DNA from: Leptolyngbya sp. NIES-3755 | GTDB lineage: Bacteria; Cyanobacteriota; Cyanobacteriia; Leptolyngbyales; Leptolyngbyaceae | Assembly: GCA_001548435.1 (NCBI GenBank) | Contig: AP017308.1 | Span: forward strand, 5,775,030 to 5,839,029 | Direction of reading: 5' to 3' | DNA length: 64,000 nucleotides | Part shown: positions 1 to 64,000 of the stretch, piece after piece | Layout of the letters: every line of letters begins with the position of its first letter | How positions within the stretch are numbered: the first letter of the stretch is position 1 | Notes under the pieces: model-generated | Told to the model about the DNA's origin: nothing | Databases searched by the model: none | The model's input: only the letters and a program-made list of their open reading frames with translations | Position numbers and translations under genes: made by a program

Positions 1-902
1 TTTACTCTGGCAAAATTATCGAGATGGAAGGATTGCCAGATCTGCAATTAGAGCAAGCGTTTGAGCTAACGGATGCAACGGCAGAACGATCGGCAGCGGG
101 ATGTACGATCGCGCTTTCAGTCGAAACCGTTTCCGAATATCTCCGCTCCAATGTTGCCCTGCTCAAAAACATGGTCGCTCGTGGCTACGGGGATGCTCGT
201 ACTATCCTGCGCCGCGTTCGCAAAATGGAAGAGTGGTTAGCCGATCCGCATCTATTACAAGCCGATTCCGATGCCGAATATGCAGACATTATTGAAGTCG
301 ATTTGGATCAGATCAAAGAACCGATCGTCGCTGCTCCAAACGATCCCGATAACATCAAACTGATGACCGAATGTGCAGGCGATCCGATTCACGAAGTCTT
401 TATCGGTTCCTGCATGACCAACATTGGACATTACCGCGCCGCTGCCAAAATCCTCGAAGGTGCTGGAGTCGCCAAAGCAAAACTCTGGATTGCTCCCCCC
501 ACTCGAATGGACGAACAGCACCTCAGAGCCGAAGGCATTTATGACATCTTCCAAGCCACCGGAGCACGAACTGAAATGCCTGGATGCTCGCTCTGTATGG
601 GCAACCAAGCACGAGTCGATGACGGTGTAACCGTGTTCTCAACCTCGACCCGTAACTTTAACAACCGGATGGGTAAAGGCGCTCAGGTTTATCTTGGTTC
701 TGCGGAACTGGCGGCGGTTTGTGCGCTTCTCGGTAAGATTCCGACGATCGAGGAATACATGAACGTTGTCCAGGCGAAAATCGATCCGTTTGCATCGGAT
801 TTATATCGTTATCTGAACTTCGATCGTATTTCTGGCTTTGAGGATGAAGGTCGCGTGTTGTCAAAAGAAGAAGAAGCGAAACTGATTGCCAGCGTGAGCT
901 AA
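1..902 (+). CDS. acnB: Aconitate hydratase B, C-terminal part (5' truncated by window edge)
   Basis: The frame is open from base 3 and its start lies upstream of the window. The protein is the C-terminal third of AcnB, which isomerises citrate and isocitrate in the TCA cycle. All three 4Fe-4S ligand cysteines are visible: one in GSCMTNIGH and two in PGCSLCMGN. The conserved STSTRNFNNRMG and ASELAAV-like stretches that line the active site follow. The AcnB-type swivelled domain order, rather than AcnA, is supported by the CSLCMGNQARV context. The gene ends at a TAA followed by a strong terminator, so it is probably the last gene of its unit. Cyanobacteria usually rely on AcnB as their only aconitase. 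Confidence 0.95.
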   Translation, partial: YSGKIIEMEGLPDLQLEQAFELTDATAERSAAGCTIALSVETVSEYLRSNVALLKNMVARGYGDARTILRRVRKMEEWLADPHLLQADSDAEYADIIEVDLDQIKEPIVAAPNDPDNIKLMTECAGDPIHEVFIGSCMTNIGHYRAAAKILEGAGVAKAKLWIAPPTRMDEQHLRAEGIYDIFQATGARTEMPGCSLCMGNQARVDDGVTVFSTSTRNFNNRMGKGAQVYLGSAELAAVCALLGKIPTIEEYMNVVQAKIDPFASDLYRYLNFDRISGFEDEGRVLSKEEEAKLIASVS

Positions 903-928
903 AAGGCGCGACACGATCGTTCCATAAG

Positions 929-977
929 CTGAGGCTCGAAAGACGTGTTGTTACTTTTTTCGAGTCTTAGTTTTTTT
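929..977 (+). terminator. Rho-independent terminator after acnB
   Basis: CTGAGGCTCGAAA pairs over 13 positions (with G-U wobbles) with TTTCGAGTCTTAG, followed immediately by seven T residues. It sits 27 bases after the acnB stop. Confidence 0.85.
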
Positions 978-1148
978 GCGCTACTTTGATCAGCGGGGAT
1001 TGATTCGATGGTATATCAACGATCGCTAAATGCTTGCAGCTAAAACGGTCTATTCATTTCAGCGCTTGCATTTAAGAGATTCCTAGAAGTAGTCTGTAAG
1101 CTAGGAATTGATAAAACTTCCACAGAACCTAATTGACAGCCTTGAACT

Positions 1149-2213
1149 ATGACAGCGATACTCTCGAATTCCGCCTCTGAAATGGAAGCAAAAAAGCAAC
1201 TGTTTGACATGATTTTGGCGTTTGTCAAAAGTCAGTGTCTCTATGTTGCGGCTCGTTTAGGGATCTATAACTTGCTACAGGACGAAGGAGAGCAAAGCTT
1301 AAGCACGATCGCACAAAAAACAAACACTGATCCAGAACGGCTTTACTTTGTTCTGCGAGCCTTAGCGCATACGGGTGTGCTGCAAGAAAAGCCCGATCGC
1401 ATCTTTGCCCCAACCGTGATGTCTAATTTAATGGTGACGAACAAAGGAGCCTCGATCGGGCATTTAGCCATGCACTTACTTGAGCCTGCTCAGTGGAATG
1501 CTTGGAACATGCTCGAAGAATCGCTGCGTACTGGGGAAGTGCCCTTCGAGCGGGCAAACGGTCAAGGAGTTTACGAATTTTGTCAGAGTGACGAGTGGAG
1601 TGGCGATGTCTTTATCAAAGCCATGAGCTTTTTTACCGCACATTCGATCGATGCTTTGCTAGAGACTTATGATTTCAGTCGCTTTGGAACGGTGATGGAT
1701 GTCGGTGGTGGACAAGGCGGATTGATTGCTGGAATTGTGAAACGGTTTGGCTGTAAAGGGATTTTGTTTGATGTGCCTTATGTTGCGGCAACCGCCCCCG
1801 CTTACTTAGAGCAACAAGGAATTGAACCAGGAGCGATCGACATTATCACGGGCGATGTGTTTGTCGAAATTCCAACAGGCGCAGATGCGATCGTGATGAA
1901 GTATTTCATTTCTGCTTGGAACGACGAAGATGCCGCGAAAATTCTGCACAACTGTAAGAAAGCCTTGCCGCCCCACGGTCGAATCGTTCTGCTTCAAGCG
2001 TTCGTGCCGGATCTGGATGAGCCAAAGACGGCACCCGATGGCATTATGCCGGGAATTTTTGCGGTGCAGATTAACGTTGCTGTACCCGGTGGCGGATGGC
2101 GCACGAAGAAACACTTCCAAGCTTTGTTTGAACAGTGCGGCTTCCGGCTCGAACAAGTGGTAGATACAGAAACGAATCTTTCTGCAATGGAATTCAGTAT
2201 TGCTGAGTCATGA
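1149..2213 (+). CDS. SAM-dependent O-methyltransferase-like protein (Methyltransf_2 type)
   Basis: The 354-residue product has the two-domain layout of small-molecule O-methyltransferases. A winged-helix dimerisation domain (about residues 28-90, ARLGIYNLL and LYFVLRALAHTGVL) precedes a Rossmann domain with the SAM glycine motif DVGGGQGG near residue 185. The usual catalytic histidine segment (HDWxDE) is replaced by FISAWNDED, so the general-base His is absent; the substrate is unknown and the chemistry may differ. The stop overlaps the next start as ATGA, so it is translationally coupled to the glycosidase-like gene downstream. That pairing suggests methylation or tailoring of a sugar-containing compound, which is inference. 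Family assignment is firm, function is not. Confidence 0.85.
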   Translation: MTAILSNSASEMEAKKQLFDMILAFVKSQCLYVAARLGIYNLLQDEGEQSLSTIAQKTNTDPERLYFVLRALAHTGVLQEKPDRIFAPTVMSNLMVTNKGASIGHLAMHLLEPAQWNAWNMLEESLRTGEVPFERANGQGVYEFCQSDEWSGDVFIKAMSFFTAHSIDALLETYDFSRFGTVMDVGGGQGGLIAGIVKRFGCKGILFDVPYVAATAPAYLEQQGIEPGAIDIITGDVFVEIPTGADAIVMKYFISAWNDEDAAKILHNCKKALPPHGRIVLLQAFVPDLDEPKTAPDGIMPGIFAVQINVAVPGGGWRTKKHFQALFEQCGFRLEQVVDTETNLSAMEFSIAES

Positions 2214-3337
2214 AGATTCATCCGTTCCATCGGCGGGTCTTAGGATATCTCGAACCCTTACCCGCTGACTTAAAAGATCATGCTCAGGCAAGTGTCCTTG
2301 AGCGAACTCAACTCAGGGTCAGCAAAACGATTACAAATCTGCTGCGTCGATCGCGGGGCAAGCAACCGATGGTGTGGGACCCGTGGATTCTCAAAGACGG
2401 GGATCTCTATCGGATGTTTTATTTGCAGGGCGTAGAAGGACAAACTCCCTGGTGGTTTGTGAGCAACGTCGGGGGCGCGATTTCGACCGATCTAGAACAC
2501 TGGCAAGATTTAGGAACCCTACTAACGCCGTCTGATCAAGCTTGGGAAGCGGGGCGAGTGTGTGCGGGCTGTGCTTACAAAGAAAACGGCACTTACTATC
2601 TGTTCTACTCGGCAGGCGGACTCGAAATGCCGCATCTGAAGAATGAGGGCATTGGATTAGCTGTTTCTCAAGATGGAGTGAAGTTTGAGCGTATTAGCGA
2701 TCGACCCCTGCTGATTCCCGATGATACTGATCCTTGGTATGCTCGCTGTAATTCGGGCGGACACTTTCACTGGCGCGATCCCTATCTAATCGAGGATCAG
2801 GGGAAATACTATCTGTTTATTTGTGCATCAGCGCGATCGCGAGGTGATTTTCAAGGAAGTGTCGGAATTGCGGTGGCGGATCAAATTACGGGTCCGTACA
2901 AATTGCTGCCGCCTGCGATCGACATTCCCGATTCTATGAAAGAAGATTGGGCTTATTACCATCTAGAGCGACCTCAAGTGATTTATCGAGATGGAAAATA
3001 TCATTTATTTTTCTCGTGTTTCAAAATGTTTTTCAATCCTGAATGGGTGAAGACACAGCAGCGTGTGACGAATTCTTCGCTGTATTGGTACATTTCAGAT
3101 CAGATTACGGGTCCTTACAAGTCGATCGATCCCGATAATTTCATCGTCGAAGGCAGCGAAAAAACTGGACTCTACGGCACAAACTTTCTACAAATTTCAA
3201 CTGATCCAGAAGAGTTCATTGCCTATGGCTGGTATCATCGTGTACACACACTAGAAGTTTCAAAAACATTCCGCGTGAAGTGGGACAGCCCAGGAAATAC
3301 AATTGACTCTCTGGTGATTTATCGATCGCCTGCGTAA
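2210..3337 (+). CDS. Five-bladed beta-propeller glycoside hydrolase-like protein (GH32/43/68 clan)
   Basis: The 375-residue protein starts in a 4-base ATGA overlap with the methyltransferase. It contains propeller repeats of the form DG(K)YYLF. Three acidic motifs have the order expected for the GH43/32/68 superfamily: WDPW (D57, candidate nucleophile), WRDPY (D190, RDP stabiliser) and LERPQ (E253, candidate acid). Repeated ITGPYK segments are typical of GH43-like blades. There is no signal peptide, so it is probably cytoplasmic. The substrate cannot be read from sequence. Blade motifs and the acid triad support a sugar-active enzyme, or a transferase of the same fold. The operon has just these two genes. 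Confidence 0.75.
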   Translation: MKIHPFHRRVLGYLEPLPADLKDHAQASVLERTQLRVSKTITNLLRRSRGKQPMVWDPWILKDGDLYRMFYLQGVEGQTPWWFVSNVGGAISTDLEHWQDLGTLLTPSDQAWEAGRVCAGCAYKENGTYYLFYSAGGLEMPHLKNEGIGLAVSQDGVKFERISDRPLLIPDDTDPWYARCNSGGHFHWRDPYLIEDQGKYYLFICASARSRGDFQGSVGIAVADQITGPYKLLPPAIDIPDSMKEDWAYYHLERPQVIYRDGKYHLFFSCFKMFFNPEWVKTQQRVTNSSLYWYISDQITGPYKSIDPDNFIVEGSEKTGLYGTNFLQISTDPEEFIAYGWYHRVHTLEVSKTFRVKWDSPGNTIDSLVIYRSPA

Positions 3338-3404
3338 CTCTTTCACACACCGCAAAAATACTGACTTTTGTGAAGCTGTGTCAAAAAATCAATGTAATTT
3401 TTAC

Positions 3405-3515
3405 GAAGATCTTCGGAGGGGGTTACACCCCTCACCCTCTAAATGGCATACTGTGATAAGTAGATGCACCCTGATGACGGGGGGGAATCGCCAACCGCGA
3501 CCCTCCTTTTTTCTT
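3405..3515 (+). ncRNA. Candidate small RNA or structured transcript end
   Basis: Between two genes lies a GC-structured segment. A hairpin GAGGGG-GTTACA-CCCCTC starts near 3415. A C-rich single-stranded stretch (CTCACCCTCT) and an unpaired linker follow. A second hairpin GGGGGG/CCCTCC with a run of six T ends near 3513. A weak promoter-like TTGTGA/TGTAAT pair lies at 3368-3398. C-rich loops complementary to ribosome binding sites plus a terminator are the layout of trans-acting cyanobacterial sRNAs; PsrR1/SyR1 is one possibility I could not verify. Alternatively it is the terminator region of the upstream pair. Confidence 0.45.
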
Positions 3516-3586
3516 TTTAAATTCACTAGCCCTCAACCGCGACTGCCGATATAATCGCGTTTCAAGGACTTACGGAAGGGCATATC

Positions 3587-4843
3587 ATGGCAGACTGGCA
3601 GCAAATCGAGGGCGGAATCACAGCCCCTAAAGGCTACAAAGCAGCAGGAATCACCGCAGGACTTAAACCTTCTGGTTTACCCGATCTCGCTTTAATCGTT
3701 TCGGATGTAGACGCGATCGCGGCTGGCGTGTTCACGACTTCCCAAGTTCGCGCTGCCTGCGTCGATTACTGCCGCGAACGGCTCCAAACCAAATCCAACT
3801 GCCGAGCGATTCTCTGTAATGCGGGACAAGCTAATGCTGCCACGGGTGCACAAGGAATGATTGATGCGCTCGAATCGGCTCAATTGATTTCGCAAGCTTT
3901 GAATCTCGCCTCTGATACGATTTTGCTGGCTTCAACGGGCGTAATTGGTCAGCGAATCAAGATGGATGTATTGCGATCGGCAATTCCCAATCTCGTCGCG
4001 AGTCTAAGCGAAACTGGAAATGCTGCGGCTTCTAAAGCGATTACAACTACAGATTTAGTCACGAAATCGATCGCATTAGAAACGACGATCGGCGATCGAC
4101 CTGTTCGGATTGGTGGAATCGCCAAAGGTTCTGGAATGATCCATCCGAACATGGCGACAATGTTAGCTTTCGTCACTTGCGATGCCGCCGTTTCTTCTCA
4201 TTTGTGGCAAGAGATGTTAAGTCGTGCTGCCGATCGCAGTTTTAATCAAATTACAGTCGATGGGGATACCAGCACGAATGATAGTTTGATTGCATTAGCA
4301 AATGGACAATCGAGAACGCCTGCAATTACGGAACCGGGAACCGAAGCGGACAAGCTCGAAGCAATGCTGACCGAAGTTTGTATCTATTTGGCGAAAGCGA
4401 TCGCACGAGATGGAGAAGGTGCAACTTGTTTGATCGAAGTTCAGGTGACGGGGGCAGCAGATGATGAATCGGCGCGGAAAGTGGCTCGCACGATCGCGGG
4501 TTCATCATTAGTGAAATCTGCAATTTTTGGACGTGATCCGAACTGGGGCAGAATTGCAGGAGCCGCAGGACGAGCAGATATCACGTTTGACCAAGAAGAT
4601 TTGCAGATTAAACTCGGTGAGTTTGTTTTGATGCAGAATGGGCAGCCGCAAATGTTCGATCGACCAGGCGCAAGTGAGTATTTGAAGCAGCAAGCCGCGA
4701 AGAGTTCGGATGGCGATCGACAATTGCTGGATCATCCGGTGATTATCTCAGCGAGCATTGGAAACGGGACAGGGAATGGAAAAGCTTGGGGCTGTGATCT
4801 GAGCTATGACTATGTGAAAATCAACGCTGAGTACACGACTTAG
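3587..4843 (+). CDS. argJ: Bifunctional ornithine acetyltransferase / N-acetylglutamate synthase
   Basis: The 418-residue length is usual for ArgJ, which transfers acetyl from N-acetylornithine to glutamate in the cyclic arginine pathway. The self-cleavage site is visible in GSGMIHPNMATML, where the Thr after Ala becomes the N-terminal nucleophile of the beta chain. The N-terminal ASTGVIGQ oxyanion-hole region and the C-terminal GRDPNWGR and SIGNGTGNGKAWGCDL segments are also conserved. It stands alone, as arg genes are typically dispersed in cyanobacteria. The ATG follows a short leader containing the sRNA candidate. Confidence 0.97.
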   Translation: MADWQQIEGGITAPKGYKAAGITAGLKPSGLPDLALIVSDVDAIAAGVFTTSQVRAACVDYCRERLQTKSNCRAILCNAGQANAATGAQGMIDALESAQLISQALNLASDTILLASTGVIGQRIKMDVLRSAIPNLVASLSETGNAAASKAITTTDLVTKSIALETTIGDRPVRIGGIAKGSGMIHPNMATMLAFVTCDAAVSSHLWQEMLSRAADRSFNQITVDGDTSTNDSLIALANGQSRTPAITEPGTEADKLEAMLTEVCIYLAKAIARDGEGATCLIEVQVTGAADDESARKVARTIAGSSLVKSAIFGRDPNWGRIAGAAGRADITFDQEDLQIKLGEFVLMQNGQPQMFDRPGASEYLKQQAAKSSDGDRQLLDHPVIISASIGNGTGNGKAWGCDLSYDYVKINAEYTT

Positions 4844-4953
4844 CATTCTGAAACTAGCGGTTTATCCCTGCTCTCCATTCGGGAATTCTGGCTCTAAGCG
4901 ACTCTACCCGATGTGCGGGTTGCTACAATCTATCAAACGCGATTAAATGCCGC

Positions 4954-6753
4954 ATGAATAAGAAGCAACTCTCTGAGCGGGATATCTGCACAAAGTACAT
5001 TACGCCAGCGCTAGTCAGAGCAGGTTGGAATATTCTGACTCAGGTGCGTGAAGAATTTGCGCTGACTCAGGGGCGGATTGTTGTTCGGGGTAAATTGCAT
5101 ACTCGTGCTCAGAATAAACGGGCGGATTATGTGTTGTTTTACAAGCCGAATATCCCGATCGCAATTATTGAGGCGAAAGACAACACTCATACGTTGGGTG
5201 ATGGGATGCAGCAGGGACTTGGATATGCAGAAATGCTTCAGGTTCCGTTTGTGTTTAGTTCTAACGGGGATGGCTTTCTGTTTCACAACAAGATTGCAAC
5301 CGATGGCACGAACACTACGTGCAGCGGAGCTTGCGAGCGGGAACTGAGCTTGAATGAGTTTCCGTCACCGGAGCAGCTTTGGCAAGAGTGGGCGAAACAT
5401 CAAGGATTGACTGAGCAGCAAGAGAGCTTAGTGATTCAGGATTATTACAGTGACGGCAGTAACAAAACGCCGCGTTACTATCAGTTGCTTGCGATTAATA
5501 AAACGATCGAAGCGATCGCGAAAGGTCAGAATCGGATTTTGCTCGTGATGGCGACAGGGACAGGGAAAACCTTTACCGCATTTCAGATTATTTGGCGGCT
5601 GTGGAAGTCGAAGACCAAAAAACGGATTCTGTTTCTTGCCGATCGCAATATTTTGGTGGATCAAACGATGACCAATGATTTCAAACCCTTTGGGGGTGCG
5701 ATGACGAAGATCCAGAAGCGGCAAGCGAATAAAGCGTATGAAATTTATCTGTCGCTGTATCAGGCTGTGACCGGAAGCGAAGAAGAGCAGAACATTTATA
5801 AGCAATTTAGCCCGGATTTTTTTGATCTGATTATTGTGGATGAGTGCCATCGGGGAAGCGCAGCGGCAGATTCGGCATGGCGGCAGATTTTAGAGTACTT
5901 TGCCTCTGCAACTCAGATCGGACTGACAGCAACGCCTAAAGAAACGAAAGCGGTTTCTAATATTGATTACTTTGGAGAACCGATCTATACGTACTCGTTG
6001 AAACAGGGAATTGAAGACGGGTTTCTGGCTCCTTATAAAGTCGTGCGGTTTGATTTGGATAAGGATCTGTCGGGGTGGCGACCGAGTAAAGGCACGATCG
6101 ACAAACATGGCAATGAGATTGAAGACCGGATTTATAATCAACGGGATTTCGATCGAACATTGGTGCTAGAGAAACGAACGCAATTGGTCGCTCGGAAGAT
6201 TACGGAATTTTTGAAGCAGACGAATCGGTTTGATAAAAAGGGCATTCCCTTCTTAAAGGTATACAACTTGAAGGTATACAACATCAGAGATCAGAAGCTT
6301 GATTTTCAATATAAACCTCAATTCGTAGATGAAGAGTGGCATTTGAAAGCAAAGCGTTCGTGCTTGAAACCAGGTGATGTCATTATGAACATAGTGGGAC
6401 CGCCTTTAGGCAAAGTAGCAATCATTCCAGAAGGCTTTCCTGAATATAATTGCAACCAAGCCATTGTATTTTTTAGACCTGTGATTCAGTCTTTGAACAA
6501 GTATTTATATTTGTATTTACTTGCAGGAAAGTTTCTAGAAAAAATTGAGTTGATAGGAACCGCAGGACAGGACAATATTTCAGTTACTAAAAGCCGCTCG
6601 ATTCCTATTCCTCTTCCACCTCTTGCTGAGCAGAAGCGCATTGTTGCTAAAGTCGATCGACTTATGAGTTTATGCGATCGCTTAGAACAACAAATCGATG
6701 CCGCCACAGACAAACGAACCGAGCTACTCAACGCATTAATCGCACAAGTCTAA
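4954..6753 (+). CDS. HsdR-HsdS fusion: relic or rearranged type I restriction protein
   Basis: Residues 1 to about 429 match the front of a type I restriction subunit. A PD-(D/E)xK nuclease domain comes first (D58, E73-A-K75), then a helicase motor with Walker A ATGTGKT (200-206), DECH (296-299) and a TATPKET motif. At residue 430 (base 6241) the sequence switches in frame to the second target-recognition half of an HsdS subunit. It begins GIPFLKVYN, includes [12 protein letters not shown] and ends in the conserved coiled coil [21 protein letters not shown]-like tail. The rest of HsdR, all of HsdM and the first HsdS domain are missing. A normal HsdR is far longer, so this is probably a deletion product. 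The intact frame means a chimeric protein could still be made. No methyltransferase is nearby. Confidence 0.85.
6252..6281 (+). repeat. 15-bp tandem duplication just after the HsdR/HsdS junction
   Basis: CTTAAAGGTATACAA is followed directly by CTTGAAGGTATACAA (one mismatch). This duplicates five codons, giving [10 protein letters not shown] in the protein 11 bases after the fusion point. It keeps the frame. Confidence 0.85.
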
Positions 6754-6832
6754 CTGCCGATTCTGCACAATGAGCGCGATCGATATAATGAAAATGCGAT
6801 CGTACAAAAGTATCTGTATTAGGAGACAAATT

Positions 6833-7069
6833 ATGGCAACACAAACCATCAATCTTAAACTTGTTGAATCACTCCTTCAAGCGATCGATGCCCTGCCTCC
6901 AGCCGAACAGAATCTAGTGAAGTCACGTCTCCTTGATCAAAATCAATCCAAGCCAGCCAAACAATCTGCGATCGACATTCTCACGGCTTTACCCACACAG
7001 TCAATATTTCAAACCCCTGAAGAAGTCGATCAGTATATCCAAGAAGAGCGTAATTCATGGGACAGCTAA
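6833..7069 (+). CDS. Antitoxin of a PIN-type toxin-antitoxin pair
   Basis: The start is placed at ATG 6833 because AGGAGA lies 6 bases upstream; the frame also extends upstream to 6770 without a ribosome site. The 78-residue acidic product begins with an amphipathic helix (LVESLLQAIDALPPAEQNLVKSRL-like). It ends in an acidic tail with PEEVDQYIQEERNSWD, typical of toxin-binding tails of VapB-like antitoxins in cyanobacteria. Its stop lies inside the toxin gene (13-base overlap). The tail is duplicated almost verbatim in the remnant at 8655-8756. No DNA-binding domain of a named family is certain. Confidence 0.75.
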   Translation: MATQTINLKLVESLLQAIDALPPAEQNLVKSRLLDQNQSKPAKQSAIDILTALPTQSIFQTPEEVDQYIQEERNSWDS

Positions 7070-7500
7070 ACCTACCCGACTCAAGCCTCATATACCTCGA
7101 TACTGTCACCATCATTTACAGCGTTGAAAGATTCCCAAGCTACATCACTCTTCTTGATCCAATGTGGCAACAACTTCAATCAAGTAGATTCCAAGTCATC
7201 ACAAGTGAACTAGCACTACTCGAAACCTTAGTACTACCCATTCGTCAAAACAACAGAGTCCTATTGAGTCGCTACGAAACCCTCCTAACCTTATCAGAAG
7301 TCAACCTCATCCCGATCTCCCAATCCATTCTCAGAAGTGCCGCAAACATCCGCGCAGAAGCAAACCTTAGAACTCCTGATGCCATTCATGCTGCAACTGC
7401 GATCGAAAGTGGGTGCACAATGTTTCTGACAAATGATCTCGGATTTCGGAGAATTGCAAACTTTCCAGTCGTAATTCTTCAGGATATCCTTGACTCGTAA
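7057..7500 (+). CDS. PIN-domain toxin (VapC-like ribonuclease)
   Basis: The 147-residue PIN domain carries acidic residues in the expected order: D in IYLDTVTIIY, E in ALLETL, D in RTPDAIHAATA and D in FLTNDLGF. These bind Mg2+ for RNA cleavage in VapC toxins. It overlaps the upstream antitoxin by 13 bases, the usual coupling for such pairs. The N-terminal MGQLNLPD stretch reappears as MGRLTLP at 8744, showing that part of this module was once duplicated. Confidence 0.88.
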   Translation: MGQLNLPDSSLIYLDTVTIIYSVERFPSYITLLDPMWQQLQSSRFQVITSELALLETLVLPIRQNNRVLLSRYETLLTLSEVNLIPISQSILRSAANIRAEANLRTPDAIHAATAIESGCTMFLTNDLGFRRIANFPVVILQDILDS

Positions 7501-7539
7501 CAGCGAAAATCAGCAAATGACAAAATCGATCTCCATCCA

Positions 7540-7779
7540 ATGAATTCAGAGACTATGAACAACTCAATTAATACTCAAATGGTAGAGTCCATTCTCCAAC
7601 TCATTCACTCTCTGCCTCGTGCCGAAAGAAATTTGTTAGAGCAACGGCTGTTTGAACAATTTCCTGAACTCACTACCGAAGAACTCATGCAGCTTTCAGA
7701 GCAAGGAGGCTCTTTCGACTTCTGGCATAACGAACCCGAAATCTACACCTTTGAAGATGGGGAACCCATCCAATGGTAG
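7540..7779 (+). CDS. Orphan antitoxin-like protein
   Basis: The 79-residue protein has the same N-terminal pattern as the antitoxin at 6833 (VESILQLIHSLPRAERNLLEQRL-like), so the two are paralogous. It then has a different acidic tail with FWHNEPEIYTFEDGEPIQW. The stop codon overlaps an ATG that starts only a 16-codon frame (7773-7823), which looks like the stump of a MazF/PemK toxin. It is therefore probably an antitoxin left behind after its toxin decayed. Confidence 0.65.
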   Translation: MNSETMNNSINTQMVESILQLIHSLPRAERNLLEQRLFEQFPELTTEELMQLSEQGGSFDFWHNEPEIYTFEDGEPIQW

Positions 7780-7823
7780 GCAAGGGCGACGCATGGAGAG
7801 TAAGAAGCCTACGGTTATCATAG
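7773..7823 (+). pseudogene. Stump of a MazF/PemK-type toxin gene
   Basis: An ATG overlapping the antitoxin stop opens MVGKGDAWRVRSLRLS and then stops at TAG. Cyanobacterial MazF-family toxins commonly begin with a KGD(I/V)W segment directly after the antitoxin. Only this beginning is recognisable; no more of the toxin is seen before the next gene at 7853. Eight residues are few, so this is a suggestion. Confidence 0.4.
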
Positions 7824-7852
7824 AACTGAGCCATCATTAGAAAACTGCCATC

Positions 7853-8074
7853 ATGTCTCAAGCCGAAATTTTAAAAAGCCTGCAACAACTCCCTGAACCT
7901 CTTCAGCAAGAAGTCCTGCATTACATCGAATTTCTCAAAACCCGATACGCGCAGTCCAAACCACAACAGCCTGAACAACCCGCCAAGCGAAGAGCGCTCG
8001 GTGCTTTAAAGGGAAAAATCAAGATGGCAGATAACTTTGATGCACCCCTTGAAGACTTCCAAGACTATATGTAA
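7853..8074 (+). CDS. DUF2281/VapB-like antitoxin
   Basis: The 73-residue product begins MSQAEILKSLQQLPEPLQQEVLHYIEFL-like (shown in part), the signature amphipathic helix pair of DUF2281-type antitoxins. A proline-rich linker follows, then a tail KGKIKMADNFDAPLEDFQDYM-like that is predicted to bind the PIN toxin. It sits 12 bases before a PIN toxin gene, so the two form one module. Confidence 0.85.
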   Translation: MSQAEILKSLQQLPEPLQQEVLHYIEFLKTRYAQSKPQQPEQPAKRRALGALKGKIKMADNFDAPLEDFQDYM

Positions 8075-8086
8075 AGGCTGTACAGC

Positions 8087-8473
8087 ATGAATTTGCTACT
8101 CGATACGCATACTCTTCTTTGGTACTTACAAGGCGATCCCAAACTAAGTACGGCTGTAGCCGAGATTCTTGAATTAACTGAAAACAATCTTTATCTAAGC
8201 ATCGCCAGCTTATGGGAGATTGCAATCAAACTTGGAATCGGTAAATTAGAACTCCAGTTCTCATATGACGAACTCCGGAACACTCTGACACAATTTGGGA
8301 TTGAAATCCTATCGATTCAGTTTGAAGACACACGGCAGTACTTAAATCTTCCTTTGCACCATCGCGATCCCTTCGATCGTATGTTAGTTGCTCAAGCTAT
8401 CACTCGTTCTCTCAAATTAGTTAGCTGCGATGCGGTAATAGATGGCTATGCAGTTGAACGTTTATGGGTCTAA
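8087..8473 (+). CDS. PIN-domain toxin (VapC-type ribonuclease)
   Basis: The 128-residue PIN protein begins MNLLLDTHTLLWYLQGDPKL, the classic first motif with catalytic Asp. It continues with SIASLWEIAIKLGIGKL (second acidic residue) and HHRDPFDRMLVAQA (third). The end, LVSCDAVIDGYAVE, corresponds to the LVTxDxxF motif, in which the D is kept. The length is standard for the family. It is paired with the DUF2281 antitoxin directly upstream. Confidence 0.92.
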   Translation: MNLLLDTHTLLWYLQGDPKLSTAVAEILELTENNLYLSIASLWEIAIKLGIGKLELQFSYDELRNTLTQFGIEILSIQFEDTRQYLNLPLHHRDPFDRMLVAQAITRSLKLVSCDAVIDGYAVERLWV

Positions 8474-8516
8474 TCATTCCACTCCTGGGTTCAGACGGTT
8501 CAAACTTCGCATCACT

Positions 8517-8766
8517 AAAGTCGATCGACTCGTGAATTTATGCGATCGCGATCGAGTTACCCGCAAGGGGTCGCTTAGAGCAACAAATCGATGCCGTCAC
8601 AGACAAACGAACTCCTCAACGCACAAGTCTAGGCTTCGATGCGGTGACGTTAGAGCGATCGACATTCTCACGGCTTTACCCACACAGTCAGAATTTCAAA
8701 CCCCTGAAGAAATCGATCGAGACATCCAAGAAGAGCGCGATTCATGGGACGATTAACTCTCCCTAG
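8517..8766 (+). pseudogene. Decayed duplicate of the HsdS tail plus antitoxin/toxin start
   Basis: Bases 8517-8632 align with the last 105 bases of the HsdR-HsdS fusion gene (6649-6753), with small deletions. The GCGATCGC of the parent copy has been expanded here by a roughly 24-base insert containing GAGTTACCCGCAAGGGG. Bases 8655-8766 align with 6968-7080, which is the end of the antitoxin and the first codons of its toxin. The antitoxin N-terminus is missing and the HsdS part is frameshifted. A 104-codon frame (8442-8756) crosses the remnants but mixes frames, so I do not treat it as a gene. Confidence 0.8.
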
Positions 8767-8882
8767 ATTGGAAATGCACGATCGTCATTCCAAACCCTTG
8801 ATTGTTGCTGAAGTTGCTTATATTCTCGGATTAGAGTTTACTTCACGACTGACGATCGTTCGCTATTTTCAAGGAATCATTG

Positions 8883-9854
8883 ATGTCTAAGCTCCGATTT
8901 CTCACTCTATTCGCAGTGGCTTTAATCACAGTGTTTTGGACTGTAGCTTGCTCTCCCCAAGAGAACCAGCCACTCGCTGTATCTACAAATCCCTGGTCAG
9001 GCTACTCCGGGCATCATGTCGCGATCAAGAAAGGCTTTTATGGACAGGCTAAACTTCAGATTCAAGACATTCTCTATCAATCTAATAGCGAACAAATCGA
9101 TGCGTTTCTAGCAGGGAAAACCGATTTGGCTTGGGTGACCGCAGGCGATGTCTTCCAAATGGCTGGACAAGATCCAGATCTGAAAATTATCTTTCTGTGC
9201 GACTACTCGAATGGAGCAGATGGCATCTTAGGACGCGGCATCAAAACGCCTGCTGATCTCAAAGGAAAAACGTTAGCGCGTGAAAATGTGCTGTTTGAGA
9301 AAGTGTTTCTCCGGGCTTACCTCGAAAAAGGGGGACTCACTGAGAAAGATGTCAATATCAAAGATATGTCTGCTCCTGCGGCGGCAACAGCCTTTAGTAA
9401 CGAGAAAGTGGATGCCGCTGTCACGTATGAACCCTTTCTCTCTAAGGCACTCAAAGAAGGGGGAGAGCTTATCTTTAGTACGAAGGGCACGAATCTGATT
9501 GCAGATGTATTAGTCACACGATCGAAGCTGATCACCGATCGCCGAAATGATCTCAAAGCCTTTCTCAAAGCGGCGGATCAAGGCATCAAACTGTTAAAGG
9601 CTGGAGACAACTCTGCGATCGCACTTGCCTCGGATCGATTAGGGATTGAACCGGGTGAACTACGCGAACAACTCACCGGAATTACCTTGTTTGACATTGA
9701 GGGCAATCAATCGATCGCGTTTAATTCTAACCACTCGAATAACGCAATCAGCAGTTTTGAGCTGGTTGCAAAGGCAGCTTACGATTTCAAAGTGGTGAAA
9801 CAGCCCCTCAATGTGCGATCACTCTATGATGATTCACTGGTGAAAGAACTTTAG
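8883..9854 (+). CDS. Periplasmic substrate-binding lipoprotein of an ABC transporter (NMT1/SsuA-like)
   Basis: ATG 8883 is chosen over an adjacent TTG. The 323-residue product has a lipoprotein signal peptide ending TVACS (Cys as lipidation site). A type II periplasmic-binding fold of the NMT1/THI5/SsuA/NrtA superfamily follows: STNPWSGYSGHHVAIKKGF, DLAWVTAGDVFQMA, LKGKTLARE, FSNEKVDAAVTYEPF. Such proteins bind nitrate, sulfonates, taurine or pyrimidine precursors; the ligand cannot be told here. No permease or ATPase gene is adjacent, so it is an orphan that must work with a transporter encoded elsewhere or act as a sensor. Confidence 0.88.
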   Translation: MSKLRFLTLFAVALITVFWTVACSPQENQPLAVSTNPWSGYSGHHVAIKKGFYGQAKLQIQDILYQSNSEQIDAFLAGKTDLAWVTAGDVFQMAGQDPDLKIIFLCDYSNGADGILGRGIKTPADLKGKTLARENVLFEKVFLRAYLEKGGLTEKDVNIKDMSAPAAATAFSNEKVDAAVTYEPFLSKALKEGGELIFSTKGTNLIADVLVTRSKLITDRRNDLKAFLKAADQGIKLLKAGDNSAIALASDRLGIEPGELREQLTGITLFDIEGNQSIAFNSNHSNNAISSFELVAKAAYDFKVVKQPLNVRSLYDDSLVKEL

Positions 9855-9927
9855 ATCTGACCTTAAATCTCACGGTGAAGGGTTCAGATTTCCGATACAA
9901 TCGCTTGCAGGATAGTGCAGGTAGACT

Positions 9928-10632
9928 GTGTGGTTAATTGAGCTAGGAAGCTGTGAAAGCACGAATACTTGGGCGTTAGAGCATCTTTCTGAGTTACATC
10001 ATGGAGATGTCGTCTTTACGCGGAATCAGACGGCAGGACGGGGACAGTTCGATCGAATTTGGCTGTCTTCGTCGAGCGTTCTGACTGCGAGTATTATGCT
10101 CGAATTGTCGATCGAGCAATTATCAGGATTTAGTTTAATCGCTGGATTGGCAGTGATTTATGCGATCGAGACTTTGCTTCCGGATCAACGAGGTAAGCTG
10201 TGCCTGAAGTGGACGAATGATATTTTTGCGAAGGGTCGTAAACTTTCGGGTGTGCTGTGTGAGTCTCGGATTCGAGCAAATCACGCTCAAATTGTGGTTG
10301 GAATTGGCATCAATTGTGAAGCAGTTCCAGAGACCGTTAACAATGCCATTAGCTTGCAAGAGATTTCAGCGTATGTTCCCGATCGAGAAGCTTTGTTAGA
10401 GCGGCTTCGAGTTTGTTTAATGCAATTGTGCGATCGCACTGTTTCGGAACTGTTGCCGGAAATTCGAGTACGCGATTTTTTAGTAGGAAAGTGCATTGTA
10501 TTCGACACTGGAACTGAGCAATTAACCGGAGAAGCAACCGGAATTGATCAAGCAGGACAACTCTTGATTCGAGTGGGTGATGAAGTCAAACCGCATCGAT
10601 CGGGACGAGTTTTAGCGATTCATTTCGATTGA
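9928..10632 (+). CDS. birA: Biotin--[acetyl-CoA-carboxylase] ligase
   Basis: The protein starts at a GTG and has 234 residues. It is the group I form that lacks the N-terminal DNA-binding domain of E. coli BirA, so it should only biotinylate the BCCP subunit and not repress transcription. The biotinyl-AMP loop TAGRGQFDRIW and the catalytic KWTNDIF and GRKLSGVLCE segments are present. The C-terminal SH3-like cap (ATGIDQAGQLLIRVGDEV) completes the fold. It overlaps the convergent kinase remnant by 13 bases. bioB and bioY lie elsewhere in this window. Confidence 0.93.
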   Translation: MWLIELGSCESTNTWALEHLSELHHGDVVFTRNQTAGRGQFDRIWLSSSSVLTASIMLELSIEQLSGFSLIAGLAVIYAIETLLPDQRGKLCLKWTNDIFAKGRKLSGVLCESRIRANHAQIVVGIGINCEAVPETVNNAISLQEISAYVPDREALLERLRVCLMQLCDRTVSELLPEIRVRDFLVGKCIVFDTGTEQLTGEATGIDQAGQLLIRVGDEVKPHRSGRVLAIHFD

Positions 10633-10829
10633 GTTGGCACTTCGATCACAAACGCTGTCCCTTCATCGGGCGTAGAGTGACACGTTAACTGTCCTTGATG
10701 TTTATCCACGATGATTTGGTAAGCGATCGAGAGTCCCAGTCCGGTTCCACTTCCGACAGGTTTCGTCGTGAAAAAGGGATCAAAAATCTTCTTCATGACT
10801 GCTTGAGACATTCCAACGCCGTTATCCTG
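10620..10829 (-). pseudogene. C-terminal remnant of a sensor histidine kinase
   Basis: Reading on the minus strand, the frame begins just after an in-frame TAG. It encodes the G1 box DNGVGM, then FDPFFTTKPVGSGTGLGLSI (F and G2 boxes) and the terminal GTAFVIEVP strand. This is the end of the HATPase_c domain of a kinase such as those fused to GAF/PAS domains. The histidine, the N box and all sensor regions are absent. No kinase sequence is recognisable upstream to 10912. It is a gene fossil. Confidence 0.85.
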
Positions 10830-10911
10830 CTAGTTCGTTCGCGATCGCGGCTTCGTGCAGATAACTATAGGTGTGTGCAGTTGCGATCGCACGATCGCCG
10901 TATCTAAACAC

Positions 10912-11565
10912 TTAGCTAATGTTCTGTTCGCACCAATTCAAAACTGGACAGTGTGAACAATGCGGACGTTTTCCGGTACAGATATGTTTTCCAAATGGAA
11001 CTAAGAGTTGATTAATCTCAATCCAGTATTGTTTTGGCAGTTTTGCTTCTAGTGCGATCGTTGTTTTTTCGGGTGTTTTAGTTTCGATGTATCCCCAACG
11101 ATTCGTAATCCGATGCACATGAGTATCAACGCTGATGTAGGGCTGTTTACAAGCAATTCCTAATGCAAGATGGGCACATTTCACCCCAATTCCTTTGAAG
11201 CTCATCAACACTGCTTCATCTGCGGGTAGCTCTCCCGCATAGTTCTCTACAATTTGATTCGCGATCGCATGAATTTGCTGTGCTTTTTGCTCTGGATAGG
11301 TACAGTCGCGAATTAAGACTCCGAGCGCTTCAGGAGTAAGTTGTGCAATTGCTTCAGGAGTTCGAGCTTGTTCAAACAATCGCCGCGACACAGGCAAGCT
11401 CACTTCATCGTATGTTCTAACTGAGATTAAACAGCTAATTAACTGTTCAAAGAGCGAAGTATAGCCATCTTCGTAGAGTTCAAACATCGCAGCTTTCGGA
11501 AGGGTACTCGCTGCTTCGCGAACTCGATCGAACACAATATCAATTTCAAACGGAAGTTTTTTCAT
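10912..11565 (-). CDS. Endonuclease III-like DNA glycosylase/AP lyase
   Basis: The 217-residue protein has the HhH-GPD fold of base-excision repair enzymes. The helix-hairpin-helix FKGIGVKCAHLAL keeps the catalytic Lys of Nth, and VDTHVHRI keeps the catalytic Asp. The C-terminal CTGKRPHCSHCPVLNWC fits the C-x6-C-x2-C-x5-C iron-sulfur cluster pattern. The hairpin is more divergent than in canonical Nth (LPGVGRKTA), so substrate range could differ from oxidised pyrimidines. It is divergent from ruvC, 39 bases away, and the two may share a promoter region. Confidence 0.88.
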   Translation of the reverse strand: MKKLPFEIDIVFDRVREAASTLPKAAMFELYEDGYTSLFEQLISCLISVRTYDEVSLPVSRRLFEQARTPEAIAQLTPEALGVLIRDCTYPEQKAQQIHAIANQIVENYAGELPADEAVLMSFKGIGVKCAHLALGIACKQPYISVDTHVHRITNRWGYIETKTPEKTTIALEAKLPKQYWIEINQLLVPFGKHICTGKRPHCSHCPVLNWCEQNIS

Positions 11566-11604
11566 AATTTGATAGTTCGAGTGTATTATGAAAATCTAAA
11601 GTGA

Positions 11605-12105
11605 ATGGCAATTCAAATGCTAACGTTACAAGGAAAAGTGATTTTAGGCATCGATCCTGCGATCGCAACGATCGGATATGGGGCAATCAAAGATGATCAC
11701 GTTTTGGATTACGGGGTGATTACGACACCTGCAAAGTCTTCGATTTACGATCGACTCAAACAGATTCACGATGATGTCTGTGAACTGTGCTCAATCCTCA
11801 AACCGGATGTCGTCGCCCTAGAAATGCCTTTTTTCAGCCGTGAAATGACGAGCGCAAACAAAGTTCTCCGAGCATTAGGCGTGATCGAATTAGCTTTAGG
11901 CGAGTGTGGCTTGTCCGACCCAATCTTTCTGCATCAATCGCAAGTAAAAGCTTCAGTTGCAAAATATGGAGCGCAAAAGTCGGAGATTCAACAAGCAGTG
12001 ATGATGATTTTTGGACTATCAGAGCCACCGAAACCAGATGATGCTGCGGATGGATTAGCGATCGCGTTTGCCGCTCAATCGGGTGCGCGAGCGAATGTGA
12101 AATAA
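11605..12105 (+). CDS. ruvC: Holliday junction resolvase RuvC
   Basis: The 166-residue protein shows the four RuvC acidic residues: D in ILGIDPAIATIGYG, E in VALEMPFF, and two D in PDDAADGLAIA. RuvC cuts four-way junctions in recombinational repair with RuvAB. The length matches the family. An internal in-frame Met at codon 5 is an alternative start. The neighbouring Nth-like glycosylase is also a DNA repair enzyme. Confidence 0.92.
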   Translation: MAIQMLTLQGKVILGIDPAIATIGYGAIKDDHVLDYGVITTPAKSSIYDRLKQIHDDVCELCSILKPDVVALEMPFFSREMTSANKVLRALGVIELALGECGLSDPIFLHQSQVKASVAKYGAQKSEIQQAVMMIFGLSEPPKPDDAADGLAIAFAAQSGARANVK

Positions 12106-12117
12106 GCTATAGATTAA

Positions 12118-12498
12118 CTACAGCAAAGGCAATAGCTCTAATTCATCAATAAAACGATAATCGCGTTGGTTTCTGGTCAGAAAAGAAATCTGATTAACTA
12201 ATGCAGTTGCAGCAATCAACGCATCTGCCATGAGTAGCCCATGACTCAAGCGGTAGGTACGCAATAAATCAACCGCTCTTCGAGAAATGTCGATCGTTAA
12301 ATCCTGAATTTCAAATCCACTCAACAGCCGCTCGACGCGCCGAAGCTCGGACATATTCTGACATCCTACAATTAATTCCATTTGCGTCACGACACCCACA
12401 GCCAGAGTCTCCGATTCTGAAAGCGCCAGTAATCTCTCTACTGCAATCTGTTGATTCCGCAATACATCAATCAAAATATCGCTATCGATCAGAATCAT
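12118..12498 (-). CDS. PIN-domain toxin (VapC-type)
   Basis: The 126-residue PIN protein begins MILIDSDILIDVLRN with the first Asp, and has E in VTQMELIVG and D in LLMADALIAATAL. FLTRNQRDYRFI is the fourth motif, with N/D in place of the usual Asp pair. It overlaps the upstream antitoxin by 17 bases on the minus strand. Its end lies 12 bases from the ruvC stop, so the two transcripts converge. Confidence 0.9.
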   Translation of the reverse strand: MILIDSDILIDVLRNQQIAVERLLALSESETLAVGVVTQMELIVGCQNMSELRRVERLLSGFEIQDLTIDISRRAVDLLRTYRLSHGLLMADALIAATALVNQISFLTRNQRDYRFIDELELLPLL

Positions 12499-12766
12499 AC
12501 AGGTTCTCTGCTCTCCATTGCTGCTGCCGTAACTGTCTGACCCATGCGGTGCTGTCTTGCATCTCAGGACGATCGCGCCACATTCCTACTACTTCGGTAT
12601 CTTTTAACAATTCCGATAGCGGCAACCTCGCTGATTTTTCTGATTCAGTCGCTTTTTGAGTTGCCTGTGCTTCCTTCACTAAGGACTCTGCAAATGCCAA
12701 GAGTTCTTGCTGCTTCGCAGGCGGCAAAACATTCAATTTCTCGACTAGCATTTCTTCGATCGACAT
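12482..12766 (-). CDS. Antitoxin partner of the PIN toxin
   Basis: The 94-residue product begins MSIEEMLVEKLNVLPPAKQQ, an amphipathic helix of the same kind as the DUF2281 antitoxins. A charged linker and a tail (MWRDRPEMQDSTAWVRQLRQ) that is typical of cyanobacterial VapB partners follow. The stop lies 17 bases inside the vapC gene, which implies coupled translation. Confidence 0.82.
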   Translation of the reverse strand: MSIEEMLVEKLNVLPPAKQQELLAFAESLVKEAQATQKATESEKSARLPLSELLKDTEVVGMWRDRPEMQDSTAWVRQLRQQQWRAENLYDSDR

Positions 12767-12883
12767 TTTGACACCTCACAAAACAGCGGCGCGATACCAA
12801 CATTTTATCTACAACGAGAGACCTAGTTTCTAAAGTTTGCTCAACTTGAATTTAGGCAAGAAACCGATGCAGAACTTTTAGGA

Positions 12884-14077
12884 CTATCTTGAAGCGAGAA
12901 TCTTTGGAATGAGCTTCAGTGCGGCATCTTGTGTCTCTTTCAACAATCGAGGATCGACAACTTTATCGTTTGGTGAATGATAGTTCGGATCTACGCCTCG
13001 GAAGAAGAATAAGGTAGACACATTTTTGGATTTGAACGACGCATGATCACTCCCACCAAAGCGACTAGAGTTTACATCGCCCGTAATTGATTGTGCGATC
13101 GCAGTCATTGTTCCTGATCCATCGAGCAAAAGTCGATCGTTGACTCCCACCATATCGAAGTTCAACATTCCTTTTAGCTCAGCAAGAAACTGAGGGGTTG
13201 CTCGATCGACAAATGCTTCCGAACCTTTCAAGCCATCTTCCTCACCATCAAATGCCATAAACCAGATTTGATTTGCTTCTGGAGATTTAACGAGCGATCG
13301 GGCAATTCCCAAGACAACCGCAGTTCCCGAAGCATTATCATTTGCACCTGGAGAGTTTTCAACCGAATCGAAGTGCCCACCAATGATCAATTTGGGCTGT
13401 TTCACATTCGGTAAATGAGCAATTACATTTCGTCCTAAAGCATCCGGTTGTGCTTTCACAGTTAAGGTTGCTTGAACAGTTGTTTTCTGTGCTTGTTCGA
13501 GCAAGGATGTTCCCACGTCTTCGGGGAGTGCTGCGGCTGGAATCGGAGAAGGCTTCATCAACATGCCGCGAATGTTTCCAGGCTGATTATTCACGATGAG
13601 AATTCCGATCGCGCCTGCTGCTGCTGCATTTTCGATCTTTTGAATAAATTGAAGTCCGCCACCGCGTTTTACGATCGCAATTTGATTTCTCACATCAACC
13701 GCTTTGAAATCTTCGGGTTGACCAAAATTCGGAACTGCAACTAATCTTCCAGAAGGATTTCCCGCAATCGATCGCACCATTGCCCAAGCACCGATCGTCT
13801 TTCCATCGACAGTCAAACTCGATCCACCATCAAAAAATTTCGGATAAGTAAAGGTTTGAACTTCGACTTGATAACCGAGTTTGCGATATCGATCAATTAA
13901 TAATTCGCTGGCTCGTTCCGCTGTCGGAGTTCCTGCTACTCTCGGACCCAGATTGACGAGAGCCTGAGCATCCGCGATTAGAGGATCAGCGGCAAAAATG
14001 GAATGCGTTAACGTTGCGATCAAGAAAGCGATCGTGACTCCGAGCCAAATTCGCGATTTACGAAACCCAAGAAGCAT
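12884..14077 (-). CDS. Secreted M28 family aminopeptidase with PA domain
   Basis: The 397-residue protein has an N-terminal signal peptide (hydrophobic LGVTIAFLIATLTHSIFAA). A protease-associated insert follows around residues 110-185 (AIVKRGGGLQFIQKIENAAAAG). The M28 zinc site is complete: GGHFDSVENSPGANDNASG (His, Asp), FDGEEDGLKGSE (catalytic Glu pair), NFDMVG (Asp) and SDHASF (His). It should release N-terminal amino acids in the periplasm. It is transcribed away from the HLIP gene terminator and appears monocistronic. Confidence 0.93.
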   Translation of the reverse strand: MLLGFRKSRIWLGVTIAFLIATLTHSIFAADPLIADAQALVNLGPRVAGTPTAERASELLIDRYRKLGYQVEVQTFTYPKFFDGGSSLTVDGKTIGAWAMVRSIAGNPSGRLVAVPNFGQPEDFKAVDVRNQIAIVKRGGGLQFIQKIENAAAAGAIGILIVNNQPGNIRGMLMKPSPIPAAALPEDVGTSLLEQAQKTTVQATLTVKAQPDALGRNVIAHLPNVKQPKLIIGGHFDSVENSPGANDNASGTAVVLGIARSLVKSPEANQIWFMAFDGEEDGLKGSEAFVDRATPQFLAELKGMLNFDMVGVNDRLLLDGSGTMTAIAQSITGDVNSSRFGGSDHASFKSKNVSTLFFFRGVDPNYHSPNDKVVDPRLLKETQDAALKLIPKILASR

Positions 14078-14141
14078 TAGATTTTCAGGAGGTGAGGATT
14101 TTTCCAGCTTAGACGACGAAATGATTGATCAAATTGAGCCA

Positions 14142-14174
14142 TAAAAAATCGGGCATCTCACAAACGAGACACCC
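14142..14174 (-). terminator. Terminator of the high-light-inducible gene
   Basis: On the minus strand GGGTGTCTC pairs with GAGATGCCC (two wobbles) across a 6-base loop, followed by GATTTTTTA. It lies 45 bases after the HLIP stop. Confidence 0.82.
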
Positions 14175-14218
14175 GCTAGACTAGCTTTCAAGGTTGACCA
14201 GAATTTAGAGGAAAAACA

Positions 14219-14398
14219 TTACATCAAACCCAGGAAATGAAGCGTTCCATTTCCCGTCAAATATTCGGTAGCCAAAGCAGCAACAAATCCGATCATTGCA
14301 AAGCGACCGTTCCACAGTTCAGCTTGCGGAGTGAAGCCAAACTTCCAAGCATTGCGGTCTTCAGTTGTAGCCGTCGTGATCTTTTGTGTATCTTGCAT
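14219..14398 (-). CDS. hli: High-light-inducible protein (single-helix chlorophyll-binding)
   Basis: The 59-residue product begins MQDTQKITTATTEDRNAWKF and contains the chlorophyll-binding motif ELWNGRFAMIGF, followed by a hydrophobic helix VAALATEYLTG. HLIPs bind chlorophyll and carotenoid in thylakoid membranes and protect photosystem assembly under light stress. The gene has its own terminator downstream and stands alone. The upstream 160 bases are AT-rich and probably carry its promoter. Confidence 0.96.
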   Translation of the reverse strand: MQDTQKITTATTEDRNAWKFGFTPQAELWNGRFAMIGFVAALATEYLTGNGTLHFLGLM

Positions 14399-14556
14399 GG
14401 TTAGTACTCAGAAACGCATTAGCTACCAATATATTAACCAATGTAACGAAAAGTGTCAAAAGATTAAGTGAATCGTCAAAATCGATACATAAAACTTATT
14501 TTACTGCCTGAGATAAGAGCAAGTTTTTCAGCAAATGATCAACTTTCATCCCTGAG

Positions 14557-16038
14557 ATGCCCCCCGCTTTTGGATATAGCGATATGATGAAAGCGATTGA
14601 TTATTGTAAAGAATCGTCAATGATTGTTTCTGATACTGGCTTTCGCAAACTCAAGGACTCGATCACCGAGAAGATTTTTTTCGGTCATGAGCCATCGCCT
14701 GAACTGATTGCGATTCTCCTCGTCTATTTTGTCCAGGGGATTCTCGGTTTGGCACGATTGGCAGTGAGTTTCTTCCTCAAAGATGAGCTACATCTCACTC
14801 CGGCTGAAGTGTCCGCACTGTTGGGGATTGTGGCGCTGCCATGGATGATCAAACCGCTGTTTGGATTTATTTCGGATGGATTGCCGATTTTTGGCTATCG
14901 TCGTCGTCCGTATCTCGTGTTGTCTGGGATTTTGGGCGCGATCGCTTGGGTACTTTTGGCAACGGTGGTTCATTCGGCTTGGACGGCAACGCTGGCGATT
15001 TCACTCGGATCACTCTCGACTGCGATCGCGGATGTGATCGTCGATTCGCTAGTGGTTGAACGGGCGCGTGGAGAATCGGTTAGCGGTGCGGGATCACTCC
15101 AATCTCTCAGTTGGGGCGCGTCTGCGGTGGGAGGCTTGATCACGGCTTATCTCAGTGGATGGCTACTTCAGCACCTTGATACGCGATCGATTTTCTGGAT
15201 TACTGCCACGTTTCCGCTGATTGTGTCTTGTGTCGCTTGGCTGATTGCAGAATCGCCTGTGACCGAGAAAGCGAATTGGTCAGTGGTTGGGGATCAGTTG
15301 AAGCAGTTGAAGCAAGCGGTGACACAGAAATCGATTTGGTTGCCAACTGCCTTTTTATTCTTATGGCAGGCGACTCCGAGTGCAGAATCTTCGTTCTTTT
15401 ACTTCACAACGAATGAATTGGGATTTGAGCCGGAGTTTTTAGGGCGGGTGCGACTGGTTACAAGTCTTGCCTCGATCGCTGGAATTTGGGTGTTTCAACG
15501 ATTTCTGAAAGCTGTACCGTTCAGAGCAATTTTTGGTTGGTCTACAGTGATTTCAGCCATTTTAGGACTGTCGATGCTGTTGCTCGTGACGCATACGAAC
15601 CGGACATTGGGAATTGACGATCGCTGGTTCAGTCTGGGCGATAGTTTGATCTTGACCGTGATGGGACAGATCGCATTTATGCCTGTGTTGGTTTTGGCAG
15701 CAAGACTCTGCCCACCAGGAGTGGAAGCGACTTTATTTGCCTTGTTAATGTCAGTAGTGAACTTGTCTAACTTGGTGTCGTATGAATTTGGAGCGCTGCT
15801 AACTCATTGGTTGGGCGTGACCGACACGAATTTCGATAATCTCTGGATCTTGGTGCTGATTGCGAATTTGAGTACGTTGTTACCGTTGCCGTTGTTGGGA
15901 TGGTTGCCTGCGGCGGATGCGACCAGTTCGAGTACGGAGGCGCACTCGGCGTTGGAGAGTGATCCAGCGAAACCGATCGGACAATCATTTATGCCGAATT
16001 TGGTAACAGTTGCGGGGCAAGAGGCAACGGGTGAATAA
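14557..16038 (+). CDS. Folate/biopterin transporter (FBT) family MFS protein
   Basis: The frame encodes up to 493 residues; ATG 14620 (MIVSDTGFRK) is a plausible alternative start and gives 472. About twelve hydrophobic segments are evident. Family signatures are LPWMIKPLFGFISDGLPIFGYRRR-like (in part) and TAIADVIVDSLVVERARGES, the hallmark of the FBT family shared by cyanobacterial folate transporters and plant plastid homologues. It probably moves folates or pterins across the plasma membrane. The C-terminal 40 residues are polar and not conserved. Confidence 0.9.
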   Translation: MPPAFGYSDMMKAIDYCKESSMIVSDTGFRKLKDSITEKIFFGHEPSPELIAILLVYFVQGILGLARLAVSFFLKDELHLTPAEVSALLGIVALPWMIKPLFGFISDGLPIFGYRRRPYLVLSGILGAIAWVLLATVVHSAWTATLAISLGSLSTAIADVIVDSLVVERARGESVSGAGSLQSLSWGASAVGGLITAYLSGWLLQHLDTRSIFWITATFPLIVSCVAWLIAESPVTEKANWSVVGDQLKQLKQAVTQKSIWLPTAFLFLWQATPSAESSFFYFTTNELGFEPEFLGRVRLVTSLASIAGIWVFQRFLKAVPFRAIFGWSTVISAILGLSMLLLVTHTNRTLGIDDRWFSLGDSLILTVMGQIAFMPVLVLAARLCPPGVEATLFALLMSVVNLSNLVSYEFGALLTHWLGVTDTNFDNLWILVLIANLSTLLPLPLLGWLPAADATSSSTEAHSALESDPAKPIGQSFMPNLVTVAGQEATGE

Positions 16039-16065
16039 GCGATCAATTTAGAACGGGAGAGTTTG

Positions 16066-16101
16066 CCCTCACCCTAGCCCTCTCCCCAGGGAGAGGGGAC
16101 A
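16066..16101. repeat. Short palindromic intergenic repeat
   Basis: The segment GCCCTCACCCTAGCCC leads into CCCTCTCCC-CA-GGGAGAGGG, a 9-bp perfect hairpin between the transporter and the carotenoid oxygenase gene. Such C/G-rich repeats are scattered in cyanobacterial intergenic DNA. There is no T-run, so it is not an obvious terminator. Confidence 0.6.
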
Positions 16102-16155
16102 AGAGAGATAGAATACAGGATTTTTAGAAGTAAGAGAAAAGGTACGGGTTAAGAA

Positions 16156-17676
16156 ATGCAGGGATTTCAGCTTTTTGAACACGCAGCGACGGTTCCGACT
16201 CGATCGTATAACACCAAAGAATGGCAGCGAGGATATCGATCGCTGACTCAGGAATATGATTACTGGATTGATGAGCTTGAAGGTGAAATTCCGGCTGAGT
16301 TGAATGGGACATTGTTTCGGAATGGACCTGGGTTGTTTGAAGTGAACGGAGAGCGGTTTCAGCATCCGTTTGATGGCGATGGGATGATTAGCGCGATCGC
16401 ATTTCAGAATGGACGTGCCCATTTTCGCAACCGTTTCATTAAAACCGAAGGCTATCTAGCAGAACAAAAAGCAGGAAAGATTCTCTATCGCGGTGTGTTC
16501 GGCACTCAGAAATCGGGTGGCTGGTTAGCAAATGCGTTTGATGTTCGGATTAAAAACATTGCGAACACACAGGTCATTTATTGGGGCGGGAAATTACTGG
16601 CACTCTGGGAAGCAGCAGAACCTCATCAGCTTGATCCCAAGACTTTAGAAACTTTGGGACTAGAATACTTTGATGGCAAGTTAGGAAAAGGCGCACCGTT
16701 CGCGGCACATCCGTGGATTGATCCTTCTAGCAAATTCGATCAGGGTCAGCCTTGTTTGGTGAACTTCTCGATCAAGGCGGGCGTGTCTTTTACGATCGCA
16801 ATTTACGAACTCGATCTCAATGGCAAGATCATTCGCCAGCATGACTATCCCGTTCCTGGATTTGCGTTTATTCACGACTTTGCGATTACGCCGAACTACT
16901 GTATTTTCTTCCAGAATCCGGTCAAGTTCAATCCACTGCCGTTTTTATTCGGACAGCGATCGGCAGGTGAATGTATCAAGTTTCAACCGGATCAACCGAC
17001 GAAAGTTCTGATTATTCCACGCGATCCTGCGAACAAAGCAAAACCTCAAATTCTCGAAACTCCTTCAGGTTTTGTATTCCATCATGCGAATGCGTTCGAG
17101 CAAGATGGCGAGATTGTGATCGATTCAGTGGCTTATACGAGCTTGCCTTCGGTTGAACCGGGAGCAGACTATCGAGAAACCGATTTTGATGCCCTTTCAC
17201 CGGGTCAACTGTGGCGATTTCGGATGAACTTAGAAACGGGAATTGTCGATCGACAATTACTCGAAGCGCGTTGCTGTGAGTTTCCTTTCGTTCATCCAGC
17301 AAAAGCAGGCAGACCCCATCGATATATCTATCTTGCGGCGGCTCATGCGGAAAGCGGAAATGCTCCACACCAAGCGATTCTTAAAGTCGATGCCGAAACG
17401 GGAACACATCAGATTCGCAGCTTTGCACCGTCTGGATATGTCAGCGAACCGGTGTTTGTTCCCCGTGGAAAAGCTTCAGAATCGGGACTGTACACCGAAC
17501 TGGATGGCGATGAAGATGACGGTTGGTTGATTGCAACTGTTTTTAATACAGAACGCGATCGATCAGATGTTGTGATCGTCGATGCAAAAGATTTGAACGT
17601 TGTTGCGACCCTTCATCTCAAGCATCACATTCCTTACGGTTTACACGGAACCTTCACGCCGCATTACTTTGAATAA
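16156..17676 (+). CDS. Carotenoid cleavage oxygenase (RPE65 family)
   Basis: The 506-residue protein is a seven-bladed propeller non-heme iron dioxygenase. The four iron-ligating histidines lie in AAHPWIDP, FIHDFAIT, FHHANAFE and LHGTFTPHYFE. The N-terminal region, LNGTLFRNGPGLFEVNGERF-like, is the family signature, and PFDGDGMI follows. Cyanobacterial members cleave apocarotenoids to retinal or other apocarotenals; the exact bond cannot be read. It is probably membrane-associated through a nonpolar patch. It stands alone after the repeat at 16066. Confidence 0.95.
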   Translation: MQGFQLFEHAATVPTRSYNTKEWQRGYRSLTQEYDYWIDELEGEIPAELNGTLFRNGPGLFEVNGERFQHPFDGDGMISAIAFQNGRAHFRNRFIKTEGYLAEQKAGKILYRGVFGTQKSGGWLANAFDVRIKNIANTQVIYWGGKLLALWEAAEPHQLDPKTLETLGLEYFDGKLGKGAPFAAHPWIDPSSKFDQGQPCLVNFSIKAGVSFTIAIYELDLNGKIIRQHDYPVPGFAFIHDFAITPNYCIFFQNPVKFNPLPFLFGQRSAGECIKFQPDQPTKVLIIPRDPANKAKPQILETPSGFVFHHANAFEQDGEIVIDSVAYTSLPSVEPGADYRETDFDALSPGQLWRFRMNLETGIVDRQLLEARCCEFPFVHPAKAGRPHRYIYLAAAHAESGNAPHQAILKVDAETGTHQIRSFAPSGYVSEPVFVPRGKASESGLYTELDGDEDDGWLIATVFNTERDRSDVVIVDAKDLNVVATLHLKHHIPYGLHGTFTPHYFE

Positions 17677-17739
17677 AGTTCGCTCTTTTTTCCTGGAGCT
17701 TCGTCATCGATAATCAGAACTAACATTCTCGGTTTTTCT

Positions 17740-18975
17740 ATGGCTGTTGATATTCTGATTCTGTCGAATGCTCCGGGTGAATTGGCGACTTGGGTAAAGC
17801 CTACTGTGCGGGAATTGAGGGTGCAACTGGGTTCAGAACCGCGAATTTCAGTTGTGCTTTCTCCGTGTCCGAATGCGAGTGGACAAGAAGCGGAAATTGC
17901 TCGAAGCTACCCCGAAGTCGATCGAGTTCAAGCGGCTGAGCATTTTTTTCCATTCTTACTCTGGGGAAAAACGGCAGAGAATTGGGATTGGCACGATCGA
18001 GGAATTGTGATCTTTCTTGGCGGCGATCAGTTCTTTCCAGTTGTGATCGGCAAACGATTGGGATATCGTACCGTCATCTATGCAGAATGGGAAGCGAGAT
18101 GGCATCGATGGATCGATCGTTTTGGAGTCATGCGATCGCAGATTATCGATCGTGCTCCAGAAGCGTTTAAACATAAGATGACGGTTGTTGGGGATTTAAT
18201 GGCGGAAGTACAAACCCAACAATCAGAAAGTTCATCCGAGGAATTGATCGGATTGTTACCGGGATCGAAGCCTGCGAAGTTAACTCAAGGCGTTCCGTTA
18301 ACACTGGCGATCGCAGAACAGATAAAACGCGATCGTCCTCAAACTCGTTTCGTGATCCCGGTTGCGCCTACTTTAGATTTACAGAATTTAGCCCAGTATG
18401 CTGATCCGATACAGAACTCGATCGTGCCTTTGATGGGAAATGTTTCTGCCAAGTTAGTGGAAGGCGATCGACCTTATTTGGAAACAGAGAATGGACTCTC
18501 GATCGAGCTTTGGCAATCGAAAAATGAGCGAGTTCCAGTGTACGAATTACTGTCTCAATGTCGATTGTGTTTAACCACTGTTGGAGCAAACACCGCAGAA
18601 CTCGGATCATTAGCAGTTCCAATGATTGTTCTATTACCCACTCAGCAACTCGATGCAATGCGAGCTTGGGACGGATTGCCAGGACTGTTGGTAAACCTGC
18701 CAGGAGTCGGATCTAGTATTGCAAAACTGATCAATTCAGCTATGTTGAAACGATTAGGATTATTGGCTTGGCCCAACATCTGGGCGAAAGAGATGATTGT
18801 TCCAGAACTGATTGGAAACTTAAAGCCAGAAGATGTTGCAAAATTAGCGATCGACTATCTCGATCATCCCGAAAAACTCGAACAAATGCGCGATCGACTG
18901 AGACAAGTTCGAGGAGAACCGGGAGCCGCAAAGAAATTAGTCTCGATCGTGGTGGAAGAACTTAAACAGACTTAA
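17740..18975 (+). CDS. LpxB-like glycosyltransferase (lipid-A-disaccharide synthase related)
   Basis: The 411-residue protein begins with ILILSNAPGELATWVKPTVREL, the SNGPGE-like nucleotide-sugar fold start of lipid-A-disaccharide synthase relatives. It continues with GLLPGSKPAKL and LTTVGANTAELGSLAVPMIVLLPTQQLDAM-like segments (in part), equivalent to the donor-binding region of LpxB. It belongs to a cyanobacterial family distinct from true LpxB, so its acceptor is unknown. The gene ends 14 bases inside the convergent NmrA-like gene. Confidence 0.8.
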   Translation: MAVDILILSNAPGELATWVKPTVRELRVQLGSEPRISVVLSPCPNASGQEAEIARSYPEVDRVQAAEHFFPFLLWGKTAENWDWHDRGIVIFLGGDQFFPVVIGKRLGYRTVIYAEWEARWHRWIDRFGVMRSQIIDRAPEAFKHKMTVVGDLMAEVQTQQSESSSEELIGLLPGSKPAKLTQGVPLTLAIAEQIKRDRPQTRFVIPVAPTLDLQNLAQYADPIQNSIVPLMGNVSAKLVEGDRPYLETENGLSIELWQSKNERVPVYELLSQCRLCLTTVGANTAELGSLAVPMIVLLPTQQLDAMRAWDGLPGLLVNLPGVGSSIAKLINSAMLKRLGLLAWPNIWAKEMIVPELIGNLKPEDVAKLAIDYLDHPEKLEQMRDRLRQVRGEPGAAKKLVSIVVEELKQT

Positions 18976-19801
18976 GCCACAGTTGCCGATGATCCCGAAT
19001 GTATTCACGAATGCTCCGAGAGGAATGTTCTAATAATTGAGGAAGGGTTTCATCGACTGTTTCTGCCTGTCCAAATCGCAATCCCACATGCAGGATCGTA
19101 AAGATCAAGATCTGTTCTAGTGGCGTTTTGCGTCGAAACAAATGCAAACAGTAACCTGGAATGCTGGCAGGACGATAAGTGATTGTTCGATCGAGTTCTT
19201 CAGAGAGCATTGCTGCAACTTCGTGAAAAGTATTCGCTTCGGCTCCAGTCAACGTGTAAGTCTTACCTTGATGAGTTGTGGGATCAATTAAAATCTTTGC
19301 TGCAACTTCAGCAATGTCACGAGTATCAATAAAAGCAACTCGACCCGCACCCGCAGGCAAAAAAATACGATCGTCGTTCAAAATATCTTCCCGGTAAGCA
19401 TCTCCCAAATTTTGAGCAAAGAAACCCGGTCGCAGAATTGTCCAATCTTTTTCACCCTGCTTTAGATGTTGCTCAGTTGCATGATGCGGTACGGCTGGAT
19501 TATCTCCTGCTCCCGCCACTGAGATAAATACAATGTGTTCAACACCCTGCGATCGAGCCACATCAATCAAACGATTCAATGTATTTTTGGTATCAGAAAT
19601 CGCAGGCGGACGTAACAGAAACATTGCACGACACCCTTGCAGCGCAGATTCAAACGTATTGGAATCAAGGAAATTAAAGGTAACTGATTCATTGGACAGA
19701 TCGGAAGATCGAGAACCGATCCGAAACGGAACTTGTCGATCGCGCAAATATTCGACAACGGCTTTTCCAATGTTTCCAGAAGCTCCAGTTACAAAAATCA
19801 T
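18962..19801 (-). CDS. NmrA-like NAD(P)-binding protein
   Basis: ATG 19801 is preferred because the Rossmann fold starts at once: MIFVTGASGNIGKAVVEYL. A longer frame to 19900 adds a non-conserved leader. The 279-residue protein resembles atypical short-chain dehydrogenases (NmrA/SDR5), with FLLRPPAISDTKN, VFISVAGAG and DWTILRPGFFAQNL. These often act as redox sensors or quinone/NADPH reductases. The Tyr-x3-Lys catalytic pair of classical SDRs is not evident. It converges with the LpxB-like gene. Confidence 0.82.
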   Translation of the reverse strand: MIFVTGASGNIGKAVVEYLRDRQVPFRIGSRSSDLSNESVTFNFLDSNTFESALQGCRAMFLLRPPAISDTKNTLNRLIDVARSQGVEHIVFISVAGAGDNPAVPHHATEQHLKQGEKDWTILRPGFFAQNLGDAYREDILNDDRIFLPAGAGRVAFIDTRDIAEVAAKILIDPTTHQGKTYTLTGAEANTFHEVAAMLSEELDRTITYRPASIPGYCLHLFRRKTPLEQILIFTILHVGLRFGQAETVDETLPQLLEHSSRSIREYIRDHRQLWLKSV

Positions 19802-19981
19802 CCGTTCAGCCAAGATAACGACAATCTTTAGAATTAGCAGAACTGACTCGCGATCGCAAACGCTCAATGGAGTGATTACGCTAATCTCTAAAAAGAGCAA
19901 ACTTCCTTAAGACAACACTGTTCCTGAAAGAAATCCGATACAGTCAGATCTGAGAAACCTTCGCAACTCAGGGACAGTTCT

Positions 19982-22738
19982 ATGACGATCGAGAACCAAC
20001 GACTGGAAGAGACTCAAACCGGGAAAGTAGATTGGTACAAGTGGGGTCCGTATCTAAGCGAACGCCAGTGGGGAACGGTACGCGAGGACTATAGTTCGGA
20101 CGGCAATGCTTGGAATTATTTTCCTCATGATCATGCTCGATCGAGGGCGTATCGCTGGGGCGAAGACGGCTTGGGGGGCATCACAGATAACCACAATTTA
20201 CTGTGTTTTGCATTGGCGCTTTGGAATGGAAAAGATCCGATTCTAAAAGAACGATTGTATGGATTGACCAATAGCGAAGGCAATCATGGCGAAGATGTGA
20301 AAGAGTACTATTTCTACCTCGATAGTACGCCGACTCATTCGTACATGAAGTATCTCTATAAGTATCCTCAGGCTGAATATCCTTACGAGGACTTAGTAAA
20401 AACCAATGCGAGTCGAAATCGCTATGAACTAGAGTACGAGCTATTAGACACGGGAATTTTTGATGACGATCGATATTTTGATGTCTTTGTTGAATACGCG
20501 AAAGCGGATGCCGAAGATGTTCTCATCAAAATTAGCATTGCGAATCGAGGTCCCGAAGCGGCTCCCCTTCATGTCCTTCCTACTCTCTGGTTTCGCAATA
20601 CTTGGTCGTGGGCAGATGGTGGCTCAAAACCGTCACTCACCAAAGTTGAGGGAACTGGAAACAGTGTGGTTCATGCTCACATCACTGATACACTCCTCGA
20701 CGAATATATTCGAGATTACTATCTCTACTGTGATGGTGTCGTTCCACTGTTGTTTACTGAGAATGAAACTAATAATCAACGATTGTTCAACTCAACCAAT
20801 GAACATCCCTATGTCAAGGATGGGATCAACAACTACATTGTTAATGAAAACACAGAGGCGATTAATCCAGCAGGAACAGGGACTAAGGTTTCACCGCACT
20901 ACGAACTCACGGTTGGAGCAGGAGAAACTCAGATTATTTACCTCCGACTCTCAAAACGTGCTCCTGAAGAAATGGGACAACTCTTCGGTGAGAACTTTGA
21001 GCAACGGTTTACTACTCGTCAGCAAGAAGCCGATGAATTTTATAGTACGGTGATTCCACCTGCGGTTTTAGCAGACTCCGATCGAGCCAATGTGATGCGT
21101 CAAGCGCTCGCGGGCATGATGTGGACGAAACAATACTTTTACTACGATGTCGATCAATGGCTCAGAGAACGAGGCGTAACTCCTTGGACAGTGCTCAATG
21201 AGCGGAAACATGTTCGCAATCATGAATGGTTTCACATGTTGAATGATGACATTGTTTCGATGCCTGATAAGTGGGAATATCCTTGGTATGCCGCATGGGA
21301 TTTAGCCTTTCATGTGATTCCGATTAGCTTGATCGATCCTTGCTTTGCCAAAGATCAATTGATGCTGATGTTGCGAGAAGACTACCTGCACCCCAACGGG
21401 CAAATTCCCGCGTATGAATGGAACTTTGGCGATGTGAATCCTCCGGTTCATGCGTTCGCAACTTGGGAGATTTATGTCCGCGATCGAGAAAGAAATAACG
21501 GCAAAGGTGACATCGATTTTCTCAAGTACGCATTCTCGAAATTGCTGATTAACTTTACCTGGTGGGTAAATCGCAAAGACGAAGGCGGTAATAATCTCTT
21601 CCAAGGTGGCTTCTTAGGATTGGATAACATTGGAGTCTTCGATCGGAGTTCTCCTCTGCCGACTGGAGGTCATCTCGATCAAGCGGATGGAACCGCTTGG
21701 ATGGCATTTTTTAGTCAGCGAATGTTCCAAATTGCGATCGAGCTTGCTTTACACGATCCCTTGTACGAAGACTTCGCAACCAAGTTCTTTGAGCATACGA
21801 TGTGGATTGCAGGAGCAATGGATCGGATTGGCGAGAACAATGATGAGCTTTGGGATGAGCAAGATGGCTTCTTCTACGATGTGCTGCATTTTCCCAATGG
21901 TCAATCCACTCGGTTGAAAGTTCGATCGATGGTTGGATTGCTTTCTTTAATGGCGATCGCAGTTTTTCCGAGTGAAGCTTTTGAAAAATTGCCTCGGTTC
22001 AAAGAGGCGGCTCGTAAGTTCATGCTGCAAAATCCTGAGCTAATCCAGAACATTCATTTGCCGAATAAACCGGGTGTCCGAAATCGGTTAATGCTCTCGA
22101 TTTTGAACGAAAACAAGCTGCGGCGAATTCTAGAAACCCTGCTCGATGAATCCGAATTTCTCAGCGATTACGGCATTCGATCGCTATCTCGCTATCATCT
22201 AGATCACCCTTACGTTTTCTACCATCAAGGGCAAGAATACAAAGTCGGCTATGTTCCAGGCGATTCAACTTCAGGCATGTTTGGCGGCAACTCAAACTGG
22301 CGCGGTCCGGTGTGGATGCCTGTGAATCTATTGTTACTACGATCGCTGCTCCAACTCTATAGCTACTACGGTGACGATTTCACAGTTGAATATCCCACCG
22401 GATCAGGAAACAGGCTGAATCTATTCGACATCACCAAAGAACTCAGTGAACGGTTGATTGGCATTTTCCTCAAAGATTCGTCTGGTCGCCGTCCCGTCTA
22501 TGGAGCCAGCGAGAAGTTTCAAACTGATCCACACTGGCAAGATTTGATTCTGTTCTATGAATACTTCCACGGTGACAACGGGGCAGGAATTGGAGCGAGT
22601 CATCAAACGGGATGGACAGGCTGCATTGCTCGGATCATTCAAGCGGTAGGCTACTTCACTCCAGAAACAGTGCTAGAAACCGTTACGCCTGGCGAATTTT
22701 CGATGTATCAACCCGAAGAAACTCTGCAATCTGTGTAA
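19982..22738 (+). CDS. GH63-like (MGH1-type) glucosidase
   Basis: The 918-residue protein is an (alpha/alpha)6-barrel glycosidase related to mannosyl-oligosaccharide glucosidase. Visible are LSERQWGTVREDYSSDG, a large N-terminal beta domain, the barrel with EWNFGDVNPPVHAFATWE, LGLDNIGVFDRS and the late SNWRGPVWMPVN motif. Bacterial members hydrolyse alpha-glucosides such as glucosylglycerate or oligosaccharides. No signal peptide is present, so it acts in the cytoplasm. The stop lies 2 bases before the SMP-30 gene start, so these are co-translated and may form a glucoside-to-gluconolactone route. Confidence 0.88.
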   Translation: MTIENQRLEETQTGKVDWYKWGPYLSERQWGTVREDYSSDGNAWNYFPHDHARSRAYRWGEDGLGGITDNHNLLCFALALWNGKDPILKERLYGLTNSEGNHGEDVKEYYFYLDSTPTHSYMKYLYKYPQAEYPYEDLVKTNASRNRYELEYELLDTGIFDDDRYFDVFVEYAKADAEDVLIKISIANRGPEAAPLHVLPTLWFRNTWSWADGGSKPSLTKVEGTGNSVVHAHITDTLLDEYIRDYYLYCDGVVPLLFTENETNNQRLFNSTNEHPYVKDGINNYIVNENTEAINPAGTGTKVSPHYELTVGAGETQIIYLRLSKRAPEEMGQLFGENFEQRFTTRQQEADEFYSTVIPPAVLADSDRANVMRQALAGMMWTKQYFYYDVDQWLRERGVTPWTVLNERKHVRNHEWFHMLNDDIVSMPDKWEYPWYAAWDLAFHVIPISLIDPCFAKDQLMLMLREDYLHPNGQIPAYEWNFGDVNPPVHAFATWEIYVRDRERNNGKGDIDFLKYAFSKLLINFTWWVNRKDEGGNNLFQGGFLGLDNIGVFDRSSPLPTGGHLDQADGTAWMAFFSQRMFQIAIELALHDPLYEDFATKFFEHTMWIAGAMDRIGENNDELWDEQDGFFYDVLHFPNGQSTRLKVRSMVGLLSLMAIAVFPSEAFEKLPRFKEAARKFMLQNPELIQNIHLPNKPGVRNRLMLSILNENKLRRILETLLDESEFLSDYGIRSLSRYHLDHPYVFYHQGQEYKVGYVPGDSTSGMFGGNSNWRGPVWMPVNLLLLRSLLQLYSYYGDDFTVEYPTGSGNRLNLFDITKELSERLIGIFLKDSSGRRPVYGASEKFQTDPHWQDLILFYEYFHGDNGAGIGASHQTGWTGCIARIIQAVGYFTPETVLETVTPGEFSMYQPEETLQSV

Positions 22739-22740
22739 TT

Positions 22741-23613
22741 ATGACTGTTCAAATTGTCGTAGATGCTCGTGCCCGTTTGGGTGAATGTCCCGTCTGGAAT
22801 GTCGATCGACAACAGTTATTCTGGGTCGATGTCTACAACCATCGCGTCCATCAATTTGATCTGGCAACGAGTCAGGATCGCTTTTTTGATGTCGGTGATG
22901 CTGCTTGTGCGATCGCGCTTTCAAGTGAAAATCGACTATTAATTGCACTGCGCGATCGACTTGCTTTTCTAAACATTGAATCGGGTGAAATCACTCCGTT
23001 CTATCAGTTCAAATTTCCTTATCCGAACACTCGCTGTAATGATGGCAAGAGCGATTCTAAAGGACGATTTTGGATTGGAACAATCAGCGAAGCTCCCAAA
23101 CAAGCAGAACTCTATCGCTATGATCCAGACGGTTCGATTCGAGTGATGGAAACTGAGCTAACGATCTCGAACGGTTTAGGCTGGAGTCCCGATCAATCGA
23201 CGTTCTATCTCACCGATTCGATCCAGCATCAGATCTATGCTTATGATTTTGATGTGGAAGCCGGAACGATTCAGAATCGACGAACTCTGATTGATCTAAG
23301 CGAGGAAGAGGTTGAACCGGATGGATTATCGATCGATACCGAAGGCAATCTCTGGACAGCACTTTGGAATGGTTGGTGTATCGCTTGCTTCGACGCATCT
23401 GGACAAGAACTGAAGCGAATCAAGCTCCCCGTACAGCGCCCGACCAGTCTGACTTTTGGAGGTTCTGAACTTCACGATCTTTACATTACTACTGCTTCGG
23501 TGGGACTGAGCCAAAAAGAGATTCAGCAACAAGTGAGTGCAGGCGATCTCTTTCGGTTAGCAACGGATTCGAGTGGAATGCCAAGTTTTATTTCGTCGAT
23601 CGAGTCTGTGTGA
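22741..23613 (+). CDS. SMP-30/gluconolactonase family hydrolase
   Basis: ATG 22741 is chosen because it lies right after the upstream stop and begins MTVQIVVDARARLGECPVW; a longer frame into the previous gene exists. The 290-residue six-bladed propeller has the metal-binding residues of the family: Glu in GECPVW, Asn in RCNDGKSD and in ISNGLGWSPD, and Asp in EPDGLSID. Homologues hydrolyse sugar lactones such as gluconolactone. Co-transcription with a glucosidase fits a sugar catabolic role. Confidence 0.92.
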   Translation: MTVQIVVDARARLGECPVWNVDRQQLFWVDVYNHRVHQFDLATSQDRFFDVGDAACAIALSSENRLLIALRDRLAFLNIESGEITPFYQFKFPYPNTRCNDGKSDSKGRFWIGTISEAPKQAELYRYDPDGSIRVMETELTISNGLGWSPDQSTFYLTDSIQHQIYAYDFDVEAGTIQNRRTLIDLSEEEVEPDGLSIDTEGNLWTALWNGWCIACFDASGQELKRIKLPVQRPTSLTFGGSELHDLYITTASVGLSQKEIQQQVSAGDLFRLATDSSGMPSFISSIESV

Positions 23614-23635
23614 CCTCAAAGCAAATCGCTGCCAA

Positions 23636-24283
23636 CTACACCACCAAATGATGCTCCATTGCAAATCGCACCAGTTCGGCTCGATTGTTCGTTTCAGTCT
23701 TCCGCAGCAAACTACTGACGTGCTTCTCCACAGTGCGCGAACTCAGATGAAGTCGATCGCCAATTTGATTATTCGACAATCCATCACTTAACAGCGCTAA
23801 CACTTCTCTTTCACGATCGGTAAAACTAATCTTCAAATCCGAGCCTGTTTTTTCCCGCTCGACCTCAGCGGTTTCAAAATCCTGTCTCGATCGCCAACTC
23901 GTTTCGACCAATTGACTTCGATCGAGTAAATTCCGCACGATCGCGCCCAATTCCGACAGTTCAAACGGCTTCGCCAAATAAACATCACAGCCAAGCTGAT
24001 ACCCCCGAACGCGATCGTCCGTATCCGTTCGCCCAGTCAAAAACACGATCGGCAACAATCGGAGCGCGGGTCTACGTCGAACCTGCCGCACCAATTCGTA
24101 CCCGTCCATCATCGGCATCGAAACATCAGTCACAATCAAATGCGGCTGATGCGTTTCGAGGAGCGCGATCGCGTCTTTCCCGTTTTCTGCCGAAACCACA
24201 GAATATCCAGAACATTCAAGGTAGTCACTGATCGACAGGCGGGTTCCTAGATCATCTTCAGCAACAAGAATTGTGAGGGGCAT
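23636..24283 (-). CDS. NarL/LuxR-type response regulator
   Basis: The 215-residue protein has an N-terminal receiver domain with D53 as phosphorylation site in VTDVSMPMMDGYE and the conserved Lys in YLAKPFE. A LuxR-type helix-turn-helix follows at about 150-210 (LTDREREVLALLSDGLSNNQIGD-like, in part). It is similar to cyanobacterial regulators such as Ycf29 or RpaB-unrelated NarL proteins. No kinase gene is adjacent, so the partner is unknown. It faces the SMP-30 gene convergently. Confidence 0.93.
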   Translation of the reverse strand: MPLTILVAEDDLGTRLSISDYLECSGYSVVSAENGKDAIALLETHQPHLIVTDVSMPMMDGYELVRQVRRRPALRLLPIVFLTGRTDTDDRVRGYQLGCDVYLAKPFELSELGAIVRNLLDRSQLVETSWRSRQDFETAEVEREKTGSDLKISFTDREREVLALLSDGLSNNQIGDRLHLSSRTVEKHVSSLLRKTETNNRAELVRFAMEHHLVV

Positions 24284-24345
24284 GAAACACAGGGGAATGG
24301 CTATCTGCCAATTATTACAGGATCGTCAAGATTAAAAATAATTTG

Positions 24346-24783
24346 CTAAGCAAGGCTTGGACGTTGAATGTATTGAAGTTGAGCAGCCCTATCCATATCG
24401 TAGGGGATCGGGCGACGTAATGGACGATAATCTCGATCGAGGGGTGGACTATGCCGCAACACTGCATTGACCAAGACACAGGGCGAACTGCTTAGATTGA
24501 TTGCACCGTGGGGCACTCCGGGCGGAATTTTGACCACTTGCGGTTGGTCTTCGCTTAATGGAATGTATTGATACTTACGATTTTGTAATACTACTAACAC
24601 AAAGCTTCCGCGCACAACAAGCAATTGATCGGTCTGAGTGCGATGAACGAACAAATCATCGATCGTGCCTGCGGGAATGTTCACCAACATCGTTTCATGA
24701 CTCGATTGTGGCGTGTAAAACTCTGCCATTCCGCCTTTAATCGATTCGAGTGGAAAAATCTCGACTTGTGTTTTCAAGCCCAT
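24346..24783 (-). CDS. Cupin-fold protein (RmlC-like)
   Basis: The 145-residue protein is a single cupin barrel similar to dTDP-4-dehydrorhamnose 3,5-epimerase-like cupins: FVHRTQTDQLLVVRG, then KIPPGVPHGAIN. It lacks the length of true RmlC, and the His/Tyr catalytic pair is not clear. It may bind a small sugar or metal. It lies upstream of the 24.9 kb operon in the opposite orientation and may share its control region. Confidence 0.7.
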   Translation of the reverse strand: MGLKTQVEIFPLESIKGGMAEFYTPQSSHETMLVNIPAGTIDDLFVHRTQTDQLLVVRGSFVLVVLQNRKYQYIPLSEDQPQVVKIPPGVPHGAINLSSSPCVLVNAVLRHSPPLDRDYRPLRRPIPYDMDRAAQLQYIQRPSLA

Positions 24784-24907
24784 GACAATCCTCCGTCACT
24801 TTTTCCCACTGTAAACGACAAAAAACTTAATTTTTGTACTCATGGTGACAAAAGTGCGTCGTTTTGTGGTAAAGCGGATTTTCTCAGAATGAATTTTATT
24901 GATACGG

Positions 24908-24936
24908 TTGACTTCTAGCGGTTAGCACACTAATAC
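24908..24936 (+). promoter_or_regulatory. Sigma-70-like promoter of the four-gene operon
   Basis: TTGACT (24908-24913) and TAATAC (24931-24936) are separated by exactly 17 bases, 51 bases before the first start codon. The -10 box touches a palindrome. Confidence 0.65.
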
Positions 24937-24958
24937 TATATATAGTACTATCGTACTA
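24934..24958. promoter_or_regulatory. Overlapping palindromes, candidate operator
   Basis: A perfect 14-bp palindrome TACTATATATAGTA (24934-24947) overlaps an inverted repeat TAGTAC-TATC-GTACTA (24943-24958). Both lie at and just after the -10 box, the usual place for a repressor site. Confidence 0.6.
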
Positions 24959-24986
24959 GAGAGATTCACTTGCCCCAGGAGCCGCG

Positions 24987-25796
24987 ATGACAGAAGTGAA
25001 AACAGAAAGCCAATCTACTCGGATCACCCAGACTCAGCCGAGCATCAAACGGCAAACCACGAAGTTGAGCGCAGATCAGTCGATCGCTGATCCGACCCGC
25101 AGTGAATCGCTCGTTGAGTCTACCACCGATACGCCCCCCACAAAAAAACGCCGCACAACGAAAACTGAAAAAGCGCCCACGACGAAGCGCCAAGCCACGA
25201 ATAAAACGCCCAATCAATCCGCCTCTACGCGAGTCAAGCTGACTTGGGAGGCTACTCCATCCATTGAAGCCGTTCTCGCTCAATTTAACGAGCAATTGAA
25301 CGCAACCTGGAGCGCGATCGACGAACTCAAAGCCACCGTCGAGAAAATGCAGGAACAAGACGTGAATCGATCGACCTCCACGAATGTGCGATTGCCGCTT
25401 GAACCCCCACGTCCTGCCCAAACTCCGATCAATCCACCGCAGCCCTCCATGCCTCCCCGTCCGACTACGAATAGTCCTACAGTGCGTTCTCGCCGTCGGA
25501 AATCGACTTGGAAATCCGCTTACTCGATCGTGCAGCGATTGTTAAAGCTTCCCGATCAAAATTCAGCCCTTGTAATTGATGCGGCGCTTTGGATACTCGC
25601 TGCTGCTGGACTCCGAGTGGGACTGAGCTATCTCGTGATTTTGATTCCAATCTTGAAATTCCCGGTGATTCTCTTTATGTTCGTTCCCGCACTACTCGCG
25701 GCTTATGCGGCATTGTTTATTCCACAAGCGAATCGAGCAGGAATCTATCGATTGTTACTCGTGACATTGGGACTGTTCGTAGGAGGCAAATTATGA
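24987..25796 (+). CDS. Unknown membrane protein with basic Thr-rich N-terminus
   Basis: The 269-residue protein is not recognised. The first 80 residues are rich in Thr, Lys and Arg (KKRRTTKTEKAPTTKRQAT). A coiled-coil-like helix follows (about 90-122, LAQFNEQLNATWSAIDELKA), then a proline-rich linker. At the end lie three hydrophobic segments (about 185-268), the last two close together. This is the shape of an inner membrane protein with a large cytoplasmic, possibly DNA- or protein-binding, tail. The stop overlaps the next ATG (ATGA). It is the first of four coupled genes. Confidence 0.7.
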   Translation: MTEVKTESQSTRITQTQPSIKRQTTKLSADQSIADPTRSESLVESTTDTPPTKKRRTTKTEKAPTTKRQATNKTPNQSASTRVKLTWEATPSIEAVLAQFNEQLNATWSAIDELKATVEKMQEQDVNRSTSTNVRLPLEPPRPAQTPINPPQPSMPPRPTTNSPTVRSRRRKSTWKSAYSIVQRLLKLPDQNSALVIDAALWILAAAGLRVGLSYLVILIPILKFPVILFMFVPALLAAYAALFIPQANRAGIYRLLLVTLGLFVGGKL

Positions 25797-26188
25797 TTGA
25801 AAAACTCAACTCCAATCAGCTATTGGCGGGAGTTGCAGGAATTCTCGCACTGGGCATCTTTTTTCAAGCAATGGGACTTCCCTCATTTGGCAGCAAAGAA
25901 GCTGCTTTAGAATGTCAAGGCTCAGTGCGATCGCAACAATCGACTTCCAAAGAAGACATTGCTAAACTGCTTCAAGTCGAAATTGGCAACTCCAAGGAAG
26001 CCGTTCGCAAACTTTTGAAAGAGCCTTACTGTGTCCTGCCAAAAACTTCGCTGCGAACCGGAACCCCGACTGAGCGCGAAGTTTATCGAGTTGCTTCCAA
26101 TGCACTAGAGCAAGCCACATCTCAAACTTATCTTGTCGTTTCGTATGAGAGTAATCAATATCAGGGCTATCGCTTCTGGGTTCGTTAA
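25793..26188 (+). CDS. Unknown small membrane-anchored protein
   Basis: The start is ATG 25793, with AGGAGG 6 bases upstream and a 4-base overlap with the previous gene. The 131-residue product has one N-terminal hydrophobic segment (LLAGVAGILALGIFFQAMGL). A soluble domain with EDIAKLLQVEIGNSKEAVRKL follows and ends QGYRFWVR. No known domain is recognised. It is probably anchored in the plasma membrane with the domain outside. Confidence 0.7.
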   Translation: MIEKLNSNQLLAGVAGILALGIFFQAMGLPSFGSKEAALECQGSVRSQQSTSKEDIAKLLQVEIGNSKEAVRKLLKEPYCVLPKTSLRTGTPTEREVYRVASNALEQATSQTYLVVSYESNQYQGYRFWVR

Positions 26189-26618
26189 ATTCGGATTAAT
26201 CCTATTGCTACTGTCTGGCTGTTCTTCTCCACAACCGACCGAGAACATCATGCCAGAACCCAAGCTCTATCAAGAATGGCAACTAAAACCTGGAGATGAC
26301 ATTGCTGGATCAAGAGTCGTCGGAGGACTTGGAGATATCTCGATCGATCTCAATGGCAAAGCGGTTTATGCTCCCTCAGACGGAACTGCTTACGCGGATA
26401 AACGAGGGTGTGTGTACTTTTCTGGTGCAGAGACTCCCGGTTATCTTTTCCGCCTCTGTGGACTAGAAAAACCCAAGCTTGGAGCCTTAAACGAAGGAGA
26501 CAAAATCGCGACCGGACGACTCCTACAATTTGCCACGTTGCTCCAGCAATCTGATCACAGTTGGGCACTGGTTGAACCTGACAAAAGTTTACTGCAACGC
26601 ACCTTAACGCCACGATGA
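26145..26618 (+). CDS. Putative lipoprotein with M23/lipoyl-like beta domain
   Basis: ATG 26145 is preferred over an upstream TTG. The first 44 bases overlap the previous gene. The 157-residue product has a lipobox LLLLSGC, then a beta-rich domain with LKPGDDIAGSRVVGGLGDISIDLNGK-like (in part) and VYAPSDGTAY, which recalls barrel-sandwich or M23-type folds. The zinc residues of active M23 peptidases are not visible, so it is likely non-catalytic. It overlaps the next gene by ATGA. Confidence 0.7.
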   Translation: MRVINIRAIASGFVKFGLILLLLSGCSSPQPTENIMPEPKLYQEWQLKPGDDIAGSRVVGGLGDISIDLNGKAVYAPSDGTAYADKRGCVYFSGAETPGYLFRLCGLEKPKLGALNEGDKIATGRLLQFATLLQQSDHSWALVEPDKSLLQRTLTPR

Positions 26619-27505
26619 AAAAGATTGTTTCTCTGATGATGAGCGCGATCGTTCTTTCGCTCAGTGGAGTTCGATCGGCACAAGCTCAAGGACTCTTGAA
26701 CTTTAACCCAACCGTTTCCGCTGCTCAATCTGCACCCAAACCGATCGATAACCCAAATCCACCCACTGCGGACAAACCCATTCAGTCACCCGCCGCTGTG
26801 CTATTTGAACCTAAATCGAATGAACAAACTGCTGTTGTTCCAGTTGTTTCTCAACCTTTAGTGAATGACGATCGCCCAAATGACGATCGCTTAGTTGCAA
26901 TGGCTCCCGATGAACTATTCGACGGGGGTTCTAATTCTTTAGTTGCGAAAGCGGTCGGAAGTGCGGAAGGAACCCGTACCCCTGATGGAAACAAAACTTG
27001 GGCGTACTATGGACACACTGATCCAGGCAATGGTGTGTGGAACATGGGTAGCTTTTCTTATCAGCATGGAGCAGGTTCTCCAGATGAAGCTGATCGTCGT
27101 CAATTGACTCGGTTACGCGGACAGTATGAAGTAATCGAACGATCAGCGCGGTCTGTCGGATTGAGCTTGGGACTGGTAGAACAATTGAATGGAATTGATC
27201 TTGCAAATCAAGCGCCGTTAGCAGCACTGGAGCGTGGAGGGTATGTCGATCGACTTCGAGAAGCTTACGCGCAAGGATTAAGCGGGTCAGAAGCGGTTCT
27301 GCAAGCCCGGACTTATTCGTATATCAATCCCCGAACGAATCAATGGGATGCTCCTGGACTCGGTAACAACTACTCCAGCATCAAACGAGATCAAGCGCGA
27401 CGGCAAGATGCGATTTATGAGGCAATTCAAAATCATCAGCAAATTGCTCGACCGCTAAAGCCATCCGATCAAGAAGGAATTCGAGTGAGTCGATCGAACA
27501 ATTAA
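26615..27505 (+). CDS. Secreted lysozyme-like protein (unassigned)
   Basis: The 296-residue protein begins with a clear Sec signal peptide (MKKIVSLMMSAIVLSLSGV, cleavage after AQA). After a proline-rich linker, residues about 105-150 contain VGSAEGTRTPDGNKTWAYYG and GVWNMGSFSYQHG. The AEGT start recalls the catalytic Glu loop of phage-type lysozymes, which is weak evidence. A helical tail follows with YSYINPRTNQWDAPGL. It is the fourth gene of the coupled operon. A role in cell-wall remodelling with the upstream lipoprotein is inference. Confidence 0.6.
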   Translation: MKKIVSLMMSAIVLSLSGVRSAQAQGLLNFNPTVSAAQSAPKPIDNPNPPTADKPIQSPAAVLFEPKSNEQTAVVPVVSQPLVNDDRPNDDRLVAMAPDELFDGGSNSLVAKAVGSAEGTRTPDGNKTWAYYGHTDPGNGVWNMGSFSYQHGAGSPDEADRRQLTRLRGQYEVIERSARSVGLSLGLVEQLNGIDLANQAPLAALERGGYVDRLREAYAQGLSGSEAVLQARTYSYINPRTNQWDAPGLGNNYSSIKRDQARRQDAIYEAIQNHQQIARPLKPSDQEGIRVSRSNN

Positions 27506-28980
27506 TTTGCCAATGTTGCTCTCACTCCAACTGTAGAAAGCTGCTGCAAAATCTTGGCTGTAGTTTCGACAAACCGCGAGGCTTGGGATAAATCATTGCC
27601 AAACACCGCATTCAAGCTCAGCAAAGGACGCAAATCAACTGGAGCGTTCTTTGCTCGATCGACAAGAATATCAGCCAACGGATCATCAATTGCGATCGCA
27701 CGTCCCTGATCATCCTCTCCCATGAGGCATCGGAACCAAGCCGCGATCGTAAGACACAAGTAATCGATCGAGCCGTCTTGGTCTAGCTTGTCGCGCAATG
27801 TACCCAGGATAAATTTGGGATTTTTAGCAGAGCCATTAAAGCAGAGACGAGAAACGCGATCGCGAATGATCGGATTTTCAAATCGCTCGATCAGCGTTTT
27901 TTTGTACTCTGCTAGATTAATGCCTTCGACAGGTTGCAGGGTTGGCGTGACTTCTTCCATCAATGCCATTACTGCTTGTCGGCATTGAGCATCTGCCATC
28001 ACTTCATGAACATAGGTATAGCCCAGTAGCGTCCCTAAGTAGCCAATGAGCACGTGACTCGCATTCAGCAATCGAATTTTAATCAATTCATACGGGTGAA
28101 CATCGCTAGTGAATTGAACCCCAACTTTTTCTAAGTCCGGTCTACCAGCACAAAACTGGTCTTCAATCACCCATTGGATAAAAGGTTCTGCGACGACTGG
28201 GAAATCGTCTTGAATTCCGAACTGGGTTGCTACTAAAGCGCGATCGCTTTCCGTTGTTGCGGGAGTAATGCGATCGACCATGCTATTTGGAAAAGCACCA
28301 TAGTCTGAAAGCCATCGGGCAAGTGCTGGATCACGAAGTTCTGCAAAAGCGGTTAACATCTTGCGGGTAATGTTGCCGTTCCCTTGCAAGTTGTCGCAGG
28401 ATTGAACGGTAAACGGTGCGAGTCCTTGCTTCCGACGTTGATCGAGTGCTGCTGCTAAAAATCCGTAAGTTCCGATCGGTTGCTCCGAATTCTGTAAGTC
28501 ATGTTGAATCGTTGGGTGTTCAATTTCAAGCTCACCATCGCTTTCGTTGTAGTAATATCCTCCCTCTGTGATGGTGAGTGTAACGATACGACAGTCAGGA
28601 GATGCCAGTGCTGCAATTACGGATTGAGGATCTTCTGGTGCGAATAGATATCGATCGATCGCTCCAATAATTCGGGCGTGATCTGCATTGGGAGAGCGTT
28701 CTACTAAGGTATAAAGATTGTCCTGAGAGTGTAGTGCATCTCGCATCGCTCGATCCTGCGGGAGTAGTCCGATACCACAAATTCCCCAACGGAAATCAGA
28801 GGTTTGATGAAGATAGTTATCAAGATATAACGCTTGATGTGCTCGATGAAATCCCCCTACACCAATATGAACAAAGCCATTCTTGAGATGATTGCGATCG
28901 TACTGAGGAACTTGAACAATTTTGAATAGTTCAGATAATGCTGAATGATTCAGTTTGATAGGTAGGTTTGAGGAAGTCAT
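27502..28980 (-). CDS. Mannitol dehydrogenase family oxidoreductase
   Basis: The 492-residue protein belongs to the polyol-specific long-chain dehydrogenases (mannitol 2-dehydrogenase, fructuronate and tagaturonate reductase). It has FVHIGVGGFHRAHQALY for NAD binding, SCDNLQGNG, FPNSMVDRITPAT, and the catalytic segment PYELIKIRLLNASH with Lys, Asn and His. It should interconvert a ketose and a polyol. It ends 4 bases inside the convergent lysozyme-like gene and lies downstream of the gal genes, from which it is 96 bases away. Confidence 0.93.
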   Translation of the reverse strand: MTSSNLPIKLNHSALSELFKIVQVPQYDRNHLKNGFVHIGVGGFHRAHQALYLDNYLHQTSDFRWGICGIGLLPQDRAMRDALHSQDNLYTLVERSPNADHARIIGAIDRYLFAPEDPQSVIAALASPDCRIVTLTITEGGYYYNESDGELEIEHPTIQHDLQNSEQPIGTYGFLAAALDQRRKQGLAPFTVQSCDNLQGNGNITRKMLTAFAELRDPALARWLSDYGAFPNSMVDRITPATTESDRALVATQFGIQDDFPVVAEPFIQWVIEDQFCAGRPDLEKVGVQFTSDVHPYELIKIRLLNASHVLIGYLGTLLGYTYVHEVMADAQCRQAVMALMEEVTPTLQPVEGINLAEYKKTLIERFENPIIRDRVSRLCFNGSAKNPKFILGTLRDKLDQDGSIDYLCLTIAAWFRCLMGEDDQGRAIAIDDPLADILVDRAKNAPVDLRPLLSLNAVFGNDLSQASRFVETTAKILQQLSTVGVRATLAN

Positions 28981-29076
28981 AGACCTGAAGGGGGATGTTT
29001 TTTGGAAACATCTTCATTATTAACTAAATGATAGAACTCACCCCAGAGTAAATAATTGGTAATGCGATCGTAGTCT

Positions 29077-30165
29077 CTATTCAGTTCCTACTAAAATTCT
29101 TCCGTTGTATCCTGCTGCTTGATAGCGCTTTAACACCTCTTGAATTGCATTCTCTTGGAAAGTTGCACTGCGATCGATTAACGCCACACAAGCTCCACCA
29201 AATCCCGCACCTGTCAACCGCGCTCCGAGTACTCCTGGAGTCTCTTGTAACATTGCTACCAAGGAATCTAATCCTGGAACAGATACCTCATAATCATCGC
29301 GCAGACTAGCATGGGACGCATTCATCAATTGTCCAAATCGCTGTGCAGACACGCCACGATGCGCTTCTAAAACCCGATTATTCTCTGTGATGACATGACG
29401 TGCTCGTTCCTTCAAAGGACTGGGTAATTCTGAGATCGCATTTACATCTTCCACATCTCGCAAAGCTGCAACTCCAAGCAATCTCGCTGCTTCCTCACAT
29501 TCTGAGCGACGTTGATTGTAACCGCTGCCTGCTAAGGTGCGAGGAATTCCGCTGTCAATCACGACAAAGCTAGAGTCTTTTGGAAAAGGTAATAGTTCAC
29601 GTTCAAGTGTACGTGTATCTAAAAACAATAGATGATTGGAGTCTGCTAAACTCGATGCCATCTGATCCATGATGCCGCACTGAACATGAGCAAAATGGCG
29701 TTCGGCATACTGACCGAGTTGGGCAATTTGGACATCATCGAGATCGAGACTGAATAGCGATCGCAGTCCACGCAGCATCGCCACTTCTAATGCAGCACTA
29801 CTCGACAAGCCCGATCCAATGGGAACAGAAGAGGTTACAAACACATTGAGCGGAGGTATTTCGATCCCTTGTTCTTCTAATGCACGAATACAGCCAAGCA
29901 CATAGCTGCTGAATCCTGCTGGAATTGGATCACCAGGAGATAAACTTACTTGTTCTGATAGTTCTTGAGAATAAAAATGATGCTGATGATTTGGGCTAAA
30001 TCCGAGTTCAACTGTAGTTTGCTGCGGAATTGCAGTCGGTAGCACGAACCCATCATTGTAATCGGTATGTTCGCCGAGTAAATTTACCCGCCCAGGTGCA
30101 CTCGCTTGAGTCGCGGGAGCGGCATTAAAGATTTGAATAAAGGTTGATGGAATTCCTGTCGTCAT
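29077..30165 (-). CDS. galK: Galactokinase
   Basis: ATG 30165 is used; a frame to 30225 would run into the previous gene. The 362-residue GHMP kinase begins its domain with APGRVNLLGEHTDYNDG, the galactokinase signature. The ATP loop is VPIGSGLSSSAALE and the C-terminal motif is GAGFGGACVAL. It phosphorylates galactose at C1, the first Leloir step. The stop of the upstream M24-like gene lies 2 bases before this start, so the two are coupled, followed 5' by galT and galE. Confidence 0.95.
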   Translation of the reverse strand: MTTGIPSTFIQIFNAAPATQASAPGRVNLLGEHTDYNDGFVLPTAIPQQTTVELGFSPNHQHHFYSQELSEQVSLSPGDPIPAGFSSYVLGCIRALEEQGIEIPPLNVFVTSSVPIGSGLSSSAALEVAMLRGLRSLFSLDLDDVQIAQLGQYAERHFAHVQCGIMDQMASSLADSNHLLFLDTRTLERELLPFPKDSSFVVIDSGIPRTLAGSGYNQRRSECEEAARLLGVAALRDVEDVNAISELPSPLKERARHVITENNRVLEAHRGVSAQRFGQLMNASHASLRDDYEVSVPGLDSLVAMLQETPGVLGARLTGAGFGGACVALIDRSATFQENAIQEVLKRYQAAGYNGRILVGTE

Positions 30166-30167
30166 TG

Positions 30168-31298
30168 TTAAATTCGTTCTAGAGGAAGGGGACGCTGCCG
30201 TCCGTTGACTTCGATATTTTTCCAAGTTGGATCAAGCGTGAGATTTTCGAGGCGATCGTCTTCGTGGAGCAAAAAGGTGTCCTCAATTTTAGCGCCAGAT
30301 AAGCTCGGATTCCATGCCATCGCCATGTTTGCTTGTAAGCGATCGTGCATTGTGGAGGTCACGATCGCTTCACGCGATAGATATCCAGTCGTGCCACCTT
30401 GGTGATGTTCTCGAATGGCTGCTGGATAGCCTTGATGTTCGTAAGCGTGTTCTAGCGTGTGATAGATCTGATTCAGAGGCGTTTGAATTCGGCATTGATC
30501 TAACGCAGCGGCTTCAATTTCTCGGACTTGACGATGTAATGTCGCTTCTGATTCTGTGAGTCGATCGAAGTAAACAAAACGGGTGAGATTTGCATACAGA
30601 CCAAATCCACGAGCGCAAAAAACAAGCATCGCACAGCGACCAATCTCAACTTGTTTTGGAAGCGTGTGGCGATATTTGGGTAAACGGTCTTGTCCAGCCG
30701 CCAAAGTTAACGTGGGTTGGAGTCCACGAGTCCAAAGTGCAGCGGCTCCAGCTCCCGCGAGTTGAACTTCTGTCCAATCAGGACGAGCTTGAGAAAGCAC
30801 CTCAGTCATTGCTTCACTCGCGAGTCGTCCAACTTGGCGATAGCGATCGATTTCACTCGGTAACAGGGATTGTCTACGATCGAGTAACCGCTGAGGCAGT
30901 GAAGTTTCTGCCTGATTTTCACTCGGTGCAGGTCGATCGCTGATCACAGTTTTTCCCTGAGTCGCTTGTTGGACAAAAGATTCTCGATCGTCCATCTTTG
31001 CCCAAGGATGAATTGCCCATTGATACGGAGAGTCGATCGAGAGTTCTTCGTCCTGAAGTCGTTGGGCTTCAATTTCATCAGTAAGAATCCACGCGCCATC
31101 TAAAGTGACAAGTACTTCAGCAACACCTGTTTCGGCAGCTAGTAGCACCATGTTCGAGCCACCTGCGGTTGCCCAGGCAAACCAATCAATTCCCCGCAAT
31201 CGTAAGCCAGTTGCTTGAGTTTCGCGTAAGGCATCACGCATCCATTCTAGTTTTTGACTAATCTCAGTAAGGAGTGGGGTATGAGTTGGCGTGTTCAT
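30168..31298 (-). CDS. M24 (creatinase/prolidase-fold) protein, probably inactive
   Basis: The 376-residue protein has the N-terminal domain and pita-bread fold of M24 peptidases. The helix EHHQGGTTGYLSRE and the NPSLSGAKIEDTFLL strand are present, so one His and one Glu ligand remain. The paired metal Asp residues are gone: the usual VDxGxxxxGYxSDxTR reads LVFCARGFGLYANLTRF here. Two of five ligands are therefore missing and peptidase activity is unlikely. It sits between galK and galT with a 2-base gap to galK, an unusual place, so a role in sugar metabolism or regulation is possible. Confidence 0.8.
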   Translation of the reverse strand: MNTPTHTPLLTEISQKLEWMRDALRETQATGLRLRGIDWFAWATAGGSNMVLLAAETGVAEVLVTLDGAWILTDEIEAQRLQDEELSIDSPYQWAIHPWAKMDDRESFVQQATQGKTVISDRPAPSENQAETSLPQRLLDRRQSLLPSEIDRYRQVGRLASEAMTEVLSQARPDWTEVQLAGAGAAALWTRGLQPTLTLAAGQDRLPKYRHTLPKQVEIGRCAMLVFCARGFGLYANLTRFVYFDRLTESEATLHRQVREIEAAALDQCRIQTPLNQIYHTLEHAYEHQGYPAAIREHHQGGTTGYLSREAIVTSTMHDRLQANMAMAWNPSLSGAKIEDTFLLHEDDRLENLTLDPTWKNIEVNGRQRPLPLERI

Positions 31299-31309
31299 GG
31301 GTGTGAGTC

Positions 31310-32422
31310 CTAAACCGTTAGCTTATCTTCGATTTGCACCACAACCGATTGGAGTTCTTTGGCTTTTTCTTCGGGTAGTGCATCATTCGCGAACATTCCT
31401 GCCGCAAGTTCTGTTCCTGCTAGATATTTAAGTCTGTCAGCGGTGCGGTAGGGTGGATAGAACTCAGCATGAAGATGCCATTCTGGATGAGGTTGATCAT
31501 CAATGGGAGCTTGATACCATGCCATTAGGTAAGGAAACGATCGCTGCCATAAGCCATCAAATTTTAGTGTCACCGTTTTGAGTGCTCTAGCAAGTCCTTG
31601 ACGTTGAGCAGGTGTGAGATCAACAAATGTAGCAACCGGATCAATAGGAGCAACCCAAACTTCGTAGGGATAGCGGGCGCAAACGGGAACGAATGCGATC
31701 GCAGTTTCATCTCGATACAAAATCCGTTTTTCCTCTAAGATTTCTTGCTGAATTAAATCTTGCAATAGCCCACGTTGATGCTGTTGATAGTATGTTTTCT
31801 GTTGTTCACTCATTCGTGCCGGAACGGGTGGAACAAACGGATAAGCATAAATTTGTCCATGCGGATGGTGCAAGGTAACACCCACTTCGACCCCTTTATT
31901 CTCGAATGGGAGAACATACTGAATCTGTGGAACTTCACCGAGAGCGCGAGTACGATCGCCCCAAACCTGAAGCAGTAATTCAAGATGATCTAGCGTGAGT
32001 GACCCAAGCGATTCATTTGGATCTTGAGCAAACACAACGACCTCACACGCTCCATTCGCTGGAAGTGTCGCAACAATTTCATCGGGCGCTGTGTTGGCAG
32101 TTGGTAGCATCGAAGGAAACCGATTCTCGAAGACAGCAACCTCATAGTTTCCTTGGGGTAGTTCTGTCGGAAATTCGGGATCACGAGTCGGGGCGAGTGG
32201 ATTGTACTCTGGAGGCGGCATAAAGGTTCGCCCTTGTCGATGACTGGCATAGCAGACCCACTCGCCGCGTAACGGATGCCACCGTAGATGAGGACTTGCT
32301 TGAACTGGCTGATCACTGGGGCTAGGAGCAATGATATTATCCGCGATCGCACTTCGACTATAAAGCGTGAGTTTGCGACCATCCGGTTTCAGCAGCGTTC
32401 GAGAATACATACTCTGATCCAT
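31310..32422 (-). CDS. galT: Galactose-1-phosphate uridylyltransferase
   Basis: The 370-residue HIT-superfamily enzyme has the catalytic motif LHHPHGQIYAYP, in which the second His of HPH is the nucleophile. C-terminal PHPEWHLHAEFYPP completes the active site. It exchanges UMP between UDP-glucose and galactose-1-phosphate. GalT is 11 bases upstream of the M24-like gene and 19 bases after galE, so it belongs to the same operon. Confidence 0.94.
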   Translation of the reverse strand: MDQSMYSRTLLKPDGRKLTLYSRSAIADNIIAPSPSDQPVQASPHLRWHPLRGEWVCYASHRQGRTFMPPPEYNPLAPTRDPEFPTELPQGNYEVAVFENRFPSMLPTANTAPDEIVATLPANGACEVVVFAQDPNESLGSLTLDHLELLLQVWGDRTRALGEVPQIQYVLPFENKGVEVGVTLHHPHGQIYAYPFVPPVPARMSEQQKTYYQQHQRGLLQDLIQQEILEEKRILYRDETAIAFVPVCARYPYEVWVAPIDPVATFVDLTPAQRQGLARALKTVTLKFDGLWQRSFPYLMAWYQAPIDDQPHPEWHLHAEFYPPYRTADRLKYLAGTELAAGMFANDALPEEKAKELQSVVVQIEDKLTV

Positions 32423-32441
32423 CGACTGTTATTCCTAAAAT

Positions 32442-33470
32442 TTAGCGAACGGGAGTTGGTTGTGCTTCTCTCGATCGAGCATGTCGTTTTTGATGCCATT
32501 GCCAAGCGTGATTCAAAATCGCGTGTAGATCAGCATATTGAGGTTGCCAGTTCAGAACTCGACGTGCTTTTTCACTACTCCCCACTAAGATTGGCGGATC
32601 ACCCGGACGACGATCGCGTTCCACCACTTGAAAGGGTTTGCCTGTGACTTGACGCGCCGTTTCAATCACTTCTCGCACTGAGAAACCATCCCCATTGCCT
32701 AAATTAAAGACATTACGATCGCCACCTTCAAGAAGATACTGCAAACCTAATACATGTGCTTGAGCGAGATCACTCACGTGAATATAGTCTCGAATACAAG
32801 TTCCATCCGGTGTTGGATAGTCAGTGCCTAAAATTGAGATGGAATCTCGCTGTCCGAGTGCAGTCAGTAAAATCAGCGGAATCAAATGGCTTTCAGGATG
32901 ATGGTCTTCGCCCAAACGTCCTTCGGGATCTGCACCAGAAGCATTAAAGTAACGGAAAGAAACGGACTTGAGATCATAAGCTGCATCAAAATCTTGCAGA
33001 ATTTTTTCGACCATCCATTTTGTTGTGGCATACGGACTAATCGGAGCTTGCGGATGATCCTCAGTGATCGGCACAAACTCAGGAACTCCGTAAAGCGCAC
33101 AAGTAGAAGAAAAAACAAAATGCTCGATCGATGCAGCGACCATTGCTTCAAGTAGCGTTAATGTTCCAGCAACATTGTTCCGATAGTACTTTGCTGGATT
33201 GCTAACGGATTCTCCGACTTCGATGTTTGCTGCAAAGTGCATCACAGCCGCGATCGCAGTCTTAGAAAAAATATCATCAAGTAAAGCGCGATCGTTGGTA
33301 TCACCCACAATCAGTGGCACGTTCAAGGTTTGCTCAACAAATTCTCGATGCCCGTTGGATAAATTATCTAACACTAAAACGCTGTAGCCTGCTTGCTGCA
33401 AAGCTAAAACCGCATGAGAGCCAATGTAACCTGCTCCACCTGTCACTAGAATTGTTTGCTGAGACGACAC
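32442..33470 (-). CDS. galE: UDP-glucose 4-epimerase
   Basis: The 342-residue short-chain dehydrogenase has the NAD loop GGAGYIGSH (residues 11-19) and the catalytic YxxxK in SPYATTKWMVEK with the Ser/Thr at FSSTCALYG. FRYFNASGAD and RDYIHVSDLA are GalE hallmarks. It interconverts UDP-glucose and UDP-galactose, supplying both the Leloir cycle and the mutase Glf encoded just upstream. It is the first gene of the galE-galT-M24-galK run. Confidence 0.96.
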   Translation of the reverse strand: MSSQQTILVTGGAGYIGSHAVLALQQAGYSVLVLDNLSNGHREFVEQTLNVPLIVGDTNDRALLDDIFSKTAIAAVMHFAANIEVGESVSNPAKYYRNNVAGTLTLLEAMVAASIEHFVFSSTCALYGVPEFVPITEDHPQAPISPYATTKWMVEKILQDFDAAYDLKSVSFRYFNASGADPEGRLGEDHHPESHLIPLILLTALGQRDSISILGTDYPTPDGTCIRDYIHVSDLAQAHVLGLQYLLEGGDRNVFNLGNGDGFSVREVIETARQVTGKPFQVVERDRRPGDPPILVGSSEKARRVLNWQPQYADLHAILNHAWQWHQKRHARSREAQPTPVR

Positions 33471-33484
33471 AAGATGCTCCTCTA

Positions 33485-33715
33485 TTTAGGTTGAAGATAG
33501 CGTAGATACACAATTTTTTTGCTTCGTTTAAAGCGTCTTCAGCCCCCTAAATCCCCCACTCGTGGGGGACTAAGAGCAAGAAGAATTCCTCAAGTTCCAA
33601 GGATCATGCAGTCTTCAAAGTCCCCCAGAATGGGGGATTTAGGGGGCGAAAGGCTAGAACGAGGACAGATTCATCGGCTTGTTGTGCATACACAGTAGGT
33701 TTAGGTTGAAGATAG
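33485..33715. repeat. 16-bp direct repeats flanking a MITE-like segment
   Basis: TTTAGGTTGAAGATAG occurs at 33485-33500 and again at 33700-33715, 215 bases apart. The second copy contains the stop region of glf. The inverted-repeat element lies between them. Confidence 0.75.
33521..33668. mobile_element. MITE-like element, copy A
   Basis: Perfect 17-bp inverted repeats GCCCCCTAAATCCCCCA (33542-33558) and its complement (33631-33647) enclose 72 bases with no coding potential. Each arm is part of a smaller C5/G5 hairpin. The left flank GCTTCGTTT matches that of copy B at 52268, so the element may extend beyond the repeats. There is no transposase. Confidence 0.75.
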
Positions 33716-34894
33716 TGACCTTCCGCCATTTTGACTGATTGAAAAGTCTTGATCTGGCTCGATCGCTTTAGGAGCAGATTCGATTTCTTTAGGATGCCAA
33801 GTCGGACGCTCGGCGAGTTTTGCATAGGTCGCGAGTGCTTGAGCCACAACCTGATCCATGTTGTAGTACTTGTAAGTTGCCAGTCGCCCAACGAAATGAA
33901 CACCCGGAGTTGTATCTGCGATCGCTTTGTATTTCTTGTAAATTTCAGCGTTCTCAGGGCGCGGGACTGGATAGTAAGGATCGCCTTCTGCTTGCGGCAG
34001 TTCGTAGACAATGCTGGTTTTTGAATGTTCTTGTCCAGTCAAGTACTTGAACTCTGTCACACGAGTATAAGCGTGTTCGTTCGGATAGTTAATCACTGGA
34101 GCAGATTGGAACACAGGCTTATCGTGCGTTTCATGTTTAAATTCCAGCGATCGATAAGGCAATTTACCAAAGCGATAATCGAAGAATTCATCAACAGGTC
34201 CCGTGTAAACAATCTCACGGTGCGGGATCACTTTCTGAATTTCTCGATAATCCACATTCAGCATCACCTTAATATTCGGATGTGTCAGCATATTCTCGAA
34301 CATTCGAGTAAATCCATGCAGCGGCATTGCTTGATAGGTATCCGTGAAATAGCGATCGTCGCGGTTGGTACGTGTCGGAACTCTTGCTGTGACCGACTTA
34401 TCTAGCTCAGACGGGTCCATTCCCCATTGTTTGCGCGTATAGTTGCGGAAGAATTTTTCATACAGTTCGCGACCCACTTTGCTCACGACCACATCTTCAG
34501 AGGTGCGAATGTAGTCTTTTGGTTCAGCTACCGATGCAAAAAATTCCTCGACTTGAAATGAGGTGAGGTTTAGCCCATAGAGCTTATTGATCGTATCTAG
34601 ATTGATCGGAATTGGAACGTGCAAACCGTCCACACTTGCTAAAACTCGATGTTCATAAGGTCGCCAAGGTGTGAAGTTCGATAAGTAGTCAAAGACCTCG
34701 CGAGAATTTGTGTGGAAGATGTGAGGACCATATCGGTGAACTAAAATTCCAGCATCGTTGTAATGATCGTAAGCATTGCCGCCAATGTGATTTCTGCGAT
34801 CGCAGATCAGCACTTTTTTTCCAGCCTGACTTGCTAACCGTTCTGCAATCACGCTTCCTGCAAAGCCAGCGCCCACAATCAAGTAGTCAAACAT
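33701..34894 (-). CDS. glf: UDP-galactopyranose mutase
   Basis: The 397-residue flavoprotein has the FAD loop GAGFAGSVIAERL and the mutase motifs RRNHIGGNAYDHYND, RYGPHIFHT and NYTRKQWG. It converts UDP-galactopyranose to UDP-galactofuranose in the cytoplasm, and needs reduced FAD. Its C-terminus runs into the 16-bp repeat next to copy A of the MITE-like element. glf faces the divergent GH2/GlfT2-like cluster and sits upstream of galE, which makes its substrate. Confidence 0.97.
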   Translation of the reverse strand: MFDYLIVGAGFAGSVIAERLASQAGKKVLICDRRNHIGGNAYDHYNDAGILVHRYGPHIFHTNSREVFDYLSNFTPWRPYEHRVLASVDGLHVPIPINLDTINKLYGLNLTSFQVEEFFASVAEPKDYIRTSEDVVVSKVGRELYEKFFRNYTRKQWGMDPSELDKSVTARVPTRTNRDDRYFTDTYQAMPLHGFTRMFENMLTHPNIKVMLNVDYREIQKVIPHREIVYTGPVDEFFDYRFGKLPYRSLEFKHETHDKPVFQSAPVINYPNEHAYTRVTEFKYLTGQEHSKTSIVYELPQAEGDPYYPVPRPENAEIYKKYKAIADTTPGVHFVGRLATYKYYNMDQVVAQALATYAKLAERPTWHPKEIESAPKAIEPDQDFSISQNGGRSLSST

Positions 34895-35509
34895 CGAAAG
34901 TTCTCCAAAAGTTCAAAATAACTGCCTCAATCTGTGATGTCATGACTGCCTAGGACGAGTCGGGAGAAATAACATCTGCCAATCTCGTACCTGCTCCTTT
35001 CTTGTTGCCAAGCTATTTCACTCAAACTGAGCGCAGTGTTCTATAGTTTTCTGCTATTCAGAAACAATATTCTAGTGCCGCAGTATTGAAGGTTAAGCGT
35101 AGTGACCACATCGCTTGATTACTTCTATCTAAAGAGATGGAATTGACAGGCGAAAACTGTAAGCTTGCTTGAACCAGCCTGTTTATAGAAGCTTTTAGTG
35201 CTGAAAAACTAATATTCACTGATCAAATTTCTTCTACCATAAGAATGATAAATCTAAGCTAAGATATACGTAGAGTCGCTTCTAGATCTCACAAAAGATT
35301 GCTATAAAGAGCACAGTGTTCTCATCAATGAAAATCTAAAATTCTTGTTTTGACTAGGCATTGTCTTTTGAGTTCTCAGTATCAAAAAGATCGTTTCTCG
35401 AAAAGTAAAAGCTTTATCGATAGTATTAATTTTCGTGTTAGCGTTTTACTTTGCTAATCCAAGAGATTGAAGCACTGACCCCTCCTCCGAATTCAAGGAG
35501 TCCTTTTCC
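34895..35509. other. Long AT-rich divergent intergenic region
   Basis: These 615 bases between glf and the GH2 gene have no credible frame and no clear terminator. They should carry the divergent promoters. An AAGGAGT ribosome site precedes the GH2 start; CTCC/GGAG can pair around GAATTCAA just upstream of that start and could partly hide it. Confidence 0.6.
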
Positions 35510-37402
35510 ATGAAACTACTCGGTAAAAGCCTCGATAGCACCGCTCACTCTGTTTCTCATCCGGTTGCTCTGTGTCGTCAACTTGAAACAGGGTATCCTC
35601 GCCCACAGCTTCAGAGATCACATTGGATCAATTTGAATGGTTCTTGGAAATTCTCCTTCAACAATCAAGGAGACTGGAATCAGCCTGTGGATGTTTCTGA
35701 TTGGACACACACCATTGAAGTTCCCTTTGCACCGGAGTCAGAGCGGAGCGGTATTGGTGACACTGACTTTCATCCCCACTGTTGGTATGAACGAGCATTT
35801 GAAGTGCCCTGCGATCGACAACGAGTTCTACTGCATTTTGGTGCAGTCGATTATCACGCTTCGGTTTGGGTCAATGGTCAACTCGTCGGCAGTCACGAAG
35901 GCGGTCACACCCCGTTTAGTTTCGACATTACTCATACGCTGAGAGCAGAAACCACCCAACACGTTACAGTTTGGGCACAAGATGATCCGCAGGACTTAGC
36001 AAAGCCCAGAGGAAAACAAGATTGGCTAACAGAGTCGCATAGTATCTGGTATCCTCGCACGAGCGGAATTTGGCAGACCGTCTGGATTGAATGTGTTCCA
36101 GAAACTTACATTGAGAAAATTCGTTGGACACCGCATTTCGAGCGCTGGGAAATTGGATTTGAAGCCGTGACAGCCGGAAAAAGCTGCGATGATCTCTACA
36201 TTAAAGTGCGCTTAACGGTTGGCGATCGCTTACTCGTCAATGACATGTACGAAGTCGTGGACGATGCGATCAATCGTCGCATTGCGCTTTCTGATCCTGG
36301 CATTGATGACTATCGAAATGCGCTGTTATGGAGTCCTGAGAAACCAACATTGATCGATGCTCAGGTTCAACTTTGGCAAAATGGGGTCTTGATCGATGAA
36401 GTCAAATCCTACACTGCGATGCGGACAGCGAATATTCAGCGCGATCGCTTTATGTTAAACGGTCATCCCTATTATCTAAGGCTAGTGCTGGATCAAGGTT
36501 ACTGGACTGAATCCTTGATGACTCCGCCTTCGGATGAAGCTCTGCGTCTTGACATCGAACTCACAAAGAAAATGGGCTTCAATGGCGTTCGCAAGCACCA
36601 AAAAATCGAAGATCCCCGCTTTCTCTACTGGGCGGATGTGATGGGCTTATTAGTGTGGGAAGAGATGCCGAGTGCTTATCGGTTCACTCGAAAAGCCGTG
36701 GAGCGCATCACTAAAGAATGGATGGAAGTGCTCGATCGAGATAGCAGTCATCCGTGTATTATTGCCTGGGTTCCATTTAACGAATCTTGGGGTGTGCCAA
36801 ACCTTGCGGAAACACCTGCTCATCGGCACTATGTTCAAACGCTTTACTACCTCACCAAAACGCTTGATCCCACTCGTCCGGTGATTGGAAATGATGGTTG
36901 GGAAAGTACGACCACGGACATTCTCGCGATTCATGACTATGACACTCAGCCTCAACGACTAGCGAAACGATACGGTCCTGAAGTGAAGCTTTCGGATCTT
37001 CTTCAGAACCAGCGACCCGGCGGACGAATTCTCACACTTGATGGCTATCCCCACCAAGGACAGCCGATCATGTTAACTGAGTTTGGTGGCATCGCTTACA
37101 CAAAACCGACTGACAATCGTGCAGATCGGACCTGGGGATACGATCGCTCTGTGGATGTTTGCGATTTGCAACGGCGATACTATAGTCTCCTCAGTAGTGT
37201 GAATCGAATTGATATGTTTAGCGGCTTCTGTTATACGCAGTTAACGGATACGTTCCAAGAAGCGAATGGTTTGCTTTACGCCGATCGTACTCCTAAATTC
37301 GATTTTGCTGCGATCGCTTGTGGCACACTGGGTAAAGAGGAGGGCAGCCTGCTCTTAGAGTGTGAGATTGCACCTCATTGCAGTGGTTCTTGGCAAAGCT
37401 AG
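35510..37402 (+). CDS. Glycoside hydrolase family 2 protein
   Basis: The 630-residue protein has the GH2 order: a jelly-roll sugar-binding domain (WVNGQLVGSHEGGHTPF), an immunoglobulin-like domain and a TIM barrel. The acid/base motif is WVPFNESWG and the nucleophile motif is MLTEFGGIAY. GH2 includes beta-galactosidases, glucuronidases and, reportedly, beta-galactofuranosidases. Being next to a galactofuranosyltransferase and opposite glf suggests a galactose- or galactofuranose-related substrate, which is inference. There is no signal peptide, so it is cytoplasmic. Confidence 0.9.
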   Translation: MKLLGKSLDSTAHSVSHPVALCRQLETGYPRPQLQRSHWINLNGSWKFSFNNQGDWNQPVDVSDWTHTIEVPFAPESERSGIGDTDFHPHCWYERAFEVPCDRQRVLLHFGAVDYHASVWVNGQLVGSHEGGHTPFSFDITHTLRAETTQHVTVWAQDDPQDLAKPRGKQDWLTESHSIWYPRTSGIWQTVWIECVPETYIEKIRWTPHFERWEIGFEAVTAGKSCDDLYIKVRLTVGDRLLVNDMYEVVDDAINRRIALSDPGIDDYRNALLWSPEKPTLIDAQVQLWQNGVLIDEVKSYTAMRTANIQRDRFMLNGHPYYLRLVLDQGYWTESLMTPPSDEALRLDIELTKKMGFNGVRKHQKIEDPRFLYWADVMGLLVWEEMPSAYRFTRKAVERITKEWMEVLDRDSSHPCIIAWVPFNESWGVPNLAETPAHRHYVQTLYYLTKTLDPTRPVIGNDGWESTTTDILAIHDYDTQPQRLAKRYGPEVKLSDLLQNQRPGGRILTLDGYPHQGQPIMLTEFGGIAYTKPTDNRADRTWGYDRSVDVCDLQRRYYSLLSSVNRIDMFSGFCYTQLTDTFQEANGLLYADRTPKFDFAAIACGTLGKEEGSLLLECEIAPHCSGSWQS

Positions 37403-37833
37403 ATTCGATTAGCAATCAAAGAATGCCCCGTTGTTCGCAATTTTTGTATTGCAGCAGCGGGGTGTTTTTCTGCCTAGTATCAGATTCGTCAACGAATGAG
37501 AATTGACTAATACCACCAATGATAGATAGCAAGTAAATTTGTCGCTCATACGATAAAAGGACACAAAGCCCGGACGAGTTAATAGACCTTTTGCGTGAAT
37601 GCCTTGGCGAATAGAATTTGCGGCGATACACAGGAAGTCTGCACCAGTCGGACTCTCTTAAAAAACGGCTGTTAGTATGCGGCACATTTTGTTTGTGTAG
37701 CCTCGAAGTCCACTCAGTGGATATTCAAGGTTCACACAAAAACAATCTGATCGCGTAGCTCACACCCACGAATCAAAATCTATTTCCAAAACAGGTCTAA
37801 TGTACAGAACTTTTTGCGTCCAATCCAAGCTTT
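37403..37833. other. Intergenic region with terminator-like hairpin
   Basis: At 37424-37470 CCCCGTTGTTCGCAA partly pairs with TTGCAGCAGCGGGG, followed by TGTTTTT. This is a likely terminator for the GH2 gene. The remaining 360 bases show nothing recognisable; an 89-codon minus frame lacks support. Confidence 0.6.
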
Positions 37834-39336
37834 ATGACTAAAAACGCTATGAAAGGCTACCTCTTGCCAGCGTCAGAATTTGAAAACACAAGTAAAACAA
37901 CCATCACGACTGTTCCTGAACTCTGGAATCAGCAGTCACCTTACAACCGCAGTGCATTAGAAACTGGGATTGTTCACTTTGGTCCGGGTCGGTTTTTTCG
38001 GGCGCATCTTGCTCGCATTATTCACAAACATCTAGCGCAGAAAGACTCACGCTGGGGCATTTGCGGAGTCAGTCTCAAAAGTAGAAGTACGATCGCGACT
38101 CTGCAACCTCAAGACTTTCTCTATACTCTAGTCGAGCGCTACGACGGGGATGAACAATACGAATCAGCAGATATCATTGGTTCAATTAATCAGATGATCA
38201 ATGGTGCAGAAAATCCAAACGAAGTGCTTGAGTTAATGTCATCTCCTTCTGTTCAGATGATTACATTAACAGTGACGCAAGCGGGATACTGCCTTGATTC
38301 ACGGTTTAATCTCAATCCGAACTGTGATGAAATTGCACATGATCTAGACAATCCAACTTGCCCCAAGACTGTGATTGGCTTCATTGTTGAAGCATTACGA
38401 CGACGACGCGATCACGATTTGAAGCCTTTAACCATTCTGTCTTGCGACAACTTACCGAGAAACGGCGACATCTTGCAACGTGCAGTCCTGACTTACGCCG
38501 ATCGACTCGATTCATCTCTGGTCGAATACATTGCAAATCACACGACTTTTCCGAATACTGTGGTAGACCAAATTGTTCCTCGTCAGTGCGATTCTGACTA
38601 TGAATATCCGCGTCAGTTACTCAGCGTTCATGATCTCGCTCCCATTGTCACAGAACCCTTCTGGCAGTTTGTTGTCGAAGACAAGTTCAGCAGCGATCGA
38701 CCTTCCTGGGAAGAAACAGGCGTGACGATGACCGATAACATTGATCCCTTTTTGTACATCAAATCAAGACTGCTCAATGCAGTTCACACTTTTATTGCTT
38801 GTTTAGCGGTTGAAGCTGAAATTGAGTACGTGCATCAAGTCCTCAGATTAGCTGAGTTTCACTTGTTCCTTCGATCACTGATGGATGATATCGCGACTGC
38901 AACTCCGGTTGATTGTCAAATGTGCGAACAGTACATCGATCGTGTGTTACTCAGGCTCAGTAATGAAGCGCTACCTGATGCGATCGAACGGATTGCCGCA
39001 GAAACTTCTAGAAAGCTCGGTAAATACATTGTGCCAATCCTGCAAGATGCTTACACTCAAAACATCAACTCTCAGCGCTTGATCCTTCCGATCGCAGCCT
39101 GGATGTTAGCGGTACAAGAAAGCAAGTTCAACGTTCAAGATCGGAGTGATGTGATTGCTGCAATTCGAGCAGGAGCAAGCTTTAGTCAGGCTCTTGGACT
39201 GGAACGAAATGAATGTAGCAAGATGGTCGATCGAGAGTGCGATCGCGCTCTCAGGGAGATTCGCAATTTTGGATTATCCGCTACATTGAGGCATTATCAT
39301 AACGAGGAGTATTTTCAGAATGATATCGCCGCCTAG
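37834..39336 (+). CDS. Mannitol dehydrogenase family protein, divergent paralogue
   Basis: The 500-residue protein is a second long-chain polyol dehydrogenase, clearly different from the one at 27502. Shared motifs are HFGPGRFFRAHLAR, SCDNLPRNGD and the catalytic KSRLLNAVH. The usual VDRITPAT is VDQIVPRQ here, so specificity probably differs. Its end overlaps a HAD phosphatase start by 17 bases. A polyol-phosphate dehydrogenase plus phosphatase would make a free polyol, as does the fused mannitol-1-phosphate dehydrogenase/phosphatase of Acinetobacter. That is a hypothesis. Confidence 0.85.
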   Translation: MTKNAMKGYLLPASEFENTSKTTITTVPELWNQQSPYNRSALETGIVHFGPGRFFRAHLARIIHKHLAQKDSRWGICGVSLKSRSTIATLQPQDFLYTLVERYDGDEQYESADIIGSINQMINGAENPNEVLELMSSPSVQMITLTVTQAGYCLDSRFNLNPNCDEIAHDLDNPTCPKTVIGFIVEALRRRRDHDLKPLTILSCDNLPRNGDILQRAVLTYADRLDSSLVEYIANHTTFPNTVVDQIVPRQCDSDYEYPRQLLSVHDLAPIVTEPFWQFVVEDKFSSDRPSWEETGVTMTDNIDPFLYIKSRLLNAVHTFIACLAVEAEIEYVHQVLRLAEFHLFLRSLMDDIATATPVDCQMCEQYIDRVLLRLSNEALPDAIERIAAETSRKLGKYIVPILQDAYTQNINSQRLILPIAAWMLAVQESKFNVQDRSDVIAAIRAGASFSQALGLERNECSKMVDRECDRALREIRNFGLSATLRHYHNEEYFQNDIAA

Positions 39337-40042
39337 AGTTGTCTTGTTCGATCACGATGGAACTGTTGTTGATAGTGAAATTATTGCTCTGAAAAGTGCA
39401 TGGCAGCTTACCCTTGAAGTTGCAAATGAGTTTCCTGGTGCAAGATCCTATACGCTTCCTGGATTCATTAAACAGTTTGCCGGGAAGCCTTATCGAGAAA
39501 TCTTGATGCAGGTTTATGCAGATTGTCCATCGGCTCTGAGTGAAGCAGACATTCAACGACTTGTACTCGAAGAAGAGAATCGAGCGATCGAACATCTTAG
39601 TCTTAACGCCAAACCGACTGCGGGAACCTCTGCGGTATTGGATGAATTAAGCGATCGTGAGATTGAATTTGCTCTGGTTAGCAATAGCAGTTCACGACGG
39701 TTGAAAGCTTGTTTGCTGGCATCTGAACTGACTTGTTACTTCGAGCACGATCGTGTCTTTAGTGCCCATGATTCTCTTCCAGTCCGACGACCAAAACCGC
39801 TACCCGATATCTATCTTCATGCAGTGCAATGTTTAAATGCAAATGTTGCAAACTGTATTGCGATCGAAGATTCTGTGAGCGGGGTCAAATCAGCGATCGC
39901 GGCTGAAATTCCACTGATTGTTGGCTATGTAGGTGGGACGCATATTACGGATGAAGAACGCAGCGATCGTATGGCGGTACTGCAATCAGCAGGTGCTCAT
40001 CAGATCATCGAACAGATGCCCGAACTCATTTCGTTACTCTAA
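39320..40042 (+). CDS. HAD-superfamily phosphatase (beta-phosphoglucomutase-like)
   Basis: The 240-residue protein has all HAD motifs: FDHDGTVVDSE with the nucleophile Asp, VSNSSS (motif II), Lys in RRPKPLPDIY (motif III) and IEDSVSGVKSA (motif IV). A cap domain lies between motifs I and II. It probably dephosphorylates a sugar or polyol phosphate. The 17-base overlap with the polyol dehydrogenase gene indicates coupled synthesis, and 14 bases separate it from the glycosyltransferase. Confidence 0.88.
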   Translation: MISPPRVVLFDHDGTVVDSEIIALKSAWQLTLEVANEFPGARSYTLPGFIKQFAGKPYREILMQVYADCPSALSEADIQRLVLEEENRAIEHLSLNAKPTAGTSAVLDELSDREIEFALVSNSSSRRLKACLLASELTCYFEHDRVFSAHDSLPVRRPKPLPDIYLHAVQCLNANVANCIAIEDSVSGVKSAIAAEIPLIVGYVGGTHITDEERSDRMAVLQSAGAHQIIEQMPELISLL

Positions 40043-40056
40043 TATCTACGAACTCT

Positions 40057-41691
40057 ATGAACATCTTAGGCAGAATTAAACTTCCCAAATCGCCCGACAT
40101 TTCTGAACTATATCTTCAATCCAACGAGACAGTCTCGATCGATGAACAGAACGGCAGCAAAAGAGTCGTCTTCCAGCAAGGTGGAGTCATTTCTTCCAGT
40201 TCTTACTTCAACTCATTCTATGAAAAATACTATGTTAACTACACCTTGCTGGACTCTATCTACTATGTTTTGGAGCTAGAAGGCAGCTTTAAAGTTGCAG
40301 TTTATCGCGAAGTCAATGAAAGCAACGAGAGAGAAAAGATTTTAGAAGAAAGCTTCGAGCAGTGCCAACTTTCGTCGCCTGTGAAACTTTCATCGATCGA
40401 GCTATTGCAAAACGAGAATGCAGGTCGAATCTATGTTGAAATCACCTGTTTAAGCCAAGAAGGTTGTTTTGAATCCGGTTGGATTGCAACCGATCAACCG
40501 AGATCAAGAGAAGTCTCACTCGGTATTGTTATCTGTACGTACAAGAAAGAGCACTACGTTAGAGAGACACTGGCAACCCTTCTGCAAGATGAGCTACTTC
40601 GTGACAAAGACCTTCGAGTTTTCATCTCTGATAATGGTAGAACCCTGAACCACAGGGAGTTTCAAGATTCAAGAGTCAAAATCTTTCCGAACAAGAACGC
40701 AGGCGGTAGTGGTGGCTTCACTAGAGGATTGATGGAAGCTCTAGCAGAGGGACATTCCTCGCATTTTCTACTGATGGATGACGACATCGAACTAGAAAGC
40801 GAAAGTATCTACCGGTTGTTTGCTGTACACGAGTATGCAAAGACCGAACTGATTATTGCAGGTGGCTTACTCAGTCTGATCGAGAAGCACGTTCTATACG
40901 AAGCAGGAGCGACTTATAGCGAGGACTCTAGCACAAAGGGTGCATCTGGCTCGTTAACTCCATTAAATCACTATCTCGACCTCCGGCAATCTCAAACCCT
41001 CAATCAACTTCTCGTTGAAGAAGATGCAGATTACGGTGGATTCTGGTTTTGCTCATTCTCTAGAACCCTCGTAGAGCAACTCAATCTCCCATTACCGCTC
41101 TTTATCAAACTCGATGATGTGGAGTACTGTTTCAGAGCTAAGAAAAAATTCGGCATTCCGATCGTTACATTTCCCTCAATGGCAGTCTGGCACATTCCCG
41201 CATCTGCAAAGAACTTGAACTGGGAAGCCTACTACTATTTCCGCAATGACTTAATCACTTACGCCATCCATTATTCACCCAACTACACGCACGTTGTTAA
41301 CAACTACACCAGAGAAATTATGCTGGCGTTGTTAATGCCCGACTACGATCGTGCTCAGATGTTGATGAAGGCATTTTCCGACTATCTCAAAGGTCCAAGC
41401 TTGCTCAAGGATAATGACCCAGAAACGACCCACCCCACGGTGCTGAAACTCAGTCGGACTTACGAGAATCAATCTGAAATTGACCCACTCACACACATTC
41501 AACTTCTAGAACAATGGACGAGTATTGTATCCGAAGGACGATCGGAATGGTCGTCTGTTTGCCAGGAGTGGAAGGCGGCGGGACAAGAACTGGTTTCTCC
41601 GACGTTTTGGCAGCAATACCTTGAACTAGAATCTTCACCGGAAACTCTAGCTGTACAAACTGCTCATTCGGGAGCCAAATTGTTGAATTAA
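40057..41691 (+). CDS. GlfT2-like galactofuranosyltransferase
   Basis: The 544-residue protein has the domain order of mycobacterial GlfT2. A beta-rich N-terminal domain (1-150) comes first, then a GT-A domain starting VSLGIVICTYKKEHY. Other motifs are NAGGSGGFTRG (214-224), the metal-binding DDD (241-243), KLDDVEYCFRA with the catalytic-base region DDxE (353-356), and VWHIP (377-381). A helical C-terminus follows. GlfT2 adds galactofuranose from UDP-Galf. The presence of glf in the divergent operon strongly supports the same donor. The acceptor, such as a glycolipid or polysaccharide, is unknown. Confidence 0.88.
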   Translation: MNILGRIKLPKSPDISELYLQSNETVSIDEQNGSKRVVFQQGGVISSSSYFNSFYEKYYVNYTLLDSIYYVLELEGSFKVAVYREVNESNEREKILEESFEQCQLSSPVKLSSIELLQNENAGRIYVEITCLSQEGCFESGWIATDQPRSREVSLGIVICTYKKEHYVRETLATLLQDELLRDKDLRVFISDNGRTLNHREFQDSRVKIFPNKNAGGSGGFTRGLMEALAEGHSSHFLLMDDDIELESESIYRLFAVHEYAKTELIIAGGLLSLIEKHVLYEAGATYSEDSSTKGASGSLTPLNHYLDLRQSQTLNQLLVEEDADYGGFWFCSFSRTLVEQLNLPLPLFIKLDDVEYCFRAKKKFGIPIVTFPSMAVWHIPASAKNLNWEAYYYFRNDLITYAIHYSPNYTHVVNNYTREIMLALLMPDYDRAQMLMKAFSDYLKGPSLLKDNDPETTHPTVLKLSRTYENQSEIDPLTHIQLLEQWTSIVSEGRSEWSSVCQEWKAAGQELVSPTFWQQYLELESSPETLAVQTAHSGAKLLN

Positions 41692-41700
41692 AGGTTAAGA

Positions 41701-41731
41701 GTCAGCCTGATCCTGAAATTTGCAGGCAGAC
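41701..41731 (+). promoter_or_regulatory. Hairpin in the CP12 leader
   Basis: GTCAGCCTG pairs with CAGGCAGAC (one A-A mismatch) around a 13-base loop. There is no T-run after it, so it is more likely a leader structure than a terminator. Confidence 0.5.
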
Positions 41732-41775
41732 TAAAGGTATGCACCCAGTTCGCACTACAACCAGGGGTTAAGGTT

Positions 41776-42012
41776 ATGACTCAGGCAAAAGAAGGCGTTA
41801 CGATCGCACAGCGTCTAGATGATCTCGTGAATCAAGCTCATGCAGCTTGTGGCGAAAATGGCATGATGTCCGGTGAATGTGCTACCGCTTGGGATGCGGT
41901 CGAAGAAGTCCAAGCGGAAATTTCACATCGTCGATCGGATACGAAATCTGCTTTTAATGCTTATTGCGACGAAAATCCAGATGCCGCAGAATGTCGCGTT
42001 TACGATGTGTGA
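41776..42012 (+). CDS. cp12: Calvin cycle regulator CP12
   Basis: The 78-residue protein has both cysteine pairs: CGENGMMSGEC (N-terminal) and YCDENPDAAEC (C-terminal). The AWDAVEEVQAE core for PRK binding lies between them. In the dark CP12 forms disulfides and joins GAPDH and phosphoribulokinase in an inactive complex. The length is standard. It has its own leader and terminator, so it is probably monocistronic, and it is unrelated in function to the preceding glycosyltransferase. Confidence 0.97.
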   Translation: MTQAKEGVTIAQRLDDLVNQAHAACGENGMMSGECATAWDAVEEVQAEISHRRSDTKSAFNAYCDENPDAAECRVYDV

Positions 42013-42184
42013 TCTCATTCGATCGGGTGAATCGATCGGGGGAGGCTACACTCCTTGCAACTTTCTATACTGAAAACAAGAAAACGAAACGAAGCAAGTC
42101 AAGAGCGCCCTGGAACTCTCCATCTAAGCGCAGAACGATATCTCTGAAGCAGAAGATATGCTTTAGCAATTGCATACACCTCTC

Positions 42185-42216
42185 AAGCAGTGATCCAAAA
42201 CATCGCTGCTTTTTTG
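42185..42216 (+). terminator. Rho-independent terminator after CP12
   Basis: AAGCAGTGAT pairs with ATCGCTGCTT (one wobble) across a CCAAAAC loop, followed by TTTTTG. It lies 170 bases after the CP12 stop and so implies a long 3' UTR. Confidence 0.8.
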
Positions 42217-42271
42217 TTGATGATTTAGAGTGGGCACACTAGACGAGTGTGTTCTGTCTTCCGATCGTGCT

Positions 42272-43042
42272 ATGACCCATCCTCTACACCCGGACTCGAT
42301 CGAGAATATTCTCCAAAAGCTTCCCTCCGAAGCCAAATCCTGGGCGGAGAGCTTGCCTTGGAATCAGCGTCGTTATGTGCTGTCTCTCTGTCATTTGCTC
42401 TGTGCCGCGTCACCAGATGTCAGAGCCGAATTTCTTGATGAATATACCGCAAACGGCTTAATTTCTAAATTGGTCGAAAATCAGGAAATTCGCCAAAAGG
42501 TCAAGCTCAACCTCGATCGATTTCAAATCAAAACAGAACTCACAGAACCCATTCTAAGAGAGTACATTCGCCAGTTCTACATCCATTCTGCTCAGGATTC
42601 GCGAGTCAAACCCGATCTAATTCTTGAATCTGCACTGCGCGTAGTGGTCAGTACCGAAGAACGGAATCATATTTACAATTACATTCTCGGTTTTGAAATC
42701 ATCAAATTATTGTTCCGAATGAGTTGGTTACAGCACGAACGGCTCTATCGTCTCCAGCGCAATCAAGAGGAATTTATCACGCTGTATCTCAAGCCAATTC
42801 AGCAAACGCACCGATTAAATCAAATCATCGTGCCCAGAGATGAAAAACTATTCTTTGCACGTCGAGATTACTTTGTGCAATTGCCAGAGATTTCGGATCG
42901 AAAACTAACTCAACTCGCGATCGCAACTTTTACCACGGATATCATCAGCAATTTCGGCTTTTCGGTCATTCGACATCCCGATGCGATCGTGTACGATCAC
43001 GACTACATTTACCAAGTCGATGTCGAAGCTGCGTTTGATTGA
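42272..43042 (+). CDS. Conserved hypothetical protein
   Basis: ATG 42272 is preferred over an upstream GTG at 42230. The 256-residue protein is mainly helical, with no membrane segment. It begins MTHPLHPDSIENILQKLP and contains WNQRRYVLSLCHLLCAASPDV. A late, more hydrophobic region LTQLAIATFTTDIISNFGF precedes the end. I recognise no domain. It ends 52 bases before a tRNA-Ser gene. Its codon use and HIP1 content match the chromosome, so it looks like a resident gene. Confidence 0.75.
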   Translation: MTHPLHPDSIENILQKLPSEAKSWAESLPWNQRRYVLSLCHLLCAASPDVRAEFLDEYTANGLISKLVENQEIRQKVKLNLDRFQIKTELTEPILREYIRQFYIHSAQDSRVKPDLILESALRVVVSTEERNHIYNYILGFEIIKLLFRMSWLQHERLYRLQRNQEEFITLYLKPIQQTHRLNQIIVPRDEKLFFARRDYFVQLPEISDRKLTQLAIATFTTDIISNFGFSVIRHPDAIVYDHDYIYQVDVEAAFD

Positions 43043-43094
43043 GCAAATCGCGATCGCATTTGACCGGAACTAAGTTAAAATCATCCAAGTACCT

Positions 43095-43179
43095 GGAGAG
43101 GTGGCAGAGTGGTCGATCGCGTTCGACTTGAAATCGAATGAACCGAAAGGTTCCGTGGGTTCGAATCCCACCCTCTCCG
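43095..43179 (+). tRNA. tRNA-Ser (anticodon UGA)
   Basis: The acceptor arms GGAGAGG and CCTCTCC pair and are followed by a discriminator G. The anticodon stem-loop reads TCGACT-TGA-AATCGA, and a long variable arm (ACCGAAAGGTT) is typical of class II serine tRNA. The T loop GGGTTCGAATCCC is present. The CCA end is not encoded. Confidence 0.97.
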
Positions 43180-43182
43180 TTT

Positions 43183-44544
43183 TTACAATCGAGCTTCGAC
43201 GAGCGGCTGTGCAGTCAGACTAAACGGGCGCACTTCGGTGATTTTGACTTTGACTAATTTTCCGCGTAGTTCATCGATCGAGCCTGCAAAAAATGTCAGT
43301 CGATTGCCGCGTGTCCGTCCCATCACTTGAGTGGGATCTTTCGGATTCTGCGCTTCGACTAATACTTCCTCGATTCGTCCTGCATAGCGTTGAGAGCGAT
43401 CAGCGGCGGTTTGCGACACTAATCGATTCATCCGCTGTAATCGATCGGCTTTCATTTCTTCAGATAACTGAGTTTCCCAAACTGCCGCAGGAGTGCCCGG
43501 ACGCGGAGAATAAGCGGCTGTATTGATCAAATCAAAGCCAATGTCCTCGACCAGTTTCAGCGTGTTTTGGAATTGTTCCTCAGTTTCGCCAGGAAAACCG
43601 ACGATCGCATCTGCACTAATCGACGCATCCGGCATATATTCGCGAATCGTATTGATAATCCGACGATAGCGTTCATGAGTATATCCTCGCGCCATTGCTT
43701 TGAGAACGTCGTTATCTCCAGACTGAAAAGGAATATGGAAATGCTCACAGACCTTGGGCAATTCAGCACAGGCGCGGATTAATCGCTCGGTGAAGTAGCG
43801 CGGGTGGCTCGTGGCGAAACGAATACGATCGATCCCTTCCACATCATGCACAAAGTAAAGCAAATCTGTGAAGGTATGCAGATGTCGCCCTTCTGAAGTG
43901 GTTCCAGGCAAATCGCGCCCATACGCATCAATGTTCTGACCGAGCAACGTGACTTCCTTGTAACCCTGAGCCGCTAACGATTCAATTTCAGCCCGAATTG
44001 CTTCTGGAGTCCGAGATTGTTCGACACCGCGCACACTTGGAACCACACAGTAAGTACAGCGTTCATTACAGCCGTAAATCACATTCACCCAAGCTGTAAC
44101 TTGGCTATCTCGTCTCGGTTTCGTAATATCTTCGACAATGTGAATCGGATCAGTGGCGACGACCTGATTTCCGTTAAACACTTGTTCGAGCAGATCTTCG
44201 AGTTGATTCGCGTACTGTGGACCCATCACCAAATCGAGTTCAGGAACGCGACGTAAAAGGGATTCTCCTTCTTGTTGCGCCACACATCCAGCAATCACGA
44301 TCGTAATATCGGGATTTTCTTGTTTCCGTTGGGCTTGTCGTCCCAGATACGAATAGACTTTTTGCTCAGCGTTATCGCGGATCGTGCAGGTATTGTAGAG
44401 AATCAAATCCGCTTCATTCGGTTCTTCTGACCACTCAAAGCCCATTGTTTCTAGAATTCCAGCCATACGTTCGGAATCTGCCTTATTCATTTGGCAGCCA
44501 AACGTGGTGATGTGATAGCGACGAGAAGCAGTCATGGGCGACAA
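43183..44544 (-). CDS. miaB: tRNA 2-methylthio-N6-dimethylallyladenosine synthase MiaB
   Basis: The 453-residue radical-SAM methylthiotransferase has an N-terminal UPF0004 domain ([14 protein letters not shown], three cluster Cys). The radical-SAM motif [17 protein letters not shown] follows, and the C-terminal TRAM domain contains [11 protein letters not shown]. It adds the 2-methylthio group to i6A37 of tRNAs that read UNN codons, such as the tRNA-Ser(UGA) encoded 3 bases away on the other strand. An internal Met at codon 4 is an alternative start. Confidence 0.96.
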
Positions 44545-44598
44545 GAAATAAACTCAGAACCTCATTCTAGATTGATTTCGTTTGATTTGCTGAGATCG

Positions 44599-44630
44599 AA
44601 AAAAGAGCGATCGAATAGATGCGATCGCTC
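44599..44630 (-). terminator. Terminator of the surface-protein gene, built on a HIP1 site
   Basis: Minus strand: GAGCGATCG pairs perfectly with CGATCGCTC around CATCTATT, followed by TTTTTT. One arm holds GCGATCGC. It lies 24 bases after the stop at 44654. Confidence 0.85.
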
Positions 44631-44653
44631 TCCTCAACTCCTTACTCTGTCTT

Positions 44654-45424
44654 CTAGGCTTCGACCGTCTCGATCGCTTTCTTTCTTGCGCGTTTCAGAC
44701 CGCCAATAATTCCCGATACAATCAACCCCGGAATTGGCGTAAATGCGAATGGAATTGGCGTGATTTCATCAGCATCGATCGAGAACGCATTTCTTAGACC
44801 GTTTCCTGTGCCCCAAGTCAAGGAGGCATTACCTGTGAATTTGTACCCCTGAGATAACCAGCCGGAGCCGTTTAGCGCAGTCGGAAGGTCGCCAGGAAGG
44901 GCATTTCCATTTGCATCTTCGAGTGCAACACCGTCTTGATCGACTGGACCATTTTCAAACCAGTTATAAGTGCCGCCACTCACATACAGCCAGTAGGTGG
45001 TATTGGGTGACAACGTAGTAGCAGCCGTGGGAGTGAAAATGAAGTTCCGCCGTCCTCCGCTTCCGGGTAGCGCAGTAGTACGAGACAGCGTGACCACCGT
45101 AGTTCCAGGATCGCCACTATTGTCAGAGCGGATTTCGACGATCGGAACATCTCCCGAATCAAGACTGACTAATCCCAAAGTCACGTTGTTCAGTGTCCAG
45201 TCTCGGCTATCTGTGGTAAACCCTACAGCTTTTCGCTGTGGAGCGGGCTGTCCAGTGTTTGGATCAACGTTGCTATCGTTGATGACAGTAGAGTTAGTGT
45301 TGGTAATGGGAAGAATGTCGTTCCCAAAGACAGCGAGTGCATGAGTGGGAGTTGCCCAACCCAGTGACACGATCGCGGCTCCCGCCACACCCAAGGGCAG
45401 AAGATCTGTTTTGATTTTCATCAT
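44654..45424 (-). CDS. Secreted choice-of-anchor/PEP-CTERM-type protein
   Basis: The 256-residue protein has an N-terminal signal peptide (LGVAGAAIVSLGWATPTHA). A beta-rich domain with RDWTLNNVTLGLVSL and TLSPNTTYWLYVSGG resembles choice-of-anchor R domains. It ends with a tripartite sorting tail: PFAFTPIPG, a hydrophobic segment LIVSGIIGG, then basic LKRARKK. This is like the PFEFSP-type tails processed by cyanobacterial exosortases. It is likely displayed on or near the outer surface. The ligand and role are unknown. Confidence 0.8.
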   Translation of the reverse strand: MMKIKTDLLPLGVAGAAIVSLGWATPTHALAVFGNDILPITNTNSTVINDSNVDPNTGQPAPQRKAVGFTTDSRDWTLNNVTLGLVSLDSGDVPIVEIRSDNSGDPGTTVVTLSRTTALPGSGGRRNFIFTPTAATTLSPNTTYWLYVSGGTYNWFENGPVDQDGVALEDANGNALPGDLPTALNGSGWLSQGYKFTGNASLTWGTGNGLRNAFSIDADEITPIPFAFTPIPGLIVSGIIGGLKRARKKAIETVEA

Positions 45425-45609
45425 GGAAACTTCTCAGAGAGTTTGCCTGAATCGTACTGTTGATGCTTTGGGCGGTAGCTCGAAAAAATGCGGAACTCGA
45501 TCGAGAAATTCACTCAGATCCTCGTAGATTTACGAACATCGATCGGCAAAATTCAGGAGCCGTTCTGGGCATTCATAGCAGAACCCTCTGTGAATCTGCC
45601 CCAAGTTTC

Positions 45610-46623
45610 ATGCTCAGATTAAAACAATGCTCGATCGCTTTCCTGCTCATCCTTGCGTTTTGGTTCAGTCAAATTACGGATGCCTTAGCTGAACCCAAAA
45701 CTTGTCGAATTGGAACTTACGTTACGACACTCCGCGATTTAGAACCGACGACGAAAGCGTTTGGAGCGGATTTCTGGATCTGGAGCGTCTGCCCATCCAA
45801 AGAGTTAGATCCGATTAAAAACATTGAATTCGTTAATGCGACCAAAATCGAGAGAATGTACAACAGCGTGACCGAGCGCAAAGATAAAATCGGAAATTTC
45901 CAAGCACAAGATAAAGTGTATTGGGCACAGGAAAAGATCAAAGCAACGGTGGCACATCCGTGGGATGTCCGAAACTATCCGTTCGATCGACATACGCTGA
46001 AAATCCATCTCGAAGAATCGACCTTTGATACGTCTGCTTTCGTCTATACACCGGATACGAAGAACTCCAGTTATCGAGAAAATATGCAGATCGAAGGCTG
46101 GCGAATCACGGGCTTTCAAATCAGTCCAAAAACGACCGTGTACGAATCGACTTTTGGTGATCCAGAACTAACCACTGGAAAAAGCGAATATTCTGGCATG
46201 GAAATCGAGATCAAGGTTCAGCGCTACAAAGTCATGACGTTTCTAAAAGTGACTGCGGGTGTATATGCGGCTGCGTTAATTACCTTGTTGTCGTTTTACT
46301 TCAATACCGCAGAAAGTGGCTTTACGACTTCGCGGTTAAGTTTGCTTAGTACGGCGCTATTTGCAACGCTTGTGAATATGCGAGGCATCGAAAATATCTT
46401 GGGTCGAACTGAACAGTTAACTTTAGTCGATAAGATTCACATCACGACCTTGGTGTATATCTTTTGCGCGGTCGCGATCGCAATCTATTCTCGCTGGTTA
46501 GTCGAACACAAATGTGCCGATCGTGCAATCCGGTTCGATCGACAACTCTGTATGCCGCTGTTTAGTGTCTCATTCGCGATCGCTAACATTTTACTCATCG
46601 TGCAAGCGAATCTGATGGGTTAG
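45610..46623 (+). CDS. Pentameric ligand-gated ion channel homologue (GLIC-like)
   Basis: The start ATG 45610 is chosen because a signal peptide follows at once (CSIAFLLILAFWFSQITDALA); the frame extends upstream without support. The 337-residue protein has an extracellular beta domain with WDVRNYPFDRHTL (118-130), which matches the conserved FPFDxQ loop of the Cys-loop receptor family without the two cysteines, as in bacterial members. Four membrane helices lie at about 209-232, 246-266, 277-300 and 316-334. M2 (SRLSLLSTALFATLVNM) would line the pore. It overlaps the convergent caspase gene by 4 bases. Confidence 0.8.
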   Translation: MLRLKQCSIAFLLILAFWFSQITDALAEPKTCRIGTYVTTLRDLEPTTKAFGADFWIWSVCPSKELDPIKNIEFVNATKIERMYNSVTERKDKIGNFQAQDKVYWAQEKIKATVAHPWDVRNYPFDRHTLKIHLEESTFDTSAFVYTPDTKNSSYRENMQIEGWRITGFQISPKTTVYESTFGDPELTTGKSEYSGMEIEIKVQRYKVMTFLKVTAGVYAAALITLLSFYFNTAESGFTTSRLSLLSTALFATLVNMRGIENILGRTEQLTLVDKIHITTLVYIFCAVAIAIYSRWLVEHKCADRAIRFDRQLCMPLFSVSFAIANILLIVQANLMG

Positions 46624-48362
46624 CTCTGTTGCAAGGCTCGAATGGCGTTGGCTGCCTGTTGCCGTGCTTCTGGATTGTTCTGTTGTTGATAGAGCCGTTC
46701 TGCGGCACGGTAATCCTTCAAAGCTGCGGAACGATCGCCTCGTTTTGCGGCGAGATTAGCTCGATTGAAATAGGCATCTGCAAGAGCAGGATCGAGTCGA
46801 ATCGCCTCGTTATAATCTGCGATCGCGGCATCGATATTGCCATTGTTTGCATATTCAACGCCGCGATTGTAGTAGAGATTTGCAGCACGATTGGCGGGAG
46901 TGGGACTTAAGTTTAGAGCTTCTGTATAGGCTTCGATCGCGGCATTACTATTTCCCGCTTGTGCTCTACGGGTTCCTTCATCAAACCAACCTTCGGCACT
47001 GGCAATCTGAGGACGCGATCCGGAGAACGGTTGGAACAATGCCCAGAGGAGTGCACTAAACAAAGCTAGAACCGCTAAGCTTGCCAGTCCTAATCGAACC
47101 AGTTCTGGCGAAATATTGCGCTCTTGGAGGAATCGAGAAGCGGGATCATTTGCGGGTTCGACTTCGTTATCGGGCGATCGCAGTAATCGACGTTCTCTGA
47201 GAAATTGAGTCAAAGCATTTCCACCCGAACTTTCGAGCGGGGTCTCACTTTCAACCGTTGCCTCAACTGGAACTGCCACAGGTGCTTCTGTGATCGGTTC
47301 GGTCACAAAGGTTGCGCCAGGAATGACTTCTGTGGCGAAAGGATTGGGGGGAAGTTCGTATTCTTGGCGAAGCTGTAACAATTCGGCTTGAGTGTTGTCG
47401 CTGAGCGGGGATTCTCGCTGACTGATTTCTTCGCGAACTCGATCGAACTGTCGTTGTTTTTCCTGGATTAAGCGGTGCGGCAACATCGCATCTTCTCGAA
47501 TCGCACTGGCAACAGCGGGAGAAATTCCTTCTTTGGCTTGACGAGCTTGCAGAATGTTGTGACCGACGATCGAGATTTCACCCTGACTTGCAAGACTCAT
47601 CGCCTGACGACGAAATTCGAGATAGGGCGCATACACAATCACCATTCTGTAGCCTTCTCCTTGACTGTAAATCGTGGGAGAAAGCGCAGGTTGTGTATAT
47701 TCAAAATGTTTATCCAGATAGGCGTGAAGTTCGCTGACATCAACCGTACCATCTAAGGGTTGATTGGCGATTCCGTCTGCCATTCCCGTTTCTAAAGCAT
47801 CGAGTAGAAATCGGCTGTAGGTTGAAAGCTGTTTGGATTTGTGTTCGATCGAGTAATCGATCGAGGTTGGTGAAGTTAATAACGCCCGACGATTGCTGCT
47901 AAATTCTTGAGCGATCGCTTCAAAATCCTGGTCTGAGATCATACCTTTCGCAAACGTTCCCGTGAAGCAACAATCGAGAATGACGACTTCTTGACTCGAT
48001 CGACAAGCTTCAAGTTCTGCTTTCAGTTCTTCAAGGGAATACGCAGTGAGTTCTAAATTGGCTCGAATCGTATCGCGACAGGGGAAAAGAATCTGTCCTT
48101 GGTCGTTCAGAATGGCATGACCTGAAATGTAAATTAGCGTCGTTTCATCCGGATCGCGCAAAGTGCAAAATGTCTCGATCGTTTCTCGAAGTTGTCTCAG
48201 CGGTGGATTTGACAGCACCATGACATCATCGCTACGACTTGCTCCAATATCTGGACGACGCAGTAATTCTTTCAGAGCTTCAACATCATTCGCGGCGGCA
48301 GACAGCGCAGGAATGTCGGGATCATCAAATCGTCCCAAACTGACCAAGAGTGCTTCTGTCAT
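46620..48362 (-). CDS. Caspase-fold (peptidase C14) protein with TPR repeats
   Basis: The 580-residue protein has an N-terminal caspase-like domain. The catalytic dyad is visible: H82 in YISGHAIL and C132 in VILDCCFTGTF. A region with coiled-coil character and a proline-rich linker follow, then one membrane helix (LASLAVLALFSALLWALF). At the C-terminus are about three TPR units such as YYNRGVEYANNGNIDAAIADYN-like. Orthocaspases cleave after basic residues; here the membrane helix would place the two halves on opposite sides. It is convergent with the channel homologue. Confidence 0.9.
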   Translation of the reverse strand: MTEALLVSLGRFDDPDIPALSAAANDVEALKELLRRPDIGASRSDDVMVLSNPPLRQLRETIETFCTLRDPDETTLIYISGHAILNDQGQILFPCRDTIRANLELTAYSLEELKAELEACRSSQEVVILDCCFTGTFAKGMISDQDFEAIAQEFSSNRRALLTSPTSIDYSIEHKSKQLSTYSRFLLDALETGMADGIANQPLDGTVDVSELHAYLDKHFEYTQPALSPTIYSQGEGYRMVIVYAPYLEFRRQAMSLASQGEISIVGHNILQARQAKEGISPAVASAIREDAMLPHRLIQEKQRQFDRVREEISQRESPLSDNTQAELLQLRQEYELPPNPFATEVIPGATFVTEPITEAPVAVPVEATVESETPLESSGGNALTQFLRERRLLRSPDNEVEPANDPASRFLQERNISPELVRLGLASLAVLALFSALLWALFQPFSGSRPQIASAEGWFDEGTRRAQAGNSNAAIEAYTEALNLSPTPANRAANLYYNRGVEYANNGNIDAAIADYNEAIRLDPALADAYFNRANLAAKRGDRSAALKDYRAAERLYQQQNNPEARQQAANAIRALQQS

Positions 48363-48432
48363 GTCTGCCTCCCCAATTCAACTGCGAATTCACCAGCAAT
48401 TATGTGCAAACACGCTAAACTTTTCAAGCAAT

Positions 48433-49383
48433 TTAAAGTGGTTTCGGCTGCATTCCTAATCGATCGACGATCAATTCCTCATCGTGCGATCGTTCTGGGT
48501 TTGGTGCTGTTAACAGTTTTGCCCCAGTAAAAATCGAGTTCGCACCCGCAAAAAAGCACATCGCTTGCAGTTCATCGCTCATCTGAGTTCTACCCGCGGA
48601 TAATCTCACCATGGCTTTGGGAAATAAGATCCGAGTCGTAGCAATCATCCGAACGAGGGCAATTCCATCGATCGGGGTGGAACTTTCGAGCGGCGTTCCT
48701 TCGATTGGAATTAAGGCATTAATCGGAATCGATTCGGGTGACGGATTGAGAGTGGTCAAGGTTTCGAGTAGAGAAATGCGATCGTCGATCGATTCGCCCA
48801 ATCCCAAAATCCCACCACAGCATACAGAAATTCCCGCATCGCTCACGGCTCGAATCGTTTCTAATCGATCTTGATAGGTTCGAGTCGTAATAATCTTGCT
48901 GTAATACTCTTCTGAAGTATCGAGATTGTGATTGTATGCGGTCAATCCCGCTTCTTTCAATTGCTGTGCCTGATGGGGTTTGAGCATTCCCAAAGTGCAA
49001 CAGACTTCGAGTTCCAAAGCTGCCACTTGCCGCACCATTTCAAGCACCCGATCGAACTGTGCCCCGTCTCGCACTTCTCGCCAAGCCGCTCCCATACAGA
49101 ACCGGGTCGATCCGCCTGCCTTTGCCGCCTTCGCGTCTTCCAACACCGCAGTCAAATCCATCAGCGGTTCCGGTTTCAGTCCCGTATTGTGATGAACACT
49201 CTGAGCGCAGTAGCCACAATCTTCAGGACAAGCCCCGCTCTTAATATTTCCTAGGGTGCAAAACTGGACGTGTCGCGGATCGTGATGTTCGCGGTGAACC
49301 CGTTGCGCCTCAAAGAGAAGATCCGGGAACGGCTGATGATAAATTTGGGCGATGCGATCGCGATCAAGAACAGCAGCAATCAT
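48433..49383 (-). CDS. bioB: Biotin synthase
   Basis: ATG 49383 is used; a GTG at 49401 is in frame upstream. The 316-residue radical-SAM protein has the cluster motif [18 protein letters not shown], and the late Arg/Asn region [24 protein letters not shown]-like that binds the second cluster. It inserts sulfur into dethiobiotin. It is divergent from bioY, 73 bases away, so the pair may share a promoter zone. Confidence 0.96.
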
Positions 49384-49456
49384 GAAATTCAGCCAAAGCA
49401 CGATTCTTTATCATCATCGATTCTGACCTGAGATACAATCTCCAAGCCTGAATTCT

Positions 49457-50119
49457 ATGAAGTGGCGATCGTTTCCCATGTACAATTCCATGACTATGAC
49501 TCGTACCCCTTTACGCCGCTCACCTGCACGATCGCGTCGATTTCGGATTACGCTCACTGATTTGTTGTGGGCGCTGATTGGGCTGATGTTAACGATCGGG
49601 GGAACGTTGCTAAGAGCATCGATCGCGGGTCTGCCTTGGAATTCGCCTTCTGTGCCGCTCCATTTTCTCGGTGTGAGTTACCAAATTGGGGCAGTTTTAT
49701 TGATCGGCTGTTTGGGTGGAAAGAATGCGGCAGTCATGTCACAAATCGCTTATCTAGCCTTGGGATTGGCAGGATTTCCGGTGTTTTCGCAAGGAGGCGG
49801 AATTCAGTATTTGGGCGCTCCAAGTTTTGGTTATTTGTTGGGATTTGTTCCAGGTGCGTGGGTGTGTGGATTTTTGGCATTTAAAGCGCCTCCTCGATTA
49901 GAATCGCTGGCATTTAGTGGATTTTGTGGATTATTCGTGATTCATACGATCGGGGTTCTTTACTTAATTTTCGGCTCACTCTTTCAATGGATAAAACTGG
50001 AAGGTCCGATCTGGCAGGCATTTCTAACGTATTCGATTAATCTACTGCCGGGACAATTAGCAGTCACTTGTGCGATCGCGGTTCTCGCTTTTGTGCTACG
50101 CCGCATCATGTTCTACTAA
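49457..50119 (+). CDS. bioY: Biotin transporter S component BioY
   Basis: The 220-residue protein begins with a basic stretch, then six hydrophobic segments. The family motifs GGKNAAVMSQIAYLALGLAGFPVFSQGGG-like (in part), YLGAPSFGYLLGF and GALYLIF-like are present. BioY binds biotin in ECF transporters, sometimes without other partners. The N-terminal start is uncertain (several Met within 15 codons). It is divergent from bioB, which links synthesis and uptake. Confidence 0.93.
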   Translation: MKWRSFPMYNSMTMTRTPLRRSPARSRRFRITLTDLLWALIGLMLTIGGTLLRASIAGLPWNSPSVPLHFLGVSYQIGAVLLIGCLGGKNAAVMSQIAYLALGLAGFPVFSQGGGIQYLGAPSFGYLLGFVPGAWVCGFLAFKAPPRLESLAFSGFCGLFVIHTIGVLYLIFGSLFQWIKLEGPIWQAFLTYSINLLPGQLAVTCAIAVLAFVLRRIMFY

Positions 50120-50172
50120 GCTGGACGATTATCTGTGAGAATTGGGATCTTGCTACTGGTCGCCGTCACCCC

Positions 50173-50691
50173 ATGTTTAAAAACCGCTTTTTCTGGATTG
50201 CCGCGATCGCGGGACTGATTCTCGATCGAGTTACCAAACTGATCGTAGTGAAATCAATGGCATTGACGATTCCACCGCAAGAAATTCGAGTGATTCCAGG
50301 GGTGCTGCACTGGGTTTATGTGATCAATGACGGGGCAGCGTTTGGAATTCTGTCGGGGAGTCCGCTGCTCAGATGGCTTTCTCTAATTGCAAGTGTGGCT
50401 TTAATGGCGTGGGCGTGGTTTGGCAGGCGGATGCCGCGATGGGAACAGTGGGGCTATGGATTGATTCTGAGTGGCGCATTGGGAAATGGAATCGATCGCT
50501 TCGTCTTGGGTCATGTGGTGGACTTCATCAAAGTTCCATTCGTCTACGTGCCTTTCCCGAATCCGTTTCCAAATTTTGTCTGGATTCAGTTTCCGATTTT
50601 CAATTTGGCAGATGTCTTCATCAATATCGGCATTATTTGCCTGCTAATTGGAATCTATCGCACACCCGATCCGCAAAAAAATTCTAATTAA
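50173..50691 (+). CDS. lspA: Lipoprotein signal peptidase
   Basis: ATG 50173 (MFKNRFFWIAAIAGL) is chosen; an overlapping upstream extension is not conserved. The 172-residue membrane protein has the LspA start DRVTKLIV, NDGAAFGIL, and the catalytic Asp pair in GNGIDRFVLGHVVDFI and FNLADVFINIG. It cleaves prolipoprotein signals after lipidation, and would process the lipoproteins at 8883 and 26145. It lies 53 bases after bioY and may be co-transcribed. Confidence 0.95.
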   Translation: MFKNRFFWIAAIAGLILDRVTKLIVVKSMALTIPPQEIRVIPGVLHWVYVINDGAAFGILSGSPLLRWLSLIASVALMAWAWFGRRMPRWEQWGYGLILSGALGNGIDRFVLGHVVDFIKVPFVYVPFPNPFPNFVWIQFPIFNLADVFINIGIICLLIGIYRTPDPQKNSN

Positions 50692-50886
50692 AACCGTAAT
50701 TTCCGTAGGCTTCTAATAAACTTTCCGTAAATTCTTCCCGGTTCGTGAGGCAAACGCGGAGAAAACAGGTTAGTTGTCAATAATCACGGCGAATCCGATC
50801 GGCAGAATTGCCCAGTTGGAATCAACAACTTAGGGTATGCTGCATAGCTAGATTACCGCCACCTCGCGCCAGGTTGAATCCGAAGC

Positions 50887-52251
50887 ATGACGACCAATCG
50901 ATTTCTCAAACAAGCAATGCGCGTTTCGCGGTCGGCATCTCGCCGTTTGCCGCACCGAGCAGGACACTGGTTCAAGTGGCTCTCTCCGGGCTTGCTGGTC
51001 AAACGCTGGATGTTTATTAGCGTCAGCGGCATTCTAATGGTGCTTCTCGGTGCGGCAATCTGGAGCCGACTCACTCCAGTGTTCTACATCATGCAGTTTT
51101 CAGGCGAGTTGCTGGAACTGCTCACCCGCTTGATTCCAAACTATATCAGCGGTCCATTGGTGCTGATTGCCGGATTATTACTGGTGTTCTGGGGGCAAAA
51201 ACGCACGTTTGGGTCGATCACCGAAGTGCTGATGAGCGATCGTTCTGAAGAATTAGTCGATGTGCTGATTAGCCACCGCAAATTGAATCGAGGCGCAAAA
51301 ATTGTCACGATCGGCGGTGGAACGGGATTATCGACGCTACTGAGAGGATTGAAGACCTTCAGCGCCAATATTACTGCGATCGTCACTGTGGCGGACGATG
51401 GTGGCTCTTCAGGACGATTACGGCGCGAAATTGGCGTGTTGCCTCCCGGAGATATTCGCAACTGTATTGCGGCTCTGGCAGATGAAGAAAAATTATTAAC
51501 AGAATTATTTCAATACCGATTCAAAGCAGGCGATGGCTTGATTGGACACAGTTTTGGAAATTTATTTCTCACAGTGCTGAGTGACATTACTGGAGATTTT
51601 GAAAGAGCGATCGCAGCAAGTTCCAAAGTCCTCGCCATTCGCGGTCAAGTTCTCCCCGCAACTCTAAGCGATGTGAGACTCTGGGCAGAACTCGCAGACG
51701 GACGTTACATCGAAGGCGAATCGAACATTACCGAGGCGCGAGGCAAGATCGTCAGAATGGGCTGTAAGCCTGCAAATCCGCCTGCACTTCCAAAAGCGTT
51801 AGATGCGATCGAGGAGGCGGATTATATCGTGATTGGACCTGGAAGCCTTTACACGAGCGTGATTCCGAATTTACTCGTGCCTGAAATAGCAGATGCGATC
51901 GAGGCTCGACAAGTCCCCTGCATTTATGTGTGCAATATCATGACGCAACCAGGGGAAACGGATGGATATTCGGTGGCGGATCATATTCGAGCCATCGATC
52001 AAGCCTGTGGGCGGAGATTATTTGATTCGGTTTTAGTCCAGAAAACATCTCCTTCAGCCAGAGCGCTCTTACGGTACGCCCAGGAACAATCTCACCCGGT
52101 TGATTTGGATGCGGATGCGATCGCACAATTAGGCAGACAGGTGATTCGCGCCAATATCATGATCGAGGACGAGGAAACAGGCTACGTGCGGCATGATTCG
52201 CGGAAATTAGCGCGGGTGATTTTCCGTTGGTATGAACGAGCGAGACAATGA
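50887..52251 (+). CDS. YvcK/CofD-like gluconeogenesis factor
   Basis: The 454-residue protein has a cyanobacterial N-terminal extension with two membrane helices (about 40-62 and 90-106). The YvcK domain follows: [32 protein letters not shown] and [14 protein letters not shown], which bind UDP-sugars in homologues. YvcK affects cell wall precursor and carbon flow. The upstream 190 bases contain no gene. A MITE-like element lies after the stop. Confidence 0.9.
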
Positions 52252-52267
52252 TTTTGAAAGCGATCGC

Positions 52268-52420
52268 TTCGTTTCGGTTGGGTTGCGCCCCCTAAATCCC
52301 CCAGAATGGGGGACTTTGAAAGTAGAGAAATTTTCAGCATTTCAAGACTGTTTTACCCTTCAAAGTCCCCCAAATTTGGGGGATTTAGGGGGCTGAAGGC
52401 GATGTAACCGAAGCGAAAAC
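52268..52420. mobile_element. MITE-like element, copy B
   Basis: The same perfect 17-bp inverted repeats as copy A, GCCCCCTAAATCCCCCA (52287-52303) and its complement (52377-52393), enclose 73 bases. Outside them TCGTTTCGGTT and AACCGAAGCGA extend the inversion. It lies between the YvcK homologue and tsaE. Confidence 0.75.
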
Positions 52421-52451
52421 GACTTGGATGCACAGAGTAGCCTTATTTAAT

Positions 52452-52910
52452 ATGAAAACGATCGACCTAAAATCCGCTAACGAAACGCGATCGCTCGGTC
52501 GCCAATTTGGACAGCAACTCCCCGTTGGAACCGTTTTGCTACTCCAAGGCGATTTAGGGAGCGGCAAGACTTCGTTCGTTCAGGCATTGGGAGAAGGCTT
52601 GGGAATCAAAGACTCGATCGAAAGCCCAACATTCACGCTAATCAACGAGTATTTAACTGGGCGAGTGCCGCTCTATCATTTCGATCTGTACCGATTAGAT
52701 CCCAACCAAACCGCAGCGTTGTATCCAGAAATTTATTGGGAAGGCATCGAAGTCGAACCGGGAATTTGTGCGATCGAATGGGCAGAACGATTACCCTACA
52801 AGCCCGATTCCTATCTCGAAATTTTCCTTAGCTATCAAGACACCGGACGAAAGGCAGAAATTCGCTCGATCGGGTCGGCAAGGATTCCGAATTTAGAAAT
52901 CCCCACCTAG
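52452..52910 (+). CDS. tsaE: tRNA threonylcarbamoyladenosine biosynthesis ATPase TsaE
   Basis: ATG 52452 is preferred; an ATG at 52428 adds eight residues that overlap the MITE edge. The 152-residue protein has Walker A GDLGSGKT, then SPTFTLINEY and HFDLYRL, and EWAERLP. TsaE drives t6A37 formation with TsaB and TsaD. It is upstream of the NADH dehydrogenase by 34 bases. Confidence 0.93.
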   Translation: MKTIDLKSANETRSLGRQFGQQLPVGTVLLLQGDLGSGKTSFVQALGEGLGIKDSIESPTFTLINEYLTGRVPLYHFDLYRLDPNQTAALYPEIYWEGIEVEPGICAIEWAERLPYKPDSYLEIFLSYQDTGRKAEIRSIGSARIPNLEIPT

Positions 52911-52944
52911 AATTAAGAGAGTTGCCCAATCGACGTGCCGTCTT

Positions 52945-54147
52945 ATGTCTCACACTCCTGCAAAAATCTGTATTCTCGGTGGTGGTTTCGGAGGTCTCTA
53001 CACTGCGCTCCGACTTCATAATCTGCCTTGGACAAAGACTGAGAAGCCGGAAATCACCTTGGTCGATTCGAGAGATCGCTTCGTCTTTTCACCGCTGCTC
53101 TACGAATTGGTGACAGGCGAACTGCAATCTTGGGAAGTTGCCCCTCCGTATGAGGAATTACTCGAAGGGACAACCATTCGATTCCGACAGTCTGCGGTCA
53201 CGGAAATTAATCTCGAAACGAAACAGGTTCGGATTCAGGAGGGGGATCTGCTCGATTACGATCGCTTAGTTCTGGCAATGGGCGGCGAAACCCCGATGGA
53301 TAGGGTTCCAGGTGCTGCCGAGTTCGCGATTCCGTTCAGAACGATTCAAGATGCGTATCAATTACAAGACCGCCTGAGACAACTCGAAAGCTCGGATGCC
53401 GATAAGCTTCGGATTGCGATCGTCGGTGCAGGCTACAGTGGCGTTGAACTCGCGTGTAAGTTAGCCGATAAATTGGGCGATCGAGGTCGAATCCGACTGA
53501 TTGAATTATCTGATCAAATTCTGCGATCGTCTTCTCCGCATAACCGGGAAGCAGCAACAAAAGCACTCGAAGCCCGTGGAATCTGGACAGATCTAGAAAC
53601 TTCCGTCGAAGAAATGACCGCTGACAGCATTTCGCTGCTCTATAAAGGTGTAGTCGATACGATTCCAGTCGATCTCGTACTTTGGACGATCGGGACTCGA
53701 ATCAATGAAGTTGTGAAGAATTTGCCCCTCAAACAAAACCAGCGGGGTCAAATCGTTGTAACTCCGACTCTGCAAGGGATGGATCATCCTGAAATTTTCG
53801 CGATCGGGGATTTAGCCGACTGCAAAGATGCCGACAATCAGCAAGTTCCCTCCACTGCACAAGCCGCCTTCCAGCAAGCCGATTACACCGGATGGAATAT
53901 TTGGGCATCGTTGAGCGATCGACCCCTCCTGCCGTTCCGCTATCAATATCTGGGCGAAATGATGACCTTGGGTATCAACGAAGCGACCTTAACTGGACTG
54001 GGCGTTCAACTCGATGGAACGGTTGCTCATCTGGTTCGCCGCTTAGCGTATTTGAATCGGATGCCGACTCTCAGACACCAGCTTCGAGTGGGATTTAACT
54101 GGATTACTCGCCCGATCGTCACCGCATTAACCCAAAACAATGAATAA
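52945..54147 (+). CDS. Type II NADH dehydrogenase (NDH-2 like)
   Basis: The 400-residue flavoprotein has two Rossmann folds: ILGGGFGGLYTALRL (FAD) and IAIVGAGYSGVELACKL (NADH). The later motif EIFAIGDLADC holds the FAD Asp. It oxidises NAD(P)H and reduces quinone at the membrane without pumping protons. It is shorter than some NDH-2 because the C-terminal membrane helix is weak. Cyanobacterial Ndb proteins are thought to sense quinone redox state. Confidence 0.88.
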   Translation: MSHTPAKICILGGGFGGLYTALRLHNLPWTKTEKPEITLVDSRDRFVFSPLLYELVTGELQSWEVAPPYEELLEGTTIRFRQSAVTEINLETKQVRIQEGDLLDYDRLVLAMGGETPMDRVPGAAEFAIPFRTIQDAYQLQDRLRQLESSDADKLRIAIVGAGYSGVELACKLADKLGDRGRIRLIELSDQILRSSSPHNREAATKALEARGIWTDLETSVEEMTADSISLLYKGVVDTIPVDLVLWTIGTRINEVVKNLPLKQNQRGQIVVTPTLQGMDHPEIFAIGDLADCKDADNQQVPSTAQAAFQQADYTGWNIWASLSDRPLLPFRYQYLGEMMTLGINEATLTGLGVQLDGTVAHLVRRLAYLNRMPTLRHQLRVGFNWITRPIVTALTQNNE

Positions 54148-54193
54148 TGAACTTTGTGTGTTCATTCCTTGTTGAGTTCGGGATTGTAAAGTG

Positions 54194-54835
54194 ATGAAGC
54201 GTCCCCAAGTCGTCTTTTTTGATGCGGTTGGTACGTTGTTTGGTGTGCGAGGAAGTGTCGGTCAAGTCTATCGAGAAATTGCCCGTCATCATGGCGTGGA
54301 AGTCGATGCGAGCGTCATCGATCAATCGTTTTACGAAGCGTTCAAAGCCTCGCCGCCCTGCACGTTTCCAGGTGTTGATGTCTTAGAAGTTCCACAGTTT
54401 GAACAACAATGGTGGAATACGATCGCGCAACAAACCTTCGATCGTGCGGGTGTTTTGAACAAGTTTGACGATTTTTCCAGCTTTTTCTCAGATTTGTACA
54501 TCCATTTTGAAACCGCGAAGCCTTGGATGATTTACCCTGATACGCTGCCGACCTTACAAAAATTGCGGAGTCTGAACATTCCGTTGGGGATTCTCTCGAA
54601 TTTTGACTCTCGATTGTACAAAGTTCTGAGAGCGTTAGATTTGGCGGATTATTTCGATTCGGTGACGATTTCGACTGAGGCGGGCGTGGCGAAACCTGAC
54701 CCGAAAATTTTCAGGGTCGCGCTTTCCAAACACCACTGCGAGCCAGAAAATGCGTGGCACATTGGTGATAGTTTGCAGGAAGATTACGAAGCGGCGAATG
54801 CAGCGGGATTGAGGGGAATATTGCTCGATCGATGA
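54194..54835 (+). CDS. HAD-superfamily hydrolase (IA, REG-2/HDHD3-like)
   Basis: The 213-residue protein has FFDAVGTLFGVRG (motif I, with the second Asp replaced by Val), LSNFDSR (motif II), KPDPKIF (motif III) and HIGDSLQEDYEAA (motif IV). The DxD of motif I is DxV, as in the REG-2-like subgroup. The substrate is unknown. GTG 54191 directly before the ATG is an alternative start. It is 46 bases after the NADH dehydrogenase gene. Confidence 0.85.
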   Translation: MKRPQVVFFDAVGTLFGVRGSVGQVYREIARHHGVEVDASVIDQSFYEAFKASPPCTFPGVDVLEVPQFEQQWWNTIAQQTFDRAGVLNKFDDFSSFFSDLYIHFETAKPWMIYPDTLPTLQKLRSLNIPLGILSNFDSRLYKVLRALDLADYFDSVTISTEAGVAKPDPKIFRVALSKHHCEPENAWHIGDSLQEDYEAANAAGLRGILLDR

Positions 54836-54910
54836 TTGGAAATGAAACAGAGACGCGATCAAGAGCATTGTTGCACCTTCGATCGCGTCCCTACAAAATC
54901 TGTGAAAGAC

Positions 54911-55708
54911 TTATTCCGCCGACTTTGATCCCGTCATTCCCATAATTTCGTAACCCGCATCGACATAAATCACCTGTCCAGTAATCCCACTCGACAAATC
55001 ACTACACAAAAATGCCGCTGTATTTCCCACTTCAATTTGCGTGACCGTTCGACGCAATGGTGCCACCGCTTCGACGTGGTGAATCATATCGAGAATGCCA
55101 CCCACCGCAGAAGAAGCCAACGTCCGAATCGGACCCGCTGAAATCGCATTCACTCGAACATTGTTCTGACCGAGTTCCGAAGCAAGATATCGCACATTCA
55201 TTTCCAATGCTGCTTTCGCGACTCCCATCACGTTGTAGTTCGGAATCACTTTTACGCCACCTAAATAGGTCAAAGTCACGATACTGCCGCCTTCGGTCAT
55301 CAACGGTTTCGCGGCTCCAGCCAATTGAATCAGCGAATATGCACTGATATCCAGTGCAGTCTCAAATCCTTTCCGAGACGTTTTAGAGAAGTCACCCGAT
55401 AAATCGTCTTTGTTCGCAAACGCCAAACAGTGAATCAAAATATCCAGCTTGCCCCACTTGTCCCGCACTGTATTAAATGCGGTTTCAATCTGAGCTTCAT
55501 CTTGAACATTCAGCGGCAGAAACAAGCTCGGATTCAACGGCTCAGTGAGTTCTGCGACCTTCTTTTCTGCTTTGCCTTTCTCGTCGGGTAGATACGTAAT
55601 ACCAATATTTGCGCCTGCTTTGTGTAGCTGTTGAGCGATGCCCCATGCGATCGATTTATTGTTCGCAATTCCCGTTACGAGTGCATTTTTTCCAGTCAGG
55701 TCTAGCAT
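54911..55708 (-). CDS. fabI: Enoyl-[acyl-carrier-protein] reductase (NADH)
   Basis: ATG 55708 (MLDLTGKNALVTGIANN) is chosen; a Met 8 codons earlier is unlikely. The 265-residue short-chain dehydrogenase has the FabI-type NAD loop GIANNKSIAWGIA. The catalytic Tyr and Lys are in YNVMGVAKAALE (Y-x6-K spacing), and ISAGPIRTLASSA follows. It reduces enoyl-ACP in the last step of fatty acid elongation and is the triclosan target. It appears monocistronic. Confidence 0.95.
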   Translation of the reverse strand: MLDLTGKNALVTGIANNKSIAWGIAQQLHKAGANIGITYLPDEKGKAEKKVAELTEPLNPSLFLPLNVQDEAQIETAFNTVRDKWGKLDILIHCLAFANKDDLSGDFSKTSRKGFETALDISAYSLIQLAGAAKPLMTEGGSIVTLTYLGGVKVIPNYNVMGVAKAALEMNVRYLASELGQNNVRVNAISAGPIRTLASSAVGGILDMIHHVEAVAPLRRTVTQIEVGNTAAFLCSDLSSGITGQVIYVDAGYEIMGMTGSKSAE

Positions 55709-55809
55709 GGTGTCTTCTACCGTGTAAAGCATTTATGAGGATAGCAGCAAAAGGAACGAATAAGTTACACCACGATTGAACTCATTGTGTATTGGAAGTA
55801 CAACATGGA

Positions 55810-56877
55810 ATGGACTGCAATTTCTCAGGAGACATAAAGTGGAATAGAGCGTTTAACTTAGAACAAAAGTGTTCCGATTTACAACTCATTGCTTACACTA
55901 TAACTTTCAGGAACTTTCCGGCTTTACCAATGGATATTGAAAGACGATTGGCTAATCATTACACACGTTGGAACCTTAGAACTTCTGAAGAGGAGCAATT
56001 TATTACCTTTAAAAACAGAGTGATCAAGGTCAGTAACGATGTTCTTGAGAAGCTACTTATTGTACGACCAGAGATCGATCATAAGTTTCAGCAACTTCTT
56101 CGACAGCATAGTGCTGAAGAGCCAACCATTAGACGCTCACAACTCGTTCAAAGACCAAATTCACCAATGCTGCAAGCAGCAAGAGAGGCGCAAAAATTTG
56201 CAGAGTCTTTTTATCAGTATGAATCTACAGAAAAAGGCTTTGGTGATACTCACGTTTATAAAGCTATCAAAAGCTCAAACAGCTTCGACGACCTCATCAC
56301 GATCATACAAATTCTCTTTTGGATACTTGAGGAGGAAGTCGCTCTAGAACATCAGCGTGATTTTGCTAAGAAACTGAGAGATGCGTCTAGCCTCACACCC
56401 TTGATGAAATTCAATTTCGCCATAAGAGGCAAAACGGTTGTTCTATATCCCGTTGGTGATAAATTTCTCGATCAGGGTGTAACTGATTATGTCATTTCTG
56501 GACTGGAGAAGTACCCAGATGTAGCAAAACACTTTGAGAAAGCTCTGGCTTTTTATCAAAGCGGCGATATTAGTTCGTATCGAAACTTACTTGATAACCT
56601 GCGATTTGCAATGGAGCAACTTTTGAAGGAAGTGCTTGGCAATAACAAGTCCTTGGAGAATCAAAAAGACTTTCTTCTACGCTGGCTAAGTGGTAAGGAA
56701 ATACATCCACATGCAGTAAACATGTATCATTCTTTGTTGTTTAAGGAATATACTTTATACCAAAATGCTGCTGTTAAGCACAATGAGGCTTTCTCAGTAG
56801 ACGAGGTCGAGTTTATGATTTATCTCACGGCTACACTTGTACGGTTTATACTTCAGCTCGATAACAAAGATAATTAG
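55810..56877 (+). CDS. Unknown protein with HEPN/Abi-like C-terminal region
   Basis: ATG 55810 is used; a TTG at 55792 is also in frame. The 355-residue product is not recognised as a whole. Its C-terminal 100 residues are helical with YRNLLDNLRFAMEQLLKEVLG and then NAAVKHNEAFSVDEVEFMIYL. This resembles the HEPN-like Abi_C or AbiJ ends of abortive infection proteins, where a polar-x4-6-H motif cuts RNA; here it would be N-A-A-V-K-H. The DNA is more AT-rich than its neighbours and has no GCGATCGC, which suggests recent transfer. Confidence 0.6.
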   Translation: MDCNFSGDIKWNRAFNLEQKCSDLQLIAYTITFRNFPALPMDIERRLANHYTRWNLRTSEEEQFITFKNRVIKVSNDVLEKLLIVRPEIDHKFQQLLRQHSAEEPTIRRSQLVQRPNSPMLQAAREAQKFAESFYQYESTEKGFGDTHVYKAIKSSNSFDDLITIIQILFWILEEEVALEHQRDFAKKLRDASSLTPLMKFNFAIRGKTVVLYPVGDKFLDQGVTDYVISGLEKYPDVAKHFEKALAFYQSGDISSYRNLLDNLRFAMEQLLKEVLGNNKSLENQKDFLLRWLSGKEIHPHAVNMYHSLLFKEYTLYQNAAVKHNEAFSVDEVEFMIYLTATLVRFILQLDNKDN

Positions 56878-56998
56878 TATGAAGAGGCTAGGGTGAGGTC
56901 TTGTTACCAGTTTAAGCCTCGAAATTCATTGGGAATTAAGCTGCGTCTGCAATTGTAAGAAATAGATAGCGCATAGATACCATTTAGGAAATTAAAGA

Positions 56999-57226
56999 AT
57001 GCCATTCACCAGAATTACCGTCAATCCGAATCAAATGGACGGGGTTCCTTGCCTTCGAGGCTTGCGAATCCCAGTTGCTACTGTGGTTGGAATGTTTGCA
57101 GATGGAATGCGAGAGGATGAAATTCTAGAAGCCTATCCAGATTTGGAGTTAGAAGATCTTCAAGAAGCCCTACGATACGCGGCTGAAGCGGTAAAAGAAC
57201 GTGAATTGCCCCTTCGCAGCGCATGA
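56999..57226 (+). CDS. DUF433 antitoxin-like protein
   Basis: The 75-residue protein has the DUF433 layout: [21 protein letters not shown] with a helix-turn-helix-like core, then [20 protein letters not shown]. It overlaps a DUF5615 PIN-like gene by ATGA. This pair is a common toxin-antitoxin-like module in cyanobacteria, with DUF433 as the DNA-binding antitoxin. Confidence 0.88.
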
Positions 57227-57600
57227 AATTTTTGATTGATAATGCACTCTCCCCTTTGTTAGCCGAGAGCCTGCGTCAAGCAGGTTACGACGCAGTTCAT
57301 GTTCGCGATTATGAAATGCAAGCAGCAGACGATTCGCTCATCTTTGAACGAGCAGCAAGCGAAGATCGAATTATCATTTCTGCGGATACTGATTTTGGAA
57401 CTCTGTTGGCACAGCGTCAAGAACGAAAACCGGCTGTCATTTTGTTTCGACGATCGCTCGAACGCCGTCCATCGGAACAAGTCGCACTTCTGTTGGCAAA
57501 TCTTGAGGCAGTTCAAGATGTTTTAGCTGAAGGAAGTTTGGTTGTGTTTGAGCGATCGCGTATCCGAATTCGTTCCTTGCCCATCAGTGGAATCGATTAA
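57223..57600 (+). CDS. DUF5615 PIN-like putative toxin
   Basis: The 125-residue protein begins [19 protein letters not shown] with the first Asp. [11 protein letters not shown] holds the second acidic cluster, and AVILFRR follows. This is the DUF5615 (Mut7-C like) fold, a PIN relative expected to cleave RNA. It is coupled to the DUF433 gene by a 4-base overlap. Confidence 0.88.
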
Positions 57601-57736
57601 TGCCTTTTCAACGACAATCGCCGTCCCATTCTGATCGCAATTTGGCGTTTCATAAGCGCGATCGCAAGTTCTCAAATTTATCGCGATCGCTCCTTTCATG
57701 CTTTAGTGAGAGATTCAAAGCTGCGATCGCTCAACG

Positions 57737-58597
57737 ATGAAAACCGACTCCCTGTTCTATCGCTTTTTCCAACTCGCCCCTAGCATTCTCTTTGAACTCA
57801 TCGGAGAACCTCCCAGCACCGCCAGAGATTACGAATTCCGTTCTGTTGAAATCAAGCAGACTGCCTTTCGGATCGATGGTGTGTTACTGCCCGTTCGAGA
57901 AGAAAGCGATCGACCCACCTATTTCGTTGAAGTCCAATTTCAAAAGGATCAACAGCTTTACCATCGCTTCTTTGCTGAACTGTTTTTGTATCTGGATCAG
58001 AACCCAGACACTCACGATTGGCAAGGTGTTTTAATCTATCCCAGTCGCAACATTGAACCCGATCAAGCAAGGTTGCATCAAGTTTTGATTGAGAGTGCGA
58101 AGGTGAGGCGCATTTATTTGAATGGATTAGGAGCCGTATCAGAATTGCCATTAGGCATGGCGATCGCCAAATTAGTGATTGAACCTGAAGAAACCGCACC
58201 CGAACAAGCAAGACAATTGATTGCGCGAATACGCTCACGTGCGCCAAAGACATCGCAACAAGAATCTGTTCCAGAAGCATCCCAGCAGGTGTTGATAGAT
58301 TTGGTTGAGACTATCATTATGTATAAGCTCACTACTTTGAGTTGGGAGGAGATTCACGTGATGCTAGGTTTAGACGACTTAAGACAAAGCCGTGCTTATC
58401 GGGAAACTCTCGAAGCAGGACGACAAGAAGCACAGCGAGAGATCATAGAAAATCTTCTTAGAGTTCGATTTGGTGAATTGGATGAGAGTTTGGCTCAGGT
58501 CGTAACGACTTTGGTTGGGATGCCATCGGCTGAATTTATGCCGTTATTGATTCAGCTATCACGGGAAGAACTGATTGATCGCTTCACGCAAAAATAA
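57737..58597 (+). CDS. Rpn/DUF2887-type PD-(D/E)xK nuclease-like protein
   Basis: The 286-residue protein has the Rpn/transposase-like nuclease start: MKTDSLFYRFFQLAPSIL, then D in RIDGVLLP and the ExQ pair in YFVEVQFQ. These correspond to the PD-(D/E)xK core. A helical C-terminus with ARQEAQREIIENLLRVRF-like and LSREELIDRF repeats follows. Such proteins are very common in cyanobacterial genomes and may promote recombination or act in defence. The upstream 130 bases are rich in HIP1 sites. Confidence 0.85.
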   Translation: MKTDSLFYRFFQLAPSILFELIGEPPSTARDYEFRSVEIKQTAFRIDGVLLPVREESDRPTYFVEVQFQKDQQLYHRFFAELFLYLDQNPDTHDWQGVLIYPSRNIEPDQARLHQVLIESAKVRRIYLNGLGAVSELPLGMAIAKLVIEPEETAPEQARQLIARIRSRAPKTSQQESVPEASQQVLIDLVETIIMYKLTTLSWEEIHVMLGLDDLRQSRAYRETLEAGRQEAQREIIENLLRVRFGELDESLAQVVTTLVGMPSAEFMPLLIQLSREELIDRFTQK

Positions 58598-58702
58598 TCT
58601 GCGATCGCTCAGATTACCGTAATTTGACTTGATGCGTCCGACCTTGATGCCTCGCGCAAAACGATCGACGAACTCGATCGAACTAATTGGATATCAGACA
58701 AA

Positions 58703-58742
58703 AACTCCGACCTCATTCATCAGAAGCCGGAGTTCTATTTTT
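58703..58742. terminator. Bidirectional terminator
   Basis: AACTCCG pairs with CGGAGTT, with TATTTTT on the plus side and TTTTTG on the minus side. It lies between the Rpn-like gene and the convergent ChaB-like gene. Confidence 0.75.
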
Positions 58743-58755
58743 CTAATTACGAGAA

Positions 58756-59157
58756 TTAGCTTGCGCTACCACCGACACCCGACCCGATCGTTCTATCATC
58801 GGGCTGTCCTTTGCGATGCCAGCTTCCGTCCTGACTTTGTTGGAATCCTTGCTTGACGCTGTTCCATGCCACTTTGATTGCAGCTTCACGGCTCAAACCG
58901 TCTTTCTGAGAATTCTTGAATGCGGTTAAGAAGACTTGATCCGAACCATCTAAAAGCTGGTCGGTGACTTCAGCAGGCAGTTTCTCATTCTGCTCGTCTA
59001 CATCATCCCGCTGCTCAGCAATTTTATCAGGGGTCGATTTTGAGGTCGCTAAATTTGCTTGATCTTCAGGGGTTTCAACACTATTAACGGCTTCAAACTG
59101 TTTGTCTTCAGCACTGATTTGAGGATTTGCTTGGGTTCTTTCGCTTCCAGTTGGCAT
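58756..59157 (-). CDS. ChaB-domain protein
   Basis: The 133-residue protein has a disordered acidic N-terminus, then a ChaB-like domain: LPAEVTDQLLDGSDQVFLTAFKNS with AAIKVAWNSVKQGF and DGSWHRKG. ChaB was first linked to cation transport; in bacteria its exact role is unclear, and it is often stress-induced. The C-terminus is glycine-rich. It appears monocistronic. Confidence 0.85.
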   Translation of the reverse strand: MPTGSERTQANPQISAEDKQFEAVNSVETPEDQANLATSKSTPDKIAEQRDDVDEQNEKLPAEVTDQLLDGSDQVFLTAFKNSQKDGLSREAAIKVAWNSVKQGFQQSQDGSWHRKGQPDDRTIGSGVGGSAS

Positions 59158-59276
59158 AATGAATAACTCCTAGAATATTAAATCTGGAACCATCCTATGG
59201 GGATCAGCTTCTCCACACATCTTTCAAAAGAAGGTTTGTCCGAGTCATGATCTCTATCCGGATGGGGAGTTGGCTT

Positions 59277-60077
59277 CTACGGATTGCAGTAGGGGCAATA
59301 CATTGGGTCAGCCTTTTCTTGAGAACGTGTTTCCTGCTCAAAGCCGCATTTTGCACATCGATCGAGTTCCGCCAAAATCAAATCCGTTGGACTACCACAC
59401 CAGCCACAAGGCAATCCTCGTTTAATCTCTGCGACGGTAAATCCAGGGGTTGAACACTTCGGACAGCACTGTTTTAATTTCTCAACTAAATCACGAGTTG
59501 CTTTCGCGATCGCTTTCATTCGAGTCGGATTATTCATCGCTCTCATATCAGTTTCAATCTGAACTTTCCCACTTGAAACCGCTGCTCTCAATTGATCAAA
59601 GTCTCCGATTCCTTTCAGAATCCTTTCCTGATCAATCACAACTAATTTGTGTTCTGGAAATCCCACTTTCAGCGCAAATTGATAAGCCTCATCGTAATTA
59701 GAAACAGTCTGATGATTGAAATTTGTCTCAGTTGAAATTGATTCGCCAATAATTTCTAAATCATTCAAAGTATCGATCAAAACGACAATTTCTCGATTGC
59801 AAGGCAGCATTGGAAAAGAAGGATGTGGAGCAAAACTGCCTTCAGACGCGATCGCTAAATCTCCCCCGACTAATTCCAGTGCAGCCAAAGCTTTTTTTCT
59901 CGCAGCTTCCAACTGATCACCCGATCGAGCGATTTCTCGCGTGAAAGTTCCAAAGCGATCGGTATCAAACTCGGCTGGAACTTGGACTTTCAAACCCAGT
60001 TCAGACTCTAGAATTGGTGCGATCGCGTTTTCCTTTCGGTGCATCGTTGCCAAAACCGCCACTCGATCGTTGAACAT
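59277..60077 (-). CDS. Zinc-ribbon protein, DUF6671-like
   Basis: ATG 60077 (MFNDRVAVLATMHRKE) is preferred over 60119. The 266-residue protein has an N-terminal domain (ATMHRKENAIAPIL, LAIASEGSFAPHP). Its C-terminus holds four Cys pairs: CCPKCSTPGF, CGWCG, CAKCGF and CPYC, which form two zinc ribbons. It resembles the DUF6671 family, whose function is unknown. It is divergent from the S1 gene. Confidence 0.75.
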   Translation of the reverse strand: MFNDRVAVLATMHRKENAIAPILESELGLKVQVPAEFDTDRFGTFTREIARSGDQLEAARKKALAALELVGGDLAIASEGSFAPHPSFPMLPCNREIVVLIDTLNDLEIIGESISTETNFNHQTVSNYDEAYQFALKVGFPEHKLVVIDQERILKGIGDFDQLRAAVSSGKVQIETDMRAMNNPTRMKAIAKATRDLVEKLKQCCPKCSTPGFTVAEIKRGLPCGWCGSPTDLILAELDRCAKCGFEQETRSQEKADPMYCPYCNP

Positions 60078-60248
60078 ACTCAAAAACCTCGACTTCGACC
60101 ATCTCAATTCTCCGACCAAACTGGACGAAAGAACTTAACAATCACAGATCCGGTTCATCGCAAATTGGGTTATGATGATGCTTCTGAATACTTAATGCGT
60201 CTAAATAGATCGTTGTGAGCGAAAATCGCAGCGATTAAGGTGTAGGCT

Positions 60249-60266
60249 GCACATCCTGATATGTGC
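60249..60266 (+). promoter_or_regulatory. Leader hairpin before ribosomal protein S1
   Basis: GCACAT and ATGTGC flank CCTGAT, a perfect 6-bp hairpin 52 bases before the rpsA start. The nearby AGGAGG lies about 35 bases before the ATG and is too far to serve as its ribosome site. Confidence 0.45.
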
Positions 60267-60317
60267 GTTGCATCGACAGGAGGCAAATTTTAACGGAGAC
60301 AACTGGGAACGTTTAGC

Positions 60318-61346
60318 ATGACCAATCAGAACACTTTAGCTATGGATGTTGGTTTCACCCACGAGGATTTCGCGGCTCTACTCGATAAGTACGACTATCA
60401 CTTCAGTCCGGGAGATGTCGTCGCCGGAACCGTGTTTAGCTTAGAGCCGAGAGGCGCTTTGATCGATATTGGTGCGAAAACTGCGGCATATATTCCCATC
60501 CAGGAAATGTCGATCAATCGCATTGATGCCCCTGAAGAGGTGTTGCAATCGAACGAAACACGCGAATTCTTCATCCTGGCTGATGAGAACGAAGATGGTC
60601 AGTTGACCCTTTCGATTCGCCGCATCGAGTATATGCGAGCTTGGGAACGAGTTCGTCAACTCCAAGCGGAAGATGCAACGGTGCGATCGCTCGTGTTTGC
60701 AACCAATCGTGGGGGTGCGCTGGTTCGGATTGAGGGCTTACGTGGATTTATTCCTGGTTCTCACATCAGTACTCGCAAGCCGAAGGAAGAATTGGTGGGC
60801 GAAGAGTTGCCGCTGAAGTTCCTGGAAGTGGATGAAGAGCGCAACCGTCTGGTGCTCAGCCATCGTCGTGCGCTGGTTGAACGCAAGATGAACCGTCTGG
60901 AAGTGGGCGAAGTCGTGATCGGAACGGTTCGCGGCATCAAACCTTACGGTGCATTTATCGATATCGGGGGTGTGAGCGGTCTACTTCACATTTCCGAAAT
61001 TTCGCACGATCATATTGATACGCCTCACAGTGTGTTCAATGTGAACGACGAAGTAAAAGTCATGATCATTGATCTCGATGCTGAGCGTGGACGGATTTCG
61101 CTTTCGACCAAGCAGCTTGAACCGGAACCGGGCGACATGGTGAAGAACCCGCAGGTGGTTTATGACAAGGCTGAAGAAATGGCGGCGAAGTATCGCGAGA
61201 ACATGAAGCAGCAAGCTCAAGGTAACGTTCCTGCGATCGAGATTCCAGTGGCGGTCGAGGAAGCTCCAGTTGAAGTCGAGGAAATTCCACCCGCAACGGA
61301 AGAAGCGGAAGTGGAAGAAATTCCGGTCGCGATCGAAGCTGAGTAA
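60318..61346 (+). CDS. rpsA: 30S ribosomal protein S1
   Basis: The 342-residue protein has three S1 RNA-binding domains. The first starts GDVVAGTVFSLEPRGALIDIG (about 32-100), the second covers about 118-185, and the third is EVVIGTVRGIKPYGAFIDIGGVSG-like (about 195-270). An acidic tail (VEEAPVEVEEIPPATEEAE) ends it. This three-domain form is usual in cyanobacteria and plastids, compared with six in E. coli. It helps mRNA binding to the 30S subunit. Confidence 0.95.
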   Translation: MTNQNTLAMDVGFTHEDFAALLDKYDYHFSPGDVVAGTVFSLEPRGALIDIGAKTAAYIPIQEMSINRIDAPEEVLQSNETREFFILADENEDGQLTLSIRRIEYMRAWERVRQLQAEDATVRSLVFATNRGGALVRIEGLRGFIPGSHISTRKPKEELVGEELPLKFLEVDEERNRLVLSHRRALVERKMNRLEVGEVVIGTVRGIKPYGAFIDIGGVSGLLHISEISHDHIDTPHSVFNVNDEVKVMIIDLDAERGRISLSTKQLEPEPGDMVKNPQVVYDKAEEMAAKYRENMKQQAQGNVPAIEIPVAVEEAPVEVEEIPPATEEAEVEEIPVAIEAE

Positions 61347-61372
61347 TTTCGATGCACAATTAACACAATTTA

Positions 61373-61397
61373 GAGAGGGAGCAATCCCTCTTTTTTA
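61373..61397 (+). terminator. Terminator after rpsA
   Basis: AGAGGGA-GCAA-TCCCTCT is a perfect 7-bp hairpin followed by TTTTT. It ends 6 bases before the next start. Confidence 0.88.
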
Positions 61398-61402
61398 TTG
61401 AT

Positions 61403-62107
61403 ATGAAAACAATTGTTTGTAATGGCATCGAATTTGAAAATGTCGAGGCAGTCATCTTCGATAAGGATGGCACTCTGGCAAATTCGCATCAGTATCTTTG
61501 GCATCTGGGAGTGAAGCGGGCAGAGTTGATTGATGCGATCGTGCCCGGTTTAAAGTCTAGAGTTCTAACTGCATTTGGTTGTGATCCCCACGGAATTGAT
61601 CCAGCGGGATTAATGGCAGTGGGAACACGCGAAGAAAATATTAACGCGATCGCAGCTTTGATTGATGATCCGAATGCAAAGGTCGTGCAATCGATTTTTG
61701 AAAATGCCGATCAACAATTGCCCAGAAAAGCAACATTAACACCGCTTTACCCTGGAATTGTTGAATTACTACAATCTTTGAACGCTTTGAAGCTCGGAAT
61801 TCTCTCTAGCGATATCGAGCCGAATATTCAAGATTTTGTTGAGGAATATCAGCTTTCGGATTATTTTCACGGTATCGTTGGAGCGCAACCGGGAATTAGT
61901 AAACCGAACCCGAAATTATTGTTTTCGATGTGCGAGAAATTGAATGTTGATCCTGAATCGGCATTAGTGATTGGAGATACGATCGCGGATACGAAATTGA
62001 CACCGCGATCAATTGGAGTGACTTGGGGTGGGAGTACGATCAATCAATTGAGTGGGGCGGGAGCGATCGCACATCATCCTTTTGAGATTCGACTAAGCGA
62101 CACTTGA
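61403..62107 (+). CDS. HAD-superfamily hydrolase
   Basis: The 234-residue protein has VIFDKDGTLANSHQYL (motif I), LSSDIEP (motif II), KPNPKLLF (motif III) and VIGDTIADTKL (motif IV). It resembles phosphoglycolate phosphatase-like HAD proteins found across cyanobacteria. The substrate is not known. It overlaps a response regulator gene by 15 bases in convergent orientation. Confidence 0.88.
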   Translation: MKTIVCNGIEFENVEAVIFDKDGTLANSHQYLWHLGVKRAELIDAIVPGLKSRVLTAFGCDPHGIDPAGLMAVGTREENINAIAALIDDPNAKVVQSIFENADQQLPRKATLTPLYPGIVELLQSLNALKLGILSSDIEPNIQDFVEEYQLSDYFHGIVGAQPGISKPNPKLLFSMCEKLNVDPESALVIGDTIADTKLTPRSIGVTWGGSTINQLSGAGAIAHHPFEIRLSDT

Positions 62108-62494
62108 GTGCGATCGCAAATTCGTGTAGTTTGCCACCTTATCCAGCAATTCATCAAAATCGATCGGCTTCCGAATCAAATCATTCGCGCCCACTTCTCG
62201 ATACGGCTTTTGGAAAAACTCATCATGCGCGGTCAACAATACGATCGGAACTGACCCAAACCGCTCATTCTGCCGAACTTGGCGCGTCACCTCATAGCCA
62301 TTCAGTCCCGGCATCATAATATCGAGCAGCAGCAGGTCTGGCTTTACCTCTTCAAGTTTATCTAACGCAGCCTTCCCACTCTGAGCAGTTTCGACAATAT
62401 AGCCCTCAGATTCCAGAACCGTCTGGAGCAGAATGAGATTATCTGCGATGTCATCTACAACAAGAACTCGATGATTATTCAACAGCATGATCAA
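62093..62494 (-). CDS. Single-domain response regulator (CheY-like)
   Basis: The 133-residue receiver domain has VLVVDDIADN for the acidic pocket, the phospho-Asp in LLLLDIMMPGLNGYE, Thr in LLTAHDE and Lys in IRKPIDF. There is no output domain, so it signals by protein contact. It has no adjacent kinase. Confidence 0.93.
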   Translation of the reverse strand: MIMLLNNHRVLVVDDIADNLILLQTVLESEGYIVETAQSGKAALDKLEEVKPDLLLLDIMMPGLNGYEVTRQVRQNERFGSVPIVLLTAHDEFFQKPYREVGANDLIRKPIDFDELLDKVANYTNLRSHSSVA

Positions 62495-62849
62495 AGGGTG
62501 GTGAAAACGGCTTTTTTACAGACACGGTTAGAGGTGCTTAGCTTATCAGGATACTGCTCCGTACAGGCGCGACCGCTCTAACCCTAGACAGATTGTTATG
62601 AATTTATTTCTAGTTATTACGCCATGAATCGATCGAGGTTTCCTCCGTATTTTGCCCAGGAAAGATCGGAATTTCCTAAAAGCATCGCTCCGGAATCGTC
62701 GATCGAATCTTTAGACTGCGCTAATTTACGGAAACTTCCATGAAGAAACCATGAAGATAACCGGACACTGACTCCAGATTGTTTGATTTTTCCTGAAATC
62801 TCCGAAGAAATGCGTACAGGCTAAAGTCCCTCCATCGGCTGAATTCTTC
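62495..62849. other. Intergenic region with no recognised element
   Basis: These 355 bases lie between divergent genes. I see no terminator, repeat or credible small frame. It probably carries the promoters of both flanking genes. Confidence 0.55.
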
Positions 62850-64000
62850 ATGTTAGAACTCATCCCTACGCTGTTTGCCCAACAACAAGTAAAGCAAGCA
62901 GTAGTCCCGGTACAACCGATCGAGCAATCTGCAACCCCAATTCAATCTCCAGCTCCGGTTGTAACTCCAGCTTCTGCGATCGCCGTTCCGGAATCCACGT
63001 CTGTTTCTATTCCTGCAACCCCAACTCCTGTTCCCGTCGCAATCCCTAGCCCTCAAGCCATAACCCCCATTAGCTCGACTCTTTCGCTCCCCCAAGTTCC
63101 TCAGAAAGCTTCTCTACCCGCAAAACCTGTAGAACTCGTAAATTCACGATCAGTAGAACCGCAGAATAAACCTGTTGTAGCAGATTCAAATCGCAAGCCT
63201 ATTGCAACCGATTCCAAATCTCAGACAGCACCGCTAGCGGCTACCGTTCAGCGGACAGAACGATCGACGGCAAAATCTCAACCTGCTACGGTCACTGTTC
63301 AATCTACAGAAGAAACAACTCCAAAATCTCAGCCTGTTACAGCAAGCCAGCGCATAGAACGATCGACGGCAACCTCTCAACCTGTTACGGCAAATCAACG
63401 CACAGAGCGATCGACTCCACTCCCAACGCCTGCTGTAACGCGCACTCCCGTTGCCACTGAAACGCCATCAGTCCCCAAAGCCGAAACAGGCATCGAAATT
63501 CCAGTTCCAAAACCCACGATTCAAGCAACTCCTCAAACTCCCACTCAGGAACAGAAGCAACGATTAGAACAGCGTCTAGCCGATATCGTGGCGAAAGACC
63601 GAGAAGCCAAACAAATTCAGCAACGCGATACCTTAGTCGCTCGTGCTTATAGTTTTGCCACTCAGCGACGATTCGCCCAAGCGAGAAAACTATTGCAAGA
63701 CCCCACCATTCCAGCCGATGTGCGGGATCAAATCTTGAGCAATATCAATTCGCTAGAATCTGCCAGTCGCACGATCGGCGTGACTCCAATCAAGGAACCC
63801 GTGACGAAACCCGTTCGCCCCGCTGTCACCGCGAAAAAGCCCTCAACATCCGTAAAACCTGTCGCAAGAGCACCCCAAACAACTCGACAGCAAGCGATTA
63901 CGATTCAAGTTCCAAGAGCAATTCAATCTCTGCCAATTCAACGTCGATCGCCGATTGCCACTTCAACCGCTCCGAGCGCGTCTGATGCTGGAGGCGAATA
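62850..64000 (+). CDS. Proline/threonine-rich envelope protein, 3' truncated by window edge
   Basis: From ATG 62850 the frame stays open to the window end (at least 383 codons). After MLELIPTLFAQQQVKQAVVP the chain is rich in Pro, Thr, Gln and Ser. A loose repeat of the kind RTERSTAxSQPVT occurs several times between residues 130 and 190. A helical segment follows (residues about 230-310) with AKDREAKQIQQRDTLVARAY and FAQARKLLQD. This layout fits a periplasmic or wall-associated protein, possibly a peptidoglycan hydrolase whose catalytic domain lies beyond the window; that is inference. Confidence 0.7.
   Translation, partial: MLELIPTLFAQQQVKQAVVPVQPIEQSATPIQSPAPVVTPASAIAVPESTSVSIPATPTPVPVAIPSPQAITPISSTLSLPQVPQKASLPAKPVELVNSRSVEPQNKPVVADSNRKPIATDSKSQTAPLAATVQRTERSTAKSQPATVTVQSTEETTPKSQPVTASQRIERSTATSQPVTANQRTERSTPLPTPAVTRTPVATETPSVPKAETGIEIPVPKPTIQATPQTPTQEQKQRLEQRLADIVAKDREAKQIQQRDTLVARAYSFATQRRFAQARKLLQDPTIPADVRDQILSNINSLESASRTIGVTPIKEPVTKPVRPAVTAKKPSTSVKPVARAPQTTRQQAITIQVPRAIQSLPIQRRSPIATSTAPSASDAGGE

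Follow-up and report, generated by a model that had tools for sequence, protein, structure and literature searches.

Introduction

Does an open reading frame that joins the front of a restriction nuclease-helicase to the end of a DNA-recognition subunit encode a working enzyme, or is it what remains after most of an operon has been lost? The question is raised by a locus of the cyanobacterium Leptolyngbya sp. NIES-3755, in which an uninterrupted frame of 599 codons, lying on the forward strand at positions 4954-6753 of the 64,000-nucleotide stretch of DNA analysed here (the window) and beginning with ATG, encodes an hsdR'-'hsdS chimera. A first-pass annotation, made from the letters of the window, had left two readings side by side: a deletion had removed the middle of an hsdR-hsdM-hsdS operon, or else the cell keeps a compact nuclease that has its own DNA-binding domain and no self-protection. 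We compared the frame with its relatives in other genomes, with plasmid and phage records and with solved structures, and conclude that the fusion is, with high probability, a recent and probably inactive scar left by a deletion in a type I restriction-modification operon. In kind it is ordinary, an in-frame deletion scar, while the direct join of R to S is unusual.

Results

Anatomy of the chimeric frame

The features of the frame are as follows, with coordinates in the window, strand and the evidence for each.

4954..6753, + strand: chimeric ORF hsdR'-'hsdS (protein P0001), 599 aa, ATG start, zero internal stops; family profile matches
4954..6237, + strand: HsdR residues 1-428, PD-(D/E)xK nuclease and RecA-like domain 1 of an EcoAI-type R subunit; profile NF046051, positions 1-414 of 768
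5125..5181, + strand: nuclease core, D58 and E73-A-K75; 81-row alignment
5311..5331, + strand: in-frame insertion of 21 bp (NTTCSGA), placed after the nuclease and before RecA1; in 0 of 80 relatives
5548..5571, + strand: Walker A, MATGTGKT, residues 199-206; identical in 81 of 81 aligned sequences
5836..5850, + strand: Walker B / DEAD-box, VDECH, residues 295-299 (DECH 296-299); 81-row alignment
6235..6246, + strand: junction, with last clear HsdR codon K428 (6235-6237), an ambiguous AAG (6238-6240) and HsdS from about 6241; alignments to HsdR of L032, L034, L075 and L077 and to HsdS of G289
6241..6750, + strand: HsdS end, second target-recognition domain minus its first 31 or so residues, then the conserved C-terminal region; PF01420, positions 18-163 of 168, and 54% identity to G289 HsdS
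6252..6281, + strand: tandem duplication of 15 bp (14 of 15 bases match), so that LKVYN occurs twice here and once in the closest HsdS; repeat D8 and alignments
6622..6747, + strand: long helix predicted at the C-terminal end (HsdS conserved region 2); separate model of the tail, with a mean pLDDT of 85.2

The front half belongs to an HsdR of the EcoAI/FtnUII type. Profile NF046051 covers fusion residues 6-429 (E 9.6e-214), PADLOC REase_I matches residues 1-429 (E 9.1e-218), and amino acid identity to the HsdR of five cyanobacterial loci (L032, L033, L034, L075 and L077) is 81-87%, gaps left out. The N-terminal PD-(D/E)xK nuclease that is a feature of EcoAI-type HsdR is present (PF04313 and PF13588; D58, E73xK75), as is a TATP motif at residues 325-328 in the 81-row alignment, and the tail is marked by a match to Methylase_S (PF01420) over residues 423-582 (E 4.1e-15). 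The first-pass annotation had described a kept frame without a stop, a nuclease, intact Walker A and DECH boxes, and a join at residue 429/430, base 6241; the first three are as described, and the HsdR and HsdS alignments bear out the last, placing the join at 6237-6241. Likeness to the HsdR of L032, L034, L075, L077 and L133 reaches K428 and then ends, and HsdS can be recognised unambiguously from about G430/I431 (6241 onward). The two halves were perhaps brought together by end-joining that left a short duplication.

What the fusion lacks

A type I system of the EcoAI family comprises a complete set of hsdR, hsdM and hsdS; here hsdR and hsdS are each partial, the neighbouring ORFs examined yielded no hsdM, and P0001 has no N6_Mtase domain, in line with the absence of the methyltransferase subunit as first read. 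The HsdR of L034 carries Helicase_C at 412-527 and EcoEI_R_C at 642-796, and its residue 425 corresponds to K428 of the fusion; hence nearly all of Helicase_C and all of EcoEI_R_C are gone from P0001, and about 47% of L034 HsdR (RecA2 and EcoEI_R_C) has no counterpart there. EcoAI-type HsdR possesses two RecA-like motor domains with motifs I to VI, of which the fusion lacks Helicase_C and the GRGTR motif, with no GRG motif anywhere in the protein; motif VI (IGRG[TI]R) is present in the frames of 74 of 80 relatives, five frames being cut by contig ends. The "helicase motor" of the first description is therefore an overstatement, half a motor being what is left: RecA domain 1 is present, but RecA domain 2, motif VI and EcoEI_R_C are absent.

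The S subunit is similarly incomplete. Where a full subunit has two recognition domains, P0001 has one Methylase_S stretch, entered at profile position 18, and neither the first recognition domain nor the central conserved region of HsdS remains. In G289 HsdS the second recognition domain spans 306-484 and the sequence shared with the fusion starts at 0-based index 337, so the recognition domain of the fusion is short by about 31 residues. The tail had been named the second DNA-recognition domain of HsdS, and the PF01420 match confirms that it is the HsdS end, but its first 31 or so residues are missing.

Probable origin by deletion

Intact operons with the genes in the order R-M-S on one strand occur in L032, L034 and L077 and in L133, which is of the same genus, and the fusion is collinear with all four apart from one internal gap. 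The points that correspond to the join lie 4,342 bp apart in L034 and 4,339 bp apart in L032. As the simplest account of these facts we infer a single deletion event: an ancestral EcoAI-type hsdR-hsdM-hsdS operon would have lost about 4.3 kb in one deletion, running from hsdR codon 428 through all of hsdM and into the second recognition domain of hsdS, with the reading frame preserved by chance at the join. Loss of the methyltransferase would have been tolerable, restriction activity having been lost along with it. The open frame itself is weak evidence of function, because about one third of random joins keep the frame. A deletion within the operon, as first proposed, is thus well supported by the gene order of the relatives and by the size of the gap. 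There is one break in the argument, namely that an orthologous intact hsdRMS was not found at the same chromosomal place; argJ is present in 7 of 8 genomes of the genus, the source genome included, and the genes that follow it were read in five of the other six and differ from those of the window in all five.

An error of assembly or sequencing, with an intact hsdRMS as the true locus, would suit a junction that was seen, as here, in a single genome. We consider such an artefact highly improbable. The genome is in 4 contigs and is 99.99% complete, and neither half of the fusion has a near-identical second copy in its own genome that might drive a collapse, the next best matches being 52% (front) and 38% (tail). 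Moreover, the duplication at the join and a decayed copy of the tail downstream, described below, look like real rearrangement.

Distribution of the fusion

Outside the source genome, the junction was not seen in the loci and genomes compared. Relatives are encoded at 208 loci in genome_contigs, of which the best 80 were kept; the junction is absent from these best 80 of 208, matches ending at residue 428 in 79 loci and at 414 in one. Among 42 genomes of the family, 14 have a match at 1e-40 and only the source genome passes residue 432. Among 388 genomes of the class, a set that overlaps with the 42, 65 have a match at 1e-90 and only the source genome passes residue 434, at most three candidates per genome being scored, such that weaker copies could be missed. 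The check that had been proposed at the outset, a search for the same junction in related genomes, therefore returned no second case from the locus, family or class sets. The HsdS tail was recovered at E<=1e-30 from 2 of 386 genomes of the phylum, the source genome and G289, in which it lies inside a full HsdS; this search considered at most nine candidates per genome among the matches listed, and weaker copies could again be missed.

Matches were obtained to 411 plasmid records, in 4 of which a single place covers 80% of the query or more; three of these four, H67, H68 and H69, are among the matches listed. The H67 and H68 records encode a full-length HsdR with no Methylase_S. H69 agrees with H68 in organism, coverage and identity. 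Matches were also obtained to 134 phage records, 0 of them covering 80% of the query. In the literature searched, judged by titles and abstract openings among the matches listed, there is no description of a natural R-S fusion.

Selection on the remaining sequence

In a deletion-derived pseudogene, disabling mutations or relaxed selection would be expected in the remaining sequence, and many disabling mutations, alongside an intact hsdRMS in relatives, had been named as a finding that would count against the first-pass description of the locus. Across columns that are at least 97% conserved in the other sequences we counted 0 departures in the front half; 36 of 81 sequences, the fusion included, score 0 on this count, and the worst scores 10. 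Private changes were counted in six trios, which share sequences: the fusion lineage has 9-12 non-synonymous and 52-68 synonymous changes, and the relatives in the same trios have 7-12 and 62-88. The private non-synonymous/synonymous ratio is slightly higher in the fusion in 6 of 6 of these overlapping trios, although none of the differences is significant (Fisher p 0.09-0.82). Pairwise dS is undefined or large for most pairs and hence no dN/dS ratio is given. Both the conserved-site and the private-change counts cover the front half. The two private coding indels, the 21-bp insertion and the 15-bp duplication, are each a multiple of three.

As far as sequence comparison can discriminate, these data fit a recent deletion, weak relaxation or remaining constraint alike. 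A front half as clean as this would mean that the scar is recent or that the fragment is still constrained, and because it is still clean the event is probably recent. The clean front half, the multiple-of-three indels and the fold of the tail (see below) are what a recent event would also give, and they argue against pure decay.

Decay and rearrangement of the operon type

A second trace of HsdS lies 1.9 kb downstream of the fusion.

8515..8763, + strand: second HsdS 3' end, decayed and linked with the end of the neighbouring putative antitoxin gene; repeats D1-D4, pairwise alignment and three-frame translation

Indels in this copy shift the frame. It also carries an extra insertion of about 25 bp near 8550, and its debris makes up most of the ORF at 8442-8756. 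Both this insertion and the 21-bp insertion at 5311-5331 were considered as dispersed short repeats and dropped, since the exact core of each is single in the genome; a 16-base stretch overlapping the end of the 5311-5331 insertion has one occurrence in the genome, and mismatched variants of both insertions were checked for within the window only. Three PIN-domain genes (PF01850) lie near the fusion, at 6770-8473 and 12118-12766, and two of them are preceded by a small gene, possibly for an antitoxin, which makes this a cluster of toxin-antitoxin-like modules.

Chimeric frames also occur elsewhere. In L081 an in-frame hsdR'-'hsdM chimera of 598 aa lies at 305-2098, with N6_Mtase at 415-559; L081 is a Spirochaeta metagenome-assembled contig of 3,482 bp, and the contig may itself be chimeric. 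L153 (G402:C228, of the same family) has at 7437-9332 an in-frame hsdR'-'hsdM chimera of 631 aa, which follows HsdR to about residue 562 and continues with about 50 residues of HsdM taken from close to its end, hsdS being still downstream. The L153 chimera represents an internal deletion of its own in an operon of the same type. Furthermore, hsdR is split or broken in G414, G436 and, by eye, G289, and the class-genome matches in G164, G578 and G160 each have a stop inside the match. Given the second tail copy, the chimeras and the broken hsdR genes, rearrangement has marked the history of the locus and of its relatives; the in-frame chimeras elsewhere and the decayed tail copy fit recurrent decay of the operon.

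Three further loci were noted in passing. In G289 (L142, 1920-8462) the closest relative of the HsdS tail adjoins an intact-looking hsdM and an hsdR in two fragments, hsdM and hsdR both being named by eye. Near a contig end in another species of the genus, 106 bp of a similar HsdS 3' end survive in isolation, with 88% identity (L158; G007:C14:732-837). In the source genome itself, a second type I system, L134 (G000:C2, 4874-9085), has hsdR in two overlapping frames, 4874-5218 and 5215-7260, and hsdM (by eye) in two more, 7269-8075 and 7940-9085, which reflects either decay or sequencing error.

Structure and capacity to work

The structure of the tail was modelled separately. A model of the whole 599-aa protein was discarded (mean pLDDT 62.3; residues 422-554 under 50): MAFFT had put 17 tail rows over the front half, and this misplacement left the tail with hardly any alignment and the front polluted. 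Modelled alone, the tail reaches a mean pLDDT of 85.2, with residues 1-7 under 50. In a structural comparison, which returned ten matches at E<=0.001, this model matches solved S subunits and the short chain Esub1 (8vsr), with TM by query of 0.49-0.62 and rmsd of 3.3-10.0; the best match is 8vsr, protein Esub1, a word absent from the literature among the matches listed for Esub1 or paratox. Judging by the model, the tail domain may still fold as a recognition domain, which argues against a fully ruined product.

Folding is only part of what activity would need. An SF2 motor requires a second RecA domain. HsdR is described in PMC5248579 as comprising a pair of RecA-like domains and, at the C-terminal end, a domain for which contact with the methyltransferase has been proposed; translocation is affected by point mutations in this last domain. 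Passages of PMC3874165 have R reaching the core complex via M and state, for the EcoKI methyltransferase, that neither S nor M alone binds DNA. Because RecA2 is missing, because HsdR acts through HsdM and because HsdS is not known to bind DNA in the absence of HsdM, the product would presumably be inactive if made. What we best infer from the sequence is that it would be dead or nearly dead.

These considerations bear directly on the compact nuclease of the first-pass annotation. If it worked, the fused recognition domain would aim the PD-(D/E)xK nuclease with neither methyltransferase nor translocation, perhaps in a dimer formed through the C-terminal helix. The intact nuclease residues, the preserved frame and the recognition-like fold of the modelled tail would all suit such an enzyme, and half-HsdS proteins that dimerise are described as active in passages of PMC6158711, but there they act together with HsdM. 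Against this, the recognition domain is without its first 31 or so residues, S alone does not bind DNA in the case stated for EcoKI (PMC3874165), a methyltransferase was not found in the neighbouring ORFs examined, and the fusion is kept in no other genome searched. PMC6158711 also reports engineered proteins in which the HsdR nuclease is fused to HsdM; assayed together with HsdS, 0 of 10 variants showed restriction. With RecA2, EcoEI_R_C, HsdM and the start of the recognition domain all missing, and with no other copy of the junction in the genomes searched, a compact nuclease with its own DNA-binding domain is unsupported, and we regard it as exceedingly improbable.

The fragment might instead act in trans, the C-terminal region of HsdS binding the HsdM of another type I system and so producing a hybrid methyltransferase or blocking that other system. 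Other type I genes are indeed present in the same genome (L134, L135 and L138), and the C-terminal conserved region is present in the fusion and confidently modelled. However, the likeness of the tail to the S subunits of the genome is low (28% for L134, 36% for L135 and 30% for L138), the M gene of L134, named by eye, is split into overlapping frames, and promoter-like sites in 4700-7100 are at chance level, 4 being found against 4.0 expected. An effect in trans is accordingly very unlikely.

A bolder variant would see in the fusion a newly born, expressed restriction factor free of methyltransferase, in which a truncated recognition domain, either as a dimer or with an HsdM borrowed from another of the cell's systems, would bring the tethered nuclease and half motor to DNA. 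Such a factor, were it real, would be a natural intermediate on the way from type I systems toward simpler enzymes; we hold it to be highly unlikely, and the deletion scar remains our preferred reading.

Discussion

Read as a deletion scar, the locus is an example of the death of a type I restriction operon, in which internal deletions may leave open chimeric frames, and frames of this sort could be mistaken for intact enzymes. An active product would amount to a natural R-S fusion lacking a methyltransferase, and would inform the question of how type I systems give rise to simpler restriction enzymes.

The fusion shares the nuclease and RecA1 motifs with HsdR of the EcoAI/FtnUII type (NF046051), and differs in being without RecA2 and EcoEI_R_C. 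With the type I HsdS of G289 it shares 54% identity over the domain and the same C-terminal conserved region, whereas it has neither the first recognition domain nor the central conserved region, and its second domain lacks the start and has gained a duplication of five residues there.

Half-HsdS proteins work with HsdM. Those described in passages of PMC3874165 (EcoR124I delta-50, and EcoDXXI delta-C and delta-N) and the half-HsdS in passages of PMC6158711 resemble the fusion in having one recognition domain and one conserved region. Their recognition domain is whole, whereas that of the fusion is cut and HsdM is gone. Type IIG enzymes carry a nuclease, an N6-methyltransferase and a recognition domain on one chain. 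In type IIG and IIB enzymes, described in part in PMC3874165 and PMC6158711, a nuclease and a recognition domain are joined as they are in the fusion, and in IIG this is on one chain. These enzymes have a methyltransferase domain, unlike the fusion, which has none and carries half of a helicase motor instead.

The hsdR'-'hsdM chimeras of L081 and L153 (G402) differ from the fusion in that they end in HsdM, and in that L153 keeps RecA2 and is followed by hsdS, but like it they are internal deletions in the same operon type, each leaving one open frame.
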